Of a DNA stretch of 64,000 nucleotides, positions 1 through 64,000 are shown piece by piece; position 1 is the first letter of the stretch, and every line of letters begins with the position of its first letter. The position numbers and the translations under genes were made by a program. The stretch spans positions 1,488,001 to 1,552,000 of the forward strand of contig NC_022521.1 of NCBI RefSeq assembly GCF_000591035.1. Direction: 5' to 3'. The stretch comes from Aeropyrum camini SY1 = JCM 12091. Its GTDB lineage: Archaea > Thermoproteota > Thermoprotei_A > Sulfolobales > Acidilobaceae. Under the pieces are notes generated by a model. It ran no database searches. It worked only from the letters and a program-made list of their open reading frames with translations, and was not told the DNA's origin.

Positions 1-1
1 G

Positions 2-667
2 CCTAGAAGGCCCCCACGCCTCTCGGCTAGACCTCTAACGAGTGTCGACAAGAACCTGCAGACAGCACTATCCCTGATTAACGAGGTCGCCAGCAGGATG
101 GGTATGCCGGAGATAGTGGTTGAGGATGCAAGCAAGATATATAGGGAGGCTATGGAGAAGGGGCTCACCAGGGGTAGGAGCATAGAGAGCATAGTCGCCG
201 CCTCCCTCTATGCAGCTTCGCGTATACACGGCCTGCCGCATAGCCTGACCGATATTATAAAGGCTATGAAGGGGAATGTTGATGCTGAGACTCGTAGGGA
301 TGTCGCCAGGAGCTATAGGCTCCTGGTGAGAGACCTTAACATAAAAATACCTGTGCGGAAGCCCGAGAACTTCGTCTACACTATAATAAGCGCATTAGGC
401 CTACCGGAGCACGTCGCCATAGAGGCTATCAAAATCATAGATCTCTCCCGGAAGAAAGGTCTAACAGCCGGTAAAGACCCGGGTGGACTTGCGGGAGCTG
501 CTGTATATCTAGCCGCTCTCAAACACGGAATCAGGAAGACACAGAAGGAAATAGCACATGTAGTGGGCGTTACCGAGGTTACGATCCGGAACAGATACAA
601 GGAGATAGCCCAGGCGCTGGGGATAGAGGAAGAGTTGGAGGAGAAGAGCGCCGAAGACAGAGGCTAG
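2..667 (+). CDS. tfb: Transcription initiation factor TFB (IIB), C-terminal part
   Basis: The reading frame is open from base 2, so the gene begins upstream of the window; the N-terminal zinc ribbon and B-finger are missing here. About 221 residues remain and cover the two cyclin-like repeats that bind TBP-TATA and the BRE. The first repeat holds RGRSIESIVAASLYAASR; the second holds GLTAGKDPGGLAGAAVYLAA, a hallmark of archaeal TFB. A helix-turn-helix near the end (TQKEIAHVVGVTEVTIRNRY) is the BRE-contacting element of the family. The role, recruiting RNA polymerase to promoters, is family knowledge. An internal ATG at 98 is not the start, because homologous sequence continues upstream of it. 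Confidence 0.93.
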   Translation, partial: PRRPPRLSARPLTSVDKNLQTALSLINEVASRMGMPEIVVEDASKIYREAMEKGLTRGRSIESIVAASLYAASRIHGLPHSLTDIIKAMKGNVDAETRRDVARSYRLLVRDLNIKIPVRKPENFVYTIISALGLPEHVAIEAIKIIDLSRKKGLTAGKDPGGLAGAAVYLAALKHGIRKTQKEIAHVVGVTEVTIRNRYKEIAQALGIEEELEEKSAEDRG

Positions 668-731
668 GTTTGCCTAAGGTAAACCGTAAACCTCACGGCG
701 AGGACCTCAAACAAAACCCCTTTTTAATCTT
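667..731 (+). terminator. Possible transcription terminator after tfb
   Basis: A small nested hairpin (GGTTT, CCT / AGG, AAACC; 667-685) starts on the last base of the tfb stop codon. About 35 nt later comes a T-run (721-725) within a T-rich stretch. Archaeal termination mainly needs T-runs, so the T-rich tract is the likelier signal and the hairpin may be incidental. Confidence 0.35.
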
Positions 732-797
732 TAGTCAAAGGCCACGGCTGTCTGGTCCTCCCTAATACTGTTCTCGGCTAGTACCAAACCTGTCTTT

Positions 798-1868
798 TCA
801 GGGAGCTCCCATCAGGACTTTGGGGCATTCCAACGGTGTTCCTATAGGTGCCAGGTAGGCCTTCTTAATAGCCTCCCTAGTCAAGCTCTCCGGGCTTGTA
901 TAGGGGTAGATCCTGTCTATGGCCACGCCCATATCCCTGAGAATCCTCATAACATGGTGCACCGTCTCGCCCGACCCCATTGTCTGTAACAGCACTACAG
1001 GCTTCTTGTCAGCATGGCTAGTGGCAACTGCTGCGCTCGCGACAGGTGGCATGACTGGGAGGGCGTATGCCAGCCTTTCAGGATCGTGGTGCCTCAGGAC
1101 CGCTACTATACCGCTGGGTGTGCAGTATGGGGCGCACCTGAGTCTGTAGCCCAGTATCGCCCTCCTCTTCCAAAGCCTGTAGTACTTCCGCTGGGTCTTT
1201 ATCAGGCTCAGCCCGTAGGTTCTTGCCATGCTTGCAACGCTCCGTAGGGCGTCTATGTTCGCCTCCAGTAGAAGGAGGACAACGACTTTGTCAGCGGGGT
1301 ACCTTCGGCCTGCGATGTCGGGAAGCCCTTTCTCATACACTTCCATAAACACTTTTTTCATACTGTCAAGAACACTCTTGTCAGGCTTGTAGTATGGATC
1401 CATCCGGATGTAGGGTATACTGGCCAGGGCGGGCCTCGAGCCCCATACCAGGCGTGCGAAATATATATCGTCTGCTTCAACGCTGTTGGCAAACTCTTCA
1501 AGACAGTTTTCGGGAACTATGAACGTTTGCATGAAACGGCCGTCGAGAAGCCTGGCTGTGCTCTTAGGCGGTACATCGGCTAGTATGGGGCTGTTGCCGA
1601 CTATGACGACCTGGCTAAGGTCGAGTCTCTCATAGTTTATAGAGACTCCAAACTGGAAGCCAGCAGCTCTGGCCCTCTGAACAAGCTTGTATAAATTTCT
1701 CTCTGCCAGGCCGAGCTTCTGTGCATAAGACTTTATAGAAGGCGGTAGGCCTTCCTCCGTTGAGTAACGGGTTAAAGCCTCAATGATCTGTGCTAGCCTA
1801 AAATCAATCATGTTGTTTTTTATAACTCTTGATACTCTTGCCCTCTTAACCTCCACCTCTTCGGACAT
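798..1868 (-). CDS. Helix-turn-helix protein of unknown function
   Basis: A 356-residue protein. The N-terminal 75 or so residues look like a helix-turn-helix unit: a helical stretch, then PPSIKSYAQKLGLAERNLYKLVQRARAAG, with the turn around KLGLAERNLY. The remaining 280 residues are soluble and not recognised; the segment QVVIVGNSPILADVPP and the proline-rich PVMPPVASAAVA stand out. No membrane segments are visible. It may be a DNA-binding regulator with a ligand or partner domain, but that is inferred from the HTH alone. The ATG at 1868 is followed by a basic N-terminus, and the AT-rich stretch just upstream (1880-1925) is a plausible promoter region. It converges on tfb. Confidence 0.8.
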   Translation of the reverse strand: MSEEVEVKRARVSRVIKNNMIDFRLAQIIEALTRYSTEEGLPPSIKSYAQKLGLAERNLYKLVQRARAAGFQFGVSINYERLDLSQVVIVGNSPILADVPPKSTARLLDGRFMQTFIVPENCLEEFANSVEADDIYFARLVWGSRPALASIPYIRMDPYYKPDKSVLDSMKKVFMEVYEKGLPDIAGRRYPADKVVVLLLLEANIDALRSVASMARTYGLSLIKTQRKYYRLWKRRAILGYRLRCAPYCTPSGIVAVLRHHDPERLAYALPVMPPVASAAVATSHADKKPVVLLQTMGSGETVHHVMRILRDMGVAIDRIYPYTSPESLTREAIKKAYLAPIGTPLECPKVLMGAP

Positions 1869-2379
1869 TTCCTGTTACACACCATAACATAATGATATGC
1901 ATTGATTATTAATAAATTTTACATATTATCGAAGGGAGGTATCGGGCTTTGGGAATATCTGAAAAATATGAGTATAAAGTGATATATCGTATTGACCTAG
2001 TAAGTATTAGGCCATACACAGTTAAGAGCATGAGTTTAGACCGATAGCCCCCTAGTACTAACACCTAGCCTTCTCGATCGATGATCACTATAAAGCTTCT
2101 CACTGTAAATTACCTAACTTACGGGTGGGCCCCGGACTATGCTAGCTTCTTTGCGACGCTCCCGCAACCCGGGGGATGGATGACCGGGGCCCCTCCCGGC
2201 CTTTTATAAACGATGAGAATTAGAGCCTGTTCTACACAGGATGAGACTAGGTTTATCCTTGGGAGGAGTAAACGCTCAGCTGTGCATTCTTTCCAGCGGG
2301 GCTATTGAATCCGAGCGACGCTTCGGGTATACTCCAGGTTTTTACCCTGGGGTTTCATCTAGTTTGGAGGGGGATTGTT
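1869..2379. other. Non-coding stretch between divergent genes
   Basis: About 510 nt between the HTH gene and the DUF711 gene. The first 230 nt are AT-rich and probably hold the reverse-strand promoter. The rest has a TATA-like box (ACTATAAAGC, around 2088-2097), a GC-rich stem (2127-2192), and a second TATA-like box (CTTTTATAAAC, 2201-2211) that probably drives the DUF711 gene. A short open frame from 2241 overlaps that gene in another phase and resembles no known protein. Confidence 0.5.
2121..2200 (+). ncRNA. Candidate small structured RNA
   Basis: GGGCCCCGG (2127-2135) pairs perfectly with CCGGGGCCC (2184-2192) and encloses about 48 nt, with an inner TTGCG/CGCAA hairpin (2151-2155 with 2163-2167). 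A TATA-like box lies about 28 nt upstream of the element's start, and it ends in a pyrimidine-rich tract with TTTT. It has no tRNA T-loop or H/ACA tail, so the class is unknown. A leader or attenuator of the DUF711 gene is an alternative. Confidence 0.3.
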
Positions 2380-3477
2380 TTGGCAGACCCTGGGTTCAAG
2401 TTAAGGGCTATTACGATCCATTTTGAGGCCAACGCTGATGTAGGCATTATCGAGGATTCAGTCTTTAAGGCTAAGGAGGTTATTGATCGTGTAACCGCTG
2501 AGAGGGGTGTTGAGGTTTGGAGCCTCAGGGCGGTGCTAGCGTCAGGGGGTAATATTGCGGAGTCTGTGAGGAGGGCGGCCGAGCTGGAGCATCTAGTCGA
2601 AGGCGAGGGAGTATTTATAAATCTCGGCCTACATAGAGCTTCGCCCAGCGATTTTGATGCTGTAAATGACATCCTCGAGAGAGGGTTCTTCCTAAGCTTG
2701 GCACTCGTCGAGGGCTCCTGGGAAGAGGCTAGAGGCTACTCCCGCCTTATACACAGCCTGAGCGATAAGAGCCCTGATCTTGCAGTGCACATAGGTTTAA
2801 ACCCGCTGGGAACAGGCCTTCTAACCCCTTACTTCCCGCTCGCAACCAGCCCGGGCAGGGCCAGGAGTGTGACTGCGGCTCTCCTATACCCGAGGTTCCT
2901 GTTGGAGAGCTTTAGAACAGGCGGGCTCTCGGCTGTAGGCGATTCCATCGTTTATGCGGCACGCGTCTCGAAAGAGTATACCGAGGCTGTGGCGAAGGCT
3001 GTAGGCGGGTCGTTCGCCGGTGTAGATTTAAGCGTCTCGCCCTGGATGGAGGAGTCTAGCCTTGCACTCGTAGAGGAAGTTGCTGGCGTTAGGCTTCCGG
3101 AGCCGGGATTCGCCCACGGTCTAAGGCTTGTTAACGAGACGATAGCCGATGCAGCTTCCAGGCTGGGGAAAACCGTTGGTTTCAACGAGGTTCAACTCCC
3201 TGTTGCGGAGGATTCTAAGCTGAAAGTCAGGGTTGCTGAGCTTGAGACCTCGGCTAGGGATCTCCTTAGGCTTTCAGGAGTGTGTCTAGCTGGCCTCGAT
3301 ATGGCAGTGACCCCGGCTTCTATAGACAGTGTTGCCGGGCTCTTTCTAGATGCAAGGGCTTACTCTAGGACGAAGGGCGGCGTAGTAGGTGTTAGAATAA
3401 TCCCTATAGACGGGGTGGAGCCTGGCGACGAGGTTTTCCTGAAGAGGTTTGGGGAGGTCCCTGTTATCCCGCTCTGA
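2380..3477 (+). CDS. DUF711 (UPF0210 / PFL-like) family protein
   Basis: From TTG at 2380 the protein has 365 residues, beginning MADPGFKLRAITIHFE. The sequence matches the DUF711 family as I know it, including the N-terminal LRAITIHFEA and the central GINPLGTGLLTPYFP-like stretch (here GLNPLGTGLLTPYFPLA). The family is related to anaerobic ribonucleotide reductase and pyruvate formate-lyase folds, and its function is unknown. TTG 2380 is preferred over an in-frame start at 2305 because GGAGGGG (2367-2373) sits just upstream and family homology begins here. The TATA box at about 2201-2211 would give a leader of roughly 150 nt, unless a closer promoter exists. Confidence 0.85.
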   Translation: MADPGFKLRAITIHFEANADVGIIEDSVFKAKEVIDRVTAERGVEVWSLRAVLASGGNIAESVRRAAELEHLVEGEGVFINLGLHRASPSDFDAVNDILERGFFLSLALVEGSWEEARGYSRLIHSLSDKSPDLAVHIGLNPLGTGLLTPYFPLATSPGRARSVTAALLYPRFLLESFRTGGLSAVGDSIVYAARVSKEYTEAVAKAVGGSFAGVDLSVSPWMEESSLALVEEVAGVRLPEPGFAHGLRLVNETIADAASRLGKTVGFNEVQLPVAEDSKLKVRVAELETSARDLLRLSGVCLAGLDMAVTPASIDSVAGLFLDARAYSRTKGGVVGVRIIPIDGVEPGDEVFLKRFGEVPVIPL

Positions 3478-3491
3478 AGGGGAACCCCCTT

Positions 3492-3923
3492 CTAATATCT
3501 TATCTCCCACCCTACTACGGCTAGGATAATGGATATTAAGGTGACAGCTATAATATGGGCAGCCATGTCGACTCTACTTATACTATACCCTCGTCTATGC
3601 CTCCTTATTATCCTGAACCGGGCGTCAACAGCCAACAACACTATGGCGGCCAAGAGCAGTATCTTAAGGTTGACTAGGCTGCTGACGGCTCCGCGGGGCC
3701 AGCCAAGCTGGGTTGCCATGTACATCCCAGTGATAGCCGCTACCGCCAGACTCGGCAACCCTATTTTCTCGTAGACGCTTTCAAATTCCTGGAGAGGTCT
3801 GAAATCACCCGTGGTTATGAACCTGGGTAGGTATCCTAAGGCAATTATGATATGACCGCCTATCCAAATAGAAGCCGCAAGCACATGAAGCAGCTGGGCG
3901 ATCTGGTAAGCTGTAGCCAACAC
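3492..3923 (-). CDS. CopD-like four-helix membrane protein
   Basis: A 143-residue membrane protein with about four transmembrane helices, starting around residues 5-25 (AYQIAQLLHVLAASIWIGGHIIIALGYLP). The His in LLHVLAASIWIGGH and the final His in DMAAHIIAVTLI are typical of CopD / DUF2269-like proteins, where such histidines may bind haem or copper. The substrate is not known. It is convergent with the DUF711 gene, with 14 nt between stops. A TATA-like TTTAGCTTAAT on the reverse strand just upstream (about 3960-3970) may be its promoter. Confidence 0.75.
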   Translation of the reverse strand: MLATAYQIAQLLHVLAASIWIGGHIIIALGYLPRFITTGDFRPLQEFESVYEKIGLPSLAVAAITGMYMATQLGWPRGAVSSLVNLKILLLAAIVLLAVDARFRIIRRHRRGYSISRVDMAAHIIAVTLISIILAVVGWEIRY

Positions 3924-4282
3924 TAACCCCCTGAAATCCTGCGTGTGTTATAGCAGTCATTAAGCTAAACTCCGTCCCTGTATTTCCTATCAGCTGGTCT
4001 GGTCTCCTCTATTCTCTTAAACTAAAGCCAAAATCCCGTTGGCCCGGTAACCTGGAACCGGTGTTTGTTTCGGCCCATGTAACCGCAGGTGCTGTGAAAA
4101 ATTTGTCATGGAAAGTATTCTTATATGCTCTTGGGGCAGCTTCTAATTGGGTAGTCAGTTGGACTAGGAGTCTTCACCGGTGCCTTGCGGCACCTCAGTC
4201 CGGGTTTTACTCTCCATCCTACCCGGGTTAGCCTTGTAACCTTGTGATTCCGCTCTGGGGAGGATGCATGCTGGTTCTGGAG
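3924..4282. other. Intergenic region holding an RNA candidate
   Basis: This stretch of 359 nt lies between two reverse-strand genes. The part near 3950-4000 likely carries the promoter of the CopD-like gene. The part from 4117 to 4241 has a forward TATA-like box and a strongly structured sequence described separately. Nothing protein-like was seen. Confidence 0.5.
4149..4241 (+). ncRNA. Candidate structured RNA with its own TATA box
   Basis: TTCTTATATG (4117-4126) lies about 27 nt upstream of GGGTAG (4149-4154), the usual spacing to an archaeal start site, preceded by a purine-rich GGAAAG resembling BRE. Nested stems follow: GGGTAG with CTACCC (4219-4224), GGACT (4161-4165) with AGTCC (4197-4201), and GGTGCC/GGCACC around a TTGC loop. 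A further hairpin GGTTA/TAACC (4226-4230 with 4237-4241) follows directly. It is not a tRNA. It could be an H/ACA-like guide, but the 3' side of the pocket is too large and no ACA tail is seen. Confidence 0.4.
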
Positions 4283-5146
4283 TCAGCAACCTTCTGTTAT
4301 CCTTCTAAGCCTTTCTGCTAGTGATGCCAATAGCCTGGCTTTTTCCTTGTCTATCGGGTTCCAGGGTTTTCCTCCGAGCTTTATGCTAGAACCTATTATG
4401 AACCCGTCTGCTATGTGCCAGTATTTCGATAGGTTTAGCTGTGATATGCCGCTTCCAACTATTGTTTTAACATCATATTCTGCGGCTGTCCTGGCCGCGG
4501 TGACTACCTCGTCAGTGTCTGGAGGTCCTCCCGTGGCGTGGCCGGTTATTACTATTGCCGCTATTGGTACTCCGCTCCTCTCTATACAGTCTCTGACAGT
4601 CTGGGCTATGTTTGTCTCAGCCAGTGGGTAGCTGTGTTTCACGTCAACATCCGCTAGCATTTCTATACGTCTCTCCTCTAAAATGCCTAGTAGTGCTAGG
4701 CTTTTCGCGAGGCGGGCGGCGTCGGGCTCTATGATACCCTCGGGGGACAGTCGGGTCTCGCACAGGCTGTTTATACGTATGAAGCTCCCCCCGCCTGAGT
4801 AGGCAGAGGCTAGTGCTTCAACGCTACCGTTTCTGAGCATGTTGACCCCTATAGGTATGTTTAACCTCGAAGCCACCTCCCTCACAATCCTGGTCATGGC
4901 CGCCACTTGCATGAGGCCCGGGTTCTTCGGGTAGGGAGTGTCACCGTAGTTCTCCAGTATAACCCCTTCGAAGCCCGCCTCCTCGTATACGGAGGCCTCT
5001 GACACGGCGTACTCTATTATATCTTCGAGGCTCCATAGCTTCCCGAGCCTGGGGGGGTAGCGGCGGGTTCTGTAGCCTGTCGAGCCTGGTAGCGGCGGGA
5101 GGTGTACTACCCCGATGAGCGGTTTACACTTGTCGAACACTCCCAA
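4283..5146 (-). CDS. BtpA family TIM-barrel protein
   Basis: A 287-residue protein matching the BtpA/SgcQ family. It starts with KPLIGVVHLPPLPGSTGY, then has EAGFEGVILENYGDTPY, LADVDVKHSYPL and a C-terminal DGFIIGSSIKLGGKPWNPID, all family landmarks of a phosphate-binding TIM-barrel. BtpA is linked to photosystem I stability in cyanobacteria, but archaeal members must do something else; the archaeal substrate is unknown. It follows the leucyl aminopeptidase gene by 3 nt, so the two are likely co-transcribed and translationally linked. Confidence 0.87.
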   Translation of the reverse strand: MGVFDKCKPLIGVVHLPPLPGSTGYRTRRYPPRLGKLWSLEDIIEYAVSEASVYEEAGFEGVILENYGDTPYPKNPGLMQVAAMTRIVREVASRLNIPIGVNMLRNGSVEALASAYSGGGSFIRINSLCETRLSPEGIIEPDAARLAKSLALLGILEERRIEMLADVDVKHSYPLAETNIAQTVRDCIERSGVPIAAIVITGHATGGPPDTDEVVTAARTAAEYDVKTIVGSGISQLNLSKYWHIADGFIIGSSIKLGGKPWNPIDKEKARLLASLAERLRRITEGC

Positions 5147-5149
5147 CGG

Positions 5150-6628
5150 CTAGCCACCCCCTCCCGCCCGGCTGTTGAGGACCTCTATCAGAAGCCTCAC
5201 ACCATACCCGGGAGCCATGCCCTTCTCCGGCCAGTAGGGCGGTGCTAGGCTCCCCGCCTCGAAAGCTATGCCTGGCCCCGCTATATCCAGGTGTGCGAAC
5301 TCCTTACCGTGTGCGAACCTTTCTAGGAAGAGGGCGCCGAATATGGCTCCCCCGTATCTCTGGGCGGCGTTCACTATCTCCCCGGCTTGTGCAGGCTGTG
5401 TCAGGCTCTTGGCATACTCGTCTTCCATCGGCATCCTCCAAAGCTTCTCTCCAGTTATCTTTGAGGCTTCTTCGAAAGCCTTTGCCAGGCTGTCACTGCG
5501 GGTGAAGAGGCCAGCTATGAGCGGCCCTAGGGCCACTACAATGGCGCCCGTCAGGGTGGCAAGATCTATAACGGTCTTCGCCCCGAGCTGTTTTGCAGCA
5601 TAGGCTATAGCATCCGCTAGAATTAGTCTTCCCTCTGCGTCCGTGTTAGTTATTTCAACTAGCGTGCCGTCCCACATTCTTATGACGTCGCTTGGCAGGT
5701 ATGACGAGCCGCTGGGAACGTTTATAACAGCTGGTATAAGGCCTACGAGGTTAGCCTTAATCCCCAGCCTAGCTGCCGCCCATAGGGCTCCTGCAACTGC
5801 TGCTCCGCCAGCTTTATCAGCCCTCATCAGGGTCATGCCCTGGCTTGGCTTGAGGTTGATGCCTCCGCTGTCGAATACAACCGCCTTTCCTACGAGTGCT
5901 ATAGGCTCGCCGGAACCGCCCGTGTACCTTATTATTATCAGTCTAGGCTTCTCATCACTACCCATACCAACACTCACTATACCCCCGAAACCATCCTCAA
6001 CCAGCCTCTCGTAGCTGAATATCTCTACGTCAACATTATCGAACTGGGAGAAGAGGTCCTTAACAGTGGCGGCCAGCTTAGCCGGAGGTAGCCTGTGCGG
6101 CGGCGCGTTTGCTATATCTCTAGCTAGATAAACCCCCTCTGCAATAGCCTGTGCATAGTCTACCCTAGGACTGCCTCCGTACAGCCAGAGCTTCTGGAGC
6201 TTCCTCTTCCTGGTGTTCTTGAACTCCTCAAGCCTGTAGGCGCCGAGGAGAGATCCGATTAGAGCTTCGGTGGAAGAATTGGAATCCAAGCCCGATAGGT
6301 AGAGCTGGGCTTCCTCGAACGAGTCTATAACCTGTCTCGATGCCGCTGCAAACCCCCTTCTAACCCCCTCAAGATCGCCTGGTGCACCGCAGCCAGCAGT
6401 AACAACCAACCCGCCTTTATAAGGGAGTTTTGCGGTGCTCCCAGGCTCGGGTGAGACGGCCTTCGAGACATAGCCGTCTCTAATCAGAGAGGCTAGGTCC
6501 TCGGGAAGCCCCTCGGGAAGCTTTATGGAGTCGCCCTCCTTGAACACGGGGACTATGACTGGCGTCCGCCTCCCGAAGAACGCTTCGTCTGAGGCGGTAA
6601 CACTGGGTGGCTTAGTGTATAGAACCAT
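5150..6628 (-). CDS. pepA: Leucyl aminopeptidase (M17)
   Basis: A 492-residue M17 metallopeptidase that removes N-terminal residues from peptides in the cytosol with two bound metal ions. The C-terminal catalytic half shows the metal-binding Lys and Asp in VGKAVVFDSGGINLKPS, the third ligand in LMRADKAGGAAV and the signature NTDAEGRLILADAIAYA with its Asp, Glu and catalytic Arg. The N-terminal third is the less conserved macro-like domain. Length is normal for the family. It is the first gene of a two-gene reverse unit with the BtpA-like gene. The ATG at 6628 is taken as the start. It may recycle peptides left by the proteasome and CDC48 system. Confidence 0.95.
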   Translation of the reverse strand: MVLYTKPPSVTASDEAFFGRRTPVIVPVFKEGDSIKLPEGLPEDLASLIRDGYVSKAVSPEPGSTAKLPYKGGLVVTAGCGAPGDLEGVRRGFAAASRQVIDSFEEAQLYLSGLDSNSSTEALIGSLLGAYRLEEFKNTRKRKLQKLWLYGGSPRVDYAQAIAEGVYLARDIANAPPHRLPPAKLAATVKDLFSQFDNVDVEIFSYERLVEDGFGGIVSVGMGSDEKPRLIIIRYTGGSGEPIALVGKAVVFDSGGINLKPSQGMTLMRADKAGGAAVAGALWAAARLGIKANLVGLIPAVINVPSGSSYLPSDVIRMWDGTLVEITNTDAEGRLILADAIAYAAKQLGAKTVIDLATLTGAIVVALGPLIAGLFTRSDSLAKAFEEASKITGEKLWRMPMEDEYAKSLTQPAQAGEIVNAAQRYGGAIFGALFLERFAHGKEFAHLDIAGPGIAFEAGSLAPPYWPEKGMAPGYGVRLLIEVLNSRAGGGG

Positions 6629-6891
6629 AGAGGCTCCACCATAACCCCTCTATCGAGCCTGTCTGTAATATCTATTACCGGACGGTTTGCTCGGGGCCGG
6701 GCGACACTGGCATGTTGGAGGGCGTTAATGAATATTAGAGATGGAGGCTAAAGTGTTCAAGTGGACCCGTGCCCGCCGTAGGCCCGCGTGTCACGCGGAG
6801 GGCGATGAAGGCGGGTGCCTTGCGGCCGGATCCCTCCATCACCCTAAATATCACCCTTAGCCAGCTGAAACTCAAAAACGGGGCTAGATAT

Positions 6892-8430
6892 ATGGGTAAG
6901 GCCTGGGATCTAGACAGCGTCCTGGTAGTAGACTTTGGAGGCCAGTATGCCCACCTCATCGCACGGAGGATAAGAGAGCTGGGTGTTTACAGCGAGATTG
7001 TACCGGCTGTTAACCTAGATGCTGTTGGCGATGCAGTTTCCCGGTCGGCTGGGGTCATTTTAAGCGGAGGCCCAGGCAGTGTGTGGGAGTCCCGGCACGA
7101 CGAGGCGGCGTTAATGGCGATTGAATCCGGAAAACCCGTCCTGGGTATATGCTATGGCCACCAGCTCCTCGCGAAGGTGTTGGGAGGCGAGGTGGGCAGG
7201 AGCCCCCTCCCCGAGTTCGGCCCCACCGAGGTCGAGGTCCTCGACCACGGCCTTCTGCTAGACGGCCTTCCAGCTAAGTTTAAGGTCTGGATGAGCCATT
7301 ACGACGCAGTTCTACGGCCCCCCCGTGGAGCCAAAGTCTTGGCTAGGAGCCCCGGGAGCCCCGTTGCTGCTATGGAGCTGGGGAGCCGGGTTTTCGGTGT
7401 TCAGTGGCACCCGGAGGTTAGGCATAGCCAGTTCGGTATGGAGTTGTTGGATAACTTCCTTTCAGTTGTTGGAGTCCCCCGGAGCTGGAGACCAGGGGAT
7501 ATGGTGTCTGAGCTTGTGGAGGGTGTCAGGCTGCAGGTCGGCGATGCACGTGCTGTAGCTGCGGTTAGCGGCGGCGTTGACAGCACTGTAGCCGCCCTCA
7601 TCGCCAAGAAAGCCCTAGGAGACAGGCTACACCCGGTCTTCATAGATCATGGATTACATCCGGAGGGCGAGGTGGAGAGAGTTCTAAAACTACTATCCAC
7701 AGTTGGTATAGAGCCCATGATTATCGACGCTGGGGAGCAGTTTCTATCCGCACTGGAAGGGGTGGCTGATCCTGAGGAGAAGAGGCGTGTGGTGGGCCGT
7801 CTCTACGCTGAGGTCCTGGAGCTAGTGGCCCGGGAGTTAGGGGCAGAATATCTAGTGCAGGGGACTATCTACCCGGATGTCATAGAGAGTGGGGCCAGCC
7901 CCGGGGCAGACGTTATAAAGACGCACCATAACGTCGGGGGTCTTCCCAGGGATATGGGGCTAAAGCTGGTTGAGCCGCTTAGACTCTTCTACAAGGATGA
8001 GGTTAGGGTTATCGCCGAGAAGCTGGGAATCCCGAGGGAGCTGGTGTGGAAACAGCCCGTACCCGGGCCTGGGCTGGCTGTGAGGGTGGAAGGGCCTCTG
8101 ACGCGGGAGAAGCTGAGGATAGTCCGCCATGCAGACGCCATAGTTAGGGAAGAGGTGGAGTCGGCTGGCCTGAGTGGGAGGCTTTGGCAGTACTTTGCTG
8201 TTCTAACTGCTTCAAAGGCAACGGGGGTGAGGGGAGACTCCAGGAGCTACGGCTATGTGGTCGCCTTGAGGGCTGTGGAGTCTATGGACGCGATGACTGC
8301 AAAGCCTGCGGAGCTGCCGTGGTGGCTTCTTGAGCGGATAGCGTGGCGGATAACTAGCGAGATACCCGAGGTCGTCAGGGTTGTGTATGATATCACCAGC
8401 AAGCCTCCCTCAACGATAGAGTGGGAGTGA
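6892..8430 (+). CDS. guaA: GMP synthase (glutamine-hydrolysing)
   Basis: A 512-residue single-chain GMP synthase that converts XMP to GMP using ATP and glutamine. Residues 1 to about 195 are the class I amidotransferase domain, with the nucleophile in GICYGHQ and the His-Glu pair in GVQWHPEV. The ATP-pyrophosphatase domain follows with the P-loop AVSGGVDSTVAA. The C-terminal dimerisation domain ends DITSKPPSTIEWE, the family terminus. ATG 6892 fits family length; the frame is open back to a GTG at 6769, but that would add 41 unmatched residues. CCTAAATATC (6843-6852) is a plausible TATA box. Many archaea split this enzyme into two subunits; here it is fused. Confidence 0.95.
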   Translation: MGKAWDLDSVLVVDFGGQYAHLIARRIRELGVYSEIVPAVNLDAVGDAVSRSAGVILSGGPGSVWESRHDEAALMAIESGKPVLGICYGHQLLAKVLGGEVGRSPLPEFGPTEVEVLDHGLLLDGLPAKFKVWMSHYDAVLRPPRGAKVLARSPGSPVAAMELGSRVFGVQWHPEVRHSQFGMELLDNFLSVVGVPRSWRPGDMVSELVEGVRLQVGDARAVAAVSGGVDSTVAALIAKKALGDRLHPVFIDHGLHPEGEVERVLKLLSTVGIEPMIIDAGEQFLSALEGVADPEEKRRVVGRLYAEVLELVARELGAEYLVQGTIYPDVIESGASPGADVIKTHHNVGGLPRDMGLKLVEPLRLFYKDEVRVIAEKLGIPRELVWKQPVPGPGLAVRVEGPLTREKLRIVRHADAIVREEVESAGLSGRLWQYFAVLTASKATGVRGDSRSYGYVVALRAVESMDAMTAKPAELPWWLLERIAWRITSEIPEVVRVVYDITSKPPSTIEWE

Positions 8431-8457
8431 GTGAAAGAATCGTTTATCTATATGAGG

Positions 8458-8757
8458 CTATTCCTCCCCCTTTAATATCTCGTCGAGGTCGAGCTCTATT
8501 ACCTGTCCGGGACGCCGGGGCGGCTCCTCGCCACGTGCGGCCGCCTCCTCGTCACCACCGGTCTTCATCTTCTGTATAGGAGCCTTCCAGCTGTAGCCGC
8601 ACTCCCGGCAGGTTAAGACTGCCATGACAGTTATGGTTATTCTACCGTACCTGTCGGGAAGTGGCGATACTAGTGTCCACGTCTTCTCAACCTCTCCCGC
8701 CCTAGCGCCGCAGGAGGGGCATATGTACGGGTCCTTCTGCTTCTTCCTCCTAGCCAA
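8458..8757 (-). CDS. Small zinc-ribbon protein
   Basis: A 99-residue protein starting MARRKKQKDPYICPSCG. Two Cys pairs, CPSC near residue 13 and CREC near residue 50, form a zinc ribbon like those in TFS and ribosomal or transcription proteins. The C-terminal half is charged and acidic (ELDLDEILKGEE) and probably disordered. TTG at 8757 is chosen because GAGGTGG lies upstream and it overlaps the stop of the MscS gene as TTGGCTAG; an ATG at 8781 would overlap more deeply. It probably shares a transcript with the channel gene. A role with nucleic acid or RNA polymerase is only a guess. Confidence 0.72.
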   Translation of the reverse strand: MARRKKQKDPYICPSCGARAGEVEKTWTLVSPLPDRYGRITITVMAVLTCRECGYSWKAPIQKMKTGGDEEAAARGEEPPRRPGQVIELDLDEILKGEE

Positions 8758-9610
8758 GGGTAGCACCCCACCTCTGTTCATATCCTTCTTGTTCTTCGAG
8801 GGTTATAGAGTGGTTAATCCCGTGTTCCTGGAGCCTTCTCGAAAGCCGCTCCACAAAGTCTGCGAGCCTCTCGGGCCGTGGCTCGGTGTGGGGCATGCCT
8901 ACTATAACTCTTATGGTTACACTATCTTCAGAGATCTCGTCTATGATGACCCGCTTCATCACTACCGACCTCTCTTCCTCTGGGAGGAGAGTGTTTACTA
9001 CGTTATCTAAAGCGTCCTTCACGTTATCTATAAGCTGCTGACTCGGGAGTCCCCAGACGCGCACCGTTAGCCTGTAGTACGACCTCTCCCGCTTCGTCAG
9101 CACCCCGAGCCTGAGCATTGTTGAGTTGGGCACGTGGTACACCCCATACTTTGTCTCCACGATGACGAAGAGAGGCCGCACATCCCTAACCCACCCTCTA
9201 ACCCCGTTCGGCATTATGATGTACTCGTCTCTGCTGACTATTCTTGTGATTATTATGGCGTAGTACGCCGCCATATTCATAAGGAGATCCCATGTTGCCA
9301 GGAGGATTGCCGCCAGGAGGACGGCTATGAGTATTATGATGAACCTGCTTCCTGTGACTACGTAGAGGGCAACCATGATAGTTATCAGTACTATGAGATC
9401 TCTTGAGAGCCTGTAGAAGGGGGAGGCGCTGCTCTCATCCAATATCCTAGCCGCCGTGAGCCTCCTGGTGAGGCTCCTCACGAAAAGAACGGCGGCCAAC
9501 CCCGCTAAAACTACTAGGAAGGCCTCTGCGAGCCGCATCGATATCTCTATGAGGGACTCATAGCTTGGCAAGATAGCTTGTAGATCGCTGGTGAGAGACA
9601 TCCTGGCCAA
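8750..9610 (-). CDS. MscS-family mechanosensitive channel protein
   Basis: A 286-residue membrane protein. About four hydrophobic segments lie between residues 20 and 125 (LAEAFLVVLAGLAAVLFV; LIVLITIMVALYVV; IIILIAVLLAAILLATW). They are followed by a soluble beta domain with DEYIIMPNGVRGWVRDVRP and VYHVPNSTML, the PNS motif typical of MscS, and then the alpha/beta domain ending in an acidic tail. Such channels open under membrane tension during osmotic downshock. The neighbour upstream on the same strand is a TrkA-type potassium regulator, which fits a shared role in osmotic and ion balance. Confidence 0.85.
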   Translation of the reverse strand: MARMSLTSDLQAILPSYESLIEISMRLAEAFLVVLAGLAAVLFVRSLTRRLTAARILDESSASPFYRLSRDLIVLITIMVALYVVTGSRFIIILIAVLLAAILLATWDLLMNMAAYYAIIITRIVSRDEYIIMPNGVRGWVRDVRPLFVIVETKYGVYHVPNSTMLRLGVLTKRERSYYRLTVRVWGLPSQQLIDNVKDALDNVVNTLLPEEERSVVMKRVIIDEISEDSVTIRVIVGMPHTEPRPERLADFVERLSRRLQEHGINHSITLEEQEGYEQRWGATLG

Positions 9611-9685
9611 CGCCTACTACACCCCAGCTCAGGCACTACACCGGGGCTGCTCCACTAGGCTCACACACCCCGGCTGGTTATTCTG

Positions 9686-10348
9686 CTAGTAGAGTTTCGC
9701 GAACTCTTCCAAATACTCCCTGTCGACTAGGGCTATTATTGTATGCCCCTCTTCTATAGTTGAAATCTCTTCTGGGTCCCTAAGCTCGTTGCCGTCGAAA
9801 ACAGCCAAGACTTTAACTCTCCCCTCGAGATCCCTTAGCTTCAGCAAGTTTTTCAGCCTCTGGCCCCTGACGGGGCTCTGTTTAGTCACCGTAGCTGCTG
9901 CCACAACATACCGGCCAACGAAGACGTCTGATATCAGGATGGGCCTGCCCTTGCCTGTTATGCTGGAGTAGAGGAGCCCGGCAATGATGTCAGGCTCTAC
10001 TATCATGTCGTGGACTCCCAGAGTCGTCAGGATCCTAACCGTCTCCTTCATCCTAACCCTAACATAGATCTTCTCCATTCCATAGGCCATGGCCATCGCG
10101 ACTAGGAAGAGGTTAACCTCGTCTCTGTCAGTGGCGGCGACAAGAACGTCGTAACTAGGTATATCTATCTCGCTGTAGAAGCGTGGATCCGTAACGTCGA
10201 TCTGCAACCCCTCTACGTCAGCCTCGCTCTGTGCTATCTCGAGCTTCTCCCCGTCCTTGTCGACGATAGTGACAGAGTAGCCTGCATGGCTAAGCCTCTT
10301 AGCGAGCTCTCTACCAACCCTCCCCGCTCCAACTATAAGTATCCTCAA
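9686..10348 (-). CDS. trkA: TrkA-type potassium uptake regulator
   Basis: A 220-residue cytosolic regulator. It begins MRILIVGAGRVGRELAKRL, the Gly-rich loop of a RCK_N Rossmann domain binding NAD(H) or nucleotides, with an acidic residue at the end of beta-2 (VTIVDKDGEKL). Residues from about 140 form the RCK_C domain (VRGQRLKNLLKLRDLEGRVKVLAVF). Such proteins gate TrkH-like potassium channels, but no trkH is in the window, so the partner lies elsewhere. Its start lies 84 nt from the divergent enolase start, so the two share an upstream region. Confidence 0.9.
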   Translation of the reverse strand: MRILIVGAGRVGRELAKRLSHAGYSVTIVDKDGEKLEIAQSEADVEGLQIDVTDPRFYSEIDIPSYDVLVAATDRDEVNLFLVAMAMAYGMEKIYVRVRMKETVRILTTLGVHDMIVEPDIIAGLLYSSITGKGRPILISDVFVGRYVVAAATVTKQSPVRGQRLKNLLKLRDLEGRVKVLAVFDGNELRDPEEISTIEEGHTIIALVDREYLEEFAKLY

Positions 10349-10400
10349 AGTAGATGCCCCCGGATGCTGGCCGCCTCAAGCTAGAGTTTCCCCTGGGGAG

Positions 10401-10408
10401 GCTTAAAC
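10401..10408 (+). promoter_or_regulatory. TATA box of the enolase gene
   Basis: GCTTAAAC, preceded by GGGGAG resembling BRE, is centred about 29 nt upstream of the ATG at 10433. That spacing predicts a start site on or next to the initiation codon, so the enolase mRNA is probably leaderless. Confidence 0.55.
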
Positions 10409-10432
10409 GGGCAGCCCTCCAACCCGTGGTAT

Positions 10433-11746
10433 ATGCGGTGTTGGAAGGTGGGTGGAGAAGCTTTCAATATAAGACGCGTCAGGGCGCTCCAGGTTATCGA
10501 CAGCCGAGGGAACCCAACTATCAAGGCCTACGTAGAGTTGGCTGGCGGGGGGTATGGCTGGGGTATAGCGCCTAGCGGCGCCAGCAGGGGTGAGAGGGAG
10601 GCTGTGGAGCTTAGGGACGGAGGGAGGAAGTGGAGGGGTAAGGGTGTCTCAAGGGCAGTGGCTATAGTAAACACGATAGTAGCCCCCAGGCTGGAGGGCG
10701 TGGATTCCAGGAGGCAGTCGTATATAGACAGGCTCTTGATAGAGCTTGACGGAACTCCTAACAAGTCTAGGATTGGAGGGAATACTACCACTGCTCTAAG
10801 CATAGCGACAGCTCGAGCCGCCGCAGACCAGGCTGGGCTCGAGCTGTTCCAGTACCTGGGGGGTGCAGGGGCTAGGAGACTGCCAATACCTATACTCAAC
10901 GTCATAAATGGCGGTGTTCACGCAGGTAACGACTTGGATTTCCAGGAGTTCATGATAGTGCCTCACGGGTTCAACAGCTTCACGGACGCCATAAGGGCTG
11001 CTGTGGAGATCTATGGAGAGCTTAGGGGGCTGCTTAAGGAGAGGTACGGCGCAACCGCGGTTAACGTTGGGGATGAGGGAGGGTTTGCCCCGCCTATGAG
11101 AAAGGCGGAGGAGCCTCTCCAGACTCTGGTTCAGGCTGTCGAGAAGGCTGGCTACGAGCCTGGCCGCGAAGTATCCCTTGGAATCGATGCTGCAGCCAGT
11201 CAGCTCTACAGGGACGGCCGCTATCTCGTTGAGGGCAAGGCCATTTCAAGAGAAGAGCTCCTCAACATATACCAGAGACTCGTTGAGAACTATCCAATAG
11301 TTTATCTCGAGGATCCGTTCAGCGAGGACGACTTTGAAAGTTTTAAAGCGGCGGTCGAAGCCCTCTCGGCGAGAACCCTAATTGTTGGGGACGACCTTCT
11401 CGTAACTAATCCCGAGAGAGTCAAGGAAGCCTCCGCCGACGGAGCTGTCACCGGGCTACTTGTAAAGGTGAATCAGGTAGGGACTCTAACTGAAGCGCTA
11501 GAGGCTATTCAGGCTGCAAGGGATAGAGGGGTAGCTCATATTGTTAGCCACAGGAGCGGCGATACTGAGGATACATTCATAGCAGACCTCTCAGTTGCAA
11601 CCGGGGCCCTAATGATTAAGGCGGGGGCTCCTGCTAGAAGCGAGAGAACCTCGAAATACAACAGGCTCCTCGAGATAGAGGATACTCTAGGCTACTCCGC
11701 CTCTTACGCTGGCCCCGAGCTACTCGGCCTCATACGCGGCGGCTAA
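10433..11746 (+). CDS. eno: Enolase (phosphopyruvate hydratase)
   Basis: A 437-residue glycolytic enzyme that interconverts 2-phosphoglycerate and phosphoenolpyruvate with magnesium. The N-terminal capping domain shows VIDSRGNPT and SGASRGEREAVELRDGG. The barrel shows the metal ligand Asp in SLGIDAAASQ, YLEDPFSEDDF, LIVGDDLLVTN, catalytic Lys in LLVKVNQVGT and the signature SHRSGDTEDTFIADL. Length is typical. The ATG at 10433 is supported by the TATA box 29 nt upstream; an in-frame GTG five codons further on is possible. Confidence 0.96.
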   Translation: MRCWKVGGEAFNIRRVRALQVIDSRGNPTIKAYVELAGGGYGWGIAPSGASRGEREAVELRDGGRKWRGKGVSRAVAIVNTIVAPRLEGVDSRRQSYIDRLLIELDGTPNKSRIGGNTTTALSIATARAAADQAGLELFQYLGGAGARRLPIPILNVINGGVHAGNDLDFQEFMIVPHGFNSFTDAIRAAVEIYGELRGLLKERYGATAVNVGDEGGFAPPMRKAEEPLQTLVQAVEKAGYEPGREVSLGIDAAASQLYRDGRYLVEGKAISREELLNIYQRLVENYPIVYLEDPFSEDDFESFKAAVEALSARTLIVGDDLLVTNPERVKEASADGAVTGLLVKVNQVGTLTEALEAIQAARDRGVAHIVSHRSGDTEDTFIADLSVATGALMIKAGAPARSERTSKYNRLLEIEDTLGYSASYAGPELLGLIRGG

Positions 11747-11819
11747 CCCCTGGCGGGTTTATCTAACTGGAATCTATACTACAACAGTTATACTAGCCAA
11801 TATAACTACAAAATTTTCG

Positions 11820-12170
11820 GTGCACAGCCCTTTGCTCTCCAGGATATTTTCGAGGCTAAAAGAGCTAACCCAAGCGGGGGGTAGTGGAGGCACAAGAGTC
11901 ATAGTAGCTCTCGCACCTAAGGAAGACGAGCAGGCTCTATCCCGTATACTCAGGTGGCTTGCTGTCAAGGGTTTAAGGCCTGATGAAACACTTGAAGCTG
12001 CTAGCGCTGATGAGGCCATACAAGCAATCAGCAACCTGAAGGGGAGGATAGTTGTAGTCACAACATCATCCATGGCAAAAACCCTGGGGGAGTGGGCCAG
12101 GAGCCGTGGGGGAGGAATAGTAGTTATAGATGTGGACAGTAAAGCCCCAGGGATGCAGATGGGCTGCTAA
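11820..12170 (+). CDS. Hypothetical protein
   Basis: A 116-residue protein I do not recognise. It has an N-terminal amphipathic stretch (LLSRIFSRLKELTQAG), then an alternating strand and helix pattern (TRVIVALAP, EDEQALSRILRWLA, GRIVVVTTSSMAKTLGEWA, GGIVVIDVDS) that looks like a small alpha/beta Rossmann-like or Toprim-like domain. It ends in a Cys (GMQMGC). The GTG at 11820 lies about 28 nt after GTTATACTAG (11787-11796), so a leaderless message is plausible. It sits between eno and the FixX-like gene on the same strand. Confidence 0.65.
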   Translation: MHSPLLSRIFSRLKELTQAGGSGGTRVIVALAPKEDEQALSRILRWLAVKGLRPDETLEAASADEAIQAISNLKGRIVVVTTSSMAKTLGEWARSRGGGIVVIDVDSKAPGMQMGC

Positions 12171-12218
12171 ATAAGCCCTCTAAAGAGCGTGACTCCATAA
12201 GTGGGGTGAAGGGAGGCG

Positions 12219-12521
12219 GTGTCGACCAAGGTAGAGGATAGAATGCTGAGCATAGAGGACATACTCCAGAGGAACGTGTGGGACGTTGCTGAGGACCCCC
12301 ACATAGAGATCCCCAGGGGCGCCGAAAACCAGAGGGGAATACCTAAAAAGGCCCTCGCGCTTCTATGCCCTGCTGCATGCTATACGGAAATGGGCGAGGA
12401 GCTTCTCTTCAGCTATGAAGGATGCGTTGAGTGTGCCCTCTGTAGGGTTATAACTCCTAAAGACAAGATTTCATGGAGATACCCGAGGAGCGGTAGGGGG
12501 ATACAGTATAGGTTCACTTAG
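12219..12521 (+). CDS. fixX: FixX-like ferredoxin, orphan
   Basis: A 100-residue iron-sulfur protein with the FixX pattern CPAACYTEMGEELLFSYEGC followed by VECALCRVI. FixX proteins are ferredoxins that work with FixC and the FixAB electron-transfer flavoprotein to move electrons to quinone. No fixA, fixB or fixC lies in the window, so the partner must be elsewhere. The family is named from the motif; one cluster-ligand set is visible here, and a second degenerate set is typical of the family. GTG 12219 is chosen after GGGAGG (12211-12216), although the spacing is short. A second initiation site at ATG 12243 is possible. Confidence 0.8.
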   Translation: MSTKVEDRMLSIEDILQRNVWDVAEDPHIEIPRGAENQRGIPKKALALLCPAACYTEMGEELLFSYEGCVECALCRVITPKDKISWRYPRSGRGIQYRFT

Positions 12522-12603
12522 CTCGATGCTCGATAGAGAAGAGCATCAACTCAGACTAGCCATACCAACCCACTTTTTGGGTTAGAGTTGCATAGAGGTT
12601 GGG

Positions 12604-12616
12604 CTTAAATTTTAAG
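12604..12616 (+). promoter_or_regulatory. TATA box of trpS
   Basis: CTTAAATTTTAAG is centred about 31 nt upstream of the ATG at 12640, so the message has little or no leader. No Trp-rich leader peptide is visible. Confidence 0.5.
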
Positions 12617-12639
12617 ACTCCTAGCGTGGGTTCGCGTTT

Positions 12640-13776
12640 ATGAGGTGGTCAGCGTTTGTGGCGGCTGACAGGCTCGATCCATGGGGGGCAGTCGAGATAA
12701 AGGATTATGATAGGCTTTTGCACACGTTTGGTATTAGACCTTTCAGCGATATTCTGCCTCTACTGCGCAGGGTTGGTATGGAGCCTAGCATCCTAATGAG
12801 GAGAGGCATAATCTTTGGTCATAGGGACTTCGACAAGATCTTAGAGGCGAAGGCTAGGGGCGAGCCTGTTGCAGTGCTGACGGGATTCATGCCTAGCGGG
12901 AAGTTCCACTTCGGCCACAAACTCACAGTAGACCAGCTCATATACCTCCAGAGGAATGGTTTCAAGGTTTTTATAGCCATAGCCGATGCAGAGGCTTTCG
13001 CAGTTAGAAGGATAGGTAGAGATGAGGCTGTGAAGATAGCTGTTGAGGAGTATATAGCTAACATGATAGCCCTGGGCCTCGACCCTAAGGATACGGAATT
13101 CTACTTCCAGACTAACAGGGGAACACCGTACTACAGGCTAATCCAGCTATTCTCAGGGAAAGTTACAGCTGCAGAGATGGAGGCTATCTACGGCGGGCTT
13201 ACACCCGCAAAGATAATGGCCTCGCTAACCCAGGCGGCCGACATACTCCACGTACAGCTTGAGGAGTACGGCGGCTACCGATACGTAGTAGTTCCTGTAG
13301 GCGCAGACCAAGATCCCCACCTAAGGCTCACAAGAGACCTGGCCGATCGTATGACGGGCGTGGTAGAGCTTGAAAGGCCCGCCAGCACGTACCACAAGCT
13401 CCAGCCAGGTCTTGACGGGAAGAAGATGAGCAGTAGCAGGCCAGACTCCACTATATTCCTCACAGACCCTCCAGAGACTGCTAGGAGGAAACTCTTCAGA
13501 GCTCTGACAGGAGGCAGGGCAACGGCTGAAGAGCAGAGGAGACTGGGCGGCATACCCGAGATATGTAGCGTGTATCACATGGACCTATACCACCTGATGC
13601 CTGATGACGATGAAGTGAAGCACATATACACTAGCTGCAGACTCGGGAAAATACTATGTGGAGAATGCAAGCAGATAGCTTGGGAAAAGCTGGAGAGATT
13701 CCTAGCGGATCACCAGAGAAAGCTTGAGAAGGCTAAAGACATAGCTTGGAAACTAGTGGATCCCCCAAAATTCTAA
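12640..13776 (+). CDS. trpS: Tryptophanyl-tRNA synthetase
   Basis: A 378-residue class I aminoacyl-tRNA synthetase that charges tRNA-Trp. The HIGH signature appears as PSGKFHFGH (around residue 87) and the KMSKS loop as KKMSSS, both in forms normal for archaeal and eukaryotic TrpRS. GGYRYVVVPVGADQDPHLRLTRDL is the expected nucleotide-binding segment, split here by my reading into GGYRYVVVPVG and ADQDPHLRLTRDL. A C-terminal helical anticodon-binding part follows. The archaeal-type N-terminal extension (WGAVEIKDYDRLLHTFGI) is present. It is followed by about 680 nt without protein genes. Confidence 0.96.
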   Translation: MRWSAFVAADRLDPWGAVEIKDYDRLLHTFGIRPFSDILPLLRRVGMEPSILMRRGIIFGHRDFDKILEAKARGEPVAVLTGFMPSGKFHFGHKLTVDQLIYLQRNGFKVFIAIADAEAFAVRRIGRDEAVKIAVEEYIANMIALGLDPKDTEFYFQTNRGTPYYRLIQLFSGKVTAAEMEAIYGGLTPAKIMASLTQAADILHVQLEEYGGYRYVVVPVGADQDPHLRLTRDLADRMTGVVELERPASTYHKLQPGLDGKKMSSSRPDSTIFLTDPPETARRKLFRALTGGRATAEEQRRLGGIPEICSVYHMDLYHLMPDDDEVKHIYTSCRLGKILCGECKQIAWEKLERFLADHQRKLEKAKDIAWKLVDPPKF

Positions 13777-13825
13777 TTCGAGAAATCTTAGAAACCCTAA
13801 TAAACACACCATACTCGAAGAACCC

Positions 13826-13893
13826 GGGAATGGGGATGAAGAGACGCTTTAGGGCCGAAGCCAGGATGGGGAGAGTACCCTCGCCTGACCCCC
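13826..13893 (+). ncRNA. Candidate C/D-box sRNA
   Basis: The layout is that of an archaeal 2'-O-methylation guide: C box GGATGA (13834-13839), D' box CCGA (13855-13858), a 4-nt spacer, C' box AGGATGG (13863-13869) and D box CTGA (13885-13888). The two guides between boxes are about 15 nt each. TGGG before C and CCCA after D can form the short terminal stem. CTAATAAAC (13797-13805) is a TATA-like box about 25 nt upstream of the predicted 5' end. The D' and C' boxes are degenerate, and no target was checked. Confidence 0.42.
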
Positions 13894-14007
13894 AATATAG
13901 AACCCAAACCTCCTGGAGAGGAGGAGAAGAATAAATCTTTCTTTACTCGGGCAAGACATCGACGGAGAATATTTTGAATATTTACCATAACCTTCCCATT
14001 CTCCTAA

Positions 14008-14017
14008 TTTCTAAAAG
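14008..14017 (+). promoter_or_regulatory. TATA-like box upstream of the long stem-loop
   Basis: TTTCTAAAAG is centred about 28 nt before the first base of the 321-nt stem-loop. This is the right distance for the stem-loop to be the 5' end of a transcript. Confidence 0.45.
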
Positions 14018-14040
14018 TACGGAGTAATTGGATGAGAGGC

Positions 14041-14361
14041 GGAGTCCAGGGTTCCTGAGGGCCCTAGGCCCGAAACCGGAGTTAGGAGCAGGGAGCCGAG
14101 CTCATGTAGGCCCGAGAAGCGTGGGCGGAGGAGCCCGAGCGTGAGCAGCCCGAGAGACTAGGCCGGCCGGCTCTCCGCCCCCAGGGTCTCTCCAAGGCGG
14201 TGGGGGGCCGCCTTGGAGGCCCTTTCGGAGCCCCCCGAGGGCTAGTCTCTCGGGCTGCCTAATGCTCGGGTCTCCCCGCCATAGGCCTCTCGGGCCCTGT
14301 TGGGCTCGGCCCCTGGCATCCGGTTTCGGGTGGTCCAGGGCCCTCAGGAACCCTGGACTCC
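14041..14361 (+). ncRNA. 321-nt long imperfect stem-loop, putative RNA gene
   Basis: The ends form a perfect 25-bp inverted repeat (14041-14065 with 14337-14361). After a few unpaired bases, GCCCGAAACCGG (14068-14079) pairs with 14320-14331. Further in, GGCCCGAGA and the 17-nt CAGCCCGAGAGACTAG-type arm (around 14147-14161) meet partners at about 14240-14257. The apex is an 11-bp perfect hairpin (14190-14200 with 14208-14218) capped by TGGGGGG. Internal loops separate the helices, so it is one long, almost unbranched rod. CCCGAG recurs several times along both arms. It is extremely GC-rich and has a TATA-like box at 14008-14017. Its length resembles archaeal 7S RNA, but the conserved SRP helix-8 motif is absent, so the class is unknown. 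Strand is set by the promoter only. Confidence 0.55.
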
Positions 14362-14364
14362 TGT

Positions 14365-14417
14365 GTGCTTATTGTGGGCCTTTGCTTATAATGTGTTAAG
14401 GTGCTTATTGTGGGCCT
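14365..14417 (+). repeat. Pair of 17-bp direct repeats
   Basis: GTGCTTATTGTGGGCCT occurs at 14365-14381 and again at 14401-14417, 36 nt apart. A partial third copy (GCTTATAATGTG) lies between them. The pair sits between the stem-loop and the VKOR TATA box, so it could be a repeated regulator site. Confidence 0.7.
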
Positions 14418-14420
14418 ACA

Positions 14421-14430
14421 GGTTTATAAG
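14421..14430 (+). promoter_or_regulatory. TATA box of the VKOR gene
   Basis: GGTTTATAAG directly follows the second direct repeat and lies about 34 nt before the TTG at 14460, predicting a start site near 14451. Confidence 0.5.
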
Positions 14431-14459
14431 GGGGGGTTTAGTGAAGGCTTTTCCCCTCC

Positions 14460-14930
14460 TTGTGTAATAGTAAGTTGTGTGTTGTGGGTGTGGTCTGCTT
14501 GTCGAGGATTTCAGCGGTTCTTCTCGCCGCTGCCCTACTTGGCTACGCCGCCAGTATTGCTGGCTATTTCGAGTACTCTACTGGCTCTGGTGTTTGCGAG
14601 ATTGGTGACGTCGGTTTAGCTGTTGTCGATTGCTCCAGTGTTTATAGTATTCCCCAGGCTGTGTTGTTTGGCGTTGTTCATTTGAGCGTGATTGCTCCAG
14701 TGTATTTTACTTTTTTGTCTCTAGCGGCGTTGGCCTACTGGGTTAAGGGCTCTAGGATTTTCCTTTACTCCACGACAATTCTCTCCCTCGTAGGTGCAGT
14801 CATGGTTCCCTACCTAGTTTATCTGGAGGTTTTTGTGGCCGGTGCTTTCTGTCTCTGGTGCACGGTGATGCATTTATCCATATTGTCGGCGCTGGCCCTT
14901 TCTCTCCTATGTTTGAGGGCTTGCGGCTAG
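14460..14930 (+). CDS. VKOR family disulfide-forming membrane protein
   Basis: A 156-residue vitamin K epoxide reductase homologue with about four transmembrane helices. It has the periplasm-facing Cys pair of the family (SGVCEIGD and VVDCSSVYSIPQAVLFG) and the quinone-side CXXC motif as FCLWCTVMHLS near the C-terminus. In archaea and bacteria such proteins reoxidise a thioredoxin-like partner with quinone, replacing DsbB. The Ser in DCSSVYS is typical. No thioredoxin domain is fused; a thioredoxin-like protein is encoded at 35.1 kb but is not a neighbour. TTG 14460 fits the promoter, while TTG 14499 would remove a Cys-rich N-terminus and start just before helix 1. Confidence 0.88.
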   Translation: MCNSKLCVVGVVCLSRISAVLLAAALLGYAASIAGYFEYSTGSGVCEIGDVGLAVVDCSSVYSIPQAVLFGVVHLSVIAPVYFTFLSLAALAYWVKGSRIFLYSTTILSLVGAVMVPYLVYLEVFVAGAFCLWCTVMHLSILSALALSLLCLRACG

Positions 14931-14964
14931 TGTTTATTTATCTGGGAGGGCAACTTGACGGGCT

Positions 14965-15309
14965 ATGGAGGGGTATCTGCGGGTGGTTGATTTGGAGCAG
15001 GGCGTTTCGAAGGATTTCGAGGGGGAGGCTAGGATAGGGAGGGTTGTTAAAGACTTTCTGAGGCTTAGCCTTAAACCTGAGGACTTCTCAAGCCCTGTGG
15101 CCCTTCAGATGGCTATTTCGAGGCTCTACGAGGGTATGATGAGGATGATGGAGAGGGGAGGCCCCCAGCCGACTTATGTTGCTGAGGTTAGGTTTACGGA
15201 TGACATGGGCAATCCGGTTGTGATAGCTGTGGAGCTAGGACCGGAGACACCGCCTTTCTCGAGGGACAGGGTTAAGGCTAGGATTAGGGTCGAGCTCTAC
15301 GAGGATTAG
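14965..15309 (+). CDS. Hypothetical protein
   Basis: A 114-residue acidic cytosolic protein that I do not recognise. Residues 1-30 look like beta strands (GYLRVVDLEQGVSKDF), the middle is helical with a Met-rich segment (ISRLYEGMMRMMERGG), and the C-terminal part is strand-rich (TYVAEVRFTDD, VVIAVELGPET, RIRVELYED). GTTTATTTATC (14932-14942) is a good TATA box about 28 nt upstream of ATG 14965, so it probably has its own leaderless message. It converges on the PhoH-like gene, with 11 nt between stops. Confidence 0.72.
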   Translation: MEGYLRVVDLEQGVSKDFEGEARIGRVVKDFLRLSLKPEDFSSPVALQMAISRLYEGMMRMMERGGPQPTYVAEVRFTDDMGNPVVIAVELGPETPPFSRDRVKARIRVELYED

Positions 15310-15320
15310 GCCCTGGGGCG

Positions 15321-16493
15321 CTATCTCCTCTTCCGCCTCCTCCGCCTCTCCTCGGCCTCCTCGACGAACACGCCAACACCGAGGAGCTTCCTCACTATCT
15401 CGTCTAAGAACCTTATGTGAGTCCCCTTCTGCCCCAGCATAGGGCCCATATGCTCTTTACCCACCTTTATTTTGAGCTGGGGACCAGCGAAGTCGAAGTC
15501 TATGACGTGCTTGTGTATCCAGCTGACTGGGTGTACCGCCCTGACTATCTCCTTCAAGTCTAGAGTATGCTCTATAGCCCTGATTTTAAGTCCTGTATCA
15601 CCCTCTATCTTCTCGATCCTCTCGCCGCCCTTGCCGATGAAACGGCCCAGGTGGCCTTCTTTAACTATGACAAGCACGTCGGGGACGTGGTCGCTTTCAA
15701 TACCCCATCTCCTCTTCGCGTCCTGGAGGTCGACGGCTGTAATTATGTCTGCGTCTGGCGAGTGTACCCGGGCAGCCTCTATAACTTCTTTTTCAGCCTG
15801 GTTTAACTCCCTCTTCCTCATCAGCAGCTCCATGAGCATTTTGACTCCTCTCTTTGCACCTGGCCTAACAATATCCTTTAACCCCAGATCAACGACCTCA
15901 GCGGTGGGCTCGTTGCTAAGGATCTCCCTGGCCATACTAGCACCATCCATTCCCGGCTCGACTGTCCTCTGGAACACAGGATCCCCGATGACTATCAGCT
16001 TGCTCCCCGTGCCGAGCCTCGTGATAATCTCCACTATAGCCTCGGGTGGCATGCTCTGCGAGTCGTCCACTATAATGACGCTGCTGTCGAACGTTCTACC
16101 CCTCAGGAAATGTGGGTCTACGAGAACGAGGCTCTCGCTCGACAACACCTCCCTGACCCTCTCCTCCCCTAGGAAACCCGAGAGGATGTCCATTAGATAT
16201 TCTGCGGCAAGCCTTCTATATGACTGGGCGTCAGTCATAACTGTTAGTTCTCGCCCCGTAACAACATCTATAACTGGCCTTGCGAGGACTACCCTCCTAA
16301 ACTTGCCCTCGGCAACCATTGCTATCCCGTAGATTATGGAGAATAGACTCTTCCCTGTGCCGGTGGGGCCGAAGACGCCGACTAAGTCCACGTCGGAGAG
16401 AAGAGCTTCTTTAAGCTCCTTCTGACCCTCGCTCCTAGGTTCTAGCGCGTCGAAGAGCCCCTTAAACTTCTCGAGACCCTCCACCATGTCCAC
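15321..16493 (-). CDS. PhoH-like ATPase with C-terminal KH domain
   Basis: A 390-residue protein. The N-terminal PhoH-type P-loop domain has Walker A as VFGPTGTGKSLF (about residue 40), ARPVIDVVTGRELT and a Walker B-like VIIVDDSQSM, with VIGDPVFQRT as the sensor-like motif. The C-terminal part holds KH-type RNA-binding sequence (VKEGHLGRFIGKGGERIEKIEG and a second GPMLGQKGTHIRFL), and the protein ends in a run of Arg and Lys. This arrangement suggests an RNA-associated ATPase or helicase. The exact function is unknown. It is divergent from the methylase gene, 85 nt away. Confidence 0.88.
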   Translation of the reverse strand: MDMVEGLEKFKGLFDALEPRSEGQKELKEALLSDVDLVGVFGPTGTGKSLFSIIYGIAMVAEGKFRRVVLARPVIDVVTGRELTVMTDAQSYRRLAAEYLMDILSGFLGEERVREVLSSESLVLVDPHFLRGRTFDSSVIIVDDSQSMPPEAIVEIITRLGTGSKLIVIGDPVFQRTVEPGMDGASMAREILSNEPTAEVVDLGLKDIVRPGAKRGVKMLMELLMRKRELNQAEKEVIEAARVHSPDADIITAVDLQDAKRRWGIESDHVPDVLVIVKEGHLGRFIGKGGERIEKIEGDTGLKIRAIEHTLDLKEIVRAVHPVSWIHKHVIDFDFAGPQLKIKVGKEHMGPMLGQKGTHIRFLDEIVRKLLGVGVFVEEAEERRRRRKRR

Positions 16494-16578
16494 CCAGGAA
16501 TAGACATAACTATACTATCCCAGGCCAATATTCGCTAGAGGGGATTTCCTGGAGATTCAAGCCGGGGTGTACTAGCTG

Positions 16579-17934
16579 GTGCTCAGATACGGGGCAAGGG
16601 AGATCAGGGCTCTGCTGGAGGCGCTTGAGGCGGCCGAAAAGAGGAAGCCTGCCCAGGTTAGTAAGAGAGAGATCTTCGCCCGCCACGGCCTTATCGGCTC
16701 CAAGTATGACAGGGTTTTCACCGCGATCATGTACAAGATGTTTAGGATGCAGGGGGTTCTCGATAGAACCGTGGCCCATGCTTTGGGATTACCACTTGAA
16801 GAGCTACGTGGCTTCGACCCGATGCTAAGACAGGCCCTTAGGCTGGCTGCATATCTTGCCCAGTTCGACGAGACGGGGGACAGGAGTCTTGTCTCAGCTC
16901 TCCTCCGCCACGGCCTCCCAATCCTGGCTTCCCGCTACGGGTGGAGAAGGGCTAGACTTGTGCACAAGGTTGTCGAGAGGCTCCTCGACGATCCCTGGAA
17001 GCCCTCGACACTGGAGGAAGAGTTCATGGCGAAATATATGGTGCCTACTGACATCGTGCAGATGGCCAGGAGGCTTATTACAGGTGATGAAGAGCTTGAA
17101 AGGCTGCTGAACGCGATAAACAGACCGTCAGTAAACAGCGTGAGGGTGAACACGCTAAAAGCGAGCTTTGAAGAAGTCTATAAGACTATAAGATCTAGCG
17201 GCCTCTACGCATGGCCTTCAGAGAGAGTAGAGGGTGTAATAAGATACAAGGGACCATTCAACGATACCCTAGCAAAGCTGCTGGCCGAGGGGAAGATAGT
17301 GCCGCAGGACGAGTCAAGTGCAGCTGCGGCGCCTCTCCTCAGCCCGATGCCGGGGGAGCTAATTCTCGATATGTGTGCCGCCCCAGGCGGTAAAACCACT
17401 CACCTCGCCGAACTCTCCAGGCTCCAAGCTAGGATAGTGGGGTTCGACATATACTGGGATAGGCTCAGGAGGATGAAGGCTCTCGTAGAGGCCACAGGCA
17501 CGGAGCCATCTATAGCAGTGGTGAAGGCGGACGCCGCCAATGCCGCCAGAATAGTGGGTAGAGAGAGCGTGGACAAGGTTCTCCTGGACCCGCCTTGCAG
17601 CACCACCGGCGGCCTTCACAAGAATGTGGACGCCCGGTGGAGGCTCAACAGAGAGAGAGTAATGGAGCTTCAGAGGCTTCAAAAGACCCTGTTGGATGCC
17701 GCCGTAGAGGTTGTGAAGCCCGGCGGCCTGATACTGTATACGGTGTGCAGCATACTTGCGGAGGAGGGTGAGGATGTTATACTTCACGCCCTAAAAAAGT
17801 GGGGTAACCTGGAGTTGGTGCCACTACACGGGCCGTACGAAGAGTCGCCAATACTGCCGGGGACGATGAGGGCCTGGCCCCATAAGCACGGTGTTACAGG
17901 CTTTTTCTACGCCCTCCTCAGGAAGAAGGCTTAG
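16579..17934 (+). CDS. RsmB/NSUN-type RNA m5C methyltransferase
   Basis: A 451-residue protein with an N-terminal NusB-like helical RNA-binding domain (to about residue 160), then a SAM-dependent methylase domain. Motif I is LILDMCAAPGGKTTHLAEL, the catalytic Cys pair lies in VLLDPPCSTTGG and LYTVCSIL, and a SAM-binding acidic residue is in VGFDIYWDRL. It makes 5-methylcytosine in rRNA or tRNA; which one cannot be read from sequence. Length fits the RsmB-like members of COG0144. GTG at 16579 is the first usable start. The MFS gene follows 17 nt downstream and may share the transcript. Confidence 0.93.
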   Translation: MLRYGAREIRALLEALEAAEKRKPAQVSKREIFARHGLIGSKYDRVFTAIMYKMFRMQGVLDRTVAHALGLPLEELRGFDPMLRQALRLAAYLAQFDETGDRSLVSALLRHGLPILASRYGWRRARLVHKVVERLLDDPWKPSTLEEEFMAKYMVPTDIVQMARRLITGDEELERLLNAINRPSVNSVRVNTLKASFEEVYKTIRSSGLYAWPSERVEGVIRYKGPFNDTLAKLLAEGKIVPQDESSAAAAPLLSPMPGELILDMCAAPGGKTTHLAELSRLQARIVGFDIYWDRLRRMKALVEATGTEPSIAVVKADAANAARIVGRESVDKVLLDPPCSTTGGLHKNVDARWRLNRERVMELQRLQKTLLDAAVEVVKPGGLILYTVCSILAEEGEDVILHALKKWGNLELVPLHGPYEESPILPGTMRAWPHKHGVTGFFYALLRKKA

Positions 17935-17951
17935 CGGCTCCTGGGAAGTCT

Positions 17952-19235
17952 ATGCCCTCTCTATATCTACTCCAGACTACAAGCCCTCTCCACGGCTACA
18001 GCGAGAACAGCGAGCCGGAAGAGGGGTGGGGAGGGTTAAACAGGGCTGCACTAGCTGTAGCGGCGTACAACGTGTTCAGGGGGTTTGCGGTCGGCGGCTA
18101 TATGGCCCTGTTCCCTATGTACATGCGGAGCCTCGGCTACAGCATGGAGAGTATAGGTGGAGTGATCGCCGTTTCAAGCCTGTTCTCCGCACTGGTCTTG
18201 CCAGCGCTCGGGGTCTATATAGACAGGATGGGGCCGCGAATATGGGTTATCATAACGGGTATACTCCAGTTCGCTGGAATCGCCATCCTCATTATGGAAC
18301 CCGGTCTAAGCGGCCTCACAGCCAGCTACCTCTTATTCCTCCTATCGTTTATGGCGGGCCAGCCCTCCAGGATGAGCTTCCTCGCCAGAAGCATAGATGT
18401 AAACAGCCTAGGCTACATCGTTGGTGTCACGAGCAGCGTTTTCAGCGCTTCACGGCTTGTTGGGCCAGCAGCGGGAGGCTACATCTCAGGGGCTCTTGGG
18501 TTCCGGGGCGCGTTCGAGGTCCTCGCCGCCTCAAGTCTAATGGGTCTCCTGCTATTTACACTACTCTCCACTCGCGTGAATCTCCGCGAGGTTAGCAGGC
18601 CTGGGAGCGTTCTAGAGGCGTACTTGAGCCTGATCAAACCAGATGCAGGCTTCGGCAGGTTTCTCGTGTTCATAGGTGTCGACAGGCTGTCGTGGAGCCT
18701 CTGGTTCCAAATGCTAACAGCCCACCTCTACAACCACGGCTTCTCCGAGTTCCAGGCCGGGCTGGCGGTGACCGTAAGTGGCGTTGTTCAGACGGCTACC
18801 CTGCCCCTGGCTGGCAGGCTTGTCGACAGGTTGGGCGCTGTCCTCGGGCTGGTGGTCAGCGAGGCTGTGGGCGCTCTAACAGCCCTCCTGCTCACGGACC
18901 CCACGCCCATAAGGGTCTACATAGCGATGGTTTCTATGGGAGTCTCCATAGCCAGCTGGGTCCCCTCGTACAATAAGATGGTGGCAATGCTTAGGGGGGA
19001 GGGCGGGACGGGCTATACCCAGGTGAACACGGTTAGAAGTATATCGGGAGCCCCAGGCCCCTATATAGGCGGACTCTTATACGACGCCCTGTCTCCTATG
19101 GCACCCTTCGCCGTCTCGGCGTCCCTGCTCATATTGCTGGCACTTCTAGGGAGAAGGCTGGTTTTGAAGGAGGTTAGGGAGGTTGAACGGCTGCCTGGTC
19201 ATCTACTCACCGAACCTGTGAAGTCCTATGGATAG
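17952..19235 (+). CDS. Major facilitator superfamily transporter
   Basis: A 427-residue protein with about 12 transmembrane helices in two halves. The first helix begins around residue 35 (RAALAVAAYNVFRGFAVGGY) after a polar 30-residue leader. The loop between helices 2 and 3 has GVYIDRMGPR, close to the MFS motif A (GxxxDRxGRR), and the second half repeats it as GRLVDRLGAVLG. The substrate cannot be predicted. It is downstream of the methylase gene on the same strand, and its end abuts the end of the reverse 139-aa gene, so the two are convergent. Confidence 0.88.
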   Translation: MPSLYLLQTTSPLHGYSENSEPEEGWGGLNRAALAVAAYNVFRGFAVGGYMALFPMYMRSLGYSMESIGGVIAVSSLFSALVLPALGVYIDRMGPRIWVIITGILQFAGIAILIMEPGLSGLTASYLLFLLSFMAGQPSRMSFLARSIDVNSLGYIVGVTSSVFSASRLVGPAAGGYISGALGFRGAFEVLAASSLMGLLLFTLLSTRVNLREVSRPGSVLEAYLSLIKPDAGFGRFLVFIGVDRLSWSLWFQMLTAHLYNHGFSEFQAGLAVTVSGVVQTATLPLAGRLVDRLGAVLGLVVSEAVGALTALLLTDPTPIRVYIAMVSMGVSIASWVPSYNKMVAMLRGEGGTGYTQVNTVRSISGAPGPYIGGLLYDALSPMAPFAVSASLLILLALLGRRLVLKEVREVERLPGHLLTEPVKSYG

Positions 19236-19655
19236 CTATGTATGGAGGCATGGTAGGCTGAGGTATATTCTTCCCCTTTCCCTCCTCTTGACATACCCTA
19301 CTCCCCTCTTCGGCTCAACACCCTCAACACACATAACCACCGGAGGGAAGTCTTGGTATTCAAGCTTGAAGCAGCCATCTATGGTTGAGACTCGAATCTT
19401 TGCACCGCGGCTAAGGGCTATGGCACCTATGATAGTCCCCCTCAAGGCGTCTTCCGGTATGTCGAGGTGGGTTGAGGAGGCGCCCATACACCCTCTGGGA
19501 TGGAGGTAGGCGATGAACACCCTTTTCACCCCTGAGGCGTGGTCCGAGATGAAGATCTTCACAGGCTTTTTACATCCCAAACCTCTCCACCAACCTAATA
19601 GCTTGTCAACCGCGTAAACTCGACCCTCACTTTTTGAAGGCAGACCCTCTAACAA
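19236..19655 (-). CDS. Hypothetical protein
   Basis: A protein of up to 139 residues that I do not recognise. It appears soluble, with strand-rich segments (PVKIFISDHASGVKRVFIAYL, RGTIIGAIALSRGAKIRVSTI, PPVVMCVEGVE) and four Cys residues (GLGCKK, PRGCMG, DGCFKLEY, VMCVEG) plus a terminal Cys in SLPCLHT. The Cys spacing does not form a standard zinc or cluster motif. Its frame starts (TTG 19655) inside the upstream region of the divergent CoA-transferase gene, so one of the two starts is probably further in. Confidence 0.55.
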   Translation of the reverse strand: MLEGLPSKSEGRVYAVDKLLGWWRGLGCKKPVKIFISDHASGVKRVFIAYLHPRGCMGASSTHLDIPEDALRGTIIGAIALSRGAKIRVSTIDGCFKLEYQDFPPVVMCVEGVEPKRGVGYVKRRERGRIYLSLPCLHT

Positions 19656-19675
19656 TTAGGTGTGGTGGCTGTCTT

Positions 19676-21340
19676 TTGTCGTTTGAAGAAATCTCATACC
19701 TGGGGCTAGGGAAAACTGTTACCGCTGAGGAAGCGCTAGCCAACATCAAGGATGGATCCGTCGTTGCCATAAGCGGTTTTAACATGGCTATGACGCCGGA
19801 GTACCTCGTCGAGGAGCTTTATAGGCTATACCTGAAAACCGGACACCCAAGGGACCTGTTCATAATTAGCGACACCTTCCCAGGAGTTCCTGGTAGGGGT
19901 ATAGACAGGATTGCCGAGGACATGTACAGGAGGGGGGAGGAAGGGTTCATCTCGGGGATGCTACTACCCTTCTACGGCTGGAGCAGGACTTTGCAGAAGA
20001 TGATTATAGAGGAGTGGTTCGAAGCCTACACCTGGAGCATTGGTATAATGGCGTACTGGTTCAGGGAGGTTGGAAGCGGCCGGCCTGGCGTGCTCAGCAG
20101 GGTAGGCGTTAACACGTTCCTCGACCCTCGCCTAGGTGGATGCGCGCTCAACGAGAAGGCTAGGAAGGCAGGCAGGGTTAGGGGCAGGATTCTCGAGATA
20201 GATGGGAGAGAATATATACTTTACCAGGCTCCCAAGCCGGAGGTCGGCCTCCTACGCGGGTCAACAGCAGATGAGAAGGGCAACGTGAGCATTGAGGACG
20301 AGGGGATACAGGGGACCATACTCAACATTGCACAGGCGGTTAAAGCGAGGCCGAGAAGGGGTTTCAACATAGTCCAGGTCCTAAGGGTTGCGAGGTTCGG
20401 CAACATACGTGCCAAGAACGTTGCGGTCCCAGGTCCTCTAATAGACTATGTAGTAGTAGCTCCGAGGGAGAAACACTGGCAGGGAGCTTCCATGGATATG
20501 GATAGGAGGGTGAGCGGAGAGATAATAACACCCTTATCCCCAGCCTTCGCCGAGCCCCTGCCGCTCGACCACAGGAAGATCATAGCTAGGAGGGTGCTTC
20601 TTGAGATGGCCAAGCTTGTGGCGAAGGAGGGCAGACCTATAATAGTCAATCTTGGGGTTGGCATACCCAGCCTTGTAGCCCACGTGGCAGTTGAGGAGGA
20701 TGTAGCCGAGTACATGGAGATAACCATAGAATCGGGCCCGTGGGGCGGGATACCGTTTACAGGCCCCGACTTTGGACTGGCTATAAGCCCTTACGCTATG
20801 CTCAGCATACCTGACCAATTCACAATATACGAGGGAGGCATACTCGACGCCGCCAGCCTTGGATTCCTCCAGGTGGACAGGGAGGGAAACGTGAACTCGA
20901 GTATACTGCCTGACAGGCTGCCCGGCCCGGGCGGCTTCTCCGTGATAGCAGCTGGAAGCCCTAACCTGTACTTCGCCGGAGGATTCACCGCTGGTAAGCG
21001 AGACATTGTTGCCGAGGAGGGCAGGCTTGTAATCAGGCGGGAGGGGGATATAAGGAAGTTTGTGAGGAGCGTGTACAAGATCCTGTACAACCCCCGCTCA
21101 GCCATGGAGTACAACGACCAGGAGGTGCTCTACATAACCGAGAGAGCCGTGTTCAGGCTCGAAAGCGGCGGGCTAAGACTAGTGGAGGTGGCGCCGGGCG
21201 TGGACCTAGAGAAGGACGTGCTGAGGCACATGGAGTTCACCCCCCTGATAACAGGGAGAGTCGAAGAGATGGACAAGAGGATATTCAGGGAGAGGAAGAT
21301 GGAGGTTAAGAAAGAGCTTGAGAAGGCATTGAGGGTATAG
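19676..21340 (+). CDS. Acyl-CoA:acetate/3-ketoacid CoA-transferase family protein
   Basis: About 554 residues in two fused alpha and beta CoA-transferase domains, as in the YdiF / propionate CoA-transferase group. The alpha half opens with VTAEEALANIKDGSVVAISGFNMAM-like sequence, read here as KDGSVVAISGFNMAM. The beta half has GVGIPSLVAHV and MEITIESGPWGGIP, whose Glu is the expected covalent CoA-thioester residue. It moves CoA between acyl groups; substrates are unknown. TTG 19676 follows GGTGTGGTGG and gives a family-like N-terminus. An earlier TTG at 19634 would overlap the start of the divergent gene. It may serve amino-acid or fatty-acid fermentation products. Confidence 0.88.
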   Translation: MSFEEISYLGLGKTVTAEEALANIKDGSVVAISGFNMAMTPEYLVEELYRLYLKTGHPRDLFIISDTFPGVPGRGIDRIAEDMYRRGEEGFISGMLLPFYGWSRTLQKMIIEEWFEAYTWSIGIMAYWFREVGSGRPGVLSRVGVNTFLDPRLGGCALNEKARKAGRVRGRILEIDGREYILYQAPKPEVGLLRGSTADEKGNVSIEDEGIQGTILNIAQAVKARPRRGFNIVQVLRVARFGNIRAKNVAVPGPLIDYVVVAPREKHWQGASMDMDRRVSGEIITPLSPAFAEPLPLDHRKIIARRVLLEMAKLVAKEGRPIIVNLGVGIPSLVAHVAVEEDVAEYMEITIESGPWGGIPFTGPDFGLAISPYAMLSIPDQFTIYEGGILDAASLGFLQVDREGNVNSSILPDRLPGPGGFSVIAAGSPNLYFAGGFTAGKRDIVAEEGRLVIRREGDIRKFVRSVYKILYNPRSAMEYNDQEVLYITERAVFRLESGGLRLVEVAPGVDLEKDVLRHMEFTPLITGRVEEMDKRIFRERKMEVKKELEKALRV

Positions 21341-21564
21341 CCGCTTCCTCTAACCGTACCACTCCGTGTCTTCCTGTCTCATCGTGGTGCGGTTCCCTCC
21401 TCGCCCACACCACCTCTTTTCACTGGGGTGCGGGGTCATAGGGGGCGGTGGAGCCCAGCGGCAAGAGGCTCCCATACACCCCTTGATCTAATGTTTCTGC
21501 CCCCCGGGTGCCATTAACTAATAAACCCTGAAGGACCGAGCCTAGAGACTGTGGTGAGTAGGGT
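21341..21564. other. Intergenic region upstream of S25e
   Basis: This 224-nt stretch lies before the ribosomal S25e gene. CTAATAAAC (21518-21526) is a good TATA box about 25 nt before a start site near 21548, leaving a short leader with GGTGAG ahead of the ATG. The rest is pyrimidine-rich on this strand, and nothing else was recognised in it. Confidence 0.5.
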
Positions 21565-21861
21565 ATGGCAAAGAGGAAGGCCCAAACGGCGAAAGAGGGC
21601 GAGAAGCAGCAGGGGTTTAAGGAGATCATACCAGAGGTTACGGAAAAGCTTGTGGCACAGGCGAGGAGGGAGGTTGAGAGGGAGAAGTGGGTTACACCTC
21701 ACAAGCTAGCCCAGAAAATGGGGATAAAGGTTAGCATAGCCCGCCGGGTGCTGCGCATTCTCGAAGAAGAAGGGGTGCTAGTCCTCTTCACTAGGAACCG
21801 GAGGAGTCCCCTCTACCTACCGAAGAAGAGAGTGCCCACAGCTCCGCCGCGGGGCCTCTAG
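21565..21861 (+). CDS. rps25e: Ribosomal protein S25e
   Basis: A 98-residue small-subunit protein found in archaea and eukaryotes. It has a basic, flexible N-terminus (MAKRKAQTAKEGEKQQG) followed by the winged-helix core with WVTPHKLAQKMGIKVSIARR and RILEEEGVLVLFTRNRRSPLY, both characteristic of S25e. It is a single-gene unit by its promoter (CTAATAAAC at 21518-21526), though the next gene lies 59 nt downstream on the same strand. Confidence 0.92.
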   Translation: MAKRKAQTAKEGEKQQGFKEIIPEVTEKLVAQARREVEREKWVTPHKLAQKMGIKVSIARRVLRILEEEGVLVLFTRNRRSPLYLPKKRVPTAPPRGL

Positions 21862-21920
21862 CCCCCCCGGGAAGCTGGGATAGAAGGGTGTAGAGACCCC
21901 CTATGGGGGGTTAGCGCGTT

Positions 21921-22796
21921 TTGAAGGGGGGTAGTTTAGTCCTAGTCGCTGGTCTAGGGGAGGATAGTGGTAAAACAAGTCTTGCAGCAGGATTGTTGGC
22001 TTCGTTCAGATCTCTCGGTCTCGAAGCGAAAGGCTTCAAGCCTGCTGGGGCTACTAACATGTGGCTGCATCCTGAGGTCCTGGAGGAGACGGAGAAGAGG
22101 GGCTTCCTGGTAACGTGGGACACCCTAAAGCTCTACAGAGCGTCTGGCGAGGACCTCGATTTGAGGGTTATGAACCCTGTTGCTGGCTTTTCACTCCCGC
22201 CATACAAAACCGTGGGCAGTCCGAGCGGCTTCCTACTCTTGCTGGCTGGCAATCTCGCTGTAGTTAGGGTGAGCGAGTGTCTAGCGAGGGGATTGTCCAC
22301 TATACATTTAATGGCCGACGGCGTGCTACAAGAGGTGCCGAGGGGTGTTAGGAAGGCTCTTGAGGATGCTATCTCCCACATTAAACCTCCTCCCTTCAAG
22401 GTGAAGCCCGGTTTTATAGCTGAGGTTCTTGGGGAGCCTGCGTCGAAGGCTGCTGACACCTGCCTGGATAGCCTTTTAAATAGGGGCGGCCTCATTGTTG
22501 CAGAGTCAAACAGTGATATAGCCGCCCCTACCAGGGGTGTCCTGGAGAGGTCTAGTGTAGTGCTTGTGTCTGGGTGGGGTAGGGTCTATCTCTTCTCGGG
22601 GAGTGTCTGGAGGAGGGCTGTTGAAGCCTCCATGATGGGAGGCGTCCCGTGGGGTGTGAGGACGGGGGATATACTGTCGCTGGCCAGGCCCGAGAGGGTG
22701 TTCGACATAAAGCTAACCACCCACGGCGCGCTGGACCCGGAGGATGGTGGGGTGCTGGCCGAGGCCGTGCTGTCTATGCTAGAGGAACGCGTCTAA
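21921..22796 (+). CDS. Predicted P-loop ATPase or GTPase
   Basis: A 291-residue soluble protein. The N-terminus LVLVAGLGEDSGKTSLAAGLL is a deviant Walker A of the SIMIBI class (as in BioD, CobQ and MinD), followed by LGLEAKGFKPAGATNMW, which resembles the dethiobiotin-synthetase style switch. Later motifs include GGLIVAESNSDIAAP. It corresponds to archaeal predicted P-loop ATPase/GTPase families without a known substrate. TTG 21921 is preceded by a weak ribosome site. Its last 18 nt overlap the end of the convergent metallophosphoesterase gene. Confidence 0.78.
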   Translation: MKGGSLVLVAGLGEDSGKTSLAAGLLASFRSLGLEAKGFKPAGATNMWLHPEVLEETEKRGFLVTWDTLKLYRASGEDLDLRVMNPVAGFSLPPYKTVGSPSGFLLLLAGNLAVVRVSECLARGLSTIHLMADGVLQEVPRGVRKALEDAISHIKPPPFKVKPGFIAEVLGEPASKAADTCLDSLLNRGGLIVAESNSDIAAPTRGVLERSSVVLVSGWGRVYLFSGSVWRRAVEASMMGGVPWGVRTGDILSLARPERVFDIKLTTHGALDPEDGGVLAEAVLSMLEERV

Positions 22797-23495
22797 CCGC
22801 ATCCTACCCAACTTAACGTCCACTATTCTCCTGACTAGCGGGAGGCTAACGTTATAGACGGGGACCCCGTGTACAATGGCGTAGGGCCTGCCGTTGTGGG
22901 CGTGTGCATGAACAGCCGCGTCTGGCCTTGCCCTGGAGAGCATCCTCTCCATACTACTGCTATACAAGTAAGGATGTATCTTCGGGTCTTCACCCTCCAC
23001 AGTGGCCCGGGCCACTCCATAGTGGGTTAGAAGGATGACATAGTCAGCCTCGCGCCGCGCCTCCCTCACGAGCCCCTCGAGAACCCTGGGCCTCCTCCTA
23101 AACACGTCGGCCAGCCAAGGCATATTCCTCCTCTGCCACGCAGTCAGCCTGTCTAGAGACCCTGTGGAGCCTACAACAGCGACGCTGCTCCCGCCACAAT
23201 CACCTGTGTAGACGGAGTCATCCAGCCAAACCACCTCACGGTAAAGCCTGGCCATCTCCTCCCTTTCCCAGTCTTCATTGCCGAACACGCCTACGAACAC
23301 CGAGCTGTCGAACCTTTCCCTTAACAGTCTAAACGCGGGGGAGAACGCGTGGGCACGTCCCCTCTCGACTAGATCTCCAGCGAGCAAAACCATACACGGC
23401 TCTCCGCCACTCCACGATTTCAGGGCGTGGCTGAGCAGGTTAAGGTAGCGCGGGGAGTGGATATCGCCAGTAGCGGCAACCAGCCTCAACAACAC
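22779..23495 (-). CDS. Metallophosphoesterase family protein
   Basis: A 238-residue calcineurin-like phosphoesterase with the metal-binding series of the family: ATGDIHSPRY (Asp, His), LLAGDLVERG (Asp), FGNEDWE (Asn, with Glu-Asp in place of the common His-Asp), LLTHYGVA (His) and VHAHAHNGRP (His pair). FGNEDW instead of GNHD is known in archaeal YfcE-like members. It hydrolyses phosphomonoesters or diesters; the substrate is unknown. Its end overlaps the end of the convergent P-loop gene by 18 nt. Confidence 0.88.
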   Translation of the reverse strand: MLLRLVAATGDIHSPRYLNLLSHALKSWSGGEPCMVLLAGDLVERGRAHAFSPAFRLLRERFDSSVFVGVFGNEDWEREEMARLYREVVWLDDSVYTGDCGGSSVAVVGSTGSLDRLTAWQRRNMPWLADVFRRRPRVLEGLVREARREADYVILLTHYGVARATVEGEDPKIHPYLYSSSMERMLSRARPDAAVHAHAHNGRPYAIVHGVPVYNVSLPLVRRIVDVKLGRMRLDAFL

Positions 23496-23562
23496 AACAC
23501 CCTGGACGCGGGTCAGCGCTTTGGCCCCACATCACAACCCCCCAGGCCGGGACGTGAGGGGC

Positions 23563-23613
23563 TCAGCGACGCCACCCCTCGAAGAGTCAAGAGGGGGGTT
23601 CGCACTTCATCCC
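23563..23613 (-). ncRNA. Weak C/D-box sRNA candidate
   Basis: On the reverse strand GGGATGAAG (23605-23613) resembles a C box and CTGA (23563-23566) a D box about 45 nt downstream, with GGGG and CCCC available for a terminal stem. A TTGA could act as D', but the C' box is not convincing. A TATA-like GGTTATCTC near 23645-23653 is correctly spaced. It lies in the upstream region of the phosphoesterase gene and could equally be its leader. Confidence 0.22.
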
Positions 23614-23675
23614 CCAGCCGTAGTATAGCTTGGGTGCTGGAGGAGAGATAACCTGTATCATACTTTGAGTGCCGA

Positions 23676-23927
23676 TCACCTACCGGTGTATATGATTAGC
23701 CTCTCCTCCTCACCGCTACTCTTAACTCTCACGTAGCCGTGGGTCTCTAGCTCCATGAGAATGTTCACTATCTCCCTCCTACTCGCTTTAAGCCCTTCGT
23801 TTTCAAGGTAGAGTATGAGGTCGCTCTCCGTTATCGGCGTCTGCCCGTTCTTAGTCCTCTTGACTATGGTCTCGTAAACCAGGTTTCTTAGAGTGGAGGG
23901 AACCCAGGTCTCGCTCCTCGAACTCAC
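23676..23927 (-). CDS. Small winged-helix DNA-binding protein
   Basis: An 83-residue protein made almost entirely of one winged helix: helix 1 STLRNLVYETIVKRT, helix 2 TESDLILYLENEG, recognition helix KASRREIVNILMELETHGY, then the wing VRVKSSGEEERLIIYTGR. It is the size of compact crenarchaeal regulators. It follows the CDC48 gene by 36 nt on the same strand, so it may be co-transcribed with it. The target is unknown. Confidence 0.78.
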   Translation of the reverse strand: MSSRSETWVPSTLRNLVYETIVKRTKNGQTPITESDLILYLENEGLKASRREIVNILMELETHGYVRVKSSGEEERLIIYTGR

Positions 23928-23963
23928 AGCTATCCCACCCCATTCCGTGTAGCGGGGGCGTGT

Positions 23964-26177
23964 TCAAAGTGTTATGGTGGGGGCTTCTCTCTTGGCTTCC
24001 TCCTGCCTCTGCTTGACCGTCTCGAGCCACCTCTTATAATATTCTACCATCTGCGGTGTCACGCTAGGCTTCACCTTCTTCAGCGCCGTCTCGAAGTGTC
24101 TCATGGACACTTCGACCGCGTTTATATCCTCCCTCAACGCTGCGAGGCTAGCCTCCCTGACCAGGGCCTCTATATCGGCGCCTGTGTAGCCCTCCGTTCT
24201 TCTGGCTATCTCCGCTAGATCCACGTCTTCGGCCAGTGGAACCTTCCTTGTGTGTATCCTGAGGATCTCGAGCCTCGAGCTGAAGTCGGGCGGCGGGACG
24301 TATATCATCTTCTCGAGCCTCCCAGGCCTCATGAGGGCCGGGTCAACCATGTCCGGTCTGTTTGTGGCGGCAACTACAACGACGTCGTGAAGGTCTGAGA
24401 CCCCGTCTATCTCGGTCAGCAGCTGGCTGACAATCCTCTCCGTCACCCTGGTACCCACGTCGGTACCTCTCACCGGGGCTATGGCGTCTATCTCGTCGAA
24501 GAATACTACGGCGGGGGCGTGCTGCCTCGCCTTAGCGAATATCTCTCTTATGGCTCTTTCGCTCTCTCCTACCCACTTGCTCAGTATCTCCGGCCCCCTG
24601 ACGGCTATGAAGTTCGCCCCGCTCTCAGTGGCAACAGCCTTAGCAAGCAAAGTCTTACCAGTACCCGGAGGGCCAAACAACAACACACCCCTAGGAGGCC
24701 TAATACCCATCCTCGTGAAAGCTTCGGGGTGCTTGAGAGGCCATTCAACAACCTCCCTCAGCTCCTGCTTGACATCCTCAAGGCCACCTATATCGCTCCA
24801 CCTAACCTCGGGAACCTCTATCTGGATCTCCCTGAGCCCGCTGGGGGTTATCTCCCTCAGTGCTTTGAGGAAGTCCTCCATAGTCACTACCATCTTCTCT
24901 AGGACCTCCACGGGTATGGACTCCTGCTCGAGGTCTATCTCGGGTAGATACCTTCTAAGGGCGTACATGGCCGCCTCTCTCGCCAGGGCGGCGAGGTCAG
25001 CCCCCGTGAAGCCCTTCGTCATCTCGGCGAGCTTCTCCAGATCCACGTCCTCCGCCAGGGGCATGTGCCGGGTGTGTATCTGCAGTATCTCAAGCCTCCC
25101 ATGCTTGTCGGGCAGGGGGACCTCGATCTCCCTGTCGAACCTTCCGGGCCTCCTCAGCGCAGGGTCTATGGCGTTGGGCCTGTTGGTGGCTGCAATGACT
25201 ATCACGTTCCCCCGAGCCTCAAGCCCGTCCATCAGGGCTAGGAGCTGGGCCACAACCCTTCTCTCGACCTCCCCGACGACCTCGTCCCTCTTGGGGGCGA
25301 TGGCGTCTATCTCGTCTATGAATATAATGCTGGGCGCGTTCTTCTTGGCCTCCTCAAATATCTCCCTAAGCCTCTGCTCGCTCTCCCCATAATACTTGCT
25401 CATAATCTCCGGGCCGTTAATAGAGATGAAGTACGCGTCGGCCTCGTTTGCAACGGCCTTTGCGAGCAGAGTCTTACCAGTACCCGGAGGCCCGTAGAGG
25501 AGAATACCCTTCGGAGGCTCTATCCCCAGCCTCTTGAAGATCTCCGGGTGCCTCAGCGGGAGCTCTACCATTTCCCTAACCTTCTCGATTACCTCCTTAA
25601 GACCCCCTATATCCTCGTAGGTGACCTTAGGAACTCTGCTCTGTGCCACCGGCTTTTCGAGAACGTCTACTATAGTCTCCTCGGCAACAATCACCGCGCC
25701 CTTAGGCCTCGCATCGACCACCTGCAGCTGGACAGCCTGGCCTATGACGGGGACGACAACGATATCGCCCTCGGTTATGGGTACGCCCTGCAGCTTCTTC
25801 TTCACATACCTCTTGAAGCCCTCGTCAACAGTCATGGTATAGCTGACTGGGGCGAGCTTGACCTTGGTGGCGGTTCTGACACTCGTCTTCCTTACAATAA
25901 CCTTCTCACCAATATTTACGTCAGCGTTCCTCCTCAGTATACCGTCCATCCTTATTATGTCGAGACCCATATCCTCAGGGTATGCTGGCATGACTACGGC
26001 AACAGTCTTCTTCTTACCCTCAATCTCGACAACATCGCCAGGCTCAACCCCCAGCTCCTTCATTATGTCGATATCGATTCTAACCCTCTTCCTGCCCGAA
26101 TCCCTAGGCTTAGCCTCCGCAACCCTGAGTATAGCCTCCTTAACCGGCCTTCTAACGCCGAAACCGCTGCTGGACAA
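23964..26177 (-). CDS. CDC48/VAT AAA+ ATPase
   Basis: A 737-residue double AAA+ ATPase that unfolds proteins and feeds them to the proteasome. The N-terminal double-psi barrel and CDC48 domain 2 cover about residues 1-180. D1 has Walker [18 protein letters not shown] and Walker [17 protein letters not shown]2 has [17 protein letters not shown] and [16 protein letters not shown]. Arg fingers are present in RRPGRFDRE and RPGRLEKM. The C-terminus lacks the long p97 tail. TTG 26177 follows GAGGG. TATA-like CTTAATTAATAATC lies on the reverse strand near 26215-26230. The long open frames on the opposite strand are shadows. Confidence 0.96.
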
Positions 26178-26307
26178 GGCCCTCTAATCCCCACTATAGA
26201 ACTTGGAGAGGGGGGATTATTAATTAAGAGTTTGGGGGCCCCGGGGTGTTACCCCCCTTTTTCCAACACTGGGGGATGCTCGAGTTCTAATGAGGAGGGC
26301 GGACCCC

Positions 26308-26469
26308 CTATTCGTCACCATCCTTCTCCCTTTCCCTCTCCCCGTCTTCAGGTCTTTTCTTCTCCCGCCTCTTCGGCTTCGAAGGGGTGCCGCACTCTCT
26401 GGATACAGCGGGGCTCTCCCAGTCCCAGGTGCTCTCCCTGTGGTTCTCCTCGCTCAGTAAAGGAGCCAT
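26308..26469 (-). CDS. Small basic charged ORF (53 aa)
   Basis: An ATG at 26469 lies one base after the EF-1 beta stop codon (TAAAATG), giving 53 codons before TAG. The product begins MAPLLSEENHRESTWDWES and becomes very charged (KPKRREKKRPEDGEREREKD), probably disordered. Its position right behind EF-1 beta suggests translational coupling. No family is recognised, and a chance ORF cannot be excluded. If real it could be a ribosome- or nucleic-acid-associated small protein. Confidence 0.42.
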   Translation of the reverse strand: MAPLLSEENHRESTWDWESPAVSRECGTPSKPKRREKKRPEDGEREREKDGDE

Positions 26470-26470
26470 T

Positions 26471-26743
26471 TTACTGCATCCTCGAGACGCTTTCTACCTC
26501 TACCTCTTGAACACCCTCTATGTTCCTCAGGAATTGCTCGACCTCTTCGGTACCACCTTCTGTCTCCTCGTTCATGGCTATGACTAGCTTTAGTGCTTTA
26601 AGGCCGAATGCTATGGGTACTTCCCCCTCTGCCAGTACCTCGTAGCCCTGGGGGAGCTTGGATTTAATCCTCTCGGCCAGCGTCTTAGGCTCGATGCTGA
26701 CATCATCTGGATATACCTTCACTACAACCGCAACCCTGGCCAT
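26471..26743 (-). CDS. ef1b: Translation elongation factor 1 beta
   Basis: A 90-residue archaeal EF-1 beta, the GDP/GTP exchange factor for EF-1 alpha in elongation. It consists of the single ferredoxin-like domain, beginning MARVAVVVKVYPDDVSIE, with the family segment VPIAFGLKALKLVIAMNEE and an acidic C-terminal part (GGTEEVEQFLRNIEGVQEVEVESV). Length is typical. The upstream reverse-strand neighbour is a Zn-ribbon protein, a pairing common in archaea, with 17 nt between them, so they form a translation operon. Confidence 0.94.
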   Translation of the reverse strand: MARVAVVVKVYPDDVSIEPKTLAERIKSKLPQGYEVLAEGEVPIAFGLKALKLVIAMNEETEGGTEEVEQFLRNIEGVQEVEVESVSRMQ

Positions 26744-26760
26744 AGCGTTTCACCCCTTTG

Positions 26761-26967
26761 TTACGGCCCTGTGAAGCCGCAGTTCGGGCAGGTGTAGGTT
26801 GCGCCCTGCTTCCTGCACCTGCTGCAGCGCCAAATCTCTACCTCCCCACAGTTCGGGCAGGGGAACCGAGTAGCTGTAGAGCCTGGCTCTACTATTCTGC
26901 CGCAGCTCGTACATCGCGGGGGGTGGACGGAGTCGTAGACGTCTATCTTCCTAGGCTGTACTGCCAT
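26761..26967 (-). CDS. Zn-ribbon RNA-binding protein
   Basis: A 68-residue protein with four Cys pairs: CTSC, CPNC, CSRC and CPNC. This is the pattern of the archaeal predicted Zn-ribbon RNA-binding family involved in translation (COG2888), which is usually encoded next to EF-1 beta, as here. Two zinc ribbons are expected. ATG 26967 (MAVQPRKID) is preferred over GTG 26979 because AGGGGTG lies upstream at the right distance. Confidence 0.85.
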
Positions 26968-27006
26968 TATCCTGGGCACCCCTGTCTAGGTTAGCCTGTA
27001 GGGCTA

Positions 27007-28185
27007 TTAAGCCTCGCCTAAGGGGGCGCAGCTCCTAAACTCAAGCCTAATGGCCTTCCTGAGGTCATCGTCAACCGGGAGATGGTCGAATATGCTGCCC
27101 GAGGACCTCGCGAGCTCGAGCTGGTCGACGATCCACTTGTACCGGCCTCCCGCGAGGCCGCTGGCTATCAATGCTGCGCCAGTAGCCCCCTCTTTAGTCT
27201 TGGAGCCTAGCCTTTCAACCCTGAGTATACGGGGGGTTAGGCCTAGGGAGCTTATGAAGTCCTCGAGCCTACCCTCAAGCTCCCTCCCCAGCCGCCCGTG
27301 GGAGAATAGCCTACCAGACACGTAAACCCTGACAACCCCTCCCTCCGGCCTGAGGGATGGCAGCAGTGCCGCCACACTCTTAACCACGCCCTCTCCCAGC
27401 ATCTCCAGAGCAGCCTCGGCGCTAGGCGCGGCGGCCCCGTGAGCCTTTTCCTCGAGCTCGGCAGGCGATGAAACACCCGCCAGCCATCCGGCGCCTCCCT
27501 TGAAAAGCATGGCCTTGCTGAACCTTGGAGCCACAGCTGCGAGGGCATAAGCAACCTCCCCGTCCATAGCTCCTCCCCCCATGAAACCGTGGAACCCGCT
27601 GGTACCTCCAACACCGTCCACAACCTTCCCGTCAACAACGGCTATAGCGGCCGTGTACGCCATGCCTGCCTCGACCGCGATAAACCTCGCAGCCTTCGGA
27701 GCCACACCATGGGACTCCACCTCTGTCTTCAAGGCCGCCGCGACAGTGTAGAGCTTATCCGCCGTCCCCATGTCAATCCTCCCAACCTTCCTCCAAGATG
27801 GAACCGTTGGGAGGTGTATCACGCCGGGGGTGAACCACGCTGGAAGGCTTGAAGCGGAGAAGAGGGCCATGAGCCTCCTAAGCCCCACTATCCTGAGGCC
27901 CAGGACCTCGTCGCTGGAGTGGATAAACGTGGCCTCGCAAATATCCCAGGCGGTAGCCTCGGCAGCCCTCTTAAGGGGCATGCCATAGCCGCTCGGCGCC
28001 ACAACAGCGTCTAGACCGCCAATCCTCCTGGAGGCCTCCTCAACAATCCTTAGGGGGAGTGAGGGGTCCCTGGTCACCTCATCCCTGGGGATAGACTCCT
28101 CCAGGAAAACTCTTCCTGACTCGTCGTCGAAACCGAGAACATCCATTGAACCGGTTCCAGGATCTATCCCCACAACCCTAGCCAA
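27007..28185 (-). CDS. DUF1464 family ASKHA-type kinase-like protein
   Basis: A 392-residue protein of the DUF1464 family, which has the ASKHA (acetate/sugar kinase, Hsp70, actin) fold. Visible landmarks are the N-terminal phosphate loop VVGIDPGTGSMDVLGF, the second region RFIAVEAGMAYTAAIAVVDG, and the Gly-rich GGTSGFHGFMGGGAMDGE. Members have been likened to butyrate kinases, but the substrate is unproven. It is soluble, with no signal peptide. It is the first gene of the reverse-strand translation cluster and is divergent from sixA. Confidence 0.84.
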   Translation of the reverse strand: MARVVGIDPGTGSMDVLGFDDESGRVFLEESIPRDEVTRDPSLPLRIVEEASRRIGGLDAVVAPSGYGMPLKRAAEATAWDICEATFIHSSDEVLGLRIVGLRRLMALFSASSLPAWFTPGVIHLPTVPSWRKVGRIDMGTADKLYTVAAALKTEVESHGVAPKAARFIAVEAGMAYTAAIAVVDGKVVDGVGGTSGFHGFMGGGAMDGEVAYALAAVAPRFSKAMLFKGGAGWLAGVSSPAELEEKAHGAAAPSAEAALEMLGEGVVKSVAALLPSLRPEGGVVRVYVSGRLFSHGRLGRELEGRLEDFISSLGLTPRILRVERLGSKTKEGATGAALIASGLAGGRYKWIVDQLELARSSGSIFDHLPVDDDLRKAIRLEFRSCAPLGEA

Positions 28186-28275
28186 TCGGGCTCCCCTCCG
28201 TTAGGCTGCTAGGGCCGTCCAATAATTTAGTTCTCTATAGGATACTTTACCACGGGGTCTTGGGGTGATCATCTG

Positions 28276-28755
28276 TTGGCTTTGATAGTGTTCTACAGAC
28301 ACGGTAAGGCAGAGCCCCGGAGGGAGGGAGTGAGCGACAGGGAGAGGAGGCTCACCCGGGAGGGTGTTATGCAGGTGGAGTGCGGAGGCCGGCTCCTCCT
28401 GGGCGCCGGCTTCAAGAAGATTTTATCGTCCCCCTACCGAAGGGCTGTAGAGACGGCCGAGATCCTGGCCAGAACGCTGAAACTGAGCTATGCTATAGCC
28501 GATTGGCTAGCCCCCGACTCTGGTGTTGGGCTAGAAGATCTTGAGAAGTTCGGTGTCGATGACGGTGTCATACTTGTCGGGCACAACCCCTGGATGGAGG
28601 AAACCATAATTGAGCTTGTTGGCGGGGCTCTCGAGCTAAAGGCTGGGGGCTTCGCCGTAGTTAGCGTTATAGCCTTCAGGCCCGGCGGAGGTAACCTGCT
28701 CTCACTCGTGAACCCCGGAGTAGTGAATGTTTGCAAGGGGGGAGGAAGAGCTTGA
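28276..28755 (+). CDS. sixA: SixA-type phosphohistidine phosphatase
   Basis: A 159-residue protein of the histidine phosphatase superfamily, SixA group. The RHG motif is FYRHGKAEPR at the N-terminus, the second catalytic Arg is in SSPYRRAVETAEIL, and the catalytic His is in ILVGHNPWMEE. In bacteria SixA removes phosphate from phosphohistidine; the archaeal target is unknown. TTG 28276 is the start. Its stop overlaps the start of the SpoIIM-like gene as TTGA, so translation is coupled. Confidence 0.88.
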   Translation: MALIVFYRHGKAEPRREGVSDRERRLTREGVMQVECGGRLLLGAGFKKILSSPYRRAVETAEILARTLKLSYAIADWLAPDSGVGLEDLEKFGVDDGVILVGHNPWMEETIIELVGGALELKAGGFAVVSVIAFRPGGGNLLSLVNPGVVNVCKGGGRA

Positions 28756-29306
28756 CCCGTAGGAGGCTGCCGGGCCTGGGAATAGTGCTGCTGGGCTTCT
28801 CCCTGGGTGCTGTAGCATTCCTAGCTGGTGTCTGGGTAGGCTATGTGAAACCCGACTATACCCTCCTGGATCCGCTATCAGAAAAGGCTGGATTGATCCT
28901 TAAGCTACCTCCTGCGCTTCGGCCCCTCGGGATATTTATAAACAACCTCCTGGCAGCCACCCTCACATACGTGTTAACAATACTACTTATACTACCTGGT
29001 CTATCGGTGGTCGGCCTCAACGGCTACATTGTGGGGACCGCTCTCAAATACGCGGTGGACGTGAAGGATTTGAACTTAACTGTGGCTCTCCTGCTAATCA
29101 TACCCCATGGAGTCCTCGAGATACCTGCATTTTTGGCGAGTGTCGGTTTTGGCATGAGGTGCCTAATCTACTGCAGGGGCCTCCGCCAAACTGTGGAGAA
29201 TACTCTGGCCATGTACGCTGTAACCGTTCCGATGCTTCTCGCTGCAGCCGTCATTGAGATTTTCATAACGCCCGCCATAGCGGGGGTTGGCGGGCTTGGG
29301 GGCTGA
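28752..29306 (+). CDS. SpoIIM (DUF95) family membrane protein
   Basis: A 184-residue membrane protein with about five transmembrane helices. Family features are LGIFINNLLAATLTYVLT, the conserved NGYIVG in VVGLNGYIVGTALKY and LIIPHGVLEIPAFLASVGFG, with His-Gly-x-x-Glu. Despite the name, archaeal members have nothing to do with sporulation, and the function is unknown. TTG 28752 is chosen because it overlaps the sixA stop (TTGA) and follows GGGGGGAGGA. It overlaps the trmI start by about 20 nt, so three genes form a tight overlapping unit. Confidence 0.87.
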   Translation: MTRRRLPGLGIVLLGFSLGAVAFLAGVWVGYVKPDYTLLDPLSEKAGLILKLPPALRPLGIFINNLLAATLTYVLTILLILPGLSVVGLNGYIVGTALKYAVDVKDLNLTVALLLIIPHGVLEIPAFLASVGFGMRCLIYCRGLRQTVENTLAMYAVTVPMLLAAAVIEIFITPAIAGVGGLGG

Positions 29307-30102
29307 CGGGTGCGAGGTAGTTGCAGAGGGTTGCCCCGCTGTTTTGATAGCTGAGTCTATGAAGGGCGAGCGGAGGAGCTACTATATAAGGATATCCGCC
29401 GAGTCCACATACTCGACAATAGCGGGCGTCATAGCAGCCCGGAAAATATTGGGGAAGCCATGGGGAGTCCTCCTACGGAGCCGGCTTGGAGCCGTTGCAG
29501 TTGTGAAACCTAGTATAGCCGAGCTTATGGAGGGGTTCTACGAAAGGAGGACACAGGTTATCTACCCAAAGGACTCAGGGTTGATAGCGATCCTAGCCGG
29601 CGCCAGGCCGGAAGCGAGGCTACTTGAGGCGGGGGTGGGGAGCGGTTTTCTAACAACAGTCCTTGCTATGGGGCTCTGCCCCACAGGCAGGCTGATAGGC
29701 CTGGACGTTAAACGTGAGAACCTGGAGGCTGCGCGGAGAAACCTGGAATCCGCTGGCCTCCTGGACTGTGTTGACCTGAAGCTGGGAGACGTTAGAGACC
29801 CCGCTGCCGTGGAGGGCGTAGGACCTCTGGACGGCGTTGTGCTAGACATGCCAGACCCTTGGAGCGCCCTGGAGAGCCTCGGGCCCGAGGTTAAGCCTAG
29901 TGCTGTGGCGGTGGCTTTCGTACCTACGTCGACCCAGCTGGAGAAACTTCTGGATCACCTACCCGGCGGATGGATGCTACAGGGGGGTGTTGAGACCATG
30001 GCAAGGACTATAAACTTGTCTCCAGGGGCGGTTAGACCGGGAGAGTGGCTGGCCAGCTTCACGGGATATATAGTCGTGTTACGTAGAGTCGTCCAGGGCT
30101 AG
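29287..30102 (+). CDS. trmI: tRNA (adenine-N1) methyltransferase TrmI
   Basis: A 271-residue SAM-dependent enzyme that methylates A58 of tRNA (and A57 in archaea), an important thermostabilising mark. The N-terminal beta domain leads into QVIYPKDSGLIAILAG, the family landmark, then motif I LLEAGVGSGFLTTVLA, the SAM acidic residue in LIGLDVKRENLEAA, and the catalytic motif VVLDMPDPWSAL. Length matches archaeal TrmI. The exact start is uncertain: TTG 29287 or 29296 both overlap the SpoIIM end. Confidence 0.92.
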   Translation: MAGLGADGCEVVAEGCPAVLIAESMKGERRSYYIRISAESTYSTIAGVIAARKILGKPWGVLLRSRLGAVAVVKPSIAELMEGFYERRTQVIYPKDSGLIAILAGARPEARLLEAGVGSGFLTTVLAMGLCPTGRLIGLDVKRENLEAARRNLESAGLLDCVDLKLGDVRDPAAVEGVGPLDGVVLDMPDPWSALESLGPEVKPSAVAVAFVPTSTQLEKLLDHLPGGWMLQGGVETMARTINLSPGAVRPGEWLASFTGYIVVLRRVVQG

Positions 30103-30189
30103 CTGAAATTTAACAATAGAAGCCCTTTAGGCTTTCGCTATACATAATATTGCTGCGGGGGACAACTAAGTCATATGGGGTGAATATTC

Positions 30190-30636
30190 ATGGTAGTCTT
30201 CATAAGGAAGAAGAGGAGAATCCCCGTCAGGGCAAGCGACATTATGATTACAGAGGTTGTAACCGTCAGGCCCGAGGAGCCGGTGACCCGTGCCGCCAAG
30301 CTTATGGTGGATAACTTGATAGGAAGTGTGCTTGTTGTAGATGAAGAGGGTAGACTGCGCGGTATAGTGACCGAGAGGGATATAGTTTATGTGGTGAGCG
30401 AGGCCTGGGACCCCACTAAGCATAAGGTCTGGGAGATAATGACGGAAAACCCAATAGTCGTTAGACCCGACGACGACTTGCTAACAGTTGTTAGAAAGAT
30501 GAGCGAGACCAACGTCAGACACCTCCCAGTAGTCGACGAGAAGGGTGTCCCAGTGGGTATAATAAGCTTCAGGGACGTCCTAGACTTCCTCATGTCAGTT
30601 TTCGGCCTAGCACTCGGGTTAACATTAGAAAAATAG
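30190..30636 (+). CDS. CBS-domain protein
   Basis: A 148-residue protein composed of two CBS domains. Each shows the DIM...V.P......A...M pattern: ASDIMITEVVTVRPEEPV and WEIMTENPIVVRPDDDLL, with LVVDEEGRLRGIVTERDI and LPVVDEKGVPVGIISFRD. Paired CBS domains bind adenine nucleotides and act as energy or redox sensors. The partner is unknown; no attached enzyme domain is seen. ATACATAATATT (30140-30151) is a plausible TATA box. Confidence 0.9.
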   Translation: MVVFIRKKRRIPVRASDIMITEVVTVRPEEPVTRAAKLMVDNLIGSVLVVDEEGRLRGIVTERDIVYVVSEAWDPTKHKVWEIMTENPIVVRPDDDLLTVVRKMSETNVRHLPVVDEKGVPVGIISFRDVLDFLMSVFGLALGLTLEK

Positions 30637-30689
30637 AGTGGCGCCCTTAGGCTCGCGGGACCTCCGAGCCAGGTTATGTTGGAAACTGT

Positions 30690-30760
30690 TTTTACGTAAA
30701 ACACCGTTCAATTTTAACAGGGGTTAAAGCCTGCTGCTTCAAATACATGTAAACGGTGTT
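30690..30760 (+). promoter_or_regulatory. Palindromic operator-like sites and promoter of the iron permease
   Basis: TTTTACGTAAAA (30690-30701) is a perfect 12-bp palindrome. AACACCGTT (30700-30708) and AACGGTGTT (30752-30760) form a 9-bp inverted repeat, the second copy touching the start codon. GGGTTAAAGC (30721-30730) between them is the likely TATA box. The layout suits repression by a dimeric metal regulator, but the regulator is not identified. Confidence 0.5.
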
Positions 30761-31598
30761 AAACTTGAGCGAGGCTCTGGCGACCGGCTTGGTAGCGTTC
30801 AGAGAAGCTTTCGAGGCTATACTGCTAAGCACAATAATAATTATGCTGCTAAAGAAGATGGGAGAGCACGCGAAGGTCAAGATAGTTCACGCGTCCGCCC
30901 TCTTGAGTGTGGCTCTGGGCGTCATCCTAGGGGCCGGCATATATACTGTTTTCAAGGGGTTCCCAGAGAAGGAGCTCGTGGAGGCTGGTATGTCGTACCT
31001 CGCTGCACTGGTAATAGGGACTGTAATAGTCTGGGGGGTCAGGCATGGTCCAAAGATTAAGGGAGAGATAGAGGCGAAGCTAGCCTCGGGTCTCTCGGCC
31101 AGCGCTGTAGCCATCATCACTTTCATATTCGTCTTCCGCGAGGTCCTAGAGATCGTCCTGATAACAGCGCCCTTTCTTGTGGCAAACCCAATGTCTACTA
31201 CCGTAGGTGTCGGAGCCGGCACCCTTGGCGCACTCGCCCTAGGAGTAGCCGTGTACTGGCTGGGCATGAGGATAAACCTTAGAACATTCTTCATGGGGAC
31301 CTCGATACTGCTGGCCTTCGTAGCGTCCGGGCTAGTGGGATACGGCACCCACGAGCTGCTTGAGTGGTTCGAGGAGGAGGGTATAGAACTGGGCATACTA
31401 GGTGCAAAGGTGCAGCTGCTGAATGTGGGCGAGGAGAGTCTTTTGCACCCCAAGAACGTTATAGGGGGCCTGCTGTCTGTAATGGTTGGATACTACCACT
31501 ACATGGAAATCGCCAGGATAGTACTTCAAGGGGCTACACTCCTACTGCTGCTAGCCTACGTAATAGCAGCATACAGGCCCACTTTCAAATCATCCTAG
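30756..31598 (+). CDS. FTR1-family high-affinity iron permease
   Basis: A 280-residue protein with about seven transmembrane helices. It carries the two REXXE iron-binding motifs of FTR1: FREAFEAILL in helix 1 and FREVLEIVLI near residue 130. A third acidic region (HELLEWFEEEG) lies in an extramembrane loop. Family members import ferric or ferrous iron, in yeast with an oxidase; no such oxidase is adjacent. GTG 30756 is inside the inverted repeat, and TTG 30765 (MSEALATG) is another possible start. Confidence 0.9.
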   Translation: MLNLSEALATGLVAFREAFEAILLSTIIIMLLKKMGEHAKVKIVHASALLSVALGVILGAGIYTVFKGFPEKELVEAGMSYLAALVIGTVIVWGVRHGPKIKGEIEAKLASGLSASAVAIITFIFVFREVLEIVLITAPFLVANPMSTTVGVGAGTLGALALGVAVYWLGMRINLRTFFMGTSILLAFVASGLVGYGTHELLEWFEEEGIELGILGAKVQLLNVGEESLLHPKNVIGGLLSVMVGYYHYMEIARIVLQGATLLLLLAYVIAAYRPTFKSS

Positions 31599-31742
31599 CC
31601 ACACTCCTAGCTGGCTATTAGAGATCTCTTCCCCTTATCTCCTCTCGAGCGTGTAAGGAAGTAAGGGCAACACCAAGCCGGGATATAAGGCTGGAAGGCC
31701 CATACTTTTGGCTCACCGCCCTCCTCTGACCCGGTAGGAGGG

Positions 31743-32573
31743 CTACCCGTTTAGGGCTTTAGAGATCGCCTCAATAACGTCCTCCCCGTTAGAACCGTAG
31801 AGCCTGTTTAAGCTCTTCCTTAGCCTTGCTAGTAGAGCGAGGGATGCTATGAACTGCATGGCAAAACCTGTAAAGCCGAGCAGGCCTACTGCTGTATTGA
31901 CCATGTGGGCTACCGGGGCGGCTAACAGTATGTAGAAGGGTATCTTAGTGTTGACCCGTGCAAGGCGTAGAGAGTCGCTGAGGTTAAATGCGTATAGTGA
32001 CAAGCCAATCATGAATACAATGTTGCCAGCGAGGTAGACCATTGTGCCTGGGGCCGTGTATATTGTTAGAAGGCCGATGAAAACCATTAATGAGGATACC
32101 AGCATCAGGTAGCCTGAGAGGCCTGGGAGCATAGGGTTCGTCTTAGCCACTACAGCCAGGTAGAAAGCAGACCTAAGGTAGGTGACCATTCTGTATATAA
32201 AATAGATCCACAGTCCTAGGGCAAGTAGTATAAACTGGAGGAACATTAGGGTGATGAACGTCTCCGCAAAACCCAGGGATACTATCTTGGGGATAAGCCA
32301 AGTTAGGCTAGCGGGCACTAATGCTAGATAGTTTGGCGCCATATCAGAGTCGAAGCCCCATATAGTTATAGAGCCCACTAATATCGAAAATAGAGAGAAG
32401 GACCACACGAGCCCCGCAAGCGAGCTGTAGAGGAAATGCTTTAAACTAGCTACAGTCAGCCCCACATATATCTTTCTGTAGAACTCGGCATCGACGGATT
32501 CAGCCTCAACTTCGGATTCAAGAGTTTCAGAGGTCTCCAGGCAATCTATGGAGCCGCAGCTCCTCGTCTCCAC
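31743..32573 (-). CDS. Multi-pass membrane protein of unknown function
   Basis: A 276-residue protein with an acidic 35-residue N-terminus (rich in Glu, with two Cys in SCGSIDCLE) and about seven hydrophobic segments from residue 45 to 250. It ends in a short basic then acidic tail (LARLRKSLNRLYGSNGEDVIE). No family is recognised, and no transport or enzyme motif is visible. AATTTATACATAG on the reverse strand near 32600 fits as TATA box for a leaderless start at GTG 32573. Roughly 165 nt separate it from the radical SAM gene. Confidence 0.7.
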   Translation of the reverse strand: METRSCGSIDCLETSETLESEVEAESVDAEFYRKIYVGLTVASLKHFLYSSLAGLVWSFSLFSILVGSITIWGFDSDMAPNYLALVPASLTWLIPKIVSLGFAETFITLMFLQFILLALGLWIYFIYRMVTYLRSAFYLAVVAKTNPMLPGLSGYLMLVSSLMVFIGLLTIYTAPGTMVYLAGNIVFMIGLSLYAFNLSDSLRLARVNTKIPFYILLAAPVAHMVNTAVGLLGFTGFAMQFIASLALLARLRKSLNRLYGSNGEDVIEAISKALNG

Positions 32574-32738
32574 ACTGCTCAGCAGGACCCACCCCTCTAT
32601 GTATAAATTAGACTTTCGGACGATTGAGAGATTTCATAGGGGTAAACAGCATTTCCCCACGCTTCCTTATAAACCCTTCAAAAGCTTGCTAAGGGGTTAA
32701 GCCGCGGGCTTATATTGTTTAGGTTTACTCGGGCGTAG

Positions 32739-34376
32739 CTAGCTGCAGAGCCAGCCACTCTCACCCGTTGGTTCTCCTAGACCTTCCACAGTCTTTACCA
32801 GACTGTTCTTGGAATACCGCGAGAGAGGCAAGGGGACGCCCTCGACGCTCCTCCCCGAATGAACCCCAGTGACCATCACCCTGTCCAGTAGGGTTCCGCG
32901 CGGTAGTCTACATTTGATAGCGGTTATGAGGGGGTAGCTCCCGGGCTGTCTTGCGTAGCAGATGCCGTCGGAGCACTCCTCAACCCAAAGGCTTCGCAGC
33001 ACTGTTCCCCTGGGGGCTATAATGGAGAGCATTTGAGGGTCGAACACGCTCCTCACCCACTTTATAAAGCTGGAGGCGAGCCTCTCCCTCCTACCCCAGA
33101 TGCCTGCGTCCATTCTAGAGGCCCTTGCTACTGGAAGTATCAGGATCCGTCTGACATTTACTCTCCTTACGAGTAGCCTCTCTTTGAGAAGAGTCTCTAG
33201 GAACTCCCTATTGAGCCTGTAGGATTCGCCCCTCTCGCCGGGGAGGCCCAGTATAAAGTTTATGCCGGGTAGGAGATGGGGCATGCCGTTCCATCCGCGT
33301 TGTGAGCCTACCTTATTTACGATTCTAATAGCCTCGAGAACGTCCTCGGGATGGGTGTTAAGGTTGTTTATCTTGGCTACCCTGGGGTCAGCGGTTTCCA
33401 AGCCCATAGCAGCTACGTCCCCTGGTGTGTGCAGCTCTACAATAGTCTTTAGCGCCTTCTCCGAGGCCATGGGATACCTTATTATGGTGCCGGGGTTGAC
33501 GTTGTCGATGTGTAGAACCCGTAGCCCCGGCGCGGCGCTCCTGATTCCGGTGAACAGACGCTCAAGGGCTCTAGGGTTTGGAGGGGGCCACTCCTCGCTG
33601 TCCAGCCCTGGGGAGCCGTATACCAGTATGTCCGCCTGTCTCCCGAGTCTGAAGTGGAGCACGCCTGCTCTATACAGGGCCTCCGCTTCTCTTGCTATAG
33701 CTTCGGGGCTCCTCTGTATAGGCCTACCTCTAAGGGGCTCGACGCAGAAGCTGCAGCCTCCTGAGATCCAGCGTGCGCAGCCCCTGTAGGTCTCTATCTC
33801 CGCAATAAGGTTACGGCCGTAGCTGGGGTGTTGCTTAACGATTCTAGCGCCTATAGGTGCTATCCTGTCGACTATACTGTAGTCCTCTCTAACCCTCCCT
33901 GGATCAGCCCTCTCCACGCCGTGTAGAGCCAGGTCTAGGAAGTACTCGTCAACATCACCAGTGACAAGGATGTCGAAACCCTCCCTCCTGAACTTCCAGG
34001 GAGGATACGCTATGGTTCCCCCTTTAACGCCGAGACCCCACTTGGCCGCCGGGCCGGCCAGTATCTTGAGAGGCCCCTCTATCAATTTAGCCCAGGTAAT
34101 AAGCTCCTCCGGCTCAGCAGGCTTTGCACCAATATACCTCCCGGGCACTACAACTCCAGCTATAAAAACGACAACGTCATACCCTGTAGCCCTCTGGAGC
34201 CAGGTCCTGCTCCTCCTGAATCTATCCACATCCACGTAGTCTACTCGGATACTCTTGTCCACGCTCCACAGCGCCCCAGCTATGTATCGTGGGTATACGT
34301 CGATGTATGGTGGAACGCCAAGCCCTCCAGGCTCGTCATTGTAGCCGTCGACTATGAGAACCCTCTCCAATGCCAT
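32739..34376 (-). CDS. Radical SAM protein (COG1031-like)
   Basis: A 545-residue protein. The N-terminal 170 residues resemble a B12-binding or Rossmann-like domain (VLIVDGYNDEPGG; DVVVFIAGVVVPGRY). The radical SAM core begins ETYRGCARWISGGCSFCVEP, where the cluster Cys residues are spaced C-x7-C-x2-C rather than the usual C-x3-C-x2-C; this is known in COG1031. Later parts include HIDNVNPGTI and LPGINFILGLPGERGES. The C-terminus of the family carries a helix-hairpin-helix. The reaction is unknown. It is downstream of the HIT gene on the same strand. Confidence 0.85.
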   Translation of the reverse strand: MALERVLIVDGYNDEPGGLGVPPYIDVYPRYIAGALWSVDKSIRVDYVDVDRFRRSRTWLQRATGYDVVVFIAGVVVPGRYIGAKPAEPEELITWAKLIEGPLKILAGPAAKWGLGVKGGTIAYPPWKFRREGFDILVTGDVDEYFLDLALHGVERADPGRVREDYSIVDRIAPIGARIVKQHPSYGRNLIAEIETYRGCARWISGGCSFCVEPLRGRPIQRSPEAIAREAEALYRAGVLHFRLGRQADILVYGSPGLDSEEWPPPNPRALERLFTGIRSAAPGLRVLHIDNVNPGTIIRYPMASEKALKTIVELHTPGDVAAMGLETADPRVAKINNLNTHPEDVLEAIRIVNKVGSQRGWNGMPHLLPGINFILGLPGERGESYRLNREFLETLLKERLLVRRVNVRRILILPVARASRMDAGIWGRRERLASSFIKWVRSVFDPQMLSIIAPRGTVLRSLWVEECSDGICYARQPGSYPLITAIKCRLPRGTLLDRVMVTGVHSGRSVEGVPLPLSRYSKNSLVKTVEGLGEPTGESGWLCS

Positions 34377-34496
34377 TCTCCGGCATCCCCATAAAGTAGC
34401 GTGCCGTCCATGGAAAATCCAAACATTCTATTATTCCGGAAGGGGTGTGATATTTACGAACCTAAAACCCCCTGGGAGGAGGCCCCCGGGGGAGTT

Positions 34497-34955
34497 TCAG
34501 TCTACCCTCAGGCCTAGCTCGCTGAGGTATGTTTCAACGAGCTTTCCAACACCCTGAAGCATCTCCAGGACCTCCTTAGCCTCCCTCGGGGTTATCTCGT
34601 GCCGGTCTCCCCAGAAGCTCCTGGGCGGCCCCCACCTGGGTATGACGTGGACGTGGAAGTGGAATATAATCTGTCCCGCGTACCTGCCACTGTTTGTCAA
34701 CACGTTAACAGCCGGGGCCCCAGCCTTCTCCCTGTAGTAACGCGCTATTGCCGAGGCGGCCAGCCATACCTTGGCAGCCACCCTGGGTGGGGCTGTGTGG
34801 ACACTCTCATAGTGCTCGTCTGGAACGACAAGTACGTGGCCCTTCGACGCCGGGTATCTGTCGAGGAAGACGGTCACGCCGTTGCCCTTATAGACCGTGT
34901 AGGCTTCCGCCTCTCCCCTTACTATCCTGCAGAATATGCATTCCACCTCAGCCAC
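34497..34955 (-). CDS. HIT-family nucleotide hydrolase or transferase
   Basis: A 152-residue HIT protein. It opens with CIFCRIVRGE, typical of HIT family members with a zinc-binding Cys pair, and has the histidine triad HFHVHVIPRWG. Such enzymes hydrolyse nucleotide phosphoramidates or adenylates. GTG 34955 is chosen because the TATA-like AATAAATATC (about 34982-34991, reverse strand) predicts a start near 34960; GTG 34958 or 34946 would also fit. An earlier in-frame ATG at 35021 would add sequence unlike the family. It is divergent from the thioredoxin gene. Confidence 0.86.
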   Translation of the reverse strand: MAEVECIFCRIVRGEAEAYTVYKGNGVTVFLDRYPASKGHVLVVPDEHYESVHTAPPRVAAKVWLAASAIARYYREKAGAPAVNVLTNSGRYAGQIIFHFHVHVIPRWGPPRSFWGDRHEITPREAKEVLEMLQGVGKLVETYLSELGLRVD

Positions 34956-35071
34956 CACAAACCCCGCTCTACAGACTGTCCTGATATTTATTCCGCCATA
35001 TATTTCACCGTCGGCATCCATGCTTACTACCTGGCCCTGAAACCCCCGGGGGGGGGTCGGGGGTGGTTGGA

Positions 35072-35503
35072 ATGGAGGTTGACCCGGAGCTTAGGGAGAT
35101 ACTGAGGAGAAAGGCGGCCAGCATCGTCAGGGAGGCTACAACCTGCTGTAGAGTGGATTATGGCGACGCCGTGGTCGAGGTCCTCGAGCCTGGAGAGCTG
35201 AGGGATATGCTGAGTAACTGTAAGGTGGTTATAGCGTTCTTCTACACCCCCACATGCCCCTACTGCCGGATGCTTAAACCGGTGTTTGAGGAGGCAGCGG
35301 GCTTCTACCGCGGGAAAGCCCTCTTTACAGCAGTTAACCTGGCTAGATTTCCGTTCATGAGTGACGCTCTCGGGATAATGGGCACACCAACAATAATAGC
35401 GTTTATAAGAGGTAGGGAGGCGGGCCGTCTGGTTGGGCTGGTACCGCCTGAGAAGTTAGAGTCGTTTATCGAGGCAGCCCTCCAAGCTGGAGGCTGCAAT
35501 TAG
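35072..35503 (+). CDS. Thioredoxin-like protein
   Basis: A 143-residue protein with a thioredoxin fold. The active site is FFYTPTCPYCRMLKPVFEEAA (CPYC, as in glutaredoxins), and the cis-Pro loop is MGTPTIIAF. A 50-residue N-terminal extension has an extra Cys pair (TTCCRVDYG) and a Cys in LSNCKVV. It is cytosolic, with no signal peptide. It probably reduces or oxidises protein disulfides; it could interact with the VKOR protein in the same organism, but there is no evidence for that here. ATG 35072 is preferred to GTG 35063. Confidence 0.87.
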   Translation: MEVDPELREILRRKAASIVREATTCCRVDYGDAVVEVLEPGELRDMLSNCKVVIAFFYTPTCPYCRMLKPVFEEAAGFYRGKALFTAVNLARFPFMSDALGIMGTPTIIAFIRGREAGRLVGLVPPEKLESFIEAALQAGGCN

Positions 35504-35525
35504 TCACCCCTCGGGGGGCAGCCTC

Positions 35526-36125
35526 ATGACGGATATATATTCTATCGTATCGTCTATAATACTCCTCTTCATAGTGCTTGACCCCGTAGGCGTGTCGCCT
35601 TATGTAGCCTCTATAGTGTCTAGGAGGCCGGAGGGGGAGAGGGAGAGGATAGTAAGGACTGCATTGGCGAGTGCAGGAGCGATACTGTTATCCTTCACCC
35701 TCATAGGCTCTGCGGTTCTCGACATACTTGGGGTCTCTATGGACGAGTTCAAAGTGGCGGCTGGCCTTCTACTCTTGATCTACGCTACGGCAGACCTCTT
35801 CGAAATCAAGATAGGCTACTCGGAGCCCTCTGGCGACGAGGTCGCTGTGTTTCCGCTTGCAACGCCCCTGCTTGCGGGTCCTGGGAGTATAGCGACTGTA
35901 ATGTACATAATGGGCTCGAGCGGTGTTGCTGTGGCCCTGATAGCCATTGCGGTCAACCTGGCCGTGGCATACCCTATACTCTATGCGAGTCTCAGGCTAA
36001 CCAGGCTACTAGGGCGGCACGGCTCGTTGCTGGTAGCAAAGTTTACAGCCTTTCTCATGGTTGGTTTCGCGGTATCCATTATATTCGACGGTCTGCGGGG
36101 TATAATGCCCAGGGCTTTCTCCTAA
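35526..36125 (+). CDS. MarC-family membrane protein
   Basis: A 199-residue membrane protein with six predicted transmembrane helices. Family landmarks are FIVLDPVGVSPYVASI in helix 1-2, GLLLLIYA and FPLATPLLAGPGSIATVM. The function is unknown; family members were once linked to multiple antibiotic resistance, but that was later doubted. It lies 22 nt after the thioredoxin gene and is probably on the same transcript. Confidence 0.88.
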   Translation: MTDIYSIVSSIILLFIVLDPVGVSPYVASIVSRRPEGERERIVRTALASAGAILLSFTLIGSAVLDILGVSMDEFKVAAGLLLLIYATADLFEIKIGYSEPSGDEVAVFPLATPLLAGPGSIATVMYIMGSSGVAVALIAIAVNLAVAYPILYASLRLTRLLGRHGSLLVAKFTAFLMVGFAVSIIFDGLRGIMPRAFS

Positions 36126-36177
36126 CACCTGATAATCCCCATGGGCTCAATTAAGGTGTGGCGCCTGTAACTATGAG

Positions 36178-36576
36178 GTGGGTGGGGTGATGCTAGGTTT
36201 AGACGGGCTTGAGGGAATCTTCTGCGAGAGGGAATGGGTTGTTGAGGAGGGGCACGCCGCCGCGCATCTCAGGAGCCGGGGACTAGAGGTCCTCGCCACA
36301 CCTTACATGCTGCTCTACGGCGAGGTGACCGCGAGGGAGTGCCTGGATCGGCGTCTCCCTGAGGATATTGTTAGCGTGGGCGTCGAGGCGCTTGTGAGAC
36401 ACCTTGCCCCAGTCCCTGTAGGCGGGAGGGTTTTGGTTAATGCTAGGATTGTCGGAGTGGCAGGGAGGAGTGTCTCCGTGTTGGTGCGTGTAACGAGGGA
36501 TGACGGGGTCATCGCTGGGGAGATCTACCATGTTAGGAGGGTTGTATCGCTTGAGGACCTCAAAAACCGTGTCTAA
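36178..36576 (+). CDS. Hotdog-fold thioesterase-like protein
   Basis: A 132-residue protein with the hotdog fold. The helical core segment has ATPYMLLYGEVTARECL, and the sheet has VSVGVEALVRHLAPVPVGGRV and VNARIVGVAGRSVSVLVRV. This pattern resembles FlK-type fluoroacetyl-CoA thioesterases and related acyl-CoA thioesterases (Thr, Glu and His in homologous places). The substrate is unknown. GTG 36178 or ATG 36190 could start translation; GTGATG near the start suggests the latter. Confidence 0.77.
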   Translation: MGGVMLGLDGLEGIFCEREWVVEEGHAAAHLRSRGLEVLATPYMLLYGEVTARECLDRRLPEDIVSVGVEALVRHLAPVPVGGRVLVNARIVGVAGRSVSVLVRVTRDDGVIAGEIYHVRRVVSLEDLKNRV

Positions 36577-36593
36577 CCGTCTCAGGCGGGGCG

Positions 36594-36632
36594 GGTTAGA
36601 GGGTAGAAACCTTTTTACACTAAACTCTAACC
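36594..36632. promoter_or_regulatory. Inverted repeat upstream of the MMPL gene
   Basis: GGTTAGAG (36594-36601) and CTCTAACC (36625-36632) form a perfect 8-bp inverted repeat with a 23-nt loop containing CCTTTTTACAC. It lies just upstream of the TATA box at 36638-36647. It could be an operator for the transporter gene or a terminator of the hotdog gene. Confidence 0.4.
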
Positions 36633-36637
36633 GTGTA

Positions 36638-36647
36638 TCGTTTATAA
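36638..36647 (+). promoter_or_regulatory. TATA box of the MMPL gene
   Basis: TCGTTTATAA is centred about 34 nt upstream of the GTG at 36677, predicting an mRNA with a leader of only a few nucleotides. Confidence 0.45.
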
Positions 36648-36676
36648 CCATTTTCCGTTAACGCCCCATATTTCGG

Positions 36677-39600
36677 GTGTCGAGGCTTTTGCCGAGGGTT
36701 CTCTACAAGGCGGTGGCTCGCTACCACATACTAATACTTGTAGCTTGGTTCATAGTCGCCGCGCTACTGGCACCGTATGCGCTAAAGCTCGACGAGGTGC
36801 TGGTCACAGAGACCGAGTCGTTCCTGCCGGAGACTGCGGAGAGTAGGATGGCTGAGGAGGAGGTAGCGAAGATACTAAGCGAGGAGGGGCAGAGCGGGTC
36901 TGCAAGTGTTCTGGGGGTTCTGGGCTCCGCCGACGCTCTAATACTGGTCGCTGGCCTGGAGAAGCCTTTGGACCCCTCCAGCTATAGGGCGCTGAAGAAT
37001 CACGGTTACGACGAGCTGGGAGTGAAATATAGTTTGTTCTCATGGATAGATATTGTGGACAAAGCTGTGGAGAGCCTGGAGCCCGCGCTGGAGCAGGCTG
37101 TGGAGGGGGGAGTGCAGGCCTTCGAAGGCGGCTATAGCATATGGAAGTCCTACCAGGAAGCGTCGGGGAGGCTTGAGAGCCTTGCAGAGTCGACGGACAG
37201 CCTGAAGCTCCTTCTAGTGGAGACTGACAAGGCCTACTCCAGCCTAGCGTCTTCATGGGGAGAGCTAGCCGCTTTAAGGGGCGTCATGGAGTCGGCCTCA
37301 ACCCCTGTTATAGAGATTTGCAGCAGCGTTGGCCCTGTATACGCGTCTATATACCTAGACGTAGTCAGAACTGAAGGGGCTCTGGAGTTCTACACCAACG
37401 CCTATACCACGGGCCTCCAGGATGTCGACATAACGGTCGTAACACTGCTCACATACGTTCCGGAGGCGGACCTCGACCCTGTCGAGAGGGGTTTCATAGT
37501 TTACGTGTACACAGAGACTCTCAACCTCGGAGGCCCGGGAGCATTTGACAACGCTACCGCGGCCCAAATAGCATATAAGGCAGCGGCGGCAAAGATAGGA
37601 GAGACCAGCCTCCTTCAAGCCTACCACCAGGCGTGGCTGCAGGCCGTTTCCCAGGCACCGGAGCTAAAGCTATTCATGGCTGAGGACGCTAAGGCGGGTC
37701 AGGTTAGGCTAAAGGCTGTAGTTGAGGATATCGCTGGGCAGGTAACTAACGCTGCGGCAAGGGCTGTGGCGGAGGAGGCCGCCTCACGGCTGCCGGACAA
37801 CGTTAAGGATGCATACAGCCTCTACGTAGACACACTCCTTTCAGAGGGTTGCACAGAGGAGGCGGCCGAAAAGGCCCTCCAAAAGGCAGTGGCTCAGGTT
37901 CTCCTGGCAAGAGGCCTTCCGCCGGAGTACGGAGAGGCTCTGGCAGCGGCGTTCGCTAGAGGAGACTACAACTCCTACCTACAAACCGCCGCCCTCGCCT
38001 CCGCTCAACTAGCCTTAGCGGAGGCAAACACCACGACATTACAGCCTGAGGACCTCGCTTCGATACTAACTGCCTACGACCCAGAGGCCTCGGGCGCCAT
38101 AGCTTCTGGGGAGGCGTTAGACGAGGCTCTAGAAGCCCTAGTATCCCGGGTTTCAGGTCTACCTCCGGAAGTGGCAGGGCTGGTTGTCCGGGGAATGGTC
38201 GAGGAGGCGGCGGCCAGGCTAGTTCTGTCTAACACGCCACCCCAAGCCATAGATATAGCGGAGGCCGTGCTGAAGCCTACGCCACCCCTCACCGAGGAGG
38301 AGGCCCTCTCAAGGATAAGATTATACCTTCAGCAGCAGATGATTCTCCAGGGCATGCCGGAGGACCTTGCGGAGAAGGCTGCCAGCGCTGCTGAGGAGGC
38401 ATGGAGGGAGGGTGATGAGGGGGCCGTTGTCCAAAGGCTGGTTGAGGAGGCTGCTTACGAGGCTGCTGCTAATGTTTTAGAGGGGTTCAAGGGTGTTCTT
38501 GTTGAGGATGACATGGAAGGCTTCCTCATAGTCTACCTAGGCAGGGGAGGCTATGAGGAGGTTAAGTCTGCTTCTGAGGATGTCAAGAGGCTTGTGGATG
38601 ATGCTCTGGGCACTGACTCTAGGGTAATGCTGGCGGGCGAGGAGGCCCTAAGGAAAGAGCTGCAGGACGCCGTGGTGGAGGACCTCAGGAGGAGCGATAT
38701 GGCAAGCTCCATCATCGTGGTTGCAATACTGGCGGTGGTTATAGGCACCATCCTAGGGGTCATAATACCCTTCATAGGTATAGGCGCGGGCCTCACGGTA
38801 GCCCTCGCCATCCTATACTTCCTCGCATCCAACGATATAGTGGATGTCACAAGCCAGTCGAGGGCTATAGTGTTCACAACAGGCCTCGGCCTGGGTATAG
38901 ACTACTCCGCCTACGTGACCAAGAAGTTCCGGGACAACATGAGAGGCTCTCGAGGAGCCTGGGAGGCGGCGGGTAAAGCGGCCTCCCAGAGTGTGAGGCC
39001 CGTGCTAGCTGGGGCTTTCGCGGCTGCGGCAGGCTTCTCCTCCCTAATGCTCGCCTTCGAGTTCCCCTTCGTGAAGTCCATAGGAGCCACAGTACCGATA
39101 GCAATACTTTCCGTGGCCGTGGCTAGCCTCACCCTAACACCCGCCATACTAGCCCTCGTAGGGTGGGCCAGTGTGCTGTGGTTCCCCACCTGCCCTTACA
39201 AGTCCTACCAGCCAGGGTCCAGGCTATTCAAAGGCTTAGTCTCGACCGCTGGAAGGGCGGCGCCCATTCTACTCCCCATCCTTGTTGTCGCTGGTTTAGC
39301 GGGGGTGTACTACGCTGCCACCGGCTTCCAGGGGAGCTTTGACATTATGATAAGCCTCCCTAAGGGGACGGGGGTGTACGAGTCTATGCAGCACCTGTTA
39401 AGCGAGTACGACGCCCCCAGGCTGTTCCCACAGTATATAGTGGCCTCCACTGCTTCCATAGCGTCCACTGTTGCTGATGCTGCCGATGATCTGGAGTGCG
39501 TTAGGGAGGCGGAGGCGGATGGCAGGCTGGTATATGTCGTCCTCGACACAAACCCCCTAAACACTGAGGCCGTGGAGTGTGTCGAGCAGCTGAGGAGCAG

Positions 39601-40234
39601 GGTTAAGGAGGTCGACCCAGACAGTTTGGTGGGAGGTAGTGCGGCTATAAACCTCGACCTGAGAGACTACCTATATAGGGCGTTCTACAGTAGGGTCATA
39701 CCGGCGGCCGCTCTCCTGGTGGCGGCAATCATATCAGTGTTCTACGGCAGCATACCAGCAGCCCTCTCAGGCGTGGCCAGTATACTCTTCGCGGCGGCCT
39801 GGTCCCTATCCACTGTAAGCCTCCTATCAAGCCAGACAGGCATCGAGCCGCCATGGTTCGCCCCTGTGCTTCTGGCCGCGGCGCTGCTCGGAGTGGGAAT
39901 GGACTATATAAGCTTCTACGTGAACCACGCTCGGGAAGCCTTCCTCAAGGGAGACGGCTCGAGATACTATATCGAAGCCGCCTCAACAGGCACAGGCCTA
40001 GTCCTTGGCTTAGCCTTCATAATGGGCGGAGCCTACGCCGGGCTCACCCTAAGCAGGGTCGAGGCTCTGCAGGCGATAGGCGTGAGCCTCTCCCTAGGAG
40101 TTATACTCGCAGGGATACTAGCCTCCCTACTGCTTATACCCCCGGCGATGGCACTACTGAAGAGTAGATTCTGGTGGCCCCTCACCGGAGCCGGTAGAAG
40201 TGGCGGTGGTGCCGGGAAGGTTGAAGGGAGCTGA
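36677..40234 (+). CDS. Giant MMPL/RND-type transporter
   Basis: A 1185-residue membrane transporter. A first transmembrane helix (LILVAWFIVAALLAPYAL, about residues 17-34) is followed by a very large, alanine- and glutamate-rich, probably helical external domain of about 620 residues. Then come one bundle of helices (from SSIIVVAILAVVIGTILG to about residue 840) and, after a second external loop, another bundle at the C-terminus. The motifs GLGIDYSAY and GVGMDYISF place the conserved Asp-Tyr of MMPL proteins in both halves. It would export a lipid or other hydrophobic molecule by proton coupling. The external domain is much larger than usual. It is translationally linked to the next gene (TGATG). 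Confidence 0.88.
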   Translation: MSRLLPRVLYKAVARYHILILVAWFIVAALLAPYALKLDEVLVTETESFLPETAESRMAEEEVAKILSEEGQSGSASVLGVLGSADALILVAGLEKPLDPSSYRALKNHGYDELGVKYSLFSWIDIVDKAVESLEPALEQAVEGGVQAFEGGYSIWKSYQEASGRLESLAESTDSLKLLLVETDKAYSSLASSWGELAALRGVMESASTPVIEICSSVGPVYASIYLDVVRTEGALEFYTNAYTTGLQDVDITVVTLLTYVPEADLDPVERGFIVYVYTETLNLGGPGAFDNATAAQIAYKAAAAKIGETSLLQAYHQAWLQAVSQAPELKLFMAEDAKAGQVRLKAVVEDIAGQVTNAAARAVAEEAASRLPDNVKDAYSLYVDTLLSEGCTEEAAEKALQKAVAQVLLARGLPPEYGEALAAAFARGDYNSYLQTAALASAQLALAEANTTTLQPEDLASILTAYDPEASGAIASGEALDEALEALVSRVSGLPPEVAGLVVRGMVEEAAARLVLSNTPPQAIDIAEAVLKPTPPLTEEEALSRIRLYLQQQMILQGMPEDLAEKAASAAEEAWREGDEGAVVQRLVEEAAYEAAANVLEGFKGVLVEDDMEGFLIVYLGRGGYEEVKSASEDVKRLVDDALGTDSRVMLAGEEALRKELQDAVVEDLRRSDMASSIIVVAILAVVIGTILGVIIPFIGIGAGLTVALAILYFLASNDIVDVTSQSRAIVFTTGLGLGIDYSAYVTKKFRDNMRGSRGAWEAAGKAASQSVRPVLAGAFAAAAGFSSLMLAFEFPFVKSIGATVPIAILSVAVASLTLTPAILALVGWASVLWFPTCPYKSYQPGSRLFKGLVSTAGRAAPILLPILVVAGLAGVYYAATGFQGSFDIMISLPKGTGVYESMQHLLSEYDAPRLFPQYIVASTASIASTVADAADDLECVREAEADGRLVYVVLDTNPLNTEAVECVEQLRSRVKEVDPDSLVGGSAAINLDLRDYLYRAFYSRVIPAAALLVAAIISVFYGSIPAALSGVASILFAAAWSLSTVSLLSSQTGIEPPWFAPVLLAAALLGVGMDYISFYVNHAREAFLKGDGSRYYIEAASTGTGLVLGLAFIMGGAYAGLTLSRVEALQAIGVSLSLGVILAGILASLLLIPPAMALLKSRFWWPLTGAGRSGGGAGKVEGS

Positions 40235-40235
40235 T

Positions 40236-41189
40236 GTGGAGTTCATAGACTTCCACGTGCATATGCCATACTGGATAAGGGACCCTGCAAAGTCATGCCG
40301 CCGGCTGCTGCTCGAGGAGCTGACTGCTGGGGCTGTGGGGGCTATCGTTATAGGTGTGGACGCGAGCCTCGAGGCCGTAAAACGCAGGGTCACACCCCGT
40401 GAGATCGTCGATGCGGCTATGGAGGACTTCGACCTCCTAGCCTTCCAACAGGTGGGATATATCGGCCGGATGGTTATGGAGCCGGAGAAATTCCTGGAAG
40501 ACTTCCTTGGGGACTTCCACAAGCACAGGAGGGGGCCTGAGGACCTCAAGGCGTGTAAGACTGTGGACCCCAAGTTCTTCCACATTATAGTGTCTTACTC
40601 TCCAGGCCGTGAAGAGGAGATCGCAGAGATTGTCAGAAGTGATCCCACCATACTCGGGGTTAAGGTATTCCCCACCTTCCACTTCACACGGCCCGACAGC
40701 CCAAGGCTAAACAAGGTTTACCGGGCTGTGGAGGAGGCGGGAGGGCTGGTCGTAGTACACACAGGCTGCGACCCAGGACCATGGGAGCTCACCAGGTTCT
40801 GCAGCGAGGCGAGGCCTAGCTACGTGGCCAACGCAGCCAAGAGGTTCGAGAACCTAACCTTCGTAATAGCGCACCTTGGAGCCTACAGCGCCCTCAAACC
40901 CGGAATATTCTTCGAGGAAACCCTCAAGGCACTCCATCTGGAGAACGTCTACGCCGACACAAGCGCGGCAGACCCCTTCTTCGCAGCTATGGCCGCTAAA
41001 GAGGGCTTCGCTGACAAAATCCTCTTCGGAAGCGACTACCCATACGTCTCCGGCTATAACGTGGCGACAGCCGCTAAGGAGATTCTATCGCTAGAAATTG
41101 ACGAGAGCGATAAGGAGGCGATACTCCGGCTCAACGCGGAAAAACTGCTTAACAGCCTACCACGAGGTAGAGAGCTAGCCGCCGATTAA
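40236..41189 (+). CDS. Amidohydrolase family protein
   Basis: A 317-residue TIM-barrel metal-dependent hydrolase (amidohydrolase-related group). The metal-binding HxH is in MEFIDFHVHMPYW, a His is in GLVVVHTGCDPG, another in TFVIAHLGAYS, and the Asp in ILFGSDYPY. These fit the barrel metal site. The substrate is unknown; the family includes decarboxylases of the ACMSD type. GTG 40236 is chosen because it overlaps the MMPL stop as TGATG-like sequence and follows AGGGAG. An alternative frame start at 40200 would overlap the MMPL coding region more deeply. Confidence 0.86.
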   Translation: MEFIDFHVHMPYWIRDPAKSCRRLLLEELTAGAVGAIVIGVDASLEAVKRRVTPREIVDAAMEDFDLLAFQQVGYIGRMVMEPEKFLEDFLGDFHKHRRGPEDLKACKTVDPKFFHIIVSYSPGREEEIAEIVRSDPTILGVKVFPTFHFTRPDSPRLNKVYRAVEEAGGLVVVHTGCDPGPWELTRFCSEARPSYVANAAKRFENLTFVIAHLGAYSALKPGIFFEETLKALHLENVYADTSAADPFFAAMAAKEGFADKILFGSDYPYVSGYNVATAAKEILSLEIDESDKEAILRLNAEKLLNSLPRGRELAAD

Positions 41190-41387
41190 AATAGACTGAC
41201 TAGATCAGCCATAATCTTATCTTGTCCATAAAATTTAGATGACCTACTTTTGGCATATTAGGATAATATCTTGTTTTACAGCTTGTGAGAATCAATTTTC
41301 AAAAGCTCTATATACTAATAACTAGCCTAGTTAATTGGTTATTTATAATGGGAAAAATTAATTTGAAATATAAAATTATTTTAATTA
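41190..41387. other. AT-rich intergenic sequence
   Basis: This stretch is strikingly AT-rich compared with the surrounding GC-rich genome, and that composition extends into the decayed endonuclease gene and to about 42470. No gene was seen. TATA-like strings near 41340-41385 (TTATTTATAAT) could have driven the former gene. Confidence 0.6.
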
Positions 41388-42417
41388 TTGGGTGTACATG
41401 GATTGTCTTTAGATAAAATAGTCAACGTTATCATCGAAGCTTTAGAGAAAATACGTGAGTATGAGCCCAAAAAGAAAACAAAGAAAACTCTTACAGAGGC
41501 CACCACAAAATCAGCTCTAATAGAGCCAATATTAGCTATTCTAGGGTGGGACGTAAGAGATCCTCGACTCGTAGAGAAAGAATATAAGTTCGACAGTGGC
41601 GTTACTGCAGATTATGCTTTGAAAATTAATGGTAATCCTATCATCGTTGTTGAAGCAAAAAGGCTGGGCGTTAGCCCGGATAGGCTTATGGATGAGATTA
41701 GCAAATGTGAGGCATATCTTAACCACTAAGTTAGCCACCTGGTTATAACCGATGGAAGAAGATGGATCATGTATAATTGTAAGTTTAACACAGCATTAGA
41801 TGAAGTGGATCTATTGAAAACTCCTCCTCCTGAGACGTTCTATAAGTTATTGAGATGGCTATGGAGGCAATTACTAGAGAGCAGATTAATGAGTGAAGGG
41901 GTTAAGGATCCTTGGAGTATCAGGTCTGGATGGGTAAATGGTATTTACGGCGTTGATTTGATGACTTTAGATGAAGAAATTAGAAAAGCTGAGAGACGTA
42001 GAAGGCGGGGAAGAACGTTAACTGGTGAGAGGATTAGTGAAATAGCTTTGAAGCTTATAGGAAGAGATGTTTATTCTGGTGAAAGAGTTCCTCCTAAATT
42101 TATTATTACAACATGTTACAACATGTGGAGAAATGAGAGTTAGGCGTTGGAAAGATGTTCTAGTCAATGTAGTCAAATTCCTCTACACTAACTCGTATAT
42201 ATCCAAATAAGACTTACCGATTGGGCTGCCAAATTCTCACAGGTATGTTGTTAATGATGTAGATGAGCATGAAGATGGCAGCGAGTTCAGGAATCCCGAG
42301 CTGGTTTGCGATATATTTGTTGAGACTAATTGGAGTGCAAGTAAAATCATACACATTTCTAGATACCTAGCAGATGTTTATGGCCCTGGTTCCGACAAAA
42401 TAGTATTGGTTTTTTGA
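41388..42417 (+). pseudogene. Decayed restriction-endonuclease-like gene
   Basis: One former gene is broken by at least three lesions. Frame one runs from TTG 41388 and reads like the N-terminal nuclease domain of type I/IV restriction proteins: TEATTKSALIEPILAILGWDVRDPR, shown here as ALIEPILAILGWDVRDP, and IVVEAKRLG, which carries the E-x-K of a PD-(D/E)XK site. It stops at TAA 41727-41729, but the same frame continues with HLVITDGRRWIMYN, the expected next segment. A frameshift near 42130 moves the sense into another frame (RRWKDVLVNVVKFLY), which has a further TAA at about 42208 and runs on (FVETNWSASKIIHI) to 42417. It is AT-rich, a sign of horizontal transfer. An old function in cleaving foreign DNA is inferred. 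Confidence 0.78.
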
Positions 42418-42501
42418 ACATAATAATCTTGCCTTCGATAAATTGTTGACATTGAGTTTTTAAGGGGAGCGCCGAAATTCTACAACGCAGGAGAGAAGAA
42501 G

Positions 42502-43254
42502 TTGAGTAGTGTTTATGCTCTTATCACTGGTGGTAGTAGGGGTATTGGGAGGGCTACTGCTCTCCGTTTTGCACGCGAGGGGTGGAGCGTGGTAGTCGCT
42601 TACCGGCGTAGGGCTGACCTTGCGGAGAAGGTGGTGGAGGAGGCTAAGAGGCTGGGGGCTCCCGAGGCTTATGCTGTCGGGGTTGATGTTGGCGATCCTG
42701 CTAGCGTTTCTTCAATGTCTTCGAGGGTCGGCGAGCTCGTCCCCTATCTGAATGTGGTGGTCAACGCCGCAGGCGTTCTACAGCTCGGCGGGGTTGAGGA
42801 GACGTCTATCGAGGAGTGGGAGGAGACACTGAGGGTTAACCTCACGGGGGTGTTCCTGATGACTAGGTCTCTGCTACCCCTCATGAAGAGGGCTCCCTGG
42901 GCCTCCATAGTTAATGTCGCCAGCATCGCGGGGGAGACGGGGAATGTTGTGGCGGGTGTAGCGTACTCGGCCAGCAAGGCGGGTGTTATAGGGCTCACGA
43001 AGAGGCTGGCAGTCCAGCTCGCAAGCCTTGGTATAAGGGTTAACGCCGTAGCCCCTAGCTTTGTCGAGACGGACATGACGAGGAGCTTCCTAGACACGCC
43101 GGAGAAGAGGGAGAGGATAGCGAGCCTCCACCCCCTCAGGATCATACTTAAGCCCGAAGATGTAGCGGAGGCCATACTCTTCCTGGCAGACCCTAGCAGG
43201 AGCCGGGGTATAACTGGCCACGTGCTGTCTATAAACGCGGGTAGGCGCACCTAG
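42502..43254 (+). CDS. SDR-family oxidoreductase
   Basis: A 250-residue short-chain dehydrogenase. It has the NAD(P) motif ALITGGSRGIGRATAL, VVNAAGVLQLGG, the catalytic Ser in IVNVASIAGE and YSASKAGVIGLTK (Tyr-x-x-x-Lys). Arg residues after the second strand (VAYRRRADLAEK) suggest NADPH preference. It resembles FabG-type 3-oxoacyl reductases, but archaea lack the matching fatty-acid pathway, so the substrate is unclear. The start is TTG 42502. Confidence 0.9.
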   Translation: MSSVYALITGGSRGIGRATALRFAREGWSVVVAYRRRADLAEKVVEEAKRLGAPEAYAVGVDVGDPASVSSMSSRVGELVPYLNVVVNAAGVLQLGGVEETSIEEWEETLRVNLTGVFLMTRSLLPLMKRAPWASIVNVASIAGETGNVVAGVAYSASKAGVIGLTKRLAVQLASLGIRVNAVAPSFVETDMTRSFLDTPEKRERIASLHPLRIILKPEDVAEAILFLADPSRSRGITGHVLSINAGRRT

Positions 43255-43340
43255 CCGCGGCCCATACCCTCGAGGATGCTCTCGTGGCTACGGCACTCTC
43301 TCCGGCCTATCAATATGTAGAATGCGACACGTATCTCCAG

Positions 43341-43898
43341 TTACCCCTGGTTGGAGGAGGCTGCCTGCGGCTCAACCCTCCTTAAGCTATAGACTACGCG
43401 TCTACCATCTCTCCTCTTCTCAACAACACCTTTATCCACAAGGTGCTTAAGGATGTTGTAAACCCGATTCTTCGACAGTCCTGTTCGCCGGATCAGCTCA
43501 GAGGGGGTTGCCTCGCTGTTCTCGAGATAGGAGAGTATTAGGTCCTCAGCCTCCAACCCACCGTTTTCTTCGCCCCCGTCGTTATCAACATAACGGGATG
43601 CCTCCCGGGCTTCCGCCCCGACCTTCTCGCCCTCAACACCTAGAGGCTTCCCCCCGCTTATCACCGCCTGGATCTCCATTATCTTCTCCTCAAGCGCTGA
43701 TAGGGCCGCTCCAGCTCCTCTATCCTTCTCCTGCTTTCCCTGCTGTCCCGCCGTAGGGCTTCTAAGTCCGACTTGTCGAAGCCTATTAACGCCTTCACTA
43801 TACCCACTGCCTGCACCCCAAGGTTTGTTCGCCCTTGCCTTCCTATCTCGTGTGTGGCCTGGTGAGACCCATGTATTATCTTCCCCCCATATGGCCAC
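43341..43898 (-). CDS. Winged-helix regulator, N-terminal half frameshifted
   Basis: The C-terminal 65 residues are a clear winged helix of the TrmB or MarR type (EDLILSYLENSEATPSELIR, then TGLSKNRVYNILKHLVDKG and a wing RRDGRRVVYSL). The first 65 residues in this frame are low-complexity and unlike protein. The neighbouring frame gives a more natural sequence from about GTG 43816 (VQAVGIVKALIGFDKSDLEALRR, with a coiled RRIEELER) up to 43703-43711, and the present frame then continues as ALSALEEKIMEIQ. One added G near there joins the two. The function is regulation of unknown genes. The start is uncertain. Confidence 0.6.
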   Translation of the reverse strand: MAIWGEDNTWVSPGHTRDRKARANKPWGAGSGYSEGVNRLRQVGLRSPTAGQQGKQEKDRGAGAALSALEEKIMEIQAVISGGKPLGVEGEKVGAEAREASRYVDNDGGEENGGLEAEDLILSYLENSEATPSELIRRTGLSKNRVYNILKHLVDKGVVEKRRDGRRVVYSLRRVEPQAASSNQG

Positions 43899-43968
43899 TG
43901 TACATTACATAAATTTTTACATGAATAAATAGCGGGCGGGGGCTTTATGAGGTCTTGGTGAGGGTTCA

Positions 43969-44979
43969 GTGGCGTTTAAGATAGTCTCTATGAGCCCGCT
44001 GCCCGCGCAGTTCGTGGAGGCCCTCTTCGACCCTTATAAGAGGGAGGTTGGCGATATCAAGGTTGTGAGTGTAGCAGGGCTCCCCAGGGATAGGGTCCTA
44101 CAGGAGCTGAGGGACGCTGATGTGGTGATCGGCGACTATACTTTCCAGATGAGGATAGACGCTGAGATGTGCGCGGCTATGGAGAAGGTTAGGCTTATAC
44201 AGCAGCCCAGCACGGGCTACGATCATATAGACGTTGAGGCGTGTGCAAAGCACGGTATCCCGGTGGCAAACGCGGGTGGCGCTAACGCTGTCTCTGTTGC
44301 AGAGTACACGATAATGGCTGGCCTCGCCCTCCTGAAGCGCCTCATCTACGCCCATAGGGAGACGGTTGCGGGCGGCTGGCCGCAGTGGAGGCTCATGGAG
44401 ATGGGTACTTTCGACCTGCAGGGTAAGACATGGGGTATCATAGGCCTTGGCCGGATAGGGAGGGAGGTGGCTAGACGCCTCAGGCCCTTCGGCGTCAGTG
44501 TAGTGTACTTCGACAAGGTTAGGATGGAGGATGCCGAGCGGGAGCTGGGGGTTGAGTATAGGAGCCTGCCGCGTCTATTGAGGGAGAGTGACGTGGTGTC
44601 TATACACGTACCCCTAACCAGGGAGACCCGGGGCATGATAGGTGAGGGCGAGCTGAGGATGATGAAGCCTACGGCGGTACTCATAAACCCGTCCCGGGGT
44701 GAGATCGTGGATGAGGAGGCCCTGGCGAGGGCAGTCAGGGAGAGGTGGATAGCTGGGGCTGCAGTGGACGTTTACAGCAGGGAGCCGCCTCCCCCCGACC
44801 ATCCGCTCATCAAGGCTGCGGCCGAGGGTGAGGCGAACCTCATACTTACGCCCCATATAGCGGGGGCGAACACGGACGCCAGGTCTAGGATCATACAGTT
44901 CTCCATTGAAAATGTGGTGAGGGTGCTGAAGGGAGGCAAGCCCGAGGCCGTCGTGAACATGGACCTAAACGGTGGGTGA
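43969..44979 (+). CDS. D-isomer specific 2-hydroxyacid dehydrogenase
   Basis: A 336-residue NAD-dependent dehydrogenase of the D-2-hydroxyacid family. The NAD-binding motif is WGIIGLGRIGREVARRL, catalytic Arg in NPSRGEIVDEEAL, Glu in the following helix region and the His in LILTPHIAGAN. SIHVPLTRETRGMIG is the usual substrate-site flank. Possible reactions include interconversion of 2-oxoacids and D-2-hydroxyacids. Its stop is directly next to the start of the ThDP-enzyme gene (TGATTG), so the two act together in one pathway. Confidence 0.9.
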   Translation: MAFKIVSMSPLPAQFVEALFDPYKREVGDIKVVSVAGLPRDRVLQELRDADVVIGDYTFQMRIDAEMCAAMEKVRLIQQPSTGYDHIDVEACAKHGIPVANAGGANAVSVAEYTIMAGLALLKRLIYAHRETVAGGWPQWRLMEMGTFDLQGKTWGIIGLGRIGREVARRLRPFGVSVVYFDKVRMEDAERELGVEYRSLPRLLRESDVVSIHVPLTRETRGMIGEGELRMMKPTAVLINPSRGEIVDEEALARAVRERWIAGAAVDVYSREPPPPDHPLIKAAAEGEANLILTPHIAGANTDARSRIIQFSIENVVRVLKGGKPEAVVNMDLNGG

Positions 44980-46656
44980 TTGTCTGTGGCAACCGTGGCC
45001 GAGGCTATAGCCAGGGGGCTGGCGGCGGCGGGTGTAGAGAGGGTATACGGCATTATTGGGACTAGCATAGTCGACTTCCTTGACGCCCTGTACGACCACC
45101 GGGATAGGATAGATTTTGTGACTACGAGGCACGAGCAGGTAGCGGTGTCGGCCGCGGACGCCGAGTACAGGGTAACCCGGCGTCTGGCGGCCGCTGCAGT
45201 TCACGCGGGCCCGGGGTTCCTGAACACCGCTATCAGCCTGGGTATAGCCTTTAAGGATCGCGTCCCTCTTCTCCTGGTCAGCGGGGGTGTTAGGAGGAGG
45301 CTCAGGGGTCTTGACGCCTGGCTCGAGGTCGACCAGGCCTCGATAGCCCGTCCCCTAGCCAAGTACTATGGTGTTGTTGAGAGCCCTGGCGAGGTCCTCG
45401 ACACGCTCGCCGAGGCTCTGAGGAGCGCCCTATCCCCGCCCATGGGCCCCGCGGTTGTCGAGGTGCCCGAGGACCTGTGGAGGTCTAACGCTAGCATTAG
45501 CGAGGAGGCTTTAAAACGCATCCCCCGCACCCCCGTAGCAGGCCCCGGGCTGGGGGGTCACGGTAAAACGCTCTTCTCGATGCTGATGGAGGCTAAGAGG
45601 CCGGTGATACTTGCGTCGGGGGAGCTTGTATATAATCCGTGGTTTAGCCAGGAGAGGCTTCTGAGGCTTGCGGAGGCCACTGGAGCCTATATCGTGGTCA
45701 GCGGGAACGGGAGGGGGGCTTGCCCGGAGGACCACCCCCGCTGCCTAGGGCGTATCGGATTCGGCGGCGGGAGCCTGGCGGCTGACAGGGCTTTCGAGTC
45801 TAGCGATATGGTGCTTGTCCTAGGCCACGAGTTCGACGATATAACGACCTACGGCTACAACATGCTGCCGCAGGGCGACGTGGTCATGATATCCCAGGAT
45901 CCCTCTACAAAGGCTAGGCCCCGCTACTATGACCTTGTCAACGCCAGCCCCGTGAGGGCCCTCGAGGAGCTCTCGGAGATGGCGGGCGGGGCGAGGAGGC
46001 TCGAGGAGTGGGAAAGGATGGTGGCTGGCTTTAGAAGGGAGTGGGGGGTCATGCTGGATGAGGCGGTTAGGAGGAGTACTAGGCTTGCAAATCCAGACAG
46101 GTTCTTCAGGCTGCTAAACTCGAGAATGCCTCGGGGCAGGATAGTGAGCGGCGGGCAGGGGACGCATATACTATACGCCTACAACCACATCCGGATATAC
46201 AGGCCTGGGGGCTTCCTGGCCGCAACCAACCTCGGGGCCATGGGCTACGCCCTACCCGCGGTTATAGGATCTTCTAAAGCCCTTCCCGGCGATTACCACC
46301 TCTGCGTTGCCGGGGATGGGGAGCTCATGATGACTGTGCAGGATATAGAGACTATTGTGAGGGAAGGCCTCGACGTGAAGATAGTGCTGGTGAACGACGA
46401 CTCGTACAAGGTCCTCTACCTTAGGCAAGTCCTCCAGAAGGGTGGTAGAGTCTATGAGACACTCCTCTCCAACCCAGACTTCTCGAGGCTGGCAGAGGCT
46501 TTCGGAGTCCGCTACGCCAAGGTCAGCAGGCCTGGTGATGAGGGTGGGGCGCTCGAGGTCCTCTCCTCACCGGGACCCGCCCTGGTGGAGGTTAAGGTGG
46601 ACCGCGACGACATACCGCCCCTCAACCTCGACTACACCCTCAGGATGAGCATGTGA
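44980..46656 (+). CDS. ThDP-dependent enzyme of the acetolactate synthase family
   Basis: A 558-residue thiamine-diphosphate enzyme with the three-domain layout of acetolactate synthase, pyruvate decarboxylase and related enzymes. The PYR domain has GVERVYGIIGTSIVDFLDAL and the catalytic Glu in TTRHEQVAV; HAGPGFLN is characteristic. The PP domain has VAGDGELMMTVQDIETI with the ThDP-binding GDG and the Asn-containing LVNDDSYKVLY. Unlike ilvB, no small regulatory subunit is next to it. Coupled to a 2-hydroxyacid dehydrogenase, it may act on a 2-oxoacid or on 2-hydroxyacyl-CoA (oxalyl or 2-hydroxyacyl lyase type). The substrate is undecided. Confidence 0.9.
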   Translation: MSVATVAEAIARGLAAAGVERVYGIIGTSIVDFLDALYDHRDRIDFVTTRHEQVAVSAADAEYRVTRRLAAAAVHAGPGFLNTAISLGIAFKDRVPLLLVSGGVRRRLRGLDAWLEVDQASIARPLAKYYGVVESPGEVLDTLAEALRSALSPPMGPAVVEVPEDLWRSNASISEEALKRIPRTPVAGPGLGGHGKTLFSMLMEAKRPVILASGELVYNPWFSQERLLRLAEATGAYIVVSGNGRGACPEDHPRCLGRIGFGGGSLAADRAFESSDMVLVLGHEFDDITTYGYNMLPQGDVVMISQDPSTKARPRYYDLVNASPVRALEELSEMAGGARRLEEWERMVAGFRREWGVMLDEAVRRSTRLANPDRFFRLLNSRMPRGRIVSGGQGTHILYAYNHIRIYRPGGFLAATNLGAMGYALPAVIGSSKALPGDYHLCVAGDGELMMTVQDIETIVREGLDVKIVLVNDDSYKVLYLRQVLQKGGRVYETLLSNPDFSRLAEAFGVRYAKVSRPGDEGGALEVLSSPGPALVEVKVDRDDIPPLNLDYTLRMSM

Positions 46657-46688
46657 GCCAGGCGGGCGTAGTATAGGGAGCGGGCCCT

Positions 46689-46799
46689 TTAGAATTTCGT
46701 GAGCCCGCCGCTCCTCCTAGCCCTCCCCTCAAGCGCCTTGAACACCACATACCCTGTTAGAGTGTAGACAACAGCCTCCAGGGCTAGCTTTGCGGCAGC
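46689..46799 (-). other. Detached 3' coding segment of the ABC-2 permease
   Basis: In the -1 frame relative to the 46784-47554 gene this segment reads RAAAKLALEAVVYTLTGYVV and then FKALEGRARRSGGLTKF before its stop, which is the sixth helix and tail missing from the truncated permease. It would join the main frame with one nucleotide added near 46797-46807. Confidence 0.7.
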
Positions 46800-47554
46800 C
46801 CTTCAAGCGACGAGAAGTCCTCGCCTTTGAGCAGGAGGCTTCTCACAGCCTCTAGGGTTAGGGTTAGGGGCACTAGCTCGGCCGCCCCCTTAAGCGGGCT
46901 GGGGAGGACCTCCACGGGGAACATCATCCCGGATAGCAGCATAAGGAAGGGGGTGAGCATAACGTTGAATGCGTGCGGCTCCTTCAAGTTAACAACGATA
47001 CCCCCTAGTAGGAGGCCCATTCCAAGCATCCCCACGAAGCCCAGGGCTAGGGCCAGGACGGCCTGGGGCGCTGCATCCAGGTGGAGACCGCCTGCTCCAA
47101 ATATGAGGCTGTAGTACGCCAGCACGATAACAAGGTCCATAAGGCTCACCACCAGGCTACCCAGGGCGTTTCCGAAGAGCCATGCGAACCTGCTGGCCGG
47201 GGTTACCAGGACGGCCTCAAGAGTGCCCTGTACAAGCTCCCTGTGAAGCCTCTCACCAACGTCGAAAAGGGTCGCGGTTAGTAGGCTGTAGAGGGAGAAT
47301 CCTATGGCTACGAAGGCTACATAGTCGCCGTAGCCGAGGGACTCGAATGGGCTCGCCCCACCAGCGAGCCTCGACACAGCCCAGGCTGTGGCTATCATGA
47401 ACATGGGGACGCTGAGGCGCACCAGCATGAAGCCCCACGTGCTGTAGAGTGCTAGCAGGTCCTTCGCGTAAACCTCGGCGCTCGCCAGCAGGACTCTAGC
47501 CCGGGATGGGGGAGCCCGGTTAGAATGTGTGGAGCCACCCGTACTTCTTCGCAA
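46784..47554 (-). CDS. ABC-2 type permease subunit, frameshifted near the C-terminus
   Basis: A 256-residue membrane subunit of an ABC-2 exporter with about six transmembrane helices. It ends abruptly at TLEAVRSLLLKGEDFSSLEGLPQS. In the -1 frame the expected C-terminus follows (RAAAKLALEAVVYTLTGYVV, then FKALEGRARRSGGLTKF) and stops at 46689-46691. That part aligns well with the end of the adjacent permease, so a lost nucleotide near 46797-46807 explains the truncation. It pairs with the second permease and ATPase on the same strand. The export cargo is unknown. Confidence 0.78.
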   Translation of the reverse strand: MRRSTGGSTHSNRAPPSRARVLLASAEVYAKDLLALYSTWGFMLVRLSVPMFMIATAWAVSRLAGGASPFESLGYGDYVAFVAIGFSLYSLLTATLFDVGERLHRELVQGTLEAVLVTPASRFAWLFGNALGSLVVSLMDLVIVLAYYSLIFGAGGLHLDAAPQAVLALALGFVGMLGMGLLLGGIVVNLKEPHAFNVMLTPFLMLLSGMMFPVEVLPSPLKGAAELVPLTLTLEAVRSLLLKGEDFSSLEGLPQS

Positions 47555-48347
47555 GGCTCTCAGCCCACCTCACGAATAGTATCCCAAGGGACATGCTTAC
47601 GAGTGATATGGCGGCGAGCCTGAGGATCAACGGGTACACATCCCCTAGAGAGGCGCCCTCCAGGAGAGCCATCCTGGCTGCCTCTATCCCGTAGGTGAGG
47701 GGGAGCGCGTAGCCGACGTACTGGAGGGCTGCGGGGAGGATTGTTAGTGGGAAGGAGGAGCCTGAGAAGAACCTTAGGGGATACTGGATAGCCACAGCGA
47801 GGGGGCCGGCCGAGCGGGTTAGAACGTAGAGGCCCGCGAGGCCTATGCCCATGGATACAGCCCCCGCCACCGCCATCAACAGTGACAGCACGGCTGCTGC
47901 TGGGTCTTGAACGTGGAACCCCGTCCCCGTGGCCAGAAAGACTATAACGGCGGCGGTGAAGCTTATCCATCCCGCGTCTATCAAGCCGTAGATGCTGGAG
48001 CCCGCAAGCATTATTAGACGGCTGGCTGGGGTTAGGAAAACTATCTCTAGAGTCCCAAACCACCTCTCCCTCTGTATAGCCATTCCCGCCCTCCAGTTCA
48101 GCGCGTTGAACAGGCTAAGGAGGACCTGGCCGAGTATTAGGAAGCCTACATAGTCCGACGGCCACCCGTGCTGCTGGAGAGGCTGTGAAGCGCCTCCTAT
48201 AACGGCCCTATAGGTGTATATCAGTATGTAGGTCCAGACTATGGGCTGGAGGAGGCTGTTGATTATCCAGGGTATGTATGTTATCCTTATCTTGAAATCC
48301 CTGATGGCCACAGCCGTGGCAACCCTGACATGATACCCGAGGCTCAC
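47520..48347 (-). CDS. ABC-2 type permease subunit
   Basis: A 275-residue membrane protein with about six transmembrane helices. It starts after a short cytosolic part (RVATAVAIRDFKIRITYIPW) and includes the ABC-2 hallmark region RWFGTLEIVFLTPASRL and the C-terminal PLTYGIEAARMALLEG, both shared with the neighbouring permease. It ends with YGWLHTF. It overlaps the end of the ATPase gene by 4 nt and the next permease start by 35 nt. Together they form one exporter with two different permease chains. Confidence 0.87.
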   Translation of the reverse strand: MSLGYHVRVATAVAIRDFKIRITYIPWIINSLLQPIVWTYILIYTYRAVIGGASQPLQQHGWPSDYVGFLILGQVLLSLFNALNWRAGMAIQRERWFGTLEIVFLTPASRLIMLAGSSIYGLIDAGWISFTAAVIVFLATGTGFHVQDPAAAVLSLLMAVAGAVSMGIGLAGLYVLTRSAGPLAVAIQYPLRFFSGSSFPLTILPAALQYVGYALPLTYGIEAARMALLEGASLGDVYPLILRLAAISLVSMSLGILFVRWAESLAKKYGWLHTF

Positions 48348-49315
48348 TCCCGCCCACCACCGGTTAGCTTAATGAACACGTCCTCTAGGCTCGGGCTTCT
48401 AACGTCGAGCCCCCTAATCCTGGCGTCGAGCCTGGGAAGCTCGCTGAGCAGGGCTTCTATGAAGAAGTCTGGCTCGGGGACGAGCACCTTGAACACTCTA
48501 GCCCCGTCAACCTCGCCCACGCTAATAACCCTCCCGCCCAGCCTCTCCACCGCCTCCCTTACCCCCACACCTCCGGCCACCCTAAGCTCCACAATACTGC
48601 CACCACTGACCAGAGACTTGAGGTCCTCTGGCGCCCCCTCAGCCACTATCCTGCCACCGTTGATTATGGCAACCCTGTCCGACAGCTCCTCCGCCTCAAC
48701 CATGTAGTGTGTGGTGAGGAGTACAGTCCGCCCTTCCCTCACAATCCTCCTGACAATCCCCCTCACCTCCCTGGCGGCCTTCGGGTCAAGGCCTATTGTG
48801 GGCTCGTCCAGGAGGAGGACCTCGGGATCGTTTATGAGCCCCCGAGCTATGTGGAGCCGCTGCTTCATACCCTTAGAATAGTTCTCAACCCTCACGTGAG
48901 CCCACTCCTCCAGACCCACCAGCTCCAGAAGCTCTCTAACCCTCCTCCTAGCCTCCCTGGGGGGTATGCCGTAGAGTTGGCTGAAGAACCATAGGTTGTC
49001 CCAGCCTGAGAGCCTCCAGTACAGCGCCCTCTCACCTCCGAGTACAACCCCTATCCTCCTCCTCACCTCGCCAGCCTCCTCGACCACGTCGAAGCCTGAG
49101 ACCCTCGCCCACCCCCTGTCGGGTATGAGAAGGGTTGAGAGTATCTTGACTAGAGTCGTCTTCCCGGCCCCGTTAGGTCCTAGCAGCGAGAAGAGTGTAC
49201 CCCTGGCTACCCTAAGGTCCACCCCGTCCAGGGCCCTGACTATCCTAGCTCTCCATGGGAGCAGCCCCATCCTATACTCCTTGACCAGCCCCTCAGCCTC
49301 AATAACATATGCCAT
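48344..49315 (-). CDS. ABC transporter ATP-binding subunit
   Basis: A 323-residue ATPase for the ABC-2 exporter. Walker A is LLGPNGAGKTTLVKIL, the signature is ENYSKGMKQRLHIARGL, Walker B is PEVLLLDEPTIGLDPKAA, followed by the His in LLTTHYMVEAEEL. A C-terminal extension of about 90 residues (from VELRVAGGVGVREAVERLGG) is typical of the DrrA/NodI type. It is the first gene of the three-gene operon. A TATA-like CGATATTATGG lies upstream on the reverse strand near 49395. Confidence 0.92.
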   Translation of the reverse strand: MAYVIEAEGLVKEYRMGLLPWRARIVRALDGVDLRVARGTLFSLLGPNGAGKTTLVKILSTLLIPDRGWARVSGFDVVEEAGEVRRRIGVVLGGERALYWRLSGWDNLWFFSQLYGIPPREARRRVRELLELVGLEEWAHVRVENYSKGMKQRLHIARGLINDPEVLLLDEPTIGLDPKAAREVRGIVRRIVREGRTVLLTTHYMVEAEELSDRVAIINGGRIVAEGAPEDLKSLVSGGSIVELRVAGGVGVREAVERLGGRVISVGEVDGARVFKVLVPEPDFFIEALLSELPRLDARIRGLDVRSPSLEDVFIKLTGGGRE

Positions 49316-49435
49316 GAGGCTTCACGACCTCCGGCCCCGAGCAACAGCCCCCCCGACTCCCCCGAAGAGTAGATGTGGCGCAAACCATAATATCGGAGGC
49401 ACCCTCCGGTCCCCTGGGGTCTAGTGTTCTCCTAA

Positions 49436-49843
49436 TTATTCTATTTGCCGTGTATGCTGAAGGGTGAGGCTTTTCTGGGGCTCGTCGAGGCGGGCTGTGG
49501 GGGCGATCTTGTCGATAATATCGTTACAGTGTCTACTAGGGGATACCCACTTGCAGGACCATTTGGCGAGCTCTAGTATAACCCCCCTTAGGTCTCTCCC
49601 CATGTCTGTCAGCCTGTATCTGACCCTGACTGGAGGGCCAGGCTCTATTATCCTCTCAACAACTCCTAGCTTCCTGAGGTCCTCGAGGGTTTCGGATAGC
49701 GTCTTAGACGATATAGCCTTTATACTCTTCTCTAGCTCTGCGAACCCCTTCTCACCGTCTAGGAGATGGTAAACTATCACGAGGCTCCACTTCCTGGCTA
49801 GAACCTTGCTCGCAGCTGTGATGGGGCAGTCATGCCCTTCCAC
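49436..49843 (-). CDS. HxlR-type winged-helix regulator
   Basis: A 135-residue transcriptional regulator of the HxlR family: an N-terminal Cys (GHDCPITAASKVLARKWSLV), then the winged helix with ISSKTLSETLEDLRKLGVVER and the wing RYRLTDMGRDLRG. HxlR-like proteins often control formaldehyde or thiol stress, with the N-terminal Cys as sensor. A likely target is the divergent VOC gene, because the two share the 174-nt region between them, or the neighbouring exporter genes. Confidence 0.86.
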   Translation of the reverse strand: MEGHDCPITAASKVLARKWSLVIVYHLLDGEKGFAELEKSIKAISSKTLSETLEDLRKLGVVERIIEPGPPVRVRYRLTDMGRDLRGVILELAKWSCKWVSPSRHCNDIIDKIAPTARLDEPQKSLTLQHTRQIE

Positions 49844-50017
49844 CCTTTATAACACCTCCAATACGCCTGTGATATACAAAACATATCTACTTTATCTAGT
49901 AAATTTTGTTCACGTTAGGTGGAAACTGTGCTTACTACAGATACTAGAGGCTTTCCTACGCGTAACCTCTCATGTAGACGGGGGCTCGCTCCTGGCGGGG
50001 CTCATAAATAACTAAGG

Positions 50018-50773
50018 GTGGCTATGATGCGCCACGGCTTCGTAATAAGAAAAGCTATACTGACGGTTAGGAGGCTTGAAGCGGCAGCCCGGTTCTACTC
50101 GTCCATCCTCGACAGCAAGCCAGAGCCAGTGCCTGGAGGGCTTGTCTACAGGCTGGAGGCCGGGTCGGAGCTGGTGCTCCAGCACAACCCACAGGCTGAG
50201 AAGCCGCCTCCCGGCGCCTCAGGCCTCTACCATATAGCCTTCACCGTGGACAGTCCCGGGGCGCTGCGGGCTGTCCTGGGTAAGCTTAGGGAGATGGGGT
50301 CTCTCCTCCTAGGGGCTTCGGACCACTGCTTCACAATAGCACTCTACACACTCGACCCGGAGGGAAACGGTGTGGAGGTCTACTGGGATAAGGATGAGCC
50401 CTGCCGGAGGCTGGTGACGAAGCCTCTAGAACCAAGGGTGCTTGCCGAGGCGGGCTCCCCCATGGAGTACAGGGCTTCAATAGGCCATATACACCTCAAG
50501 GTGGCTGATCTCGGAGAGGCCGAACGATTCTACGCGGGGGTTCTGGGTATGGTTGTGACGGAGAGAGGATACCCGGGGGCGCTGTTCTTCGCCTATGGAG
50601 ACTACCATCACCACGTGGCTGCGAACATATGGGAGACGGCGTGGGGGGTGAGGGGCGCCAGGCCGGAGAGGTATGCGGTGGGTCTTAGGAGCTATACTAT
50701 GAAGCCGCCCGGGGGAGAAGCGGAGCCCGGGGTCTATCGGGACCCTGCGGGGGTCGAGGTTGTTATACTCTAG
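50018..50773 (+). CDS. VOC-family extradiol dioxygenase-like protein
   Basis: A 251-residue protein of two vicinal-oxygen-chelate repeats. The second repeat shows the His-His-Glu metal triad of catechol-2,3-dioxygenases: IGHIHLKVADLGEAERFY, YGDYHHHVAANIWET and GVEVVIL. The first repeat has GLYHIAFTVDSPGAL and NGVEVYWD and is probably structural. It resembles CatE/BphC-type enzymes, but the natural substrate in a hyperthermophile is unknown. GTG 50018 or ATG 50024/50027 may start it. It is divergent from the HxlR gene, a likely regulator. Confidence 0.84.
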   Translation: MAMMRHGFVIRKAILTVRRLEAAARFYSSILDSKPEPVPGGLVYRLEAGSELVLQHNPQAEKPPPGASGLYHIAFTVDSPGALRAVLGKLREMGSLLLGASDHCFTIALYTLDPEGNGVEVYWDKDEPCRRLVTKPLEPRVLAEAGSPMEYRASIGHIHLKVADLGEAERFYAGVLGMVVTERGYPGALFFAYGDYHHHVAANIWETAWGVRGARPERYAVGLRSYTMKPPGGEAEPGVYRDPAGVEVVIL

Positions 50774-50816
50774 CCACCTCCAGCCTGTAACCCCGGGCGG
50801 GAGGCCCCTATACAAC

Positions 50817-50833
50817 CCCCTCCTGAAGGGGGA
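50817..50833 (+). terminator. Hairpin after the VOC gene
   Basis: CCCCCT, a CCTGA loop and AGGGGG form a 6-bp stem 44 nt after the stop. No strong T-run follows, so its role as a terminator is uncertain; the next TATA box (TACTATAAAT, 50851-50860) lies just beyond it. Confidence 0.35.
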
Positions 50834-50850
50834 GGCAAGACGCTCATTGT

Positions 50851-50860
50851 ACTATAAATG
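50851..50860 (+). promoter_or_regulatory. TATA box of the aldo/keto reductase gene
   Basis: TACTATAAAT is centred about 27 nt before a predicted start site near 50883, which leaves a short leader before GTG 50900. Confidence 0.45.
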
Positions 50861-50899
50861 CGGCGGGCCTGAACAGGGTTAAGGCTTGGTGTACAGCCT

Positions 50900-51850
50900 G
50901 TGGAGTATTCTAGACTCGGAAAGACTGGTATAAAAGTCTCGCGGGTAGGGCTGGGCACGTGGCAGTTCAGCGAGTTCTGGGGCGTCACCGACTATGCCGC
51001 GGCCAAGTCGATAATAGAGGCAGCGGTGGAGGCGGGTATCAACCTCATAGATACTGCATACCTCTACGGCAGAGGTGTTAGTGAGGAGTTTGTGGGCAGG
51101 GCGCTCAGGGATATCGGAGTGGCGAGGGGAGAGGTTGTCATAGCCTCTAAGATACCTGGCGAGCTCCTTGGGCGCGACGACGTGTTCAAGGCTGTAGAGA
51201 TAAGCCTTAGACGGCTTGGCGTCGATAGCATAGACGTCATGCAGGTTCACTGGCCACCCATATGGAGGCACGTCCCCGCCTGCGAGTACGCCAGGGCTCT
51301 TGAAAGGCTCGTAGCCCTGGGTAGAATCGGGTATGTGGGGCTCAGCAACCACCCCCCGCCTATGGTAGAGGCTTTCAGAAGCTGCCTGTCAAGGATTGAT
51401 GTCGAGGTTATGCAGTACAGGTTTAACCTCGTGGAGCGTGAGGCTGAGCAGGAGATCATACCCCTCGCGGAGAAGCTCGGAGCGTCCCTCCTCACCTGGA
51501 GCCCCCTCGCCAAGGGCGCTGTGCTCGGTAAGTACAGCCTCGAGGAAGTCAGGAGCGACGAGAAGCTTAGGTCTAGAGACGCCGTCTACCACCCAGAGAA
51601 CTACGCTCAGATACTCGAGATCGCCGGGGCTCTAAAGAGCCTCGCCGAGAGGTATGGCAAGACCCCCAGCCAGGTCGCTCTAAACTGGATCATTGGCTAC
51701 AGCGAGAACACCATACCAATACCGGGGGCGAAGAGCCCTGAGCAGGCGAGGGAGAACGCGGGGGCAGCCGGGTGGAGGCTGAGCTACGGGGACTGGAGGC
51801 TTCTCGACAGGATTAGCAGGAAGGTCAGGATATCCTATGCTCTAGGCTAG
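50900..51850 (+). CDS. Aldo/keto reductase
   Basis: A 316-residue NADPH-dependent reductase with the TIM-barrel AKR fold. The catalytic tetrad is visible: Asp and Tyr in INLIDTAYLYGRGVSEE, Lys in VVIASKIPGEL and His in DVMQVHWPPIW. The cofactor motif is IPIPGAKSPEQARENAGA at the C-terminus. It begins EYSRLGKTGIKVSRVGLGTW, a normal AKR start. The substrate is unknown. It converges on the DUF255 gene, with 47 nt between stops. Confidence 0.92.
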   Translation: MEYSRLGKTGIKVSRVGLGTWQFSEFWGVTDYAAAKSIIEAAVEAGINLIDTAYLYGRGVSEEFVGRALRDIGVARGEVVIASKIPGELLGRDDVFKAVEISLRRLGVDSIDVMQVHWPPIWRHVPACEYARALERLVALGRIGYVGLSNHPPPMVEAFRSCLSRIDVEVMQYRFNLVEREAEQEIIPLAEKLGASLLTWSPLAKGAVLGKYSLEEVRSDEKLRSRDAVYHPENYAQILEIAGALKSLAERYGKTPSQVALNWIIGYSENTIPIPGAKSPEQARENAGAAGWRLSYGDWRLLDRISRKVRISYALG

Positions 51851-51897
51851 CGAGAGCCTCCCCGCCAAACCGGCTCAACACCCACACCGGGGGCCGT

Positions 51898-53967
51898 CTA
51901 CCCCAGCTTCTTCGAAAGCCGCGCTACCACATCTAGGGCACTCCACTTGTCCTTCAGCGGCTCGCAGCATACGCCGCCGTGGCAAATGTAGAACGTAGGC
52001 CTACCGCCCTCCACGGGGGGCATTGAGGCCGCGTACTCTACCAGCCTCCTGAGGTCCTCGGGCCTCGGGCTTATGTGGAGTACCAGGTAGGGGTTGTATA
52101 CTCTCTCGAGGACCTCGCCCCTGAAACCCTCGCCAGCCCCCTGGGCGAAGACCTCGACGGCGAGGGGGGCGGTGTTTAGGGTGGCCAGGGCTAGTGATGC
52201 GTGGGCCACTGGATCCTGCTCCAGCCTCGCCGCAACCCTTCTAAGAGCCCTGAGGGCCGCCTCCCTAGCCCTCATCCACCCGGTGGCCCTGTGGACTAGT
52301 AGAAGCGCGTGGACCGCGGTGCCGTAGGCTCCGGGGTAGGCCGTGTCCTCCACGTCGGCGGGCGTGTCTGGGTTGTGCGGGCCTGGTGGAGAGAGCCTGA
52401 AATACCCTCCCCCGGGGCTCCACAGCAGGTCTATCATATCCTTTACCAGGCTCCTGGCGGTCTCTAGAGCCTCGGATTCTCCCGTCACTGTGTAGAGGGC
52501 TGTGAGCGCGGCGGCGGGATAGGCGTAGTCAGGCAGCATGCCCTCGACGCACTCGGCGTTTCCATAGCAGGCGTGGCTGATCCTGTCTCCGTCCATCCTC
52601 TCCTCCACGAGCCTCCACAGGGCTCTGGCGGGCTCTAGGACCTGGGGGTCGCGCGTGGCCCAGTAGAGGTGGGCTAGCGCGTGGAGCATCATGCCGTTCC
52701 AGTCTGTTAGAACTTTCCCGTCAACCCTAGGTCTCTCCCTCCCACCCCTAACATTTATGAGGACCTTTCTAGCCTCCCAGAGGACCTCCCAGGCCCTATC
52801 CGGGGTTAACCCCAGCTTCTCAGCAGCCCTCTCCAGCCGCTCCCCCACGTGGAGGAGGTTCCTCCCGGTCCTAGCACCGGTGGCCTCGTCGAAGACATTC
52901 CCCTCCCGCGAAAGGTTGAAGAGGCCTATGGCCTCGGGCGGGAGGCCGCCGTAGGCCTCCGCCTCCTCCAGGGTGAAGGTGTAGTAGGCCCCCTCGCCCT
53001 CGCTCGTGTCGGCGTCCACGCTCGACGCGAAGCCCCTCCCCGTCCAGAGCCAGGACTTGGCGAATTCTAGTGTGGATAGGGCGAAGTCGAGGTATACCCT
53101 GTCGCCCGAGGCTATGTAAGCCTCGGTGAGGACCTGGATTATCCACGCCTGGTCGTACAGCATCTTCTCGTAGTGCGGCAGCCTCCAGTCCCTGGTTATG
53201 CTGTACCTGTGGAGCCCGCCCTCGACCAGATCGTATACCCCGCTGAAGAGCATGTGGTCTAGGGTGCCGGTGAGCATGCTTAGGGCTCTCGAATCCCCGG
53301 TGAGGGAGGCTCTGGCGTGGAGTAGGAGGGCTTGGTGAATGGGGAACTTCATGCCCCTTCCAAAGCCGCCGTAGGCCGGGTCGTAGGCTCCCTCCAGGGT
53401 GGATACAGCCCTCTCCAGCAGGTCCCCGGGCTTGGGTATTCTGCCTGGGGCTAGGGCCAGCTTGTACTGGTCTAGCATGGCGCTGGCCCTCTCAGCGACC
53501 TCCAGGACCTCTGCCCTCCTCTCCCTCCACAGCCTCTCTAGGGATATCGCCAGCGCCACGAGGCTCTCCTTGGGTATGTAGGTGGCGACGTAGAACGGCT
53601 TACCGTCTGGCGTCAGGACGACGTTGAGCGGCCACCCGCAGCTCCCGCTTGCCAGGGCACAGTACCTCATAAGCATGCTGTCAACGTCCGGCCTCTCCTC
53701 CCTGTCCACCTTTACCATGACGAACACCCTGTTGAGGACATCGGCCACCATTGGGTCTGAGAAGCTCTCCCTCTGCATCACGTGGCACCAGTGGCAGGAG
53801 CTGTAGCCCACGCTGACGAACAGGGGCTTGTCTAGCCTTCTAGCCGTCTCGAAAGCCTCAACACCCCAGGGTCGCCAGTCGACGGGGTCGCAGGAGTGTT
53901 GCCTCAGATACCTGCTCCCCGCCGAGGCCAGCCTGTTTGGCCTCTGGCACTTCGGTTCTCCGGTCAA
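51898..53967 (-). CDS. DUF255 thioredoxin-domain protein (YyaL/SSP411-like)
   Basis: A 689-residue protein. The N-terminal DUF255 domain has NRLASAGSRYLRQHSCDPVDW and the thioredoxin-like SVGYSSCHWCHVMQRESF with a CHWC motif. The rest is an alpha/alpha-barrel resembling N-acyl-glucosamine epimerases and glycosidases (GGLHRYSITRDWRLPHYEKML; LTDWNGMMLHALAHL). The family is widespread, but its reaction is unknown. Length is typical. It is probably transcribed alone; the DUF998 gene upstream is on the same strand, 65 nt away. Confidence 0.92.
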   Translation of the reverse strand: MTGEPKCQRPNRLASAGSRYLRQHSCDPVDWRPWGVEAFETARRLDKPLFVSVGYSSCHWCHVMQRESFSDPMVADVLNRVFVMVKVDREERPDVDSMLMRYCALASGSCGWPLNVVLTPDGKPFYVATYIPKESLVALAISLERLWRERRAEVLEVAERASAMLDQYKLALAPGRIPKPGDLLERAVSTLEGAYDPAYGGFGRGMKFPIHQALLLHARASLTGDSRALSMLTGTLDHMLFSGVYDLVEGGLHRYSITRDWRLPHYEKMLYDQAWIIQVLTEAYIASGDRVYLDFALSTLEFAKSWLWTGRGFASSVDADTSEGEGAYYTFTLEEAEAYGGLPPEAIGLFNLSREGNVFDEATGARTGRNLLHVGERLERAAEKLGLTPDRAWEVLWEARKVLINVRGGRERPRVDGKVLTDWNGMMLHALAHLYWATRDPQVLEPARALWRLVEERMDGDRISHACYGNAECVEGMLPDYAYPAAALTALYTVTGESEALETARSLVKDMIDLLWSPGGGYFRLSPPGPHNPDTPADVEDTAYPGAYGTAVHALLLVHRATGWMRAREAALRALRRVAARLEQDPVAHASLALATLNTAPLAVEVFAQGAGEGFRGEVLERVYNPYLVLHISPRPEDLRRLVEYAASMPPVEGGRPTFYICHGGVCCEPLKDKWSALDVVARLSKKLG

Positions 53968-54032
53968 GGAAGCGGTCTACACCCCTCCAGCCCTATAGCA
54001 TGTTCTACTCGGGCGGATACTTAGGGCGGAGT

Positions 54033-54605
54033 CTATACCCGCCGGCCGAGATAGTCCAGAGTGAGTAGAAGGACAACGACGTCTATCACCACAATCCCGT
54101 ACGCCTCCGCCACAGCGGCGCTGGGCCAGCCAGCAGTCAGGCCTACAAGTATGTAGACGGGGAAGGCCACGAGGGATATCAGGAGGGATGCTAGGCTTAC
54201 GCTACTTCGTCGCACCTTGTAGGCTCCGAGCGAGAGTGCTATGAGGGCCATATCCATCTGTACGAAGAACCATGTAGAGACGAACACGTGGGGCCTGGTC
54301 CCCGCCGGGTAGACGCCTATGAGGGAGAGAAAAATACCCGCTGTTAGGAGGAGGCCGGAGCCGAATGCCTCGATCTTGTTGAGGGAGACCTTGTAGGGGC
54401 ATAGGGAGTAGAGGACGACCATGAGGCCAACCAGTATCAAGCCATAATTATAGACCCAGGGATACCTTGCAGCCCCGCCGCCGAGATCGCTGAAGGCATG
54501 CTCCGTGAACACGAACCATCCAGAGTTTAAAGCCCAGGAGACACCTATGACAATCCACGCTGCGGCAGCCGCTGCTGGGCCTAGGATGCAGGCGTGTCGA
54601 GCCAA
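54033..54605 (-). CDS. DUF998 family membrane protein
   Basis: A 190-residue membrane protein with about six transmembrane helices. Landmarks are the N-terminal ALNSGWFVFTEHAFSDLGG, typical of DUF998 (a conserved Ser-Asp-Leu-Gly), and FPVYILVGLTAGWPSAAVAEAYG. The function is unknown. The start is uncertain: GTG 54605 or downstream codons are possible. The region upstream overlaps the leader of the divergent EamA gene. Confidence 0.83.
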   Translation of the reverse strand: MARHACILGPAAAAAAWIVIGVSWALNSGWFVFTEHAFSDLGGGAARYPWVYNYGLILVGLMVVLYSLCPYKVSLNKIEAFGSGLLLTAGIFLSLIGVYPAGTRPHVFVSTWFFVQMDMALIALSLGAYKVRRSSVSLASLLISLVAFPVYILVGLTAGWPSAAVAEAYGIVVIDVVVLLLTLDYLGRRV

Positions 54606-54689
54606 GAAACATCCACCTTCTCCGTGACTTGTCGGCGAAACATGTTAAAGTCTCTACTATAGTCAAGATACTTACCTCTGAGGGGCTCA

Positions 54690-55658
54690 TTGTTGGGAAG
54701 ACTATTCTCCACAGGACAATATGGAATCGTGAGGTGGGAGTATGCTGTCCTAGCTATTGCTGTGGCGAACGTATCCACAGCGTCGATACTGGTTAGGCTC
54801 GCTGGCGTCCACGGCTTCGCGGCGGCGACGTGGAGGCTGGTTCTCAGCACGATACTCACCGCCTCCATACTGGCCGCCGCATACGCCCTTGGCTCCCACA
54901 GGAGGCCTAGCCTCCCACAAGGCATGGACCTTCTACTGTCTATAGCCTCCGGCACAGCCCTCGCCCTTCACTTCGACCTCTGGATGGCCAGCCTTTTCCA
55001 CATGAGCGTCGCCATGAGCGTCACCGTGGTCGACAGCTACCCGGCTGTCCTAGCCCTTGTCGGCTACCGGGTGTTCAGGGAAAGGTACACCCCGCTACAG
55101 CTCCTAGGCGCTTTTGCCGCTATGGCGGGAGTCGCGGGTATAGCCTTCTACTCGAGCCATGGGGCGAGCTCGCCCCCGGGAGGCGACCCGCTGAAGGGGT
55201 TTCTGCTGGCCTTCGCCGGGATGCTGGCGGTGGCAGCCTACTTCTCGATAGGTAAGGGTCTCAGGCAGAGGTACACCACCCTAGAGTATACCCTCCCAGT
55301 CTACGGCTCCGCAGCCCTGGTGAGCGCCCTACTAACGATCCTAGTTGTCAAGGCGCCCCTCACAGGCTACAATGAAGAGGTCTACCTCTACCTAGCCCTC
55401 CTAGCACTACTCCCCATGCTGGGCGGGCACACCCTGATAAACCTTCTCCTACGCAGGCTCAGCCTCCTAGCAGCTACTGTCCCCATTTTGGGCGAGCCGG
55501 TGGGGGCGGCGGCGCTGGCGTGGATTATACTGGGTGAGAAGCTTGAGATTGTCGAGGCACTGCTCATGGCCATTGTCCTTATGGGCATCGGCCTCGTACT
55601 CTACGAGGAAAATAGGGTTAAAGTTGAAGGCTCGGCTGGCTCTAGCACTCAAGGGTAG
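54690..55658 (+). CDS. EamA-family (DMT) transporter
   Basis: A 322-residue membrane protein with about ten transmembrane helices in two EamA repeats. The first starts near residue 18 (YAVLAIAVANVSTASILVRLAG); the second starts near residue 165 (GFLLAFAGMLAVAAYFSIGKGL) and ends with LGEPVGAALAWIILGEKLE-like sequence, here EPVGAAALAWIILGEKLE. It exports or imports small metabolites or amino acids; the substrate is unknown. TTG 54690 is the first start, while GTG 54729 would begin just before the first helix. Confidence 0.87.
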   Translation: MLGRLFSTGQYGIVRWEYAVLAIAVANVSTASILVRLAGVHGFAAATWRLVLSTILTASILAAAYALGSHRRPSLPQGMDLLLSIASGTALALHFDLWMASLFHMSVAMSVTVVDSYPAVLALVGYRVFRERYTPLQLLGAFAAMAGVAGIAFYSSHGASSPPGGDPLKGFLLAFAGMLAVAAYFSIGKGLRQRYTTLEYTLPVYGSAALVSALLTILVVKAPLTGYNEEVYLYLALLALLPMLGGHTLINLLLRRLSLLAATVPILGEPVGAAALAWIILGEKLEIVEALLMAIVLMGIGLVLYEENRVKVEGSAGSSTQG

Positions 55659-55728
55659 GTGAGCTGATAGCATAATTAGCTTGTGTACCATAAAACTATG
55701 TCTCTGGGCCTTTGGGGGTTGCAACTGT

Positions 55729-56607
55729 TTGTGCAGGCTTCTAGCTGGCTATGCCTGGAGCCCCGAGGGGGCTAGGCTCCTGGGCAGGCTCGCCTCTCTT
55801 GTTGCCAGCGCCGCGGAATATGATCCGTACCTGGATCGCATCCATGATGATGCGAGGCACTGTCATGGATACGGTTTCATACTTCTGAGTAGGAAGGGTG
55901 AGGAGGGCTGGTTTGCCGTTTATGAAAGATTCGACGCCTATGGGGGGCCGTCTGACGACTGTTCCGAGAACCTCGAGGGGCTACGGCGCGCTGCGAGTAG
56001 GGTTGGGAGGCTTCTTGAAGATGCTGGCGAGGCCTTCCTCATAATCCATGCACGCCGCGCCAGTAGGGGTTCGCCGCGTGGCACTGCGAATGCCCACCCG
56101 TTCGCTGTTAAGGCTGTTATGAGGGATGGCGTTATGGAGTTCTACCTGGCTCACAACGGGTCCTTGGAGAAGTCTAGCCTAGCCGCCTCTCTCGGGGTTA
56201 GGGCGGAGGGATACACCGACTCACACCTACTAGCGCTTTCTATAGCCAGGGAGGCGGAGCTGACTGGCGAGGACCTCAGCGGGCTTCTAGCAAAACATTA
56301 TGAACACGTGAAGACGGCCTACAACATAGCGGTTCTCACCCTGAAGGACTCGGCAGGAAGGCTTGAGCCCGCCTTATACCTGGCGGCGGGGAGCCGGGAT
56401 GACTTGGGGGAGGAGGTGAAGAGGTACTACCAGCACTTTATATTCGAAGACTCAGGGGCGGCAGGAATGGCCTCCTCCACCGTATACCACCTGGCATTGA
56501 GGGAGGGCGTTGCTGGAAGGCTTGGAACCAGCTTCAGCCCCGCAGGCGGAGGTGTCTATAGAATCGCGCCTCAAGCTAGAGGGGTTGAAAGGCTCAGGAA
56601 CCTATAG
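55729..56607 (+). CDS. Class II glutamine amidotransferase
   Basis: A 292-residue Ntn-type amidotransferase. The start is set by biology: TTG 55729 gives MCRLLAGYAWSPEG, so that Cys2 becomes the N-terminal nucleophile, as in the MCRLLGY group. A frame start 48 nt further upstream would bury it. Other conserved pieces are FLIIHARRASRGSP, NAHPFAV and LAHNGSLEKSSLA. It hydrolyses glutamine to deliver ammonia, or acts as a stand-alone hydrolase; the acceptor is unknown because no synthase domain is attached. It lies 70 nt after the EamA gene. Confidence 0.88.
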   Translation: MCRLLAGYAWSPEGARLLGRLASLVASAAEYDPYLDRIHDDARHCHGYGFILLSRKGEEGWFAVYERFDAYGGPSDDCSENLEGLRRAASRVGRLLEDAGEAFLIIHARRASRGSPRGTANAHPFAVKAVMRDGVMEFYLAHNGSLEKSSLAASLGVRAEGYTDSHLLALSIAREAELTGEDLSGLLAKHYEHVKTAYNIAVLTLKDSAGRLEPALYLAAGSRDDLGEEVKRYYQHFIFEDSGAAGMASSTVYHLALREGVAGRLGTSFSPAGGGVYRIAPQARGVERLRNL

Positions 56608-56734
56608 GCGAGACTCAGGCCTGCCTTACATGCATTAGGATGCTAGAAAAACTCTAGCCAGCTGCGAAACTACGTATATACTGAGGGCCAGCTTAACCCT
56701 GCACAGTATGTGTACAGCTTGGTAGCGTGATAGG

Positions 56735-57202
56735 GTGTCGCCTATGACGGGTAAGGTTGAGGAGTGGATCAAAGCCAGAGGCCTAAGCTGGAGGCTCCTT
56801 GAGATGCCCGGCTCTACCCGTACGGTAGCTGAGGCCGCCAGATGGGTGGGTGTGGACGAGTCCAATATTGTGAAGACTCTCATAGCGCTTGACAGCGAGG
56901 GCAACGCTTATGCCGTTATAGTCCCGGGGGGCAGGAGGCTCAGCCTGAGGAAGCTGGGGTGGCTGGTGGGCAAGCCCGTCAGGCTAGCGAGGCCGGGGGA
57001 GGTCCTGGAGTTGACAGGCTATCCCGTAGGCGGCGTCCCCCCGGTAGCTCTCCCCCAGGGCATTGTTGTCGTGGTTGACTCTTCCCTTCTTAACAGGGAG
57101 AGGGTGTACGGAGGAGGGGGCAGTGTAAACACCCTTCTAGAATTCAACCCCAAAGAGCTTGTAGAAGCCGTTGGGGCTGTGGTGGGGGACGTTTCAGAGT
57201 AG
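56735..57202 (+). CDS. YbaK/ProX-type aminoacyl-tRNA deacylase
   Basis: A 155-residue protein with the YbaK fold. The key conserved Lys is in ESNIVKTLIALDSEG; other landmarks are SLRKLGWLVGKPVRLARPGEV and PVGGVPPVALPQ, with the C-terminal VYGGGGSVNTLLEFNPKELVE. Such enzymes remove mischarged amino acids (for example Cys or Ala) from tRNA-Pro or others. The tRNA it serves cannot be read here. GTG 56735 is the first start; ATG 56744 is also in frame. Confidence 0.9.
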   Translation: MSPMTGKVEEWIKARGLSWRLLEMPGSTRTVAEAARWVGVDESNIVKTLIALDSEGNAYAVIVPGGRRLSLRKLGWLVGKPVRLARPGEVLELTGYPVGGVPPVALPQGIVVVVDSSLLNRERVYGGGGSVNTLLEFNPKELVEAVGAVVGDVSE

Positions 57203-57235
57203 CCCGGGGCAAACCCGGCTCGGAGGGTCAGGGCA

Positions 57236-57559
57236 TTGTCATGGATTGACGTGTACAGGAGTATCTGGAGGCTCGCTGCCAGGAGGGGTGGGAGGATCGG
57301 CGACGCCTTTCTATCTGAGGTGGAGTCGTATCTTGTTGAGGCGCTCCATGTGCTTGAGGGCTGGAGACCAGACCCGGCGGACTGCAAGTGGCTGCCTAGT
57401 CTAGCGAGGGAATTGAGGATTCTATCAAGAGTTCTATCTTCTGATGTTCTGCTAGAGGCTAGGGAGTATGGTCTTGATCGGGAGAGGGTGGCAAGCGTGT
57501 TGAGCCTCCTTAAGAGGCTTGAGGCCGAGTCGGCTAGAATAGACTCGCTGTGTAAGTGA
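57236..57559 (+). CDS. Hypothetical helical protein
   Basis: A 107-residue, mostly helical protein that I do not recognise. It is rich in Leu, Arg and Glu (SEVESYLVEALHVLEG; ARELRILSRVLSSDVLLEAR; VLSLLKRLEAESARID) and is probably a small coiled or helical-bundle protein. Its two Cys are DCKW and a C-terminal SLCK. It lies 33 nt after the YbaK gene on the same strand and converges on the TRAP permease, with 19 nt between stops. TTG 57236 is the start by elimination. Confidence 0.68.
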   Translation: MSWIDVYRSIWRLAARRGGRIGDAFLSEVESYLVEALHVLEGWRPDPADCKWLPSLARELRILSRVLSSDVLLEAREYGLDRERVASVLSLLKRLEAESARIDSLCK

Positions 57560-57578
57560 TGGAGGGAGGGTGGGTCTG

Positions 57579-59441
57579 CTAGATAAGTACGAGTATGGCT
57601 AGCCCTATAGCGATTGCCGCCAGTCTAATCAGGATGTGGAACCCCCCGCTTAGCCCCGCCACAACCGCTATAGTGGCTGCGAGCACCTTAAACGCAGGTA
57701 TGAGCTGGGGTAGGCCTGGCTCTGCTACAAGGCCCGGCTCCAGCAGAACTCCAACCATCACCGTGAATAGGGGTATGGCGAATCTCAATGCCTCCAGCAT
57801 GGTTTCTACAAACCCTGAACCGGCTATCCTGCTTGTAACGGCGGCCGTCACACTGGTTGGGGGGCTGAGCTCGCTCATAACTCCGAGTAGGAAAGCGTAG
57901 AAGTGGACCGCCCAGGGGTTAAACCCGGCTTGAAGCATGTAGGGGCCTATAACGACCACGGTCAATATGTAGGTAACCACTGGCGGGAGGCCGAGGCCTA
58001 CTAGGTAGCCGAAGACGAACGCTAGGGCGACCAGTAGGAGCTTGTTCCCGGCGCCCACTTCGAGGAGCAGGAAGCCGACTCTCGTGGGAACTCCTGTTAT
58101 AGTCATCAGCCCGGTCATCACGCCCAGGGCCGCTAGGAGTATGGTGATGTCTGCGACGAAGCCGGAGAATATCTTGAGGGCCTCTGCAAGCCTCCCGAGG
58201 ATTCTACCAGCCCTGTCCCTAAGGCCACTCCCGGCGGCCCCTTCAGAAGCGGCTAGTAAAGCCAATAGTAGGATGGATGACTGTAGGGCAGCGTAGGCGG
58301 GGTACTCCCTCTTCAGCCCCATAAGAATAATCAGGAGGAGTATTGAGGCCACCAGGCTAGAAGCCTTGTACACCTCTAGCTTGCCGTACTCCAGCTTCAA
58401 GGTTGTGGAGCCCGCTAGAAAGGCTCTAGATGCTAGATAGACCGCCAGGGCAAGCCCTATATAGTATATGAGAGCTGGCGCCCAGCCCCTGGCCACCACG
58501 TCGAAGTAGGACACTCCAAGATAGTCGGCCATCACGAAGGCGCTTATACCCATTATCGGGGGCATAAGCTGGCCTCCAATGCTCGACGCCGTCTCTATCG
58601 CTGCAGCCTTTACCGGGGGCATGCCAGCCCTCTTCATCAGCGGTATCGTTATACTACCCGTGGATGCCGCGTTAGCCGCCCCACTTCCGCTGACCATCGC
58701 AATAATCATGCTGCCTACAACAGCAGCCTGTGGAAGGAGCCTAGGCCTAGAGCCGAGGACCCCTATTACAAGGCGTATTACACTGTCTACGGCACCGAAG
58801 GCCTGAGCTATGCTTATGAAAAGCATGAACGCCCCTATAAGGGTGAGGGCGAGCTGGGGAAGCTTCTCGAATACGCCCGTCTCGAATTCTACGCTCATAG
58901 CGGTGATTATCCGCTCCAACCTTATTCCGGGGTGGTCGAACGGGTAGGGGGCCCAGCTCCCGTTTAGTGTGTAGAGGAATAGGAGTGCGTTGAGTATGAA
59001 TATCGCCCTGTATTTCAGGAGGACTGCAAACATAACCATGGAGAAGGCGATCCCGCCTATTATGATGTCGAGGGTGTTGTATGACCCTAGCCTAACAGTG
59101 TTCAGCTCTCTGAACTCGGCTGTTATATAGCCTGAGACGGTGAGGGCGGCTAGCAGGCTGAGGACAACTATTCCGGCGTTGAGGGCTCTCGGTAGCCTGG
59201 CTACAGGCCCGCCTTTCAAATAGAGGGATAGGAGGGTTAGAAACACTGTGTAGGGGACCATAACTGTAGCTAGGAGAATCGGCCCGCCAAGCCCTGTGTA
59301 GTAGTAGTATAGGAGGGCTACTGTAAAAAACAGGGAAGCTACAAGATAGAGGTCCTCGGCCCGCGGCTTTCCCAGCCTCAAAGCGGTGTATGCACCCTCT
59401 CTGAGCGAGTTTCTCTCTAGGAGGAGCCCGCTATTCTCCAC
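57579..59441 (-). CDS. TRAP transporter fused 4TM/12TM permease
   Basis: A 620-residue membrane protein combining the small (DctQ-like) and large (DctM-like) subunits of a TRAP-TAXI uptake system, with about 16 or more helices. The DctM part shows SGSGAANAASTGSITIPLMKR, the family's sodium-site region, shown here in pieces: VSGSGAANAASTGSITI and MGISAFVMADYLGVSYFDV, and PPVVTYILTVVVIGPYM. It uses a sodium gradient with a periplasmic binding protein. The partner is the gene just upstream, whose end overlaps this start by 25 nt. The substrate, perhaps a carboxylate or amino acid, is unknown. Confidence 0.9.
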   Translation of the reverse strand: MENSGLLLERNSLREGAYTALRLGKPRAEDLYLVASLFFTVALLYYYYTGLGGPILLATVMVPYTVFLTLLSLYLKGGPVARLPRALNAGIVVLSLLAALTVSGYITAEFRELNTVRLGSYNTLDIIIGGIAFSMVMFAVLLKYRAIFILNALLFLYTLNGSWAPYPFDHPGIRLERIITAMSVEFETGVFEKLPQLALTLIGAFMLFISIAQAFGAVDSVIRLVIGVLGSRPRLLPQAAVVGSMIIAMVSGSGAANAASTGSITIPLMKRAGMPPVKAAAIETASSIGGQLMPPIMGISAFVMADYLGVSYFDVVARGWAPALIYYIGLALAVYLASRAFLAGSTTLKLEYGKLEVYKASSLVASILLLIILMGLKREYPAYAALQSSILLLALLAASEGAAGSGLRDRAGRILGRLAEALKIFSGFVADITILLAALGVMTGLMTITGVPTRVGFLLLEVGAGNKLLLVALAFVFGYLVGLGLPPVVTYILTVVVIGPYMLQAGFNPWAVHFYAFLLGVMSELSPPTSVTAAVTSRIAGSGFVETMLEALRFAIPLFTVMVGVLLEPGLVAEPGLPQLIPAFKVLAATIAVVAGLSGGFHILIRLAAIAIGLAILVLI

Positions 59442-60540
59442 TCGTCCTTCCAGGCCCCCATCTCCTTCAGGAACTTGGCGAGTCCTGGATGGACAGGGAC
59501 TAGATCTGCCAGCGAGTCTATAGCCTGAACCTGGAATCCCACGAAGTCGTTTTTGAGCTGGCTGAACGCGGGGTCGAGGCTCGCAAGCTCGTCTATGTTC
59601 TCGTACGTCGCCTTAACAATCTTATAGACTATATCTTCGCTGAGGTTCAGGCCCGTATGGAACCCGTAGAATATCCTGACACCCACAAACTCGTCAACAC
59701 CCACCGGCTCTGGGAAGGCATTTGCGGACACCCTGGCGACAGGTATGCCAGCCTGCTCCAGCTTCTGAACTTCCTCTGGACACGGGTTTACGACCACTAG
59801 GTCTATCTGGGCCAGCATGTTCTGTATCCACGGCGCGACACTCCTCTCACCCGTCACATAAACACCTGTGGCTACTATGTCTCCCCTGCTGAGGCTGGTT
59901 GCAACGGCCTCTAGATCAAGCTCTTTATGCTCGTACTTTATACCAAGGGTGTCCAGAGCCTTCCTCAACGCCGTTCCCGTATCCCAGCCCAGTGGTAGCG
60001 TGAATATTGTCTTACCGTCTAAGTCGCTCCAGCATTTGAACTCCCCCGCCTTATCCTTGGGCACGGCGAGGCCTATGTCTATAGTGAAGACCCATAGGGT
60101 TTGTACAGGCAGCCTATCCGCCTTGAACCCCTCGAACCTCCCGGTGCCAGTGTACATCTCTCTGAACGCTATATCCGCCCCGTAGGCCCCGTCGAGATCG
60201 CCTGTGGCGAACCCTTTCATGCTGGCTATGGCGCCGGACTGGGGCTCAACAACTATCTCTATCTCCGGGGTATCTCACGGTTTAGGACCTGGGCCAGAGT
60301 TGTTAATGCTTTATACCCGCTGGAGCCTACCCTGGAAGTACCCCACCGAATAACCGTCTTCTCTCCTGTGGGAGAGGTCTCGGTGGCTTTCCCCGTACCC
60401 GTCTCTGTGGCCGTGGGCTGCTGCTCAGCCCCGCCTCCCCCCAGTAGCATGTACCCCGCTATCAGGATTACTAAAATAACCACTGCAGCCGCGGCCGCCA
60501 TCACTAAAGTCCTGTTCTGGGCCAATTTACCACCTTCCAC
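59417..60540 (-). pseudogene. TAXI solute-binding protein, split by a frameshift
   Basis: Two frames make one gene. The first (60259-60540) gives an N-terminal anchor (LVMAAAAAVVILVILIAGYM), a Thr-rich linker and the TAXI start VIRWGTSRVGSSGYKALTTL, then stops after REIPRR. The second frame continues directly with EIEIVVEPQSGAIASMKGFA and runs to 59417, with the TAXI core GDLDGAYGADIAFREM and GIPVARVSANAFPEPVGV. A run of four Gs (60267-60270, forward strand) marks the break; one extra base there restores about 375 residues. GTTTTATACATG on the reverse strand near 60560 is the promoter TATA box. It would bind the TRAP substrate outside the cell. Confidence 0.82.
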
Positions 60541-60736
60541 GCCTACACAGGTTCTACATGTATAAAACTATTGAAATATCTTGTTATTAAATCGACATAT
60601 AGTGTCTGGGCTAATAAGGTTAAGAAACATATCCTCCAAACCATAGCCTCAAAGATGTGGGAAAATTAAGGATGGGGAAAGGAGAATTAGGGGTTAAAAA
60701 GCTTAGAGAAAATTTTGTTTAGGGGTGTGAGTACGG
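60541..60736. other. AT-rich intergenic region
   Basis: This 196-nt stretch separates the TRAP and arsenite-oxidase genes. It carries the TATA box for the TAXI gene near 60555-60565 and is rather AT-rich. Long A and T tracts near 60690-60720, just after the aioA stop, may help terminate the aio transcript. No gene was seen. Confidence 0.5.
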
Positions 60737-63700
60737 CTAGCGGACGGCGAACTTTATCTCCTTGAATGTCACTGTCTTTAGCAACGTCTCGTGGGCTCTT
60801 CCAATCTTCCTTATGTTTGCGAGGGTTAGCTTGTAGTCCGGGTTCTGTGCTGCTGGGTCCACGCTCGGTGTTGTCACTGCGTTGGCGCCCACGGCTTTGG
60901 GATGGGCCATGATAAGGAATATTGTTCCGGGGGCCACGACCCTGGTCACCCATACCATGGCTGTTGTGGATCCATAGTCGTTGTACACAACTACTATGTC
61001 ACCGCTCTCTAGACCCTCCTTAGCGGCGTCATCCGGGTTGACCTGGACGATGTTCATGGGGTGCCTGGCCATTATCTCAACTACATTCGGGTCGGCATAG
61101 CCTGTCTGCCAGATGGCGTTGTATCTACCGTTCACTACCCAGTACTTGTAGCCCTTCCTTATCAGCTCGTCCACGTAGGGCGGATACTTATCCCAGACAG
61201 CAGGCCATGGCTTTAGATGGCCTGGGACGTAGCTCCTGACTGTCTCGTTGGACGGGACAACCTCGATTTTCCTTGTGATGGTGCCGTCGGGCTTCACCAC
61301 CACTACCTCCTCTCTGTAGGTGTCGTTGAGGGCGGGCTCCATGAGGTTGACGACGCCTCTGACCTCGATGGTGCCGTCGGGCTTCACATCTAGCTTTGTT
61401 ATGGGCAGCACTGTCCCTATAGTCCTCAGCTTCCTCATTATGTTGAGGTCGAGCTTCTTGAATTCGGGCGTCCAGAACTGGACCTCCCAGTGTACTCCCA
61501 GACGCGCGTAGGCCTCGTCAGCATTGGCTATATAGGTCTTGAAAATCTCGTTCTCAACCTCAACACTCGGATCCCTCGCGTTAGCCTCCATAGCATCCCA
61601 GATGGGCTGGAAGGCCTTCCTAAACCTTTCTGCAACAGGGTCGTCGCCCCTGCCCTCCTCCTCATAAAGCTCCACTATTCTCTTGGCGACGTTGGCCAGT
61701 ATCCACCAGTCTGGTTTGGCCTCGCCAGGTGGATCTAGCCAGGCATCGGCTATCCTGAACCTCCTCTCGTGGACTCCCATCCTGACGTCAGGCCACTCGC
61801 CATTGTTGAAAGCAGCGGGCAGGACGACATGGGCATCTTCAACCATGAACGTCGGGTATATGTCCTCTACTATGACGAAGAGGCCTCCCGTCTCCTCGAG
61901 AGCCTGGAGGACCTTCTCCGCGTACTCCTTCGAGGAGGGCGGCGTTGTTATCACGGGCTCTAGGGCTCCGGGGTCGTAGTTAGGCTGCGACTCCTTCCCC
62001 CCTACGTTGGCGTAGGCCTCGGCGAACACGTACCTGGTGACTCTCCAGGCTCTATCGCCTACGACAGCCTTGAGCCTCTGGGAGTTGGGGGCTAGCCTGT
62101 AGTTATCCATGTCTATGACCCATAGCACCTTCCCTTCTCCATTGGCGAGCCTGAAGTCAGTTGTGGGCATGAAATAGTCGGCCCTAGGGTACTTGGTGTT
62201 GTAGTACTCGTCGTACAGGCTCTTGTCGGGGTAGGCTATGTGGTGCCTTTCCTCCGTCCACGGCGGCGGTGGGGGGGCAGGGCTTGCGAAGCCCTCCTGA
62301 TGGCCTCCCTGCCTCTGGCAGCCGCATCCTGGGACGCCTCTGGTGGCGCCCGCTATCATGCAGAGGTCGAAGAGGCTGTATATCGACCTGTAGTTCTGGT
62401 TCCATATTATGCCCTTCTCGTACATTAGCCATACTCTCTTGGGATACCCGCCGCTCTTACGCTCGGCTATCCACTTTGCAGCAAGCTCTATCTTATCCCT
62501 CGGCACCCCGGTGATGCTCTCGGCCTCCGCGAGGACCTCGTCCAGACTCTTCTTGCCAACTTGGAGGGCGTCTGAGAGGTATTTCTGGAAGCCGTCCTCG
62601 TCCCAGTTGAAGCCCCAGCTGGAGGCGGCGCTTCTATAGTGGTTTACAAACTCGTCCACCACATCCCTGTATCTCTCGTATATAACCCTGGCTATGGCGT
62701 TAGCCAGCACTATGTCGGTACCCGGCTTAATCTGGAGGTGCAGGACCCTATCCTTCCCCGCAGCGGCTTCAGCCGCCTCGACGCTCTCAGTTCTCCTGGG
62801 ATCAACTATTATTATTCTGCTGTCTATTATCGGCTCCCCGGGGTTGAACCACTTCTGCTTCTCACCCTTGGTAGCCCCCCTCAGGTTGTCCAGGACGTGT
62901 TTTACGAACATGACAGTAGCTGTCGAGTACGAGTTGGCGCCCCAAAGTATTATCACGTCCGCTAGCCTCAGGTCATGGTAGGAGGTGTTCATGGCGCCGG
63001 GACCTGCATCGCCCGCCGCAGGGTTCTCGGGGCCGAAGAACGGCCTGTTGTGTATCCTGGCGAAAGCCGTTCTAACGCCGTAGAAGAAGAATAGGCCGAC
63101 TACCGTGTTGAATATCATTCCACCTCCTCCGCCGCCCCCATGGTCCATACGGTGTGCGAATACGGCGTGGCCCTCCTTACCCCATCCAGGCCTCTCTACG
63201 CCCCACTTGTCTATAGTGCCTTTCACGACCCTGGCCACAAGGTCGATCGCGTACTCCCAGGAGACAGGCTCTAGCCTTCCTCCGAACCTTACGAGGGGCT
63301 TTGTCAGCCTCCTCTCGCCTGCTATGTTCCATGGGCTCCATATCCTCTCAGCCTGCGTTCCCCCCCTCACCGAATGGTTGCCCCAGTTTATGGGGCACTC
63401 GGGGCTGGGTATCTGTGCGACGTAAACCTCTCTCCAGCTTCCTGTGCCTCTACCCTTCTCCCAGGTCCTCCTTATCGTCTTTACAACCATAGCCTCGGAG
63501 ATCCAGGGCTCTCCCTCCTCCGCGCTCAGACCCACGTGCTCCTTTGTAAAGTCCGGCTGCTTCACAAGATTCCTCCCATAAGCCTCGTCGACTATCTTAT
63601 ACTCGATGCCGTGCCCCCCAGGCTCTGGGAAGCCCTCTGCGCCAGCAGGCCAGACGTACACGTCATAGCCGCATCCGACGTTGCAGAACTGGCACATGGT

Positions 63701-63760
63701 CGTGTAGCGCTGCGCCCCCTTGGGGGGTAAGGGAACCCTTCCTCTCCTAGGATACACCAT
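60737..63760 (-). CDS. aioA: Arsenite oxidase large subunit (molybdopterin)
   Basis: A 1007-residue molybdenum enzyme that oxidises arsenite to arsenate. Near the N-terminus C23-x2-C26-x3-C30 (TTMCQFCNVGCGYDVYV) binds the [3Fe-4S] cluster, with no fourth Cys, as expected for AioA. ECPINWGNHSVRGGTQ and FFGPENPAAGDAGPGAMN are molybdopterin-site segments. The final 120 residues are the MopB dinucleotide-binding domain (GLESGDIVVVYNDYGSTTAMV). The protein is longer than bacterial AioA (about 825 residues). It starts one base into the aioB stop (TAATG), so aioB and aioA are coupled. Electrons would go to quinone or cytochrome for energy gain. Confidence 0.94.
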   Translation of the reverse strand: MVYPRRGRVPLPPKGAQRYTTMCQFCNVGCGYDVYVWPAGAEGFPEPGGHGIEYKIVDEAYGRNLVKQPDFTKEHVGLSAEEGEPWISEAMVVKTIRRTWEKGRGTGSWREVYVAQIPSPECPINWGNHSVRGGTQAERIWSPWNIAGERRLTKPLVRFGGRLEPVSWEYAIDLVARVVKGTIDKWGVERPGWGKEGHAVFAHRMDHGGGGGGGMIFNTVVGLFFFYGVRTAFARIHNRPFFGPENPAAGDAGPGAMNTSYHDLRLADVIILWGANSYSTATVMFVKHVLDNLRGATKGEKQKWFNPGEPIIDSRIIIVDPRRTESVEAAEAAAGKDRVLHLQIKPGTDIVLANAIARVIYERYRDVVDEFVNHYRSAASSWGFNWDEDGFQKYLSDALQVGKKSLDEVLAEAESITGVPRDKIELAAKWIAERKSGGYPKRVWLMYEKGIIWNQNYRSIYSLFDLCMIAGATRGVPGCGCQRQGGHQEGFASPAPPPPPWTEERHHIAYPDKSLYDEYYNTKYPRADYFMPTTDFRLANGEGKVLWVIDMDNYRLAPNSQRLKAVVGDRAWRVTRYVFAEAYANVGGKESQPNYDPGALEPVITTPPSSKEYAEKVLQALEETGGLFVIVEDIYPTFMVEDAHVVLPAAFNNGEWPDVRMGVHERRFRIADAWLDPPGEAKPDWWILANVAKRIVELYEEEGRGDDPVAERFRKAFQPIWDAMEANARDPSVEVENEIFKTYIANADEAYARLGVHWEVQFWTPEFKKLDLNIMRKLRTIGTVLPITKLDVKPDGTIEVRGVVNLMEPALNDTYREEVVVVKPDGTITRKIEVVPSNETVRSYVPGHLKPWPAVWDKYPPYVDELIRKGYKYWVVNGRYNAIWQTGYADPNVVEIMARHPMNIVQVNPDDAAKEGLESGDIVVVYNDYGSTTAMVWVTRVVAPGTIFLIMAHPKAVGANAVTTPSVDPAAQNPDYKLTLANIRKIGRAHETLLKTVTFKEIKFAVR

Positions 63761-64000
63761 TACGCCTTCACCCCCTGAAGGTTATCATAACGCCCATACA
63801 CCAAGGCCGTAAAACCTACGGCGTAAATGTCCCCAGTGGCCTCGTCGTACTCGAGGATAACCTGGGGTAGATACTCTGTGGCGTGGCCGATCACTGGCTG
63901 GCCGCCCTTGGCTGGGTCGAACTGGGAGAAGTGCAGAGGGCAGACTAGGGTTTTAGTGTTGCTATCGAATATCAGGAAGCCGCCCATGTGGGTGCATAGC
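63760..64000 (-). CDS. aioB: Arsenite oxidase small (Rieske) subunit, partial
   Basis: The gene runs off the right edge, so its N-terminus and any Tat signal are not visible. The visible end holds the Rieske cluster motif: CTHMGG at the window edge and CPLHFSQFD, with the two Cys and two His ligands. The motif fits the Rieske subunit that passes electrons from AioA. The stop codon overlaps the aioA start by one base (TAATG). The sequence then ends [13 protein letters not shown]. Confidence 0.88.

Follow-up and report, generated by a model that had tools for sequence, protein, structure and literature searches.

The 64,000-nucleotide stretch of the Aeropyrum camini chromosome analysed here (the window) contains a 321-nt imperfect palindrome, the rod, which is a real, hitherto unclassified element conserved inside one genus. 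We think that it is probably a lineage-restricted, independently transcribed gene for a structured non-coding RNA of Aeropyrum, and treat it as putative; this reading is preferred because the rod fold, the kept position, the covarying head, the turnover of the arms with pairing retained and a TATA box at the canonical distance all point to it. That transcription starts from the side of this TATA box, and that an RNA is the functional product, we infer from these features.

Fold and anatomy of the rod

The rod folds on itself from end to end, with 129 pairs and −258.9 kcal/mol on the plus strand compared to a shuffle mean of −167.1 ± 5.7 kcal/mol (z = −16.1), and none of 100 dinucleotide shuffles reaches its energy. 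The minus strand folds at −251.8 kcal/mol (z = −15.5). When the 64-kb window was scanned as 1592 pieces of 320 nt, the rod was an outlier (−255.6 kcal/mol, GC-corrected z = −9.1); the seven lowest z values all belong to pieces that overlap it, and the best non-overlapping piece has z = −2.0. Inward from the outer arms lie a second near-perfect block and then a long, interrupted central helix, capped by an apical hairpin of 11 bp (CTCCAAGGCGG/CCGCCTTGGAG) with the loop TGGGGGG. An earlier note on this DNA had described a 25-bp base, a further block, a central helix and the 11-bp TGGGGGG hairpin, and refolding returned the same anatomy at exactly its coordinates; the direct repeats and the VKOR gene that it placed after the rod are both real. 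The G+C content of the rods (70–75%, versus 36–45% in the flanks) comes near the 78% of this genome's SRP RNA, in keeping with a structural RNA in a hyperthermophile.

Table 1. Features of the rod and its surroundings (positions in the window; a dot marks features given without a strand).
Feature	Position	Strand	Basis or remark
Class I aminoacyl-tRNA synthetase (W/Y), read as TrpRS	12640..13776	+	PF00579, E = 2.3e-43; upstream neighbour
T-run (CTTTTAG) after pyrimidine-rich tail, candidate 3′ end	14013..14016	-	the plus-strand "TATA" of the earlier note
Rod, imperfect palindrome, predicted RNA gene body	14041..14361	- (favoured by conserved promoter)	fold, single copy, locus kept
Outer arm, 25 perfect bp	14041..14065 with 14337..14361	.	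fold; on the minus strand the predicted rod begins at 14361
Apical head, 86–88 model positions (covariance models R1/R2)	14158..14245	.	model matches and covariation
Internal loop, CCCCCA side (UGGGGG on minus), opposite 3 nt	14178..14183	+	four species; complementary to apical loop
Apical loop TGGGGGG (CCCCCCA on minus)	14201..14207	+	invariant in four species
Internal loop, 3-nt side, TTT (relatives ATA or TGC)	14223..14225	+	
17-nt direct repeat, copy 1 (CCCACAATAA box on minus)	14365..14381	.	between TATA box and rod
TATA box ATTATAAG	14385..14392	-	about 27 nt between its centre and the first rod base; transcript predicted to start near 14362-14366
BRE-like CTTAACAC, upstream of TATA box	14393..14400	-	alignments of flanks
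17-nt direct repeat, copy 2	14401..14417	.	before VKOR TATA box 14423-14428
VKOR-family membrane protein ORF	14460..14930	+	Pfam PF07884, E = 5.7e-17; likely start TTG 14499

Rods at the same locus in other Aeropyrum

Rods adjoin VKOR, and usually TrpRS too, in five of six Aeropyrum genomes: A. camini itself (G000), G004, which we take to be A. pernix K1, G005, G001 and, by position, G003. The rod of G004 has the same length (321 nt) and the same place, following TrpRS and preceding VKOR, and folds at −273.4 kcal/mol (z = −14.8). That of G005 (WANT01000052) is shorter (z = −11.9) and also lies before VKOR, with TrpRS inverted, while in G001 a rod of about 365 nt follows TrpRS and both an SNase gene and VKOR are inverted on its far side. 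The G003 rod, found after SNase and next to VKOR, is GC-rich and branched and is without the C/G head described below. In the sixth genome, G002, TrpRS is not followed by a rod, and the contig with VKOR starts a short way ahead of that gene.

Searching 229 genomes of the class with the covariance model of the head gave matches in four Aeropyrum and in none of the 223 non-Aeropyrum genomes. The head of G001 was first found by model R1, which was built without it (22.7 bits, E = 0.029 in 55 kb); the scores that the later model R2 gives to this head are circular. A match in G167 (E = 0.04) was rejected, as the sequence around it does not fold as a rod, and we claim no further homologues from the stand-alone pattern CCCCC-N16-18-TGGGGGGC, which outside the genus occurs at about the rate of its reversed control.

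Several other features were seen at or near the locus. In two Aeropyrum MAGs (L034 908-1573, minus strand; L033 615-1217, plus strand) the SNase gene, of the staphylococcal nuclease family (PF00565), separates VKOR from the rod; it was not found at the rod locus of G000, G004 or G005. Just downstream of TrpRS is a probable box C/D sRNA (13832-13890, plus strand), which resembles sR39 at a score far below gathering (17.6 bits, E = 0.06) and is kept in four Aeropyrum (in the relatives at L021 about 2056-2115, L103 about 3793-3848 and, inverted, L022 1378-1449). Farther away in the window, at 2840-3209, ARAGORN predicts a tRNA-His whose intron, at 250 nt, would be exceptionally long among archaeal tRNAs; the call may be spurious.

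Comparison with known RNA families and mobile elements

The earlier note had proposed a scan against all Rfam families. Run with 4227 families, it gave no strong match to a known family: nothing reached the gathering score in the window, or at the rod in the loci of the relatives, and the matches to the rod up to E = 10 are weak and at chance level. Archaeal SRP RNA (RF01857) has no window match at the gathering score, nor has any SRP family a match to the rod up to E = 10; the SRP RNA of A. camini was found at C1:200456-200638 (E = 8.6e-22). Archaeal RNase P RNA (RF00373) likewise has no match within the window and scores above its cut-off at C1:455818-456146. The earlier opinion that the rod is neither of these RNAs thus agrees with the covariance-model scan, which places both elsewhere in the genome. 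Among the papers listed by searches for Aeropyrum non-coding RNAs or inverted repeats, none describes the rod in its title or the opening of its abstract.

By sequence search, as distinct from a genome-wide palindrome scan, there is one rod in the closed A. camini genome (1,595,994 bp) and one in G004 (1,669,696 bp), and a search of phage and plasmid sequences gave no match to it. We therefore rejected a MITE or other mobile palindrome, and a phage or plasmid origin, given the single copy per genome, the constant locus and the missing phage and plasmid matches; the mobile element that the earlier note had named as its alternative would have been present in multiple copies.

A conserved, covarying head

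The apical part of the rod has the same layout in all four species that possess it: a lower helix, an internal loop of CCCCC(A/C) opposite 3 nt, a further helix and the apical loop TGGGGGG. In the upper helix the arm 3′ of the apical loop (core strand) measures 15 nt in all four, despite differing helix sequence. Across the four sequences, a small sample with two members (G000 and G004) from close relatives, 18 of the 32 head pairs are changed on both sides, with 22 cells so changed and 94.4% of cells paired, a pattern that template switching alone can also produce. The covariation score is 0.604 compared to 0.233 for shuffled alignments; on each measure none of 500 shuffles equals the observed value, and the pairing signal collapses when partners are slid by one column. 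The search for paired substitutions in other Aeropyrum genomes suggested by the earlier note has thus found rods at the same locus, with over half of the head pairs changed on both sides, and its description of the element as a structured RNA, not a random palindrome, is supported by the lack of an Rfam match, the single copy, and the pairing and compensatory changes kept in the relatives.

The apical and internal loops are complementary to each other over 6 bp (−12 kcal/mol per kissing helix) in the four species and not in G003, only G001 being diverged enough to count as a separate case. In composition-matched shuffles, chance alone places the G001 loop motif near the apex with a probability of about 0.002. 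Relative to the conserved promoter, the G001 head is inverted compared with those of the other three species. A pseudoknot in cis between the apical and the internal loop was judged sterically implausible across 15 bp.

Turnover of the arms

When the rods of G000 and G004 are compared, the alignment is confined to the central 132 bp (87% identity). Alignment of the outer arms gives z = 3.0 and 2.3 over shuffles, compared to 19.4 for the centre, and the arms are thus nearly unrelated while genes near the rod share about 80% DNA identity. Both nevertheless pair almost without fault, with 37 of the first 40 nt in Watson-Crick pairs in G000 and 40 of 40 in G004, and the arms of the A. pernix rod contain internal repeats. 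Turnover with pairing retained is most simply explained by template-switch repair. Replication template switching has been documented to generate perfect stems, to repair them block-wise and to invert loops (PMC8794818), and would therefore account for both the replacement of the arms and the flipped head of G001.

Promoter and strand

A TATA box lies outside the rod on the VKOR side (the SNase side in G001 and G003) in all five species, its centre 24.5–29.5 nt from the rod, and shuffles give P values of 0.006–0.034 for it in each, the orthologous flanks not being independent samples. A BRE-like core of TTAACA type is common to G000, G004 and G001 and weaker in G005. No TATA box is shared between species on the other flank, which aligns poorly except for a brief stretch of GAGAGGCGGAG type at the edge of the rod. 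The plus-strand TATA-like box that the earlier note reported some 28 nt before the rod corresponds to a CTAAAAG at about 26 nt, which is present at chance level (P = 0.07) and is not conserved, so the direction of transcription given there is probably wrong. On the minus strand the same letters form the T-run of Table 1. A pyrimidine-rich tail follows the rod on this strand in all five species, and a run of four to five T occurs 20–29 nt past the rod in three of the five, with none in G005 and a distant one in G001.

The box conserved on the VKOR/SNase side places the RNA on the minus strand, which, if there is an RNA at all, we consider quite likely from the flanking sequences. The predicted transcript would most likely extend from about 14366 to about 14013, with its start as in Table 1 and its end close to 14041 or further on, perhaps at the T-run. 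Beyond the conserved promoter, G001 and G003 have no gene that it could drive, just the SNase 3′ end, and the promoter there most simply serves the rod. In G000, G004 and G005 the box may drive VKOR as well, since it lies within a tandem repeat; box pairs similar to the 17-nt repeats of A. camini are also present in A. pernix and G005. Viewed as a whole, the interval 14365-14430 consists, in three species, of tandem TTATTGTGGG...TTTATA units that resemble a pair of promoters sharing an operator box, placed between rod and VKOR.

Composition does not settle the strand. The asymmetry of G-U versus A-C in the rod shows no strand preference, a test that is uninformative because the SRP RNA of the same genome, used as a control, also shows none. 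Unpaired bases on the promoter strand give a mixed picture, with more A than T (51:32, P = 0.048) and more C than G (69:34, P = 0.0007), the latter opposite to the SRP RNA.

Discussion

The structure of the rod is conserved with compensatory changes, as in non-coding RNA genes, though template switching can mimic these, and the TATA box keeps the canonical distance in five species. Not everything fits an RNA gene. The inversion of the G001 head would not be tolerable for a sequence-specific RNA unless loop complementarity is what counts, and the rod and promoter without a C/G head in G003, and the lack of a rod after TrpRS in G002, also count against it.

The palindrome might instead act as DNA, as a hairpin or cruciform bound or processed by a protein in replication, chromosome structure or recombination, without any RNA product. 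We consider this unlikely, though it has several observations on its side: both strands fold equally well, there is no G-U bias, the G001 head is inverted relative to its flank, and in G005 and G001 flanking genes are inverted on one side or the other, as if the rod were a point of rearrangement. The TATA box at start distance in five species and the asymmetry of the conserved internal loop speak against it, and the location of the GC-richest part at the apex, together with the internal loops, should disfavour cruciform extrusion. A replication origin was rejected, both Orc1/Cdc6 genes lying more than 200 kb away and no GC-skew turn occurring at the rod.

A role in cis, as a very strong bidirectional terminator or insulator between TrpRS and VKOR or as the leader of the VKOR transcript, seems improbable to us. 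VKOR has its own TATA box after the rod, the rods of G001 and G003 lie past the 3′ end of SNase and not before VKOR, and archaeal termination requires U-runs and not 300-nt rods; the conserved loops of the head would also be left unexplained, even if the constant neighbourhood of VKOR and usually TrpRS, the extreme hairpin and the T-rich sequence near one rod end speak for it. We give very little credence to a quasi-palindrome, neutral or selfish, that template-switch mutation keeps perfect, or to the relic of a mobile element, as long palindromes are normally lost from genomes and this one occurs once per genome, at the same locus in diverged species, with no phage or plasmid match and with its head and promoter conserved. 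Arms that have almost wholly turned over with pairing still perfect, and the internal repeats in A. pernix, do fit such an origin, as does the known capacity of template switching to make and mend stems and to flip loops (PMC8794818).

Returning to the RNA gene, one can imagine how such a molecule would work. Its arms could form an extended A-form spacer, stable to heat, in which any sequence will do provided that pairing holds, new arms arising via replication template switching. The head would carry two complementary loops (C5-6 and UG6) about 15 bp apart, for which pairing in cis is not easy, and two antiparallel heads could instead form two 6-bp kissing helices and so a dimer, which may present a site for a protein or RNA partner. 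Inversion of the head would be survivable, as the complementarity of apical and internal loop is preserved by a flip. Self-assembly through kissing loops has precedents in the natural RNAs ROOL, GOLLD and OLE (PMC12286853). Given an RNA, dimerisation by loop-loop contacts is the mechanism that we favour for the head, but it is speculative and rather doubtful, and G003 does not support it. That the rods represent a new class of archaeal RNA, with arms left free through template switching and a head that dimerises in antiparallel by two kissing helices, and tolerates inversion because only loop-loop complementarity matters, is a proposal that we consider a long shot.

If transcribed, the rod would be an undescribed structured RNA, roughly the size of SRP RNA, in a genus with few known non-coding RNAs, and would provide a natural experiment in the renewal of long helices with pairing maintained. 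The template-switch account of stem evolution is directly testable in this one small place, as the arms have diverged almost beyond recognition, both are perfect duplexes and the nearby genes are about 80% identical.

Among known systems, archaeal SRP (7S) RNA (RF01857) is similar in its length of about 320 nt, its high GC content, its long rod-like helix and its single copy, but the rod gives no match to the family and the SRP RNA sits elsewhere in the genome. MITEs and REP-type elements are also intergenic imperfect palindromes, though the rod is single-copy and at the same locus in diverged species. Hairpins made or maintained by replication template switching, such as MIR633, share the long perfect stems, block-wise compensatory change and loop inversion between lineages (PMC8794818), but they are defined by a mechanism of origin and are not a functional family, and at the rod the mechanism would have acted repeatedly at one locus throughout the genus. 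The large bacterial homo-oligomers OLE, ROOL and GOLLD are, like the rod, covarying RNAs of unclear role with complementary loops that allow intermolecular kissing (PMC12286853); the rod has no sequence or Rfam relation to them and is much smaller, unbranched and archaeal, and its dimerisation is hypothetical.
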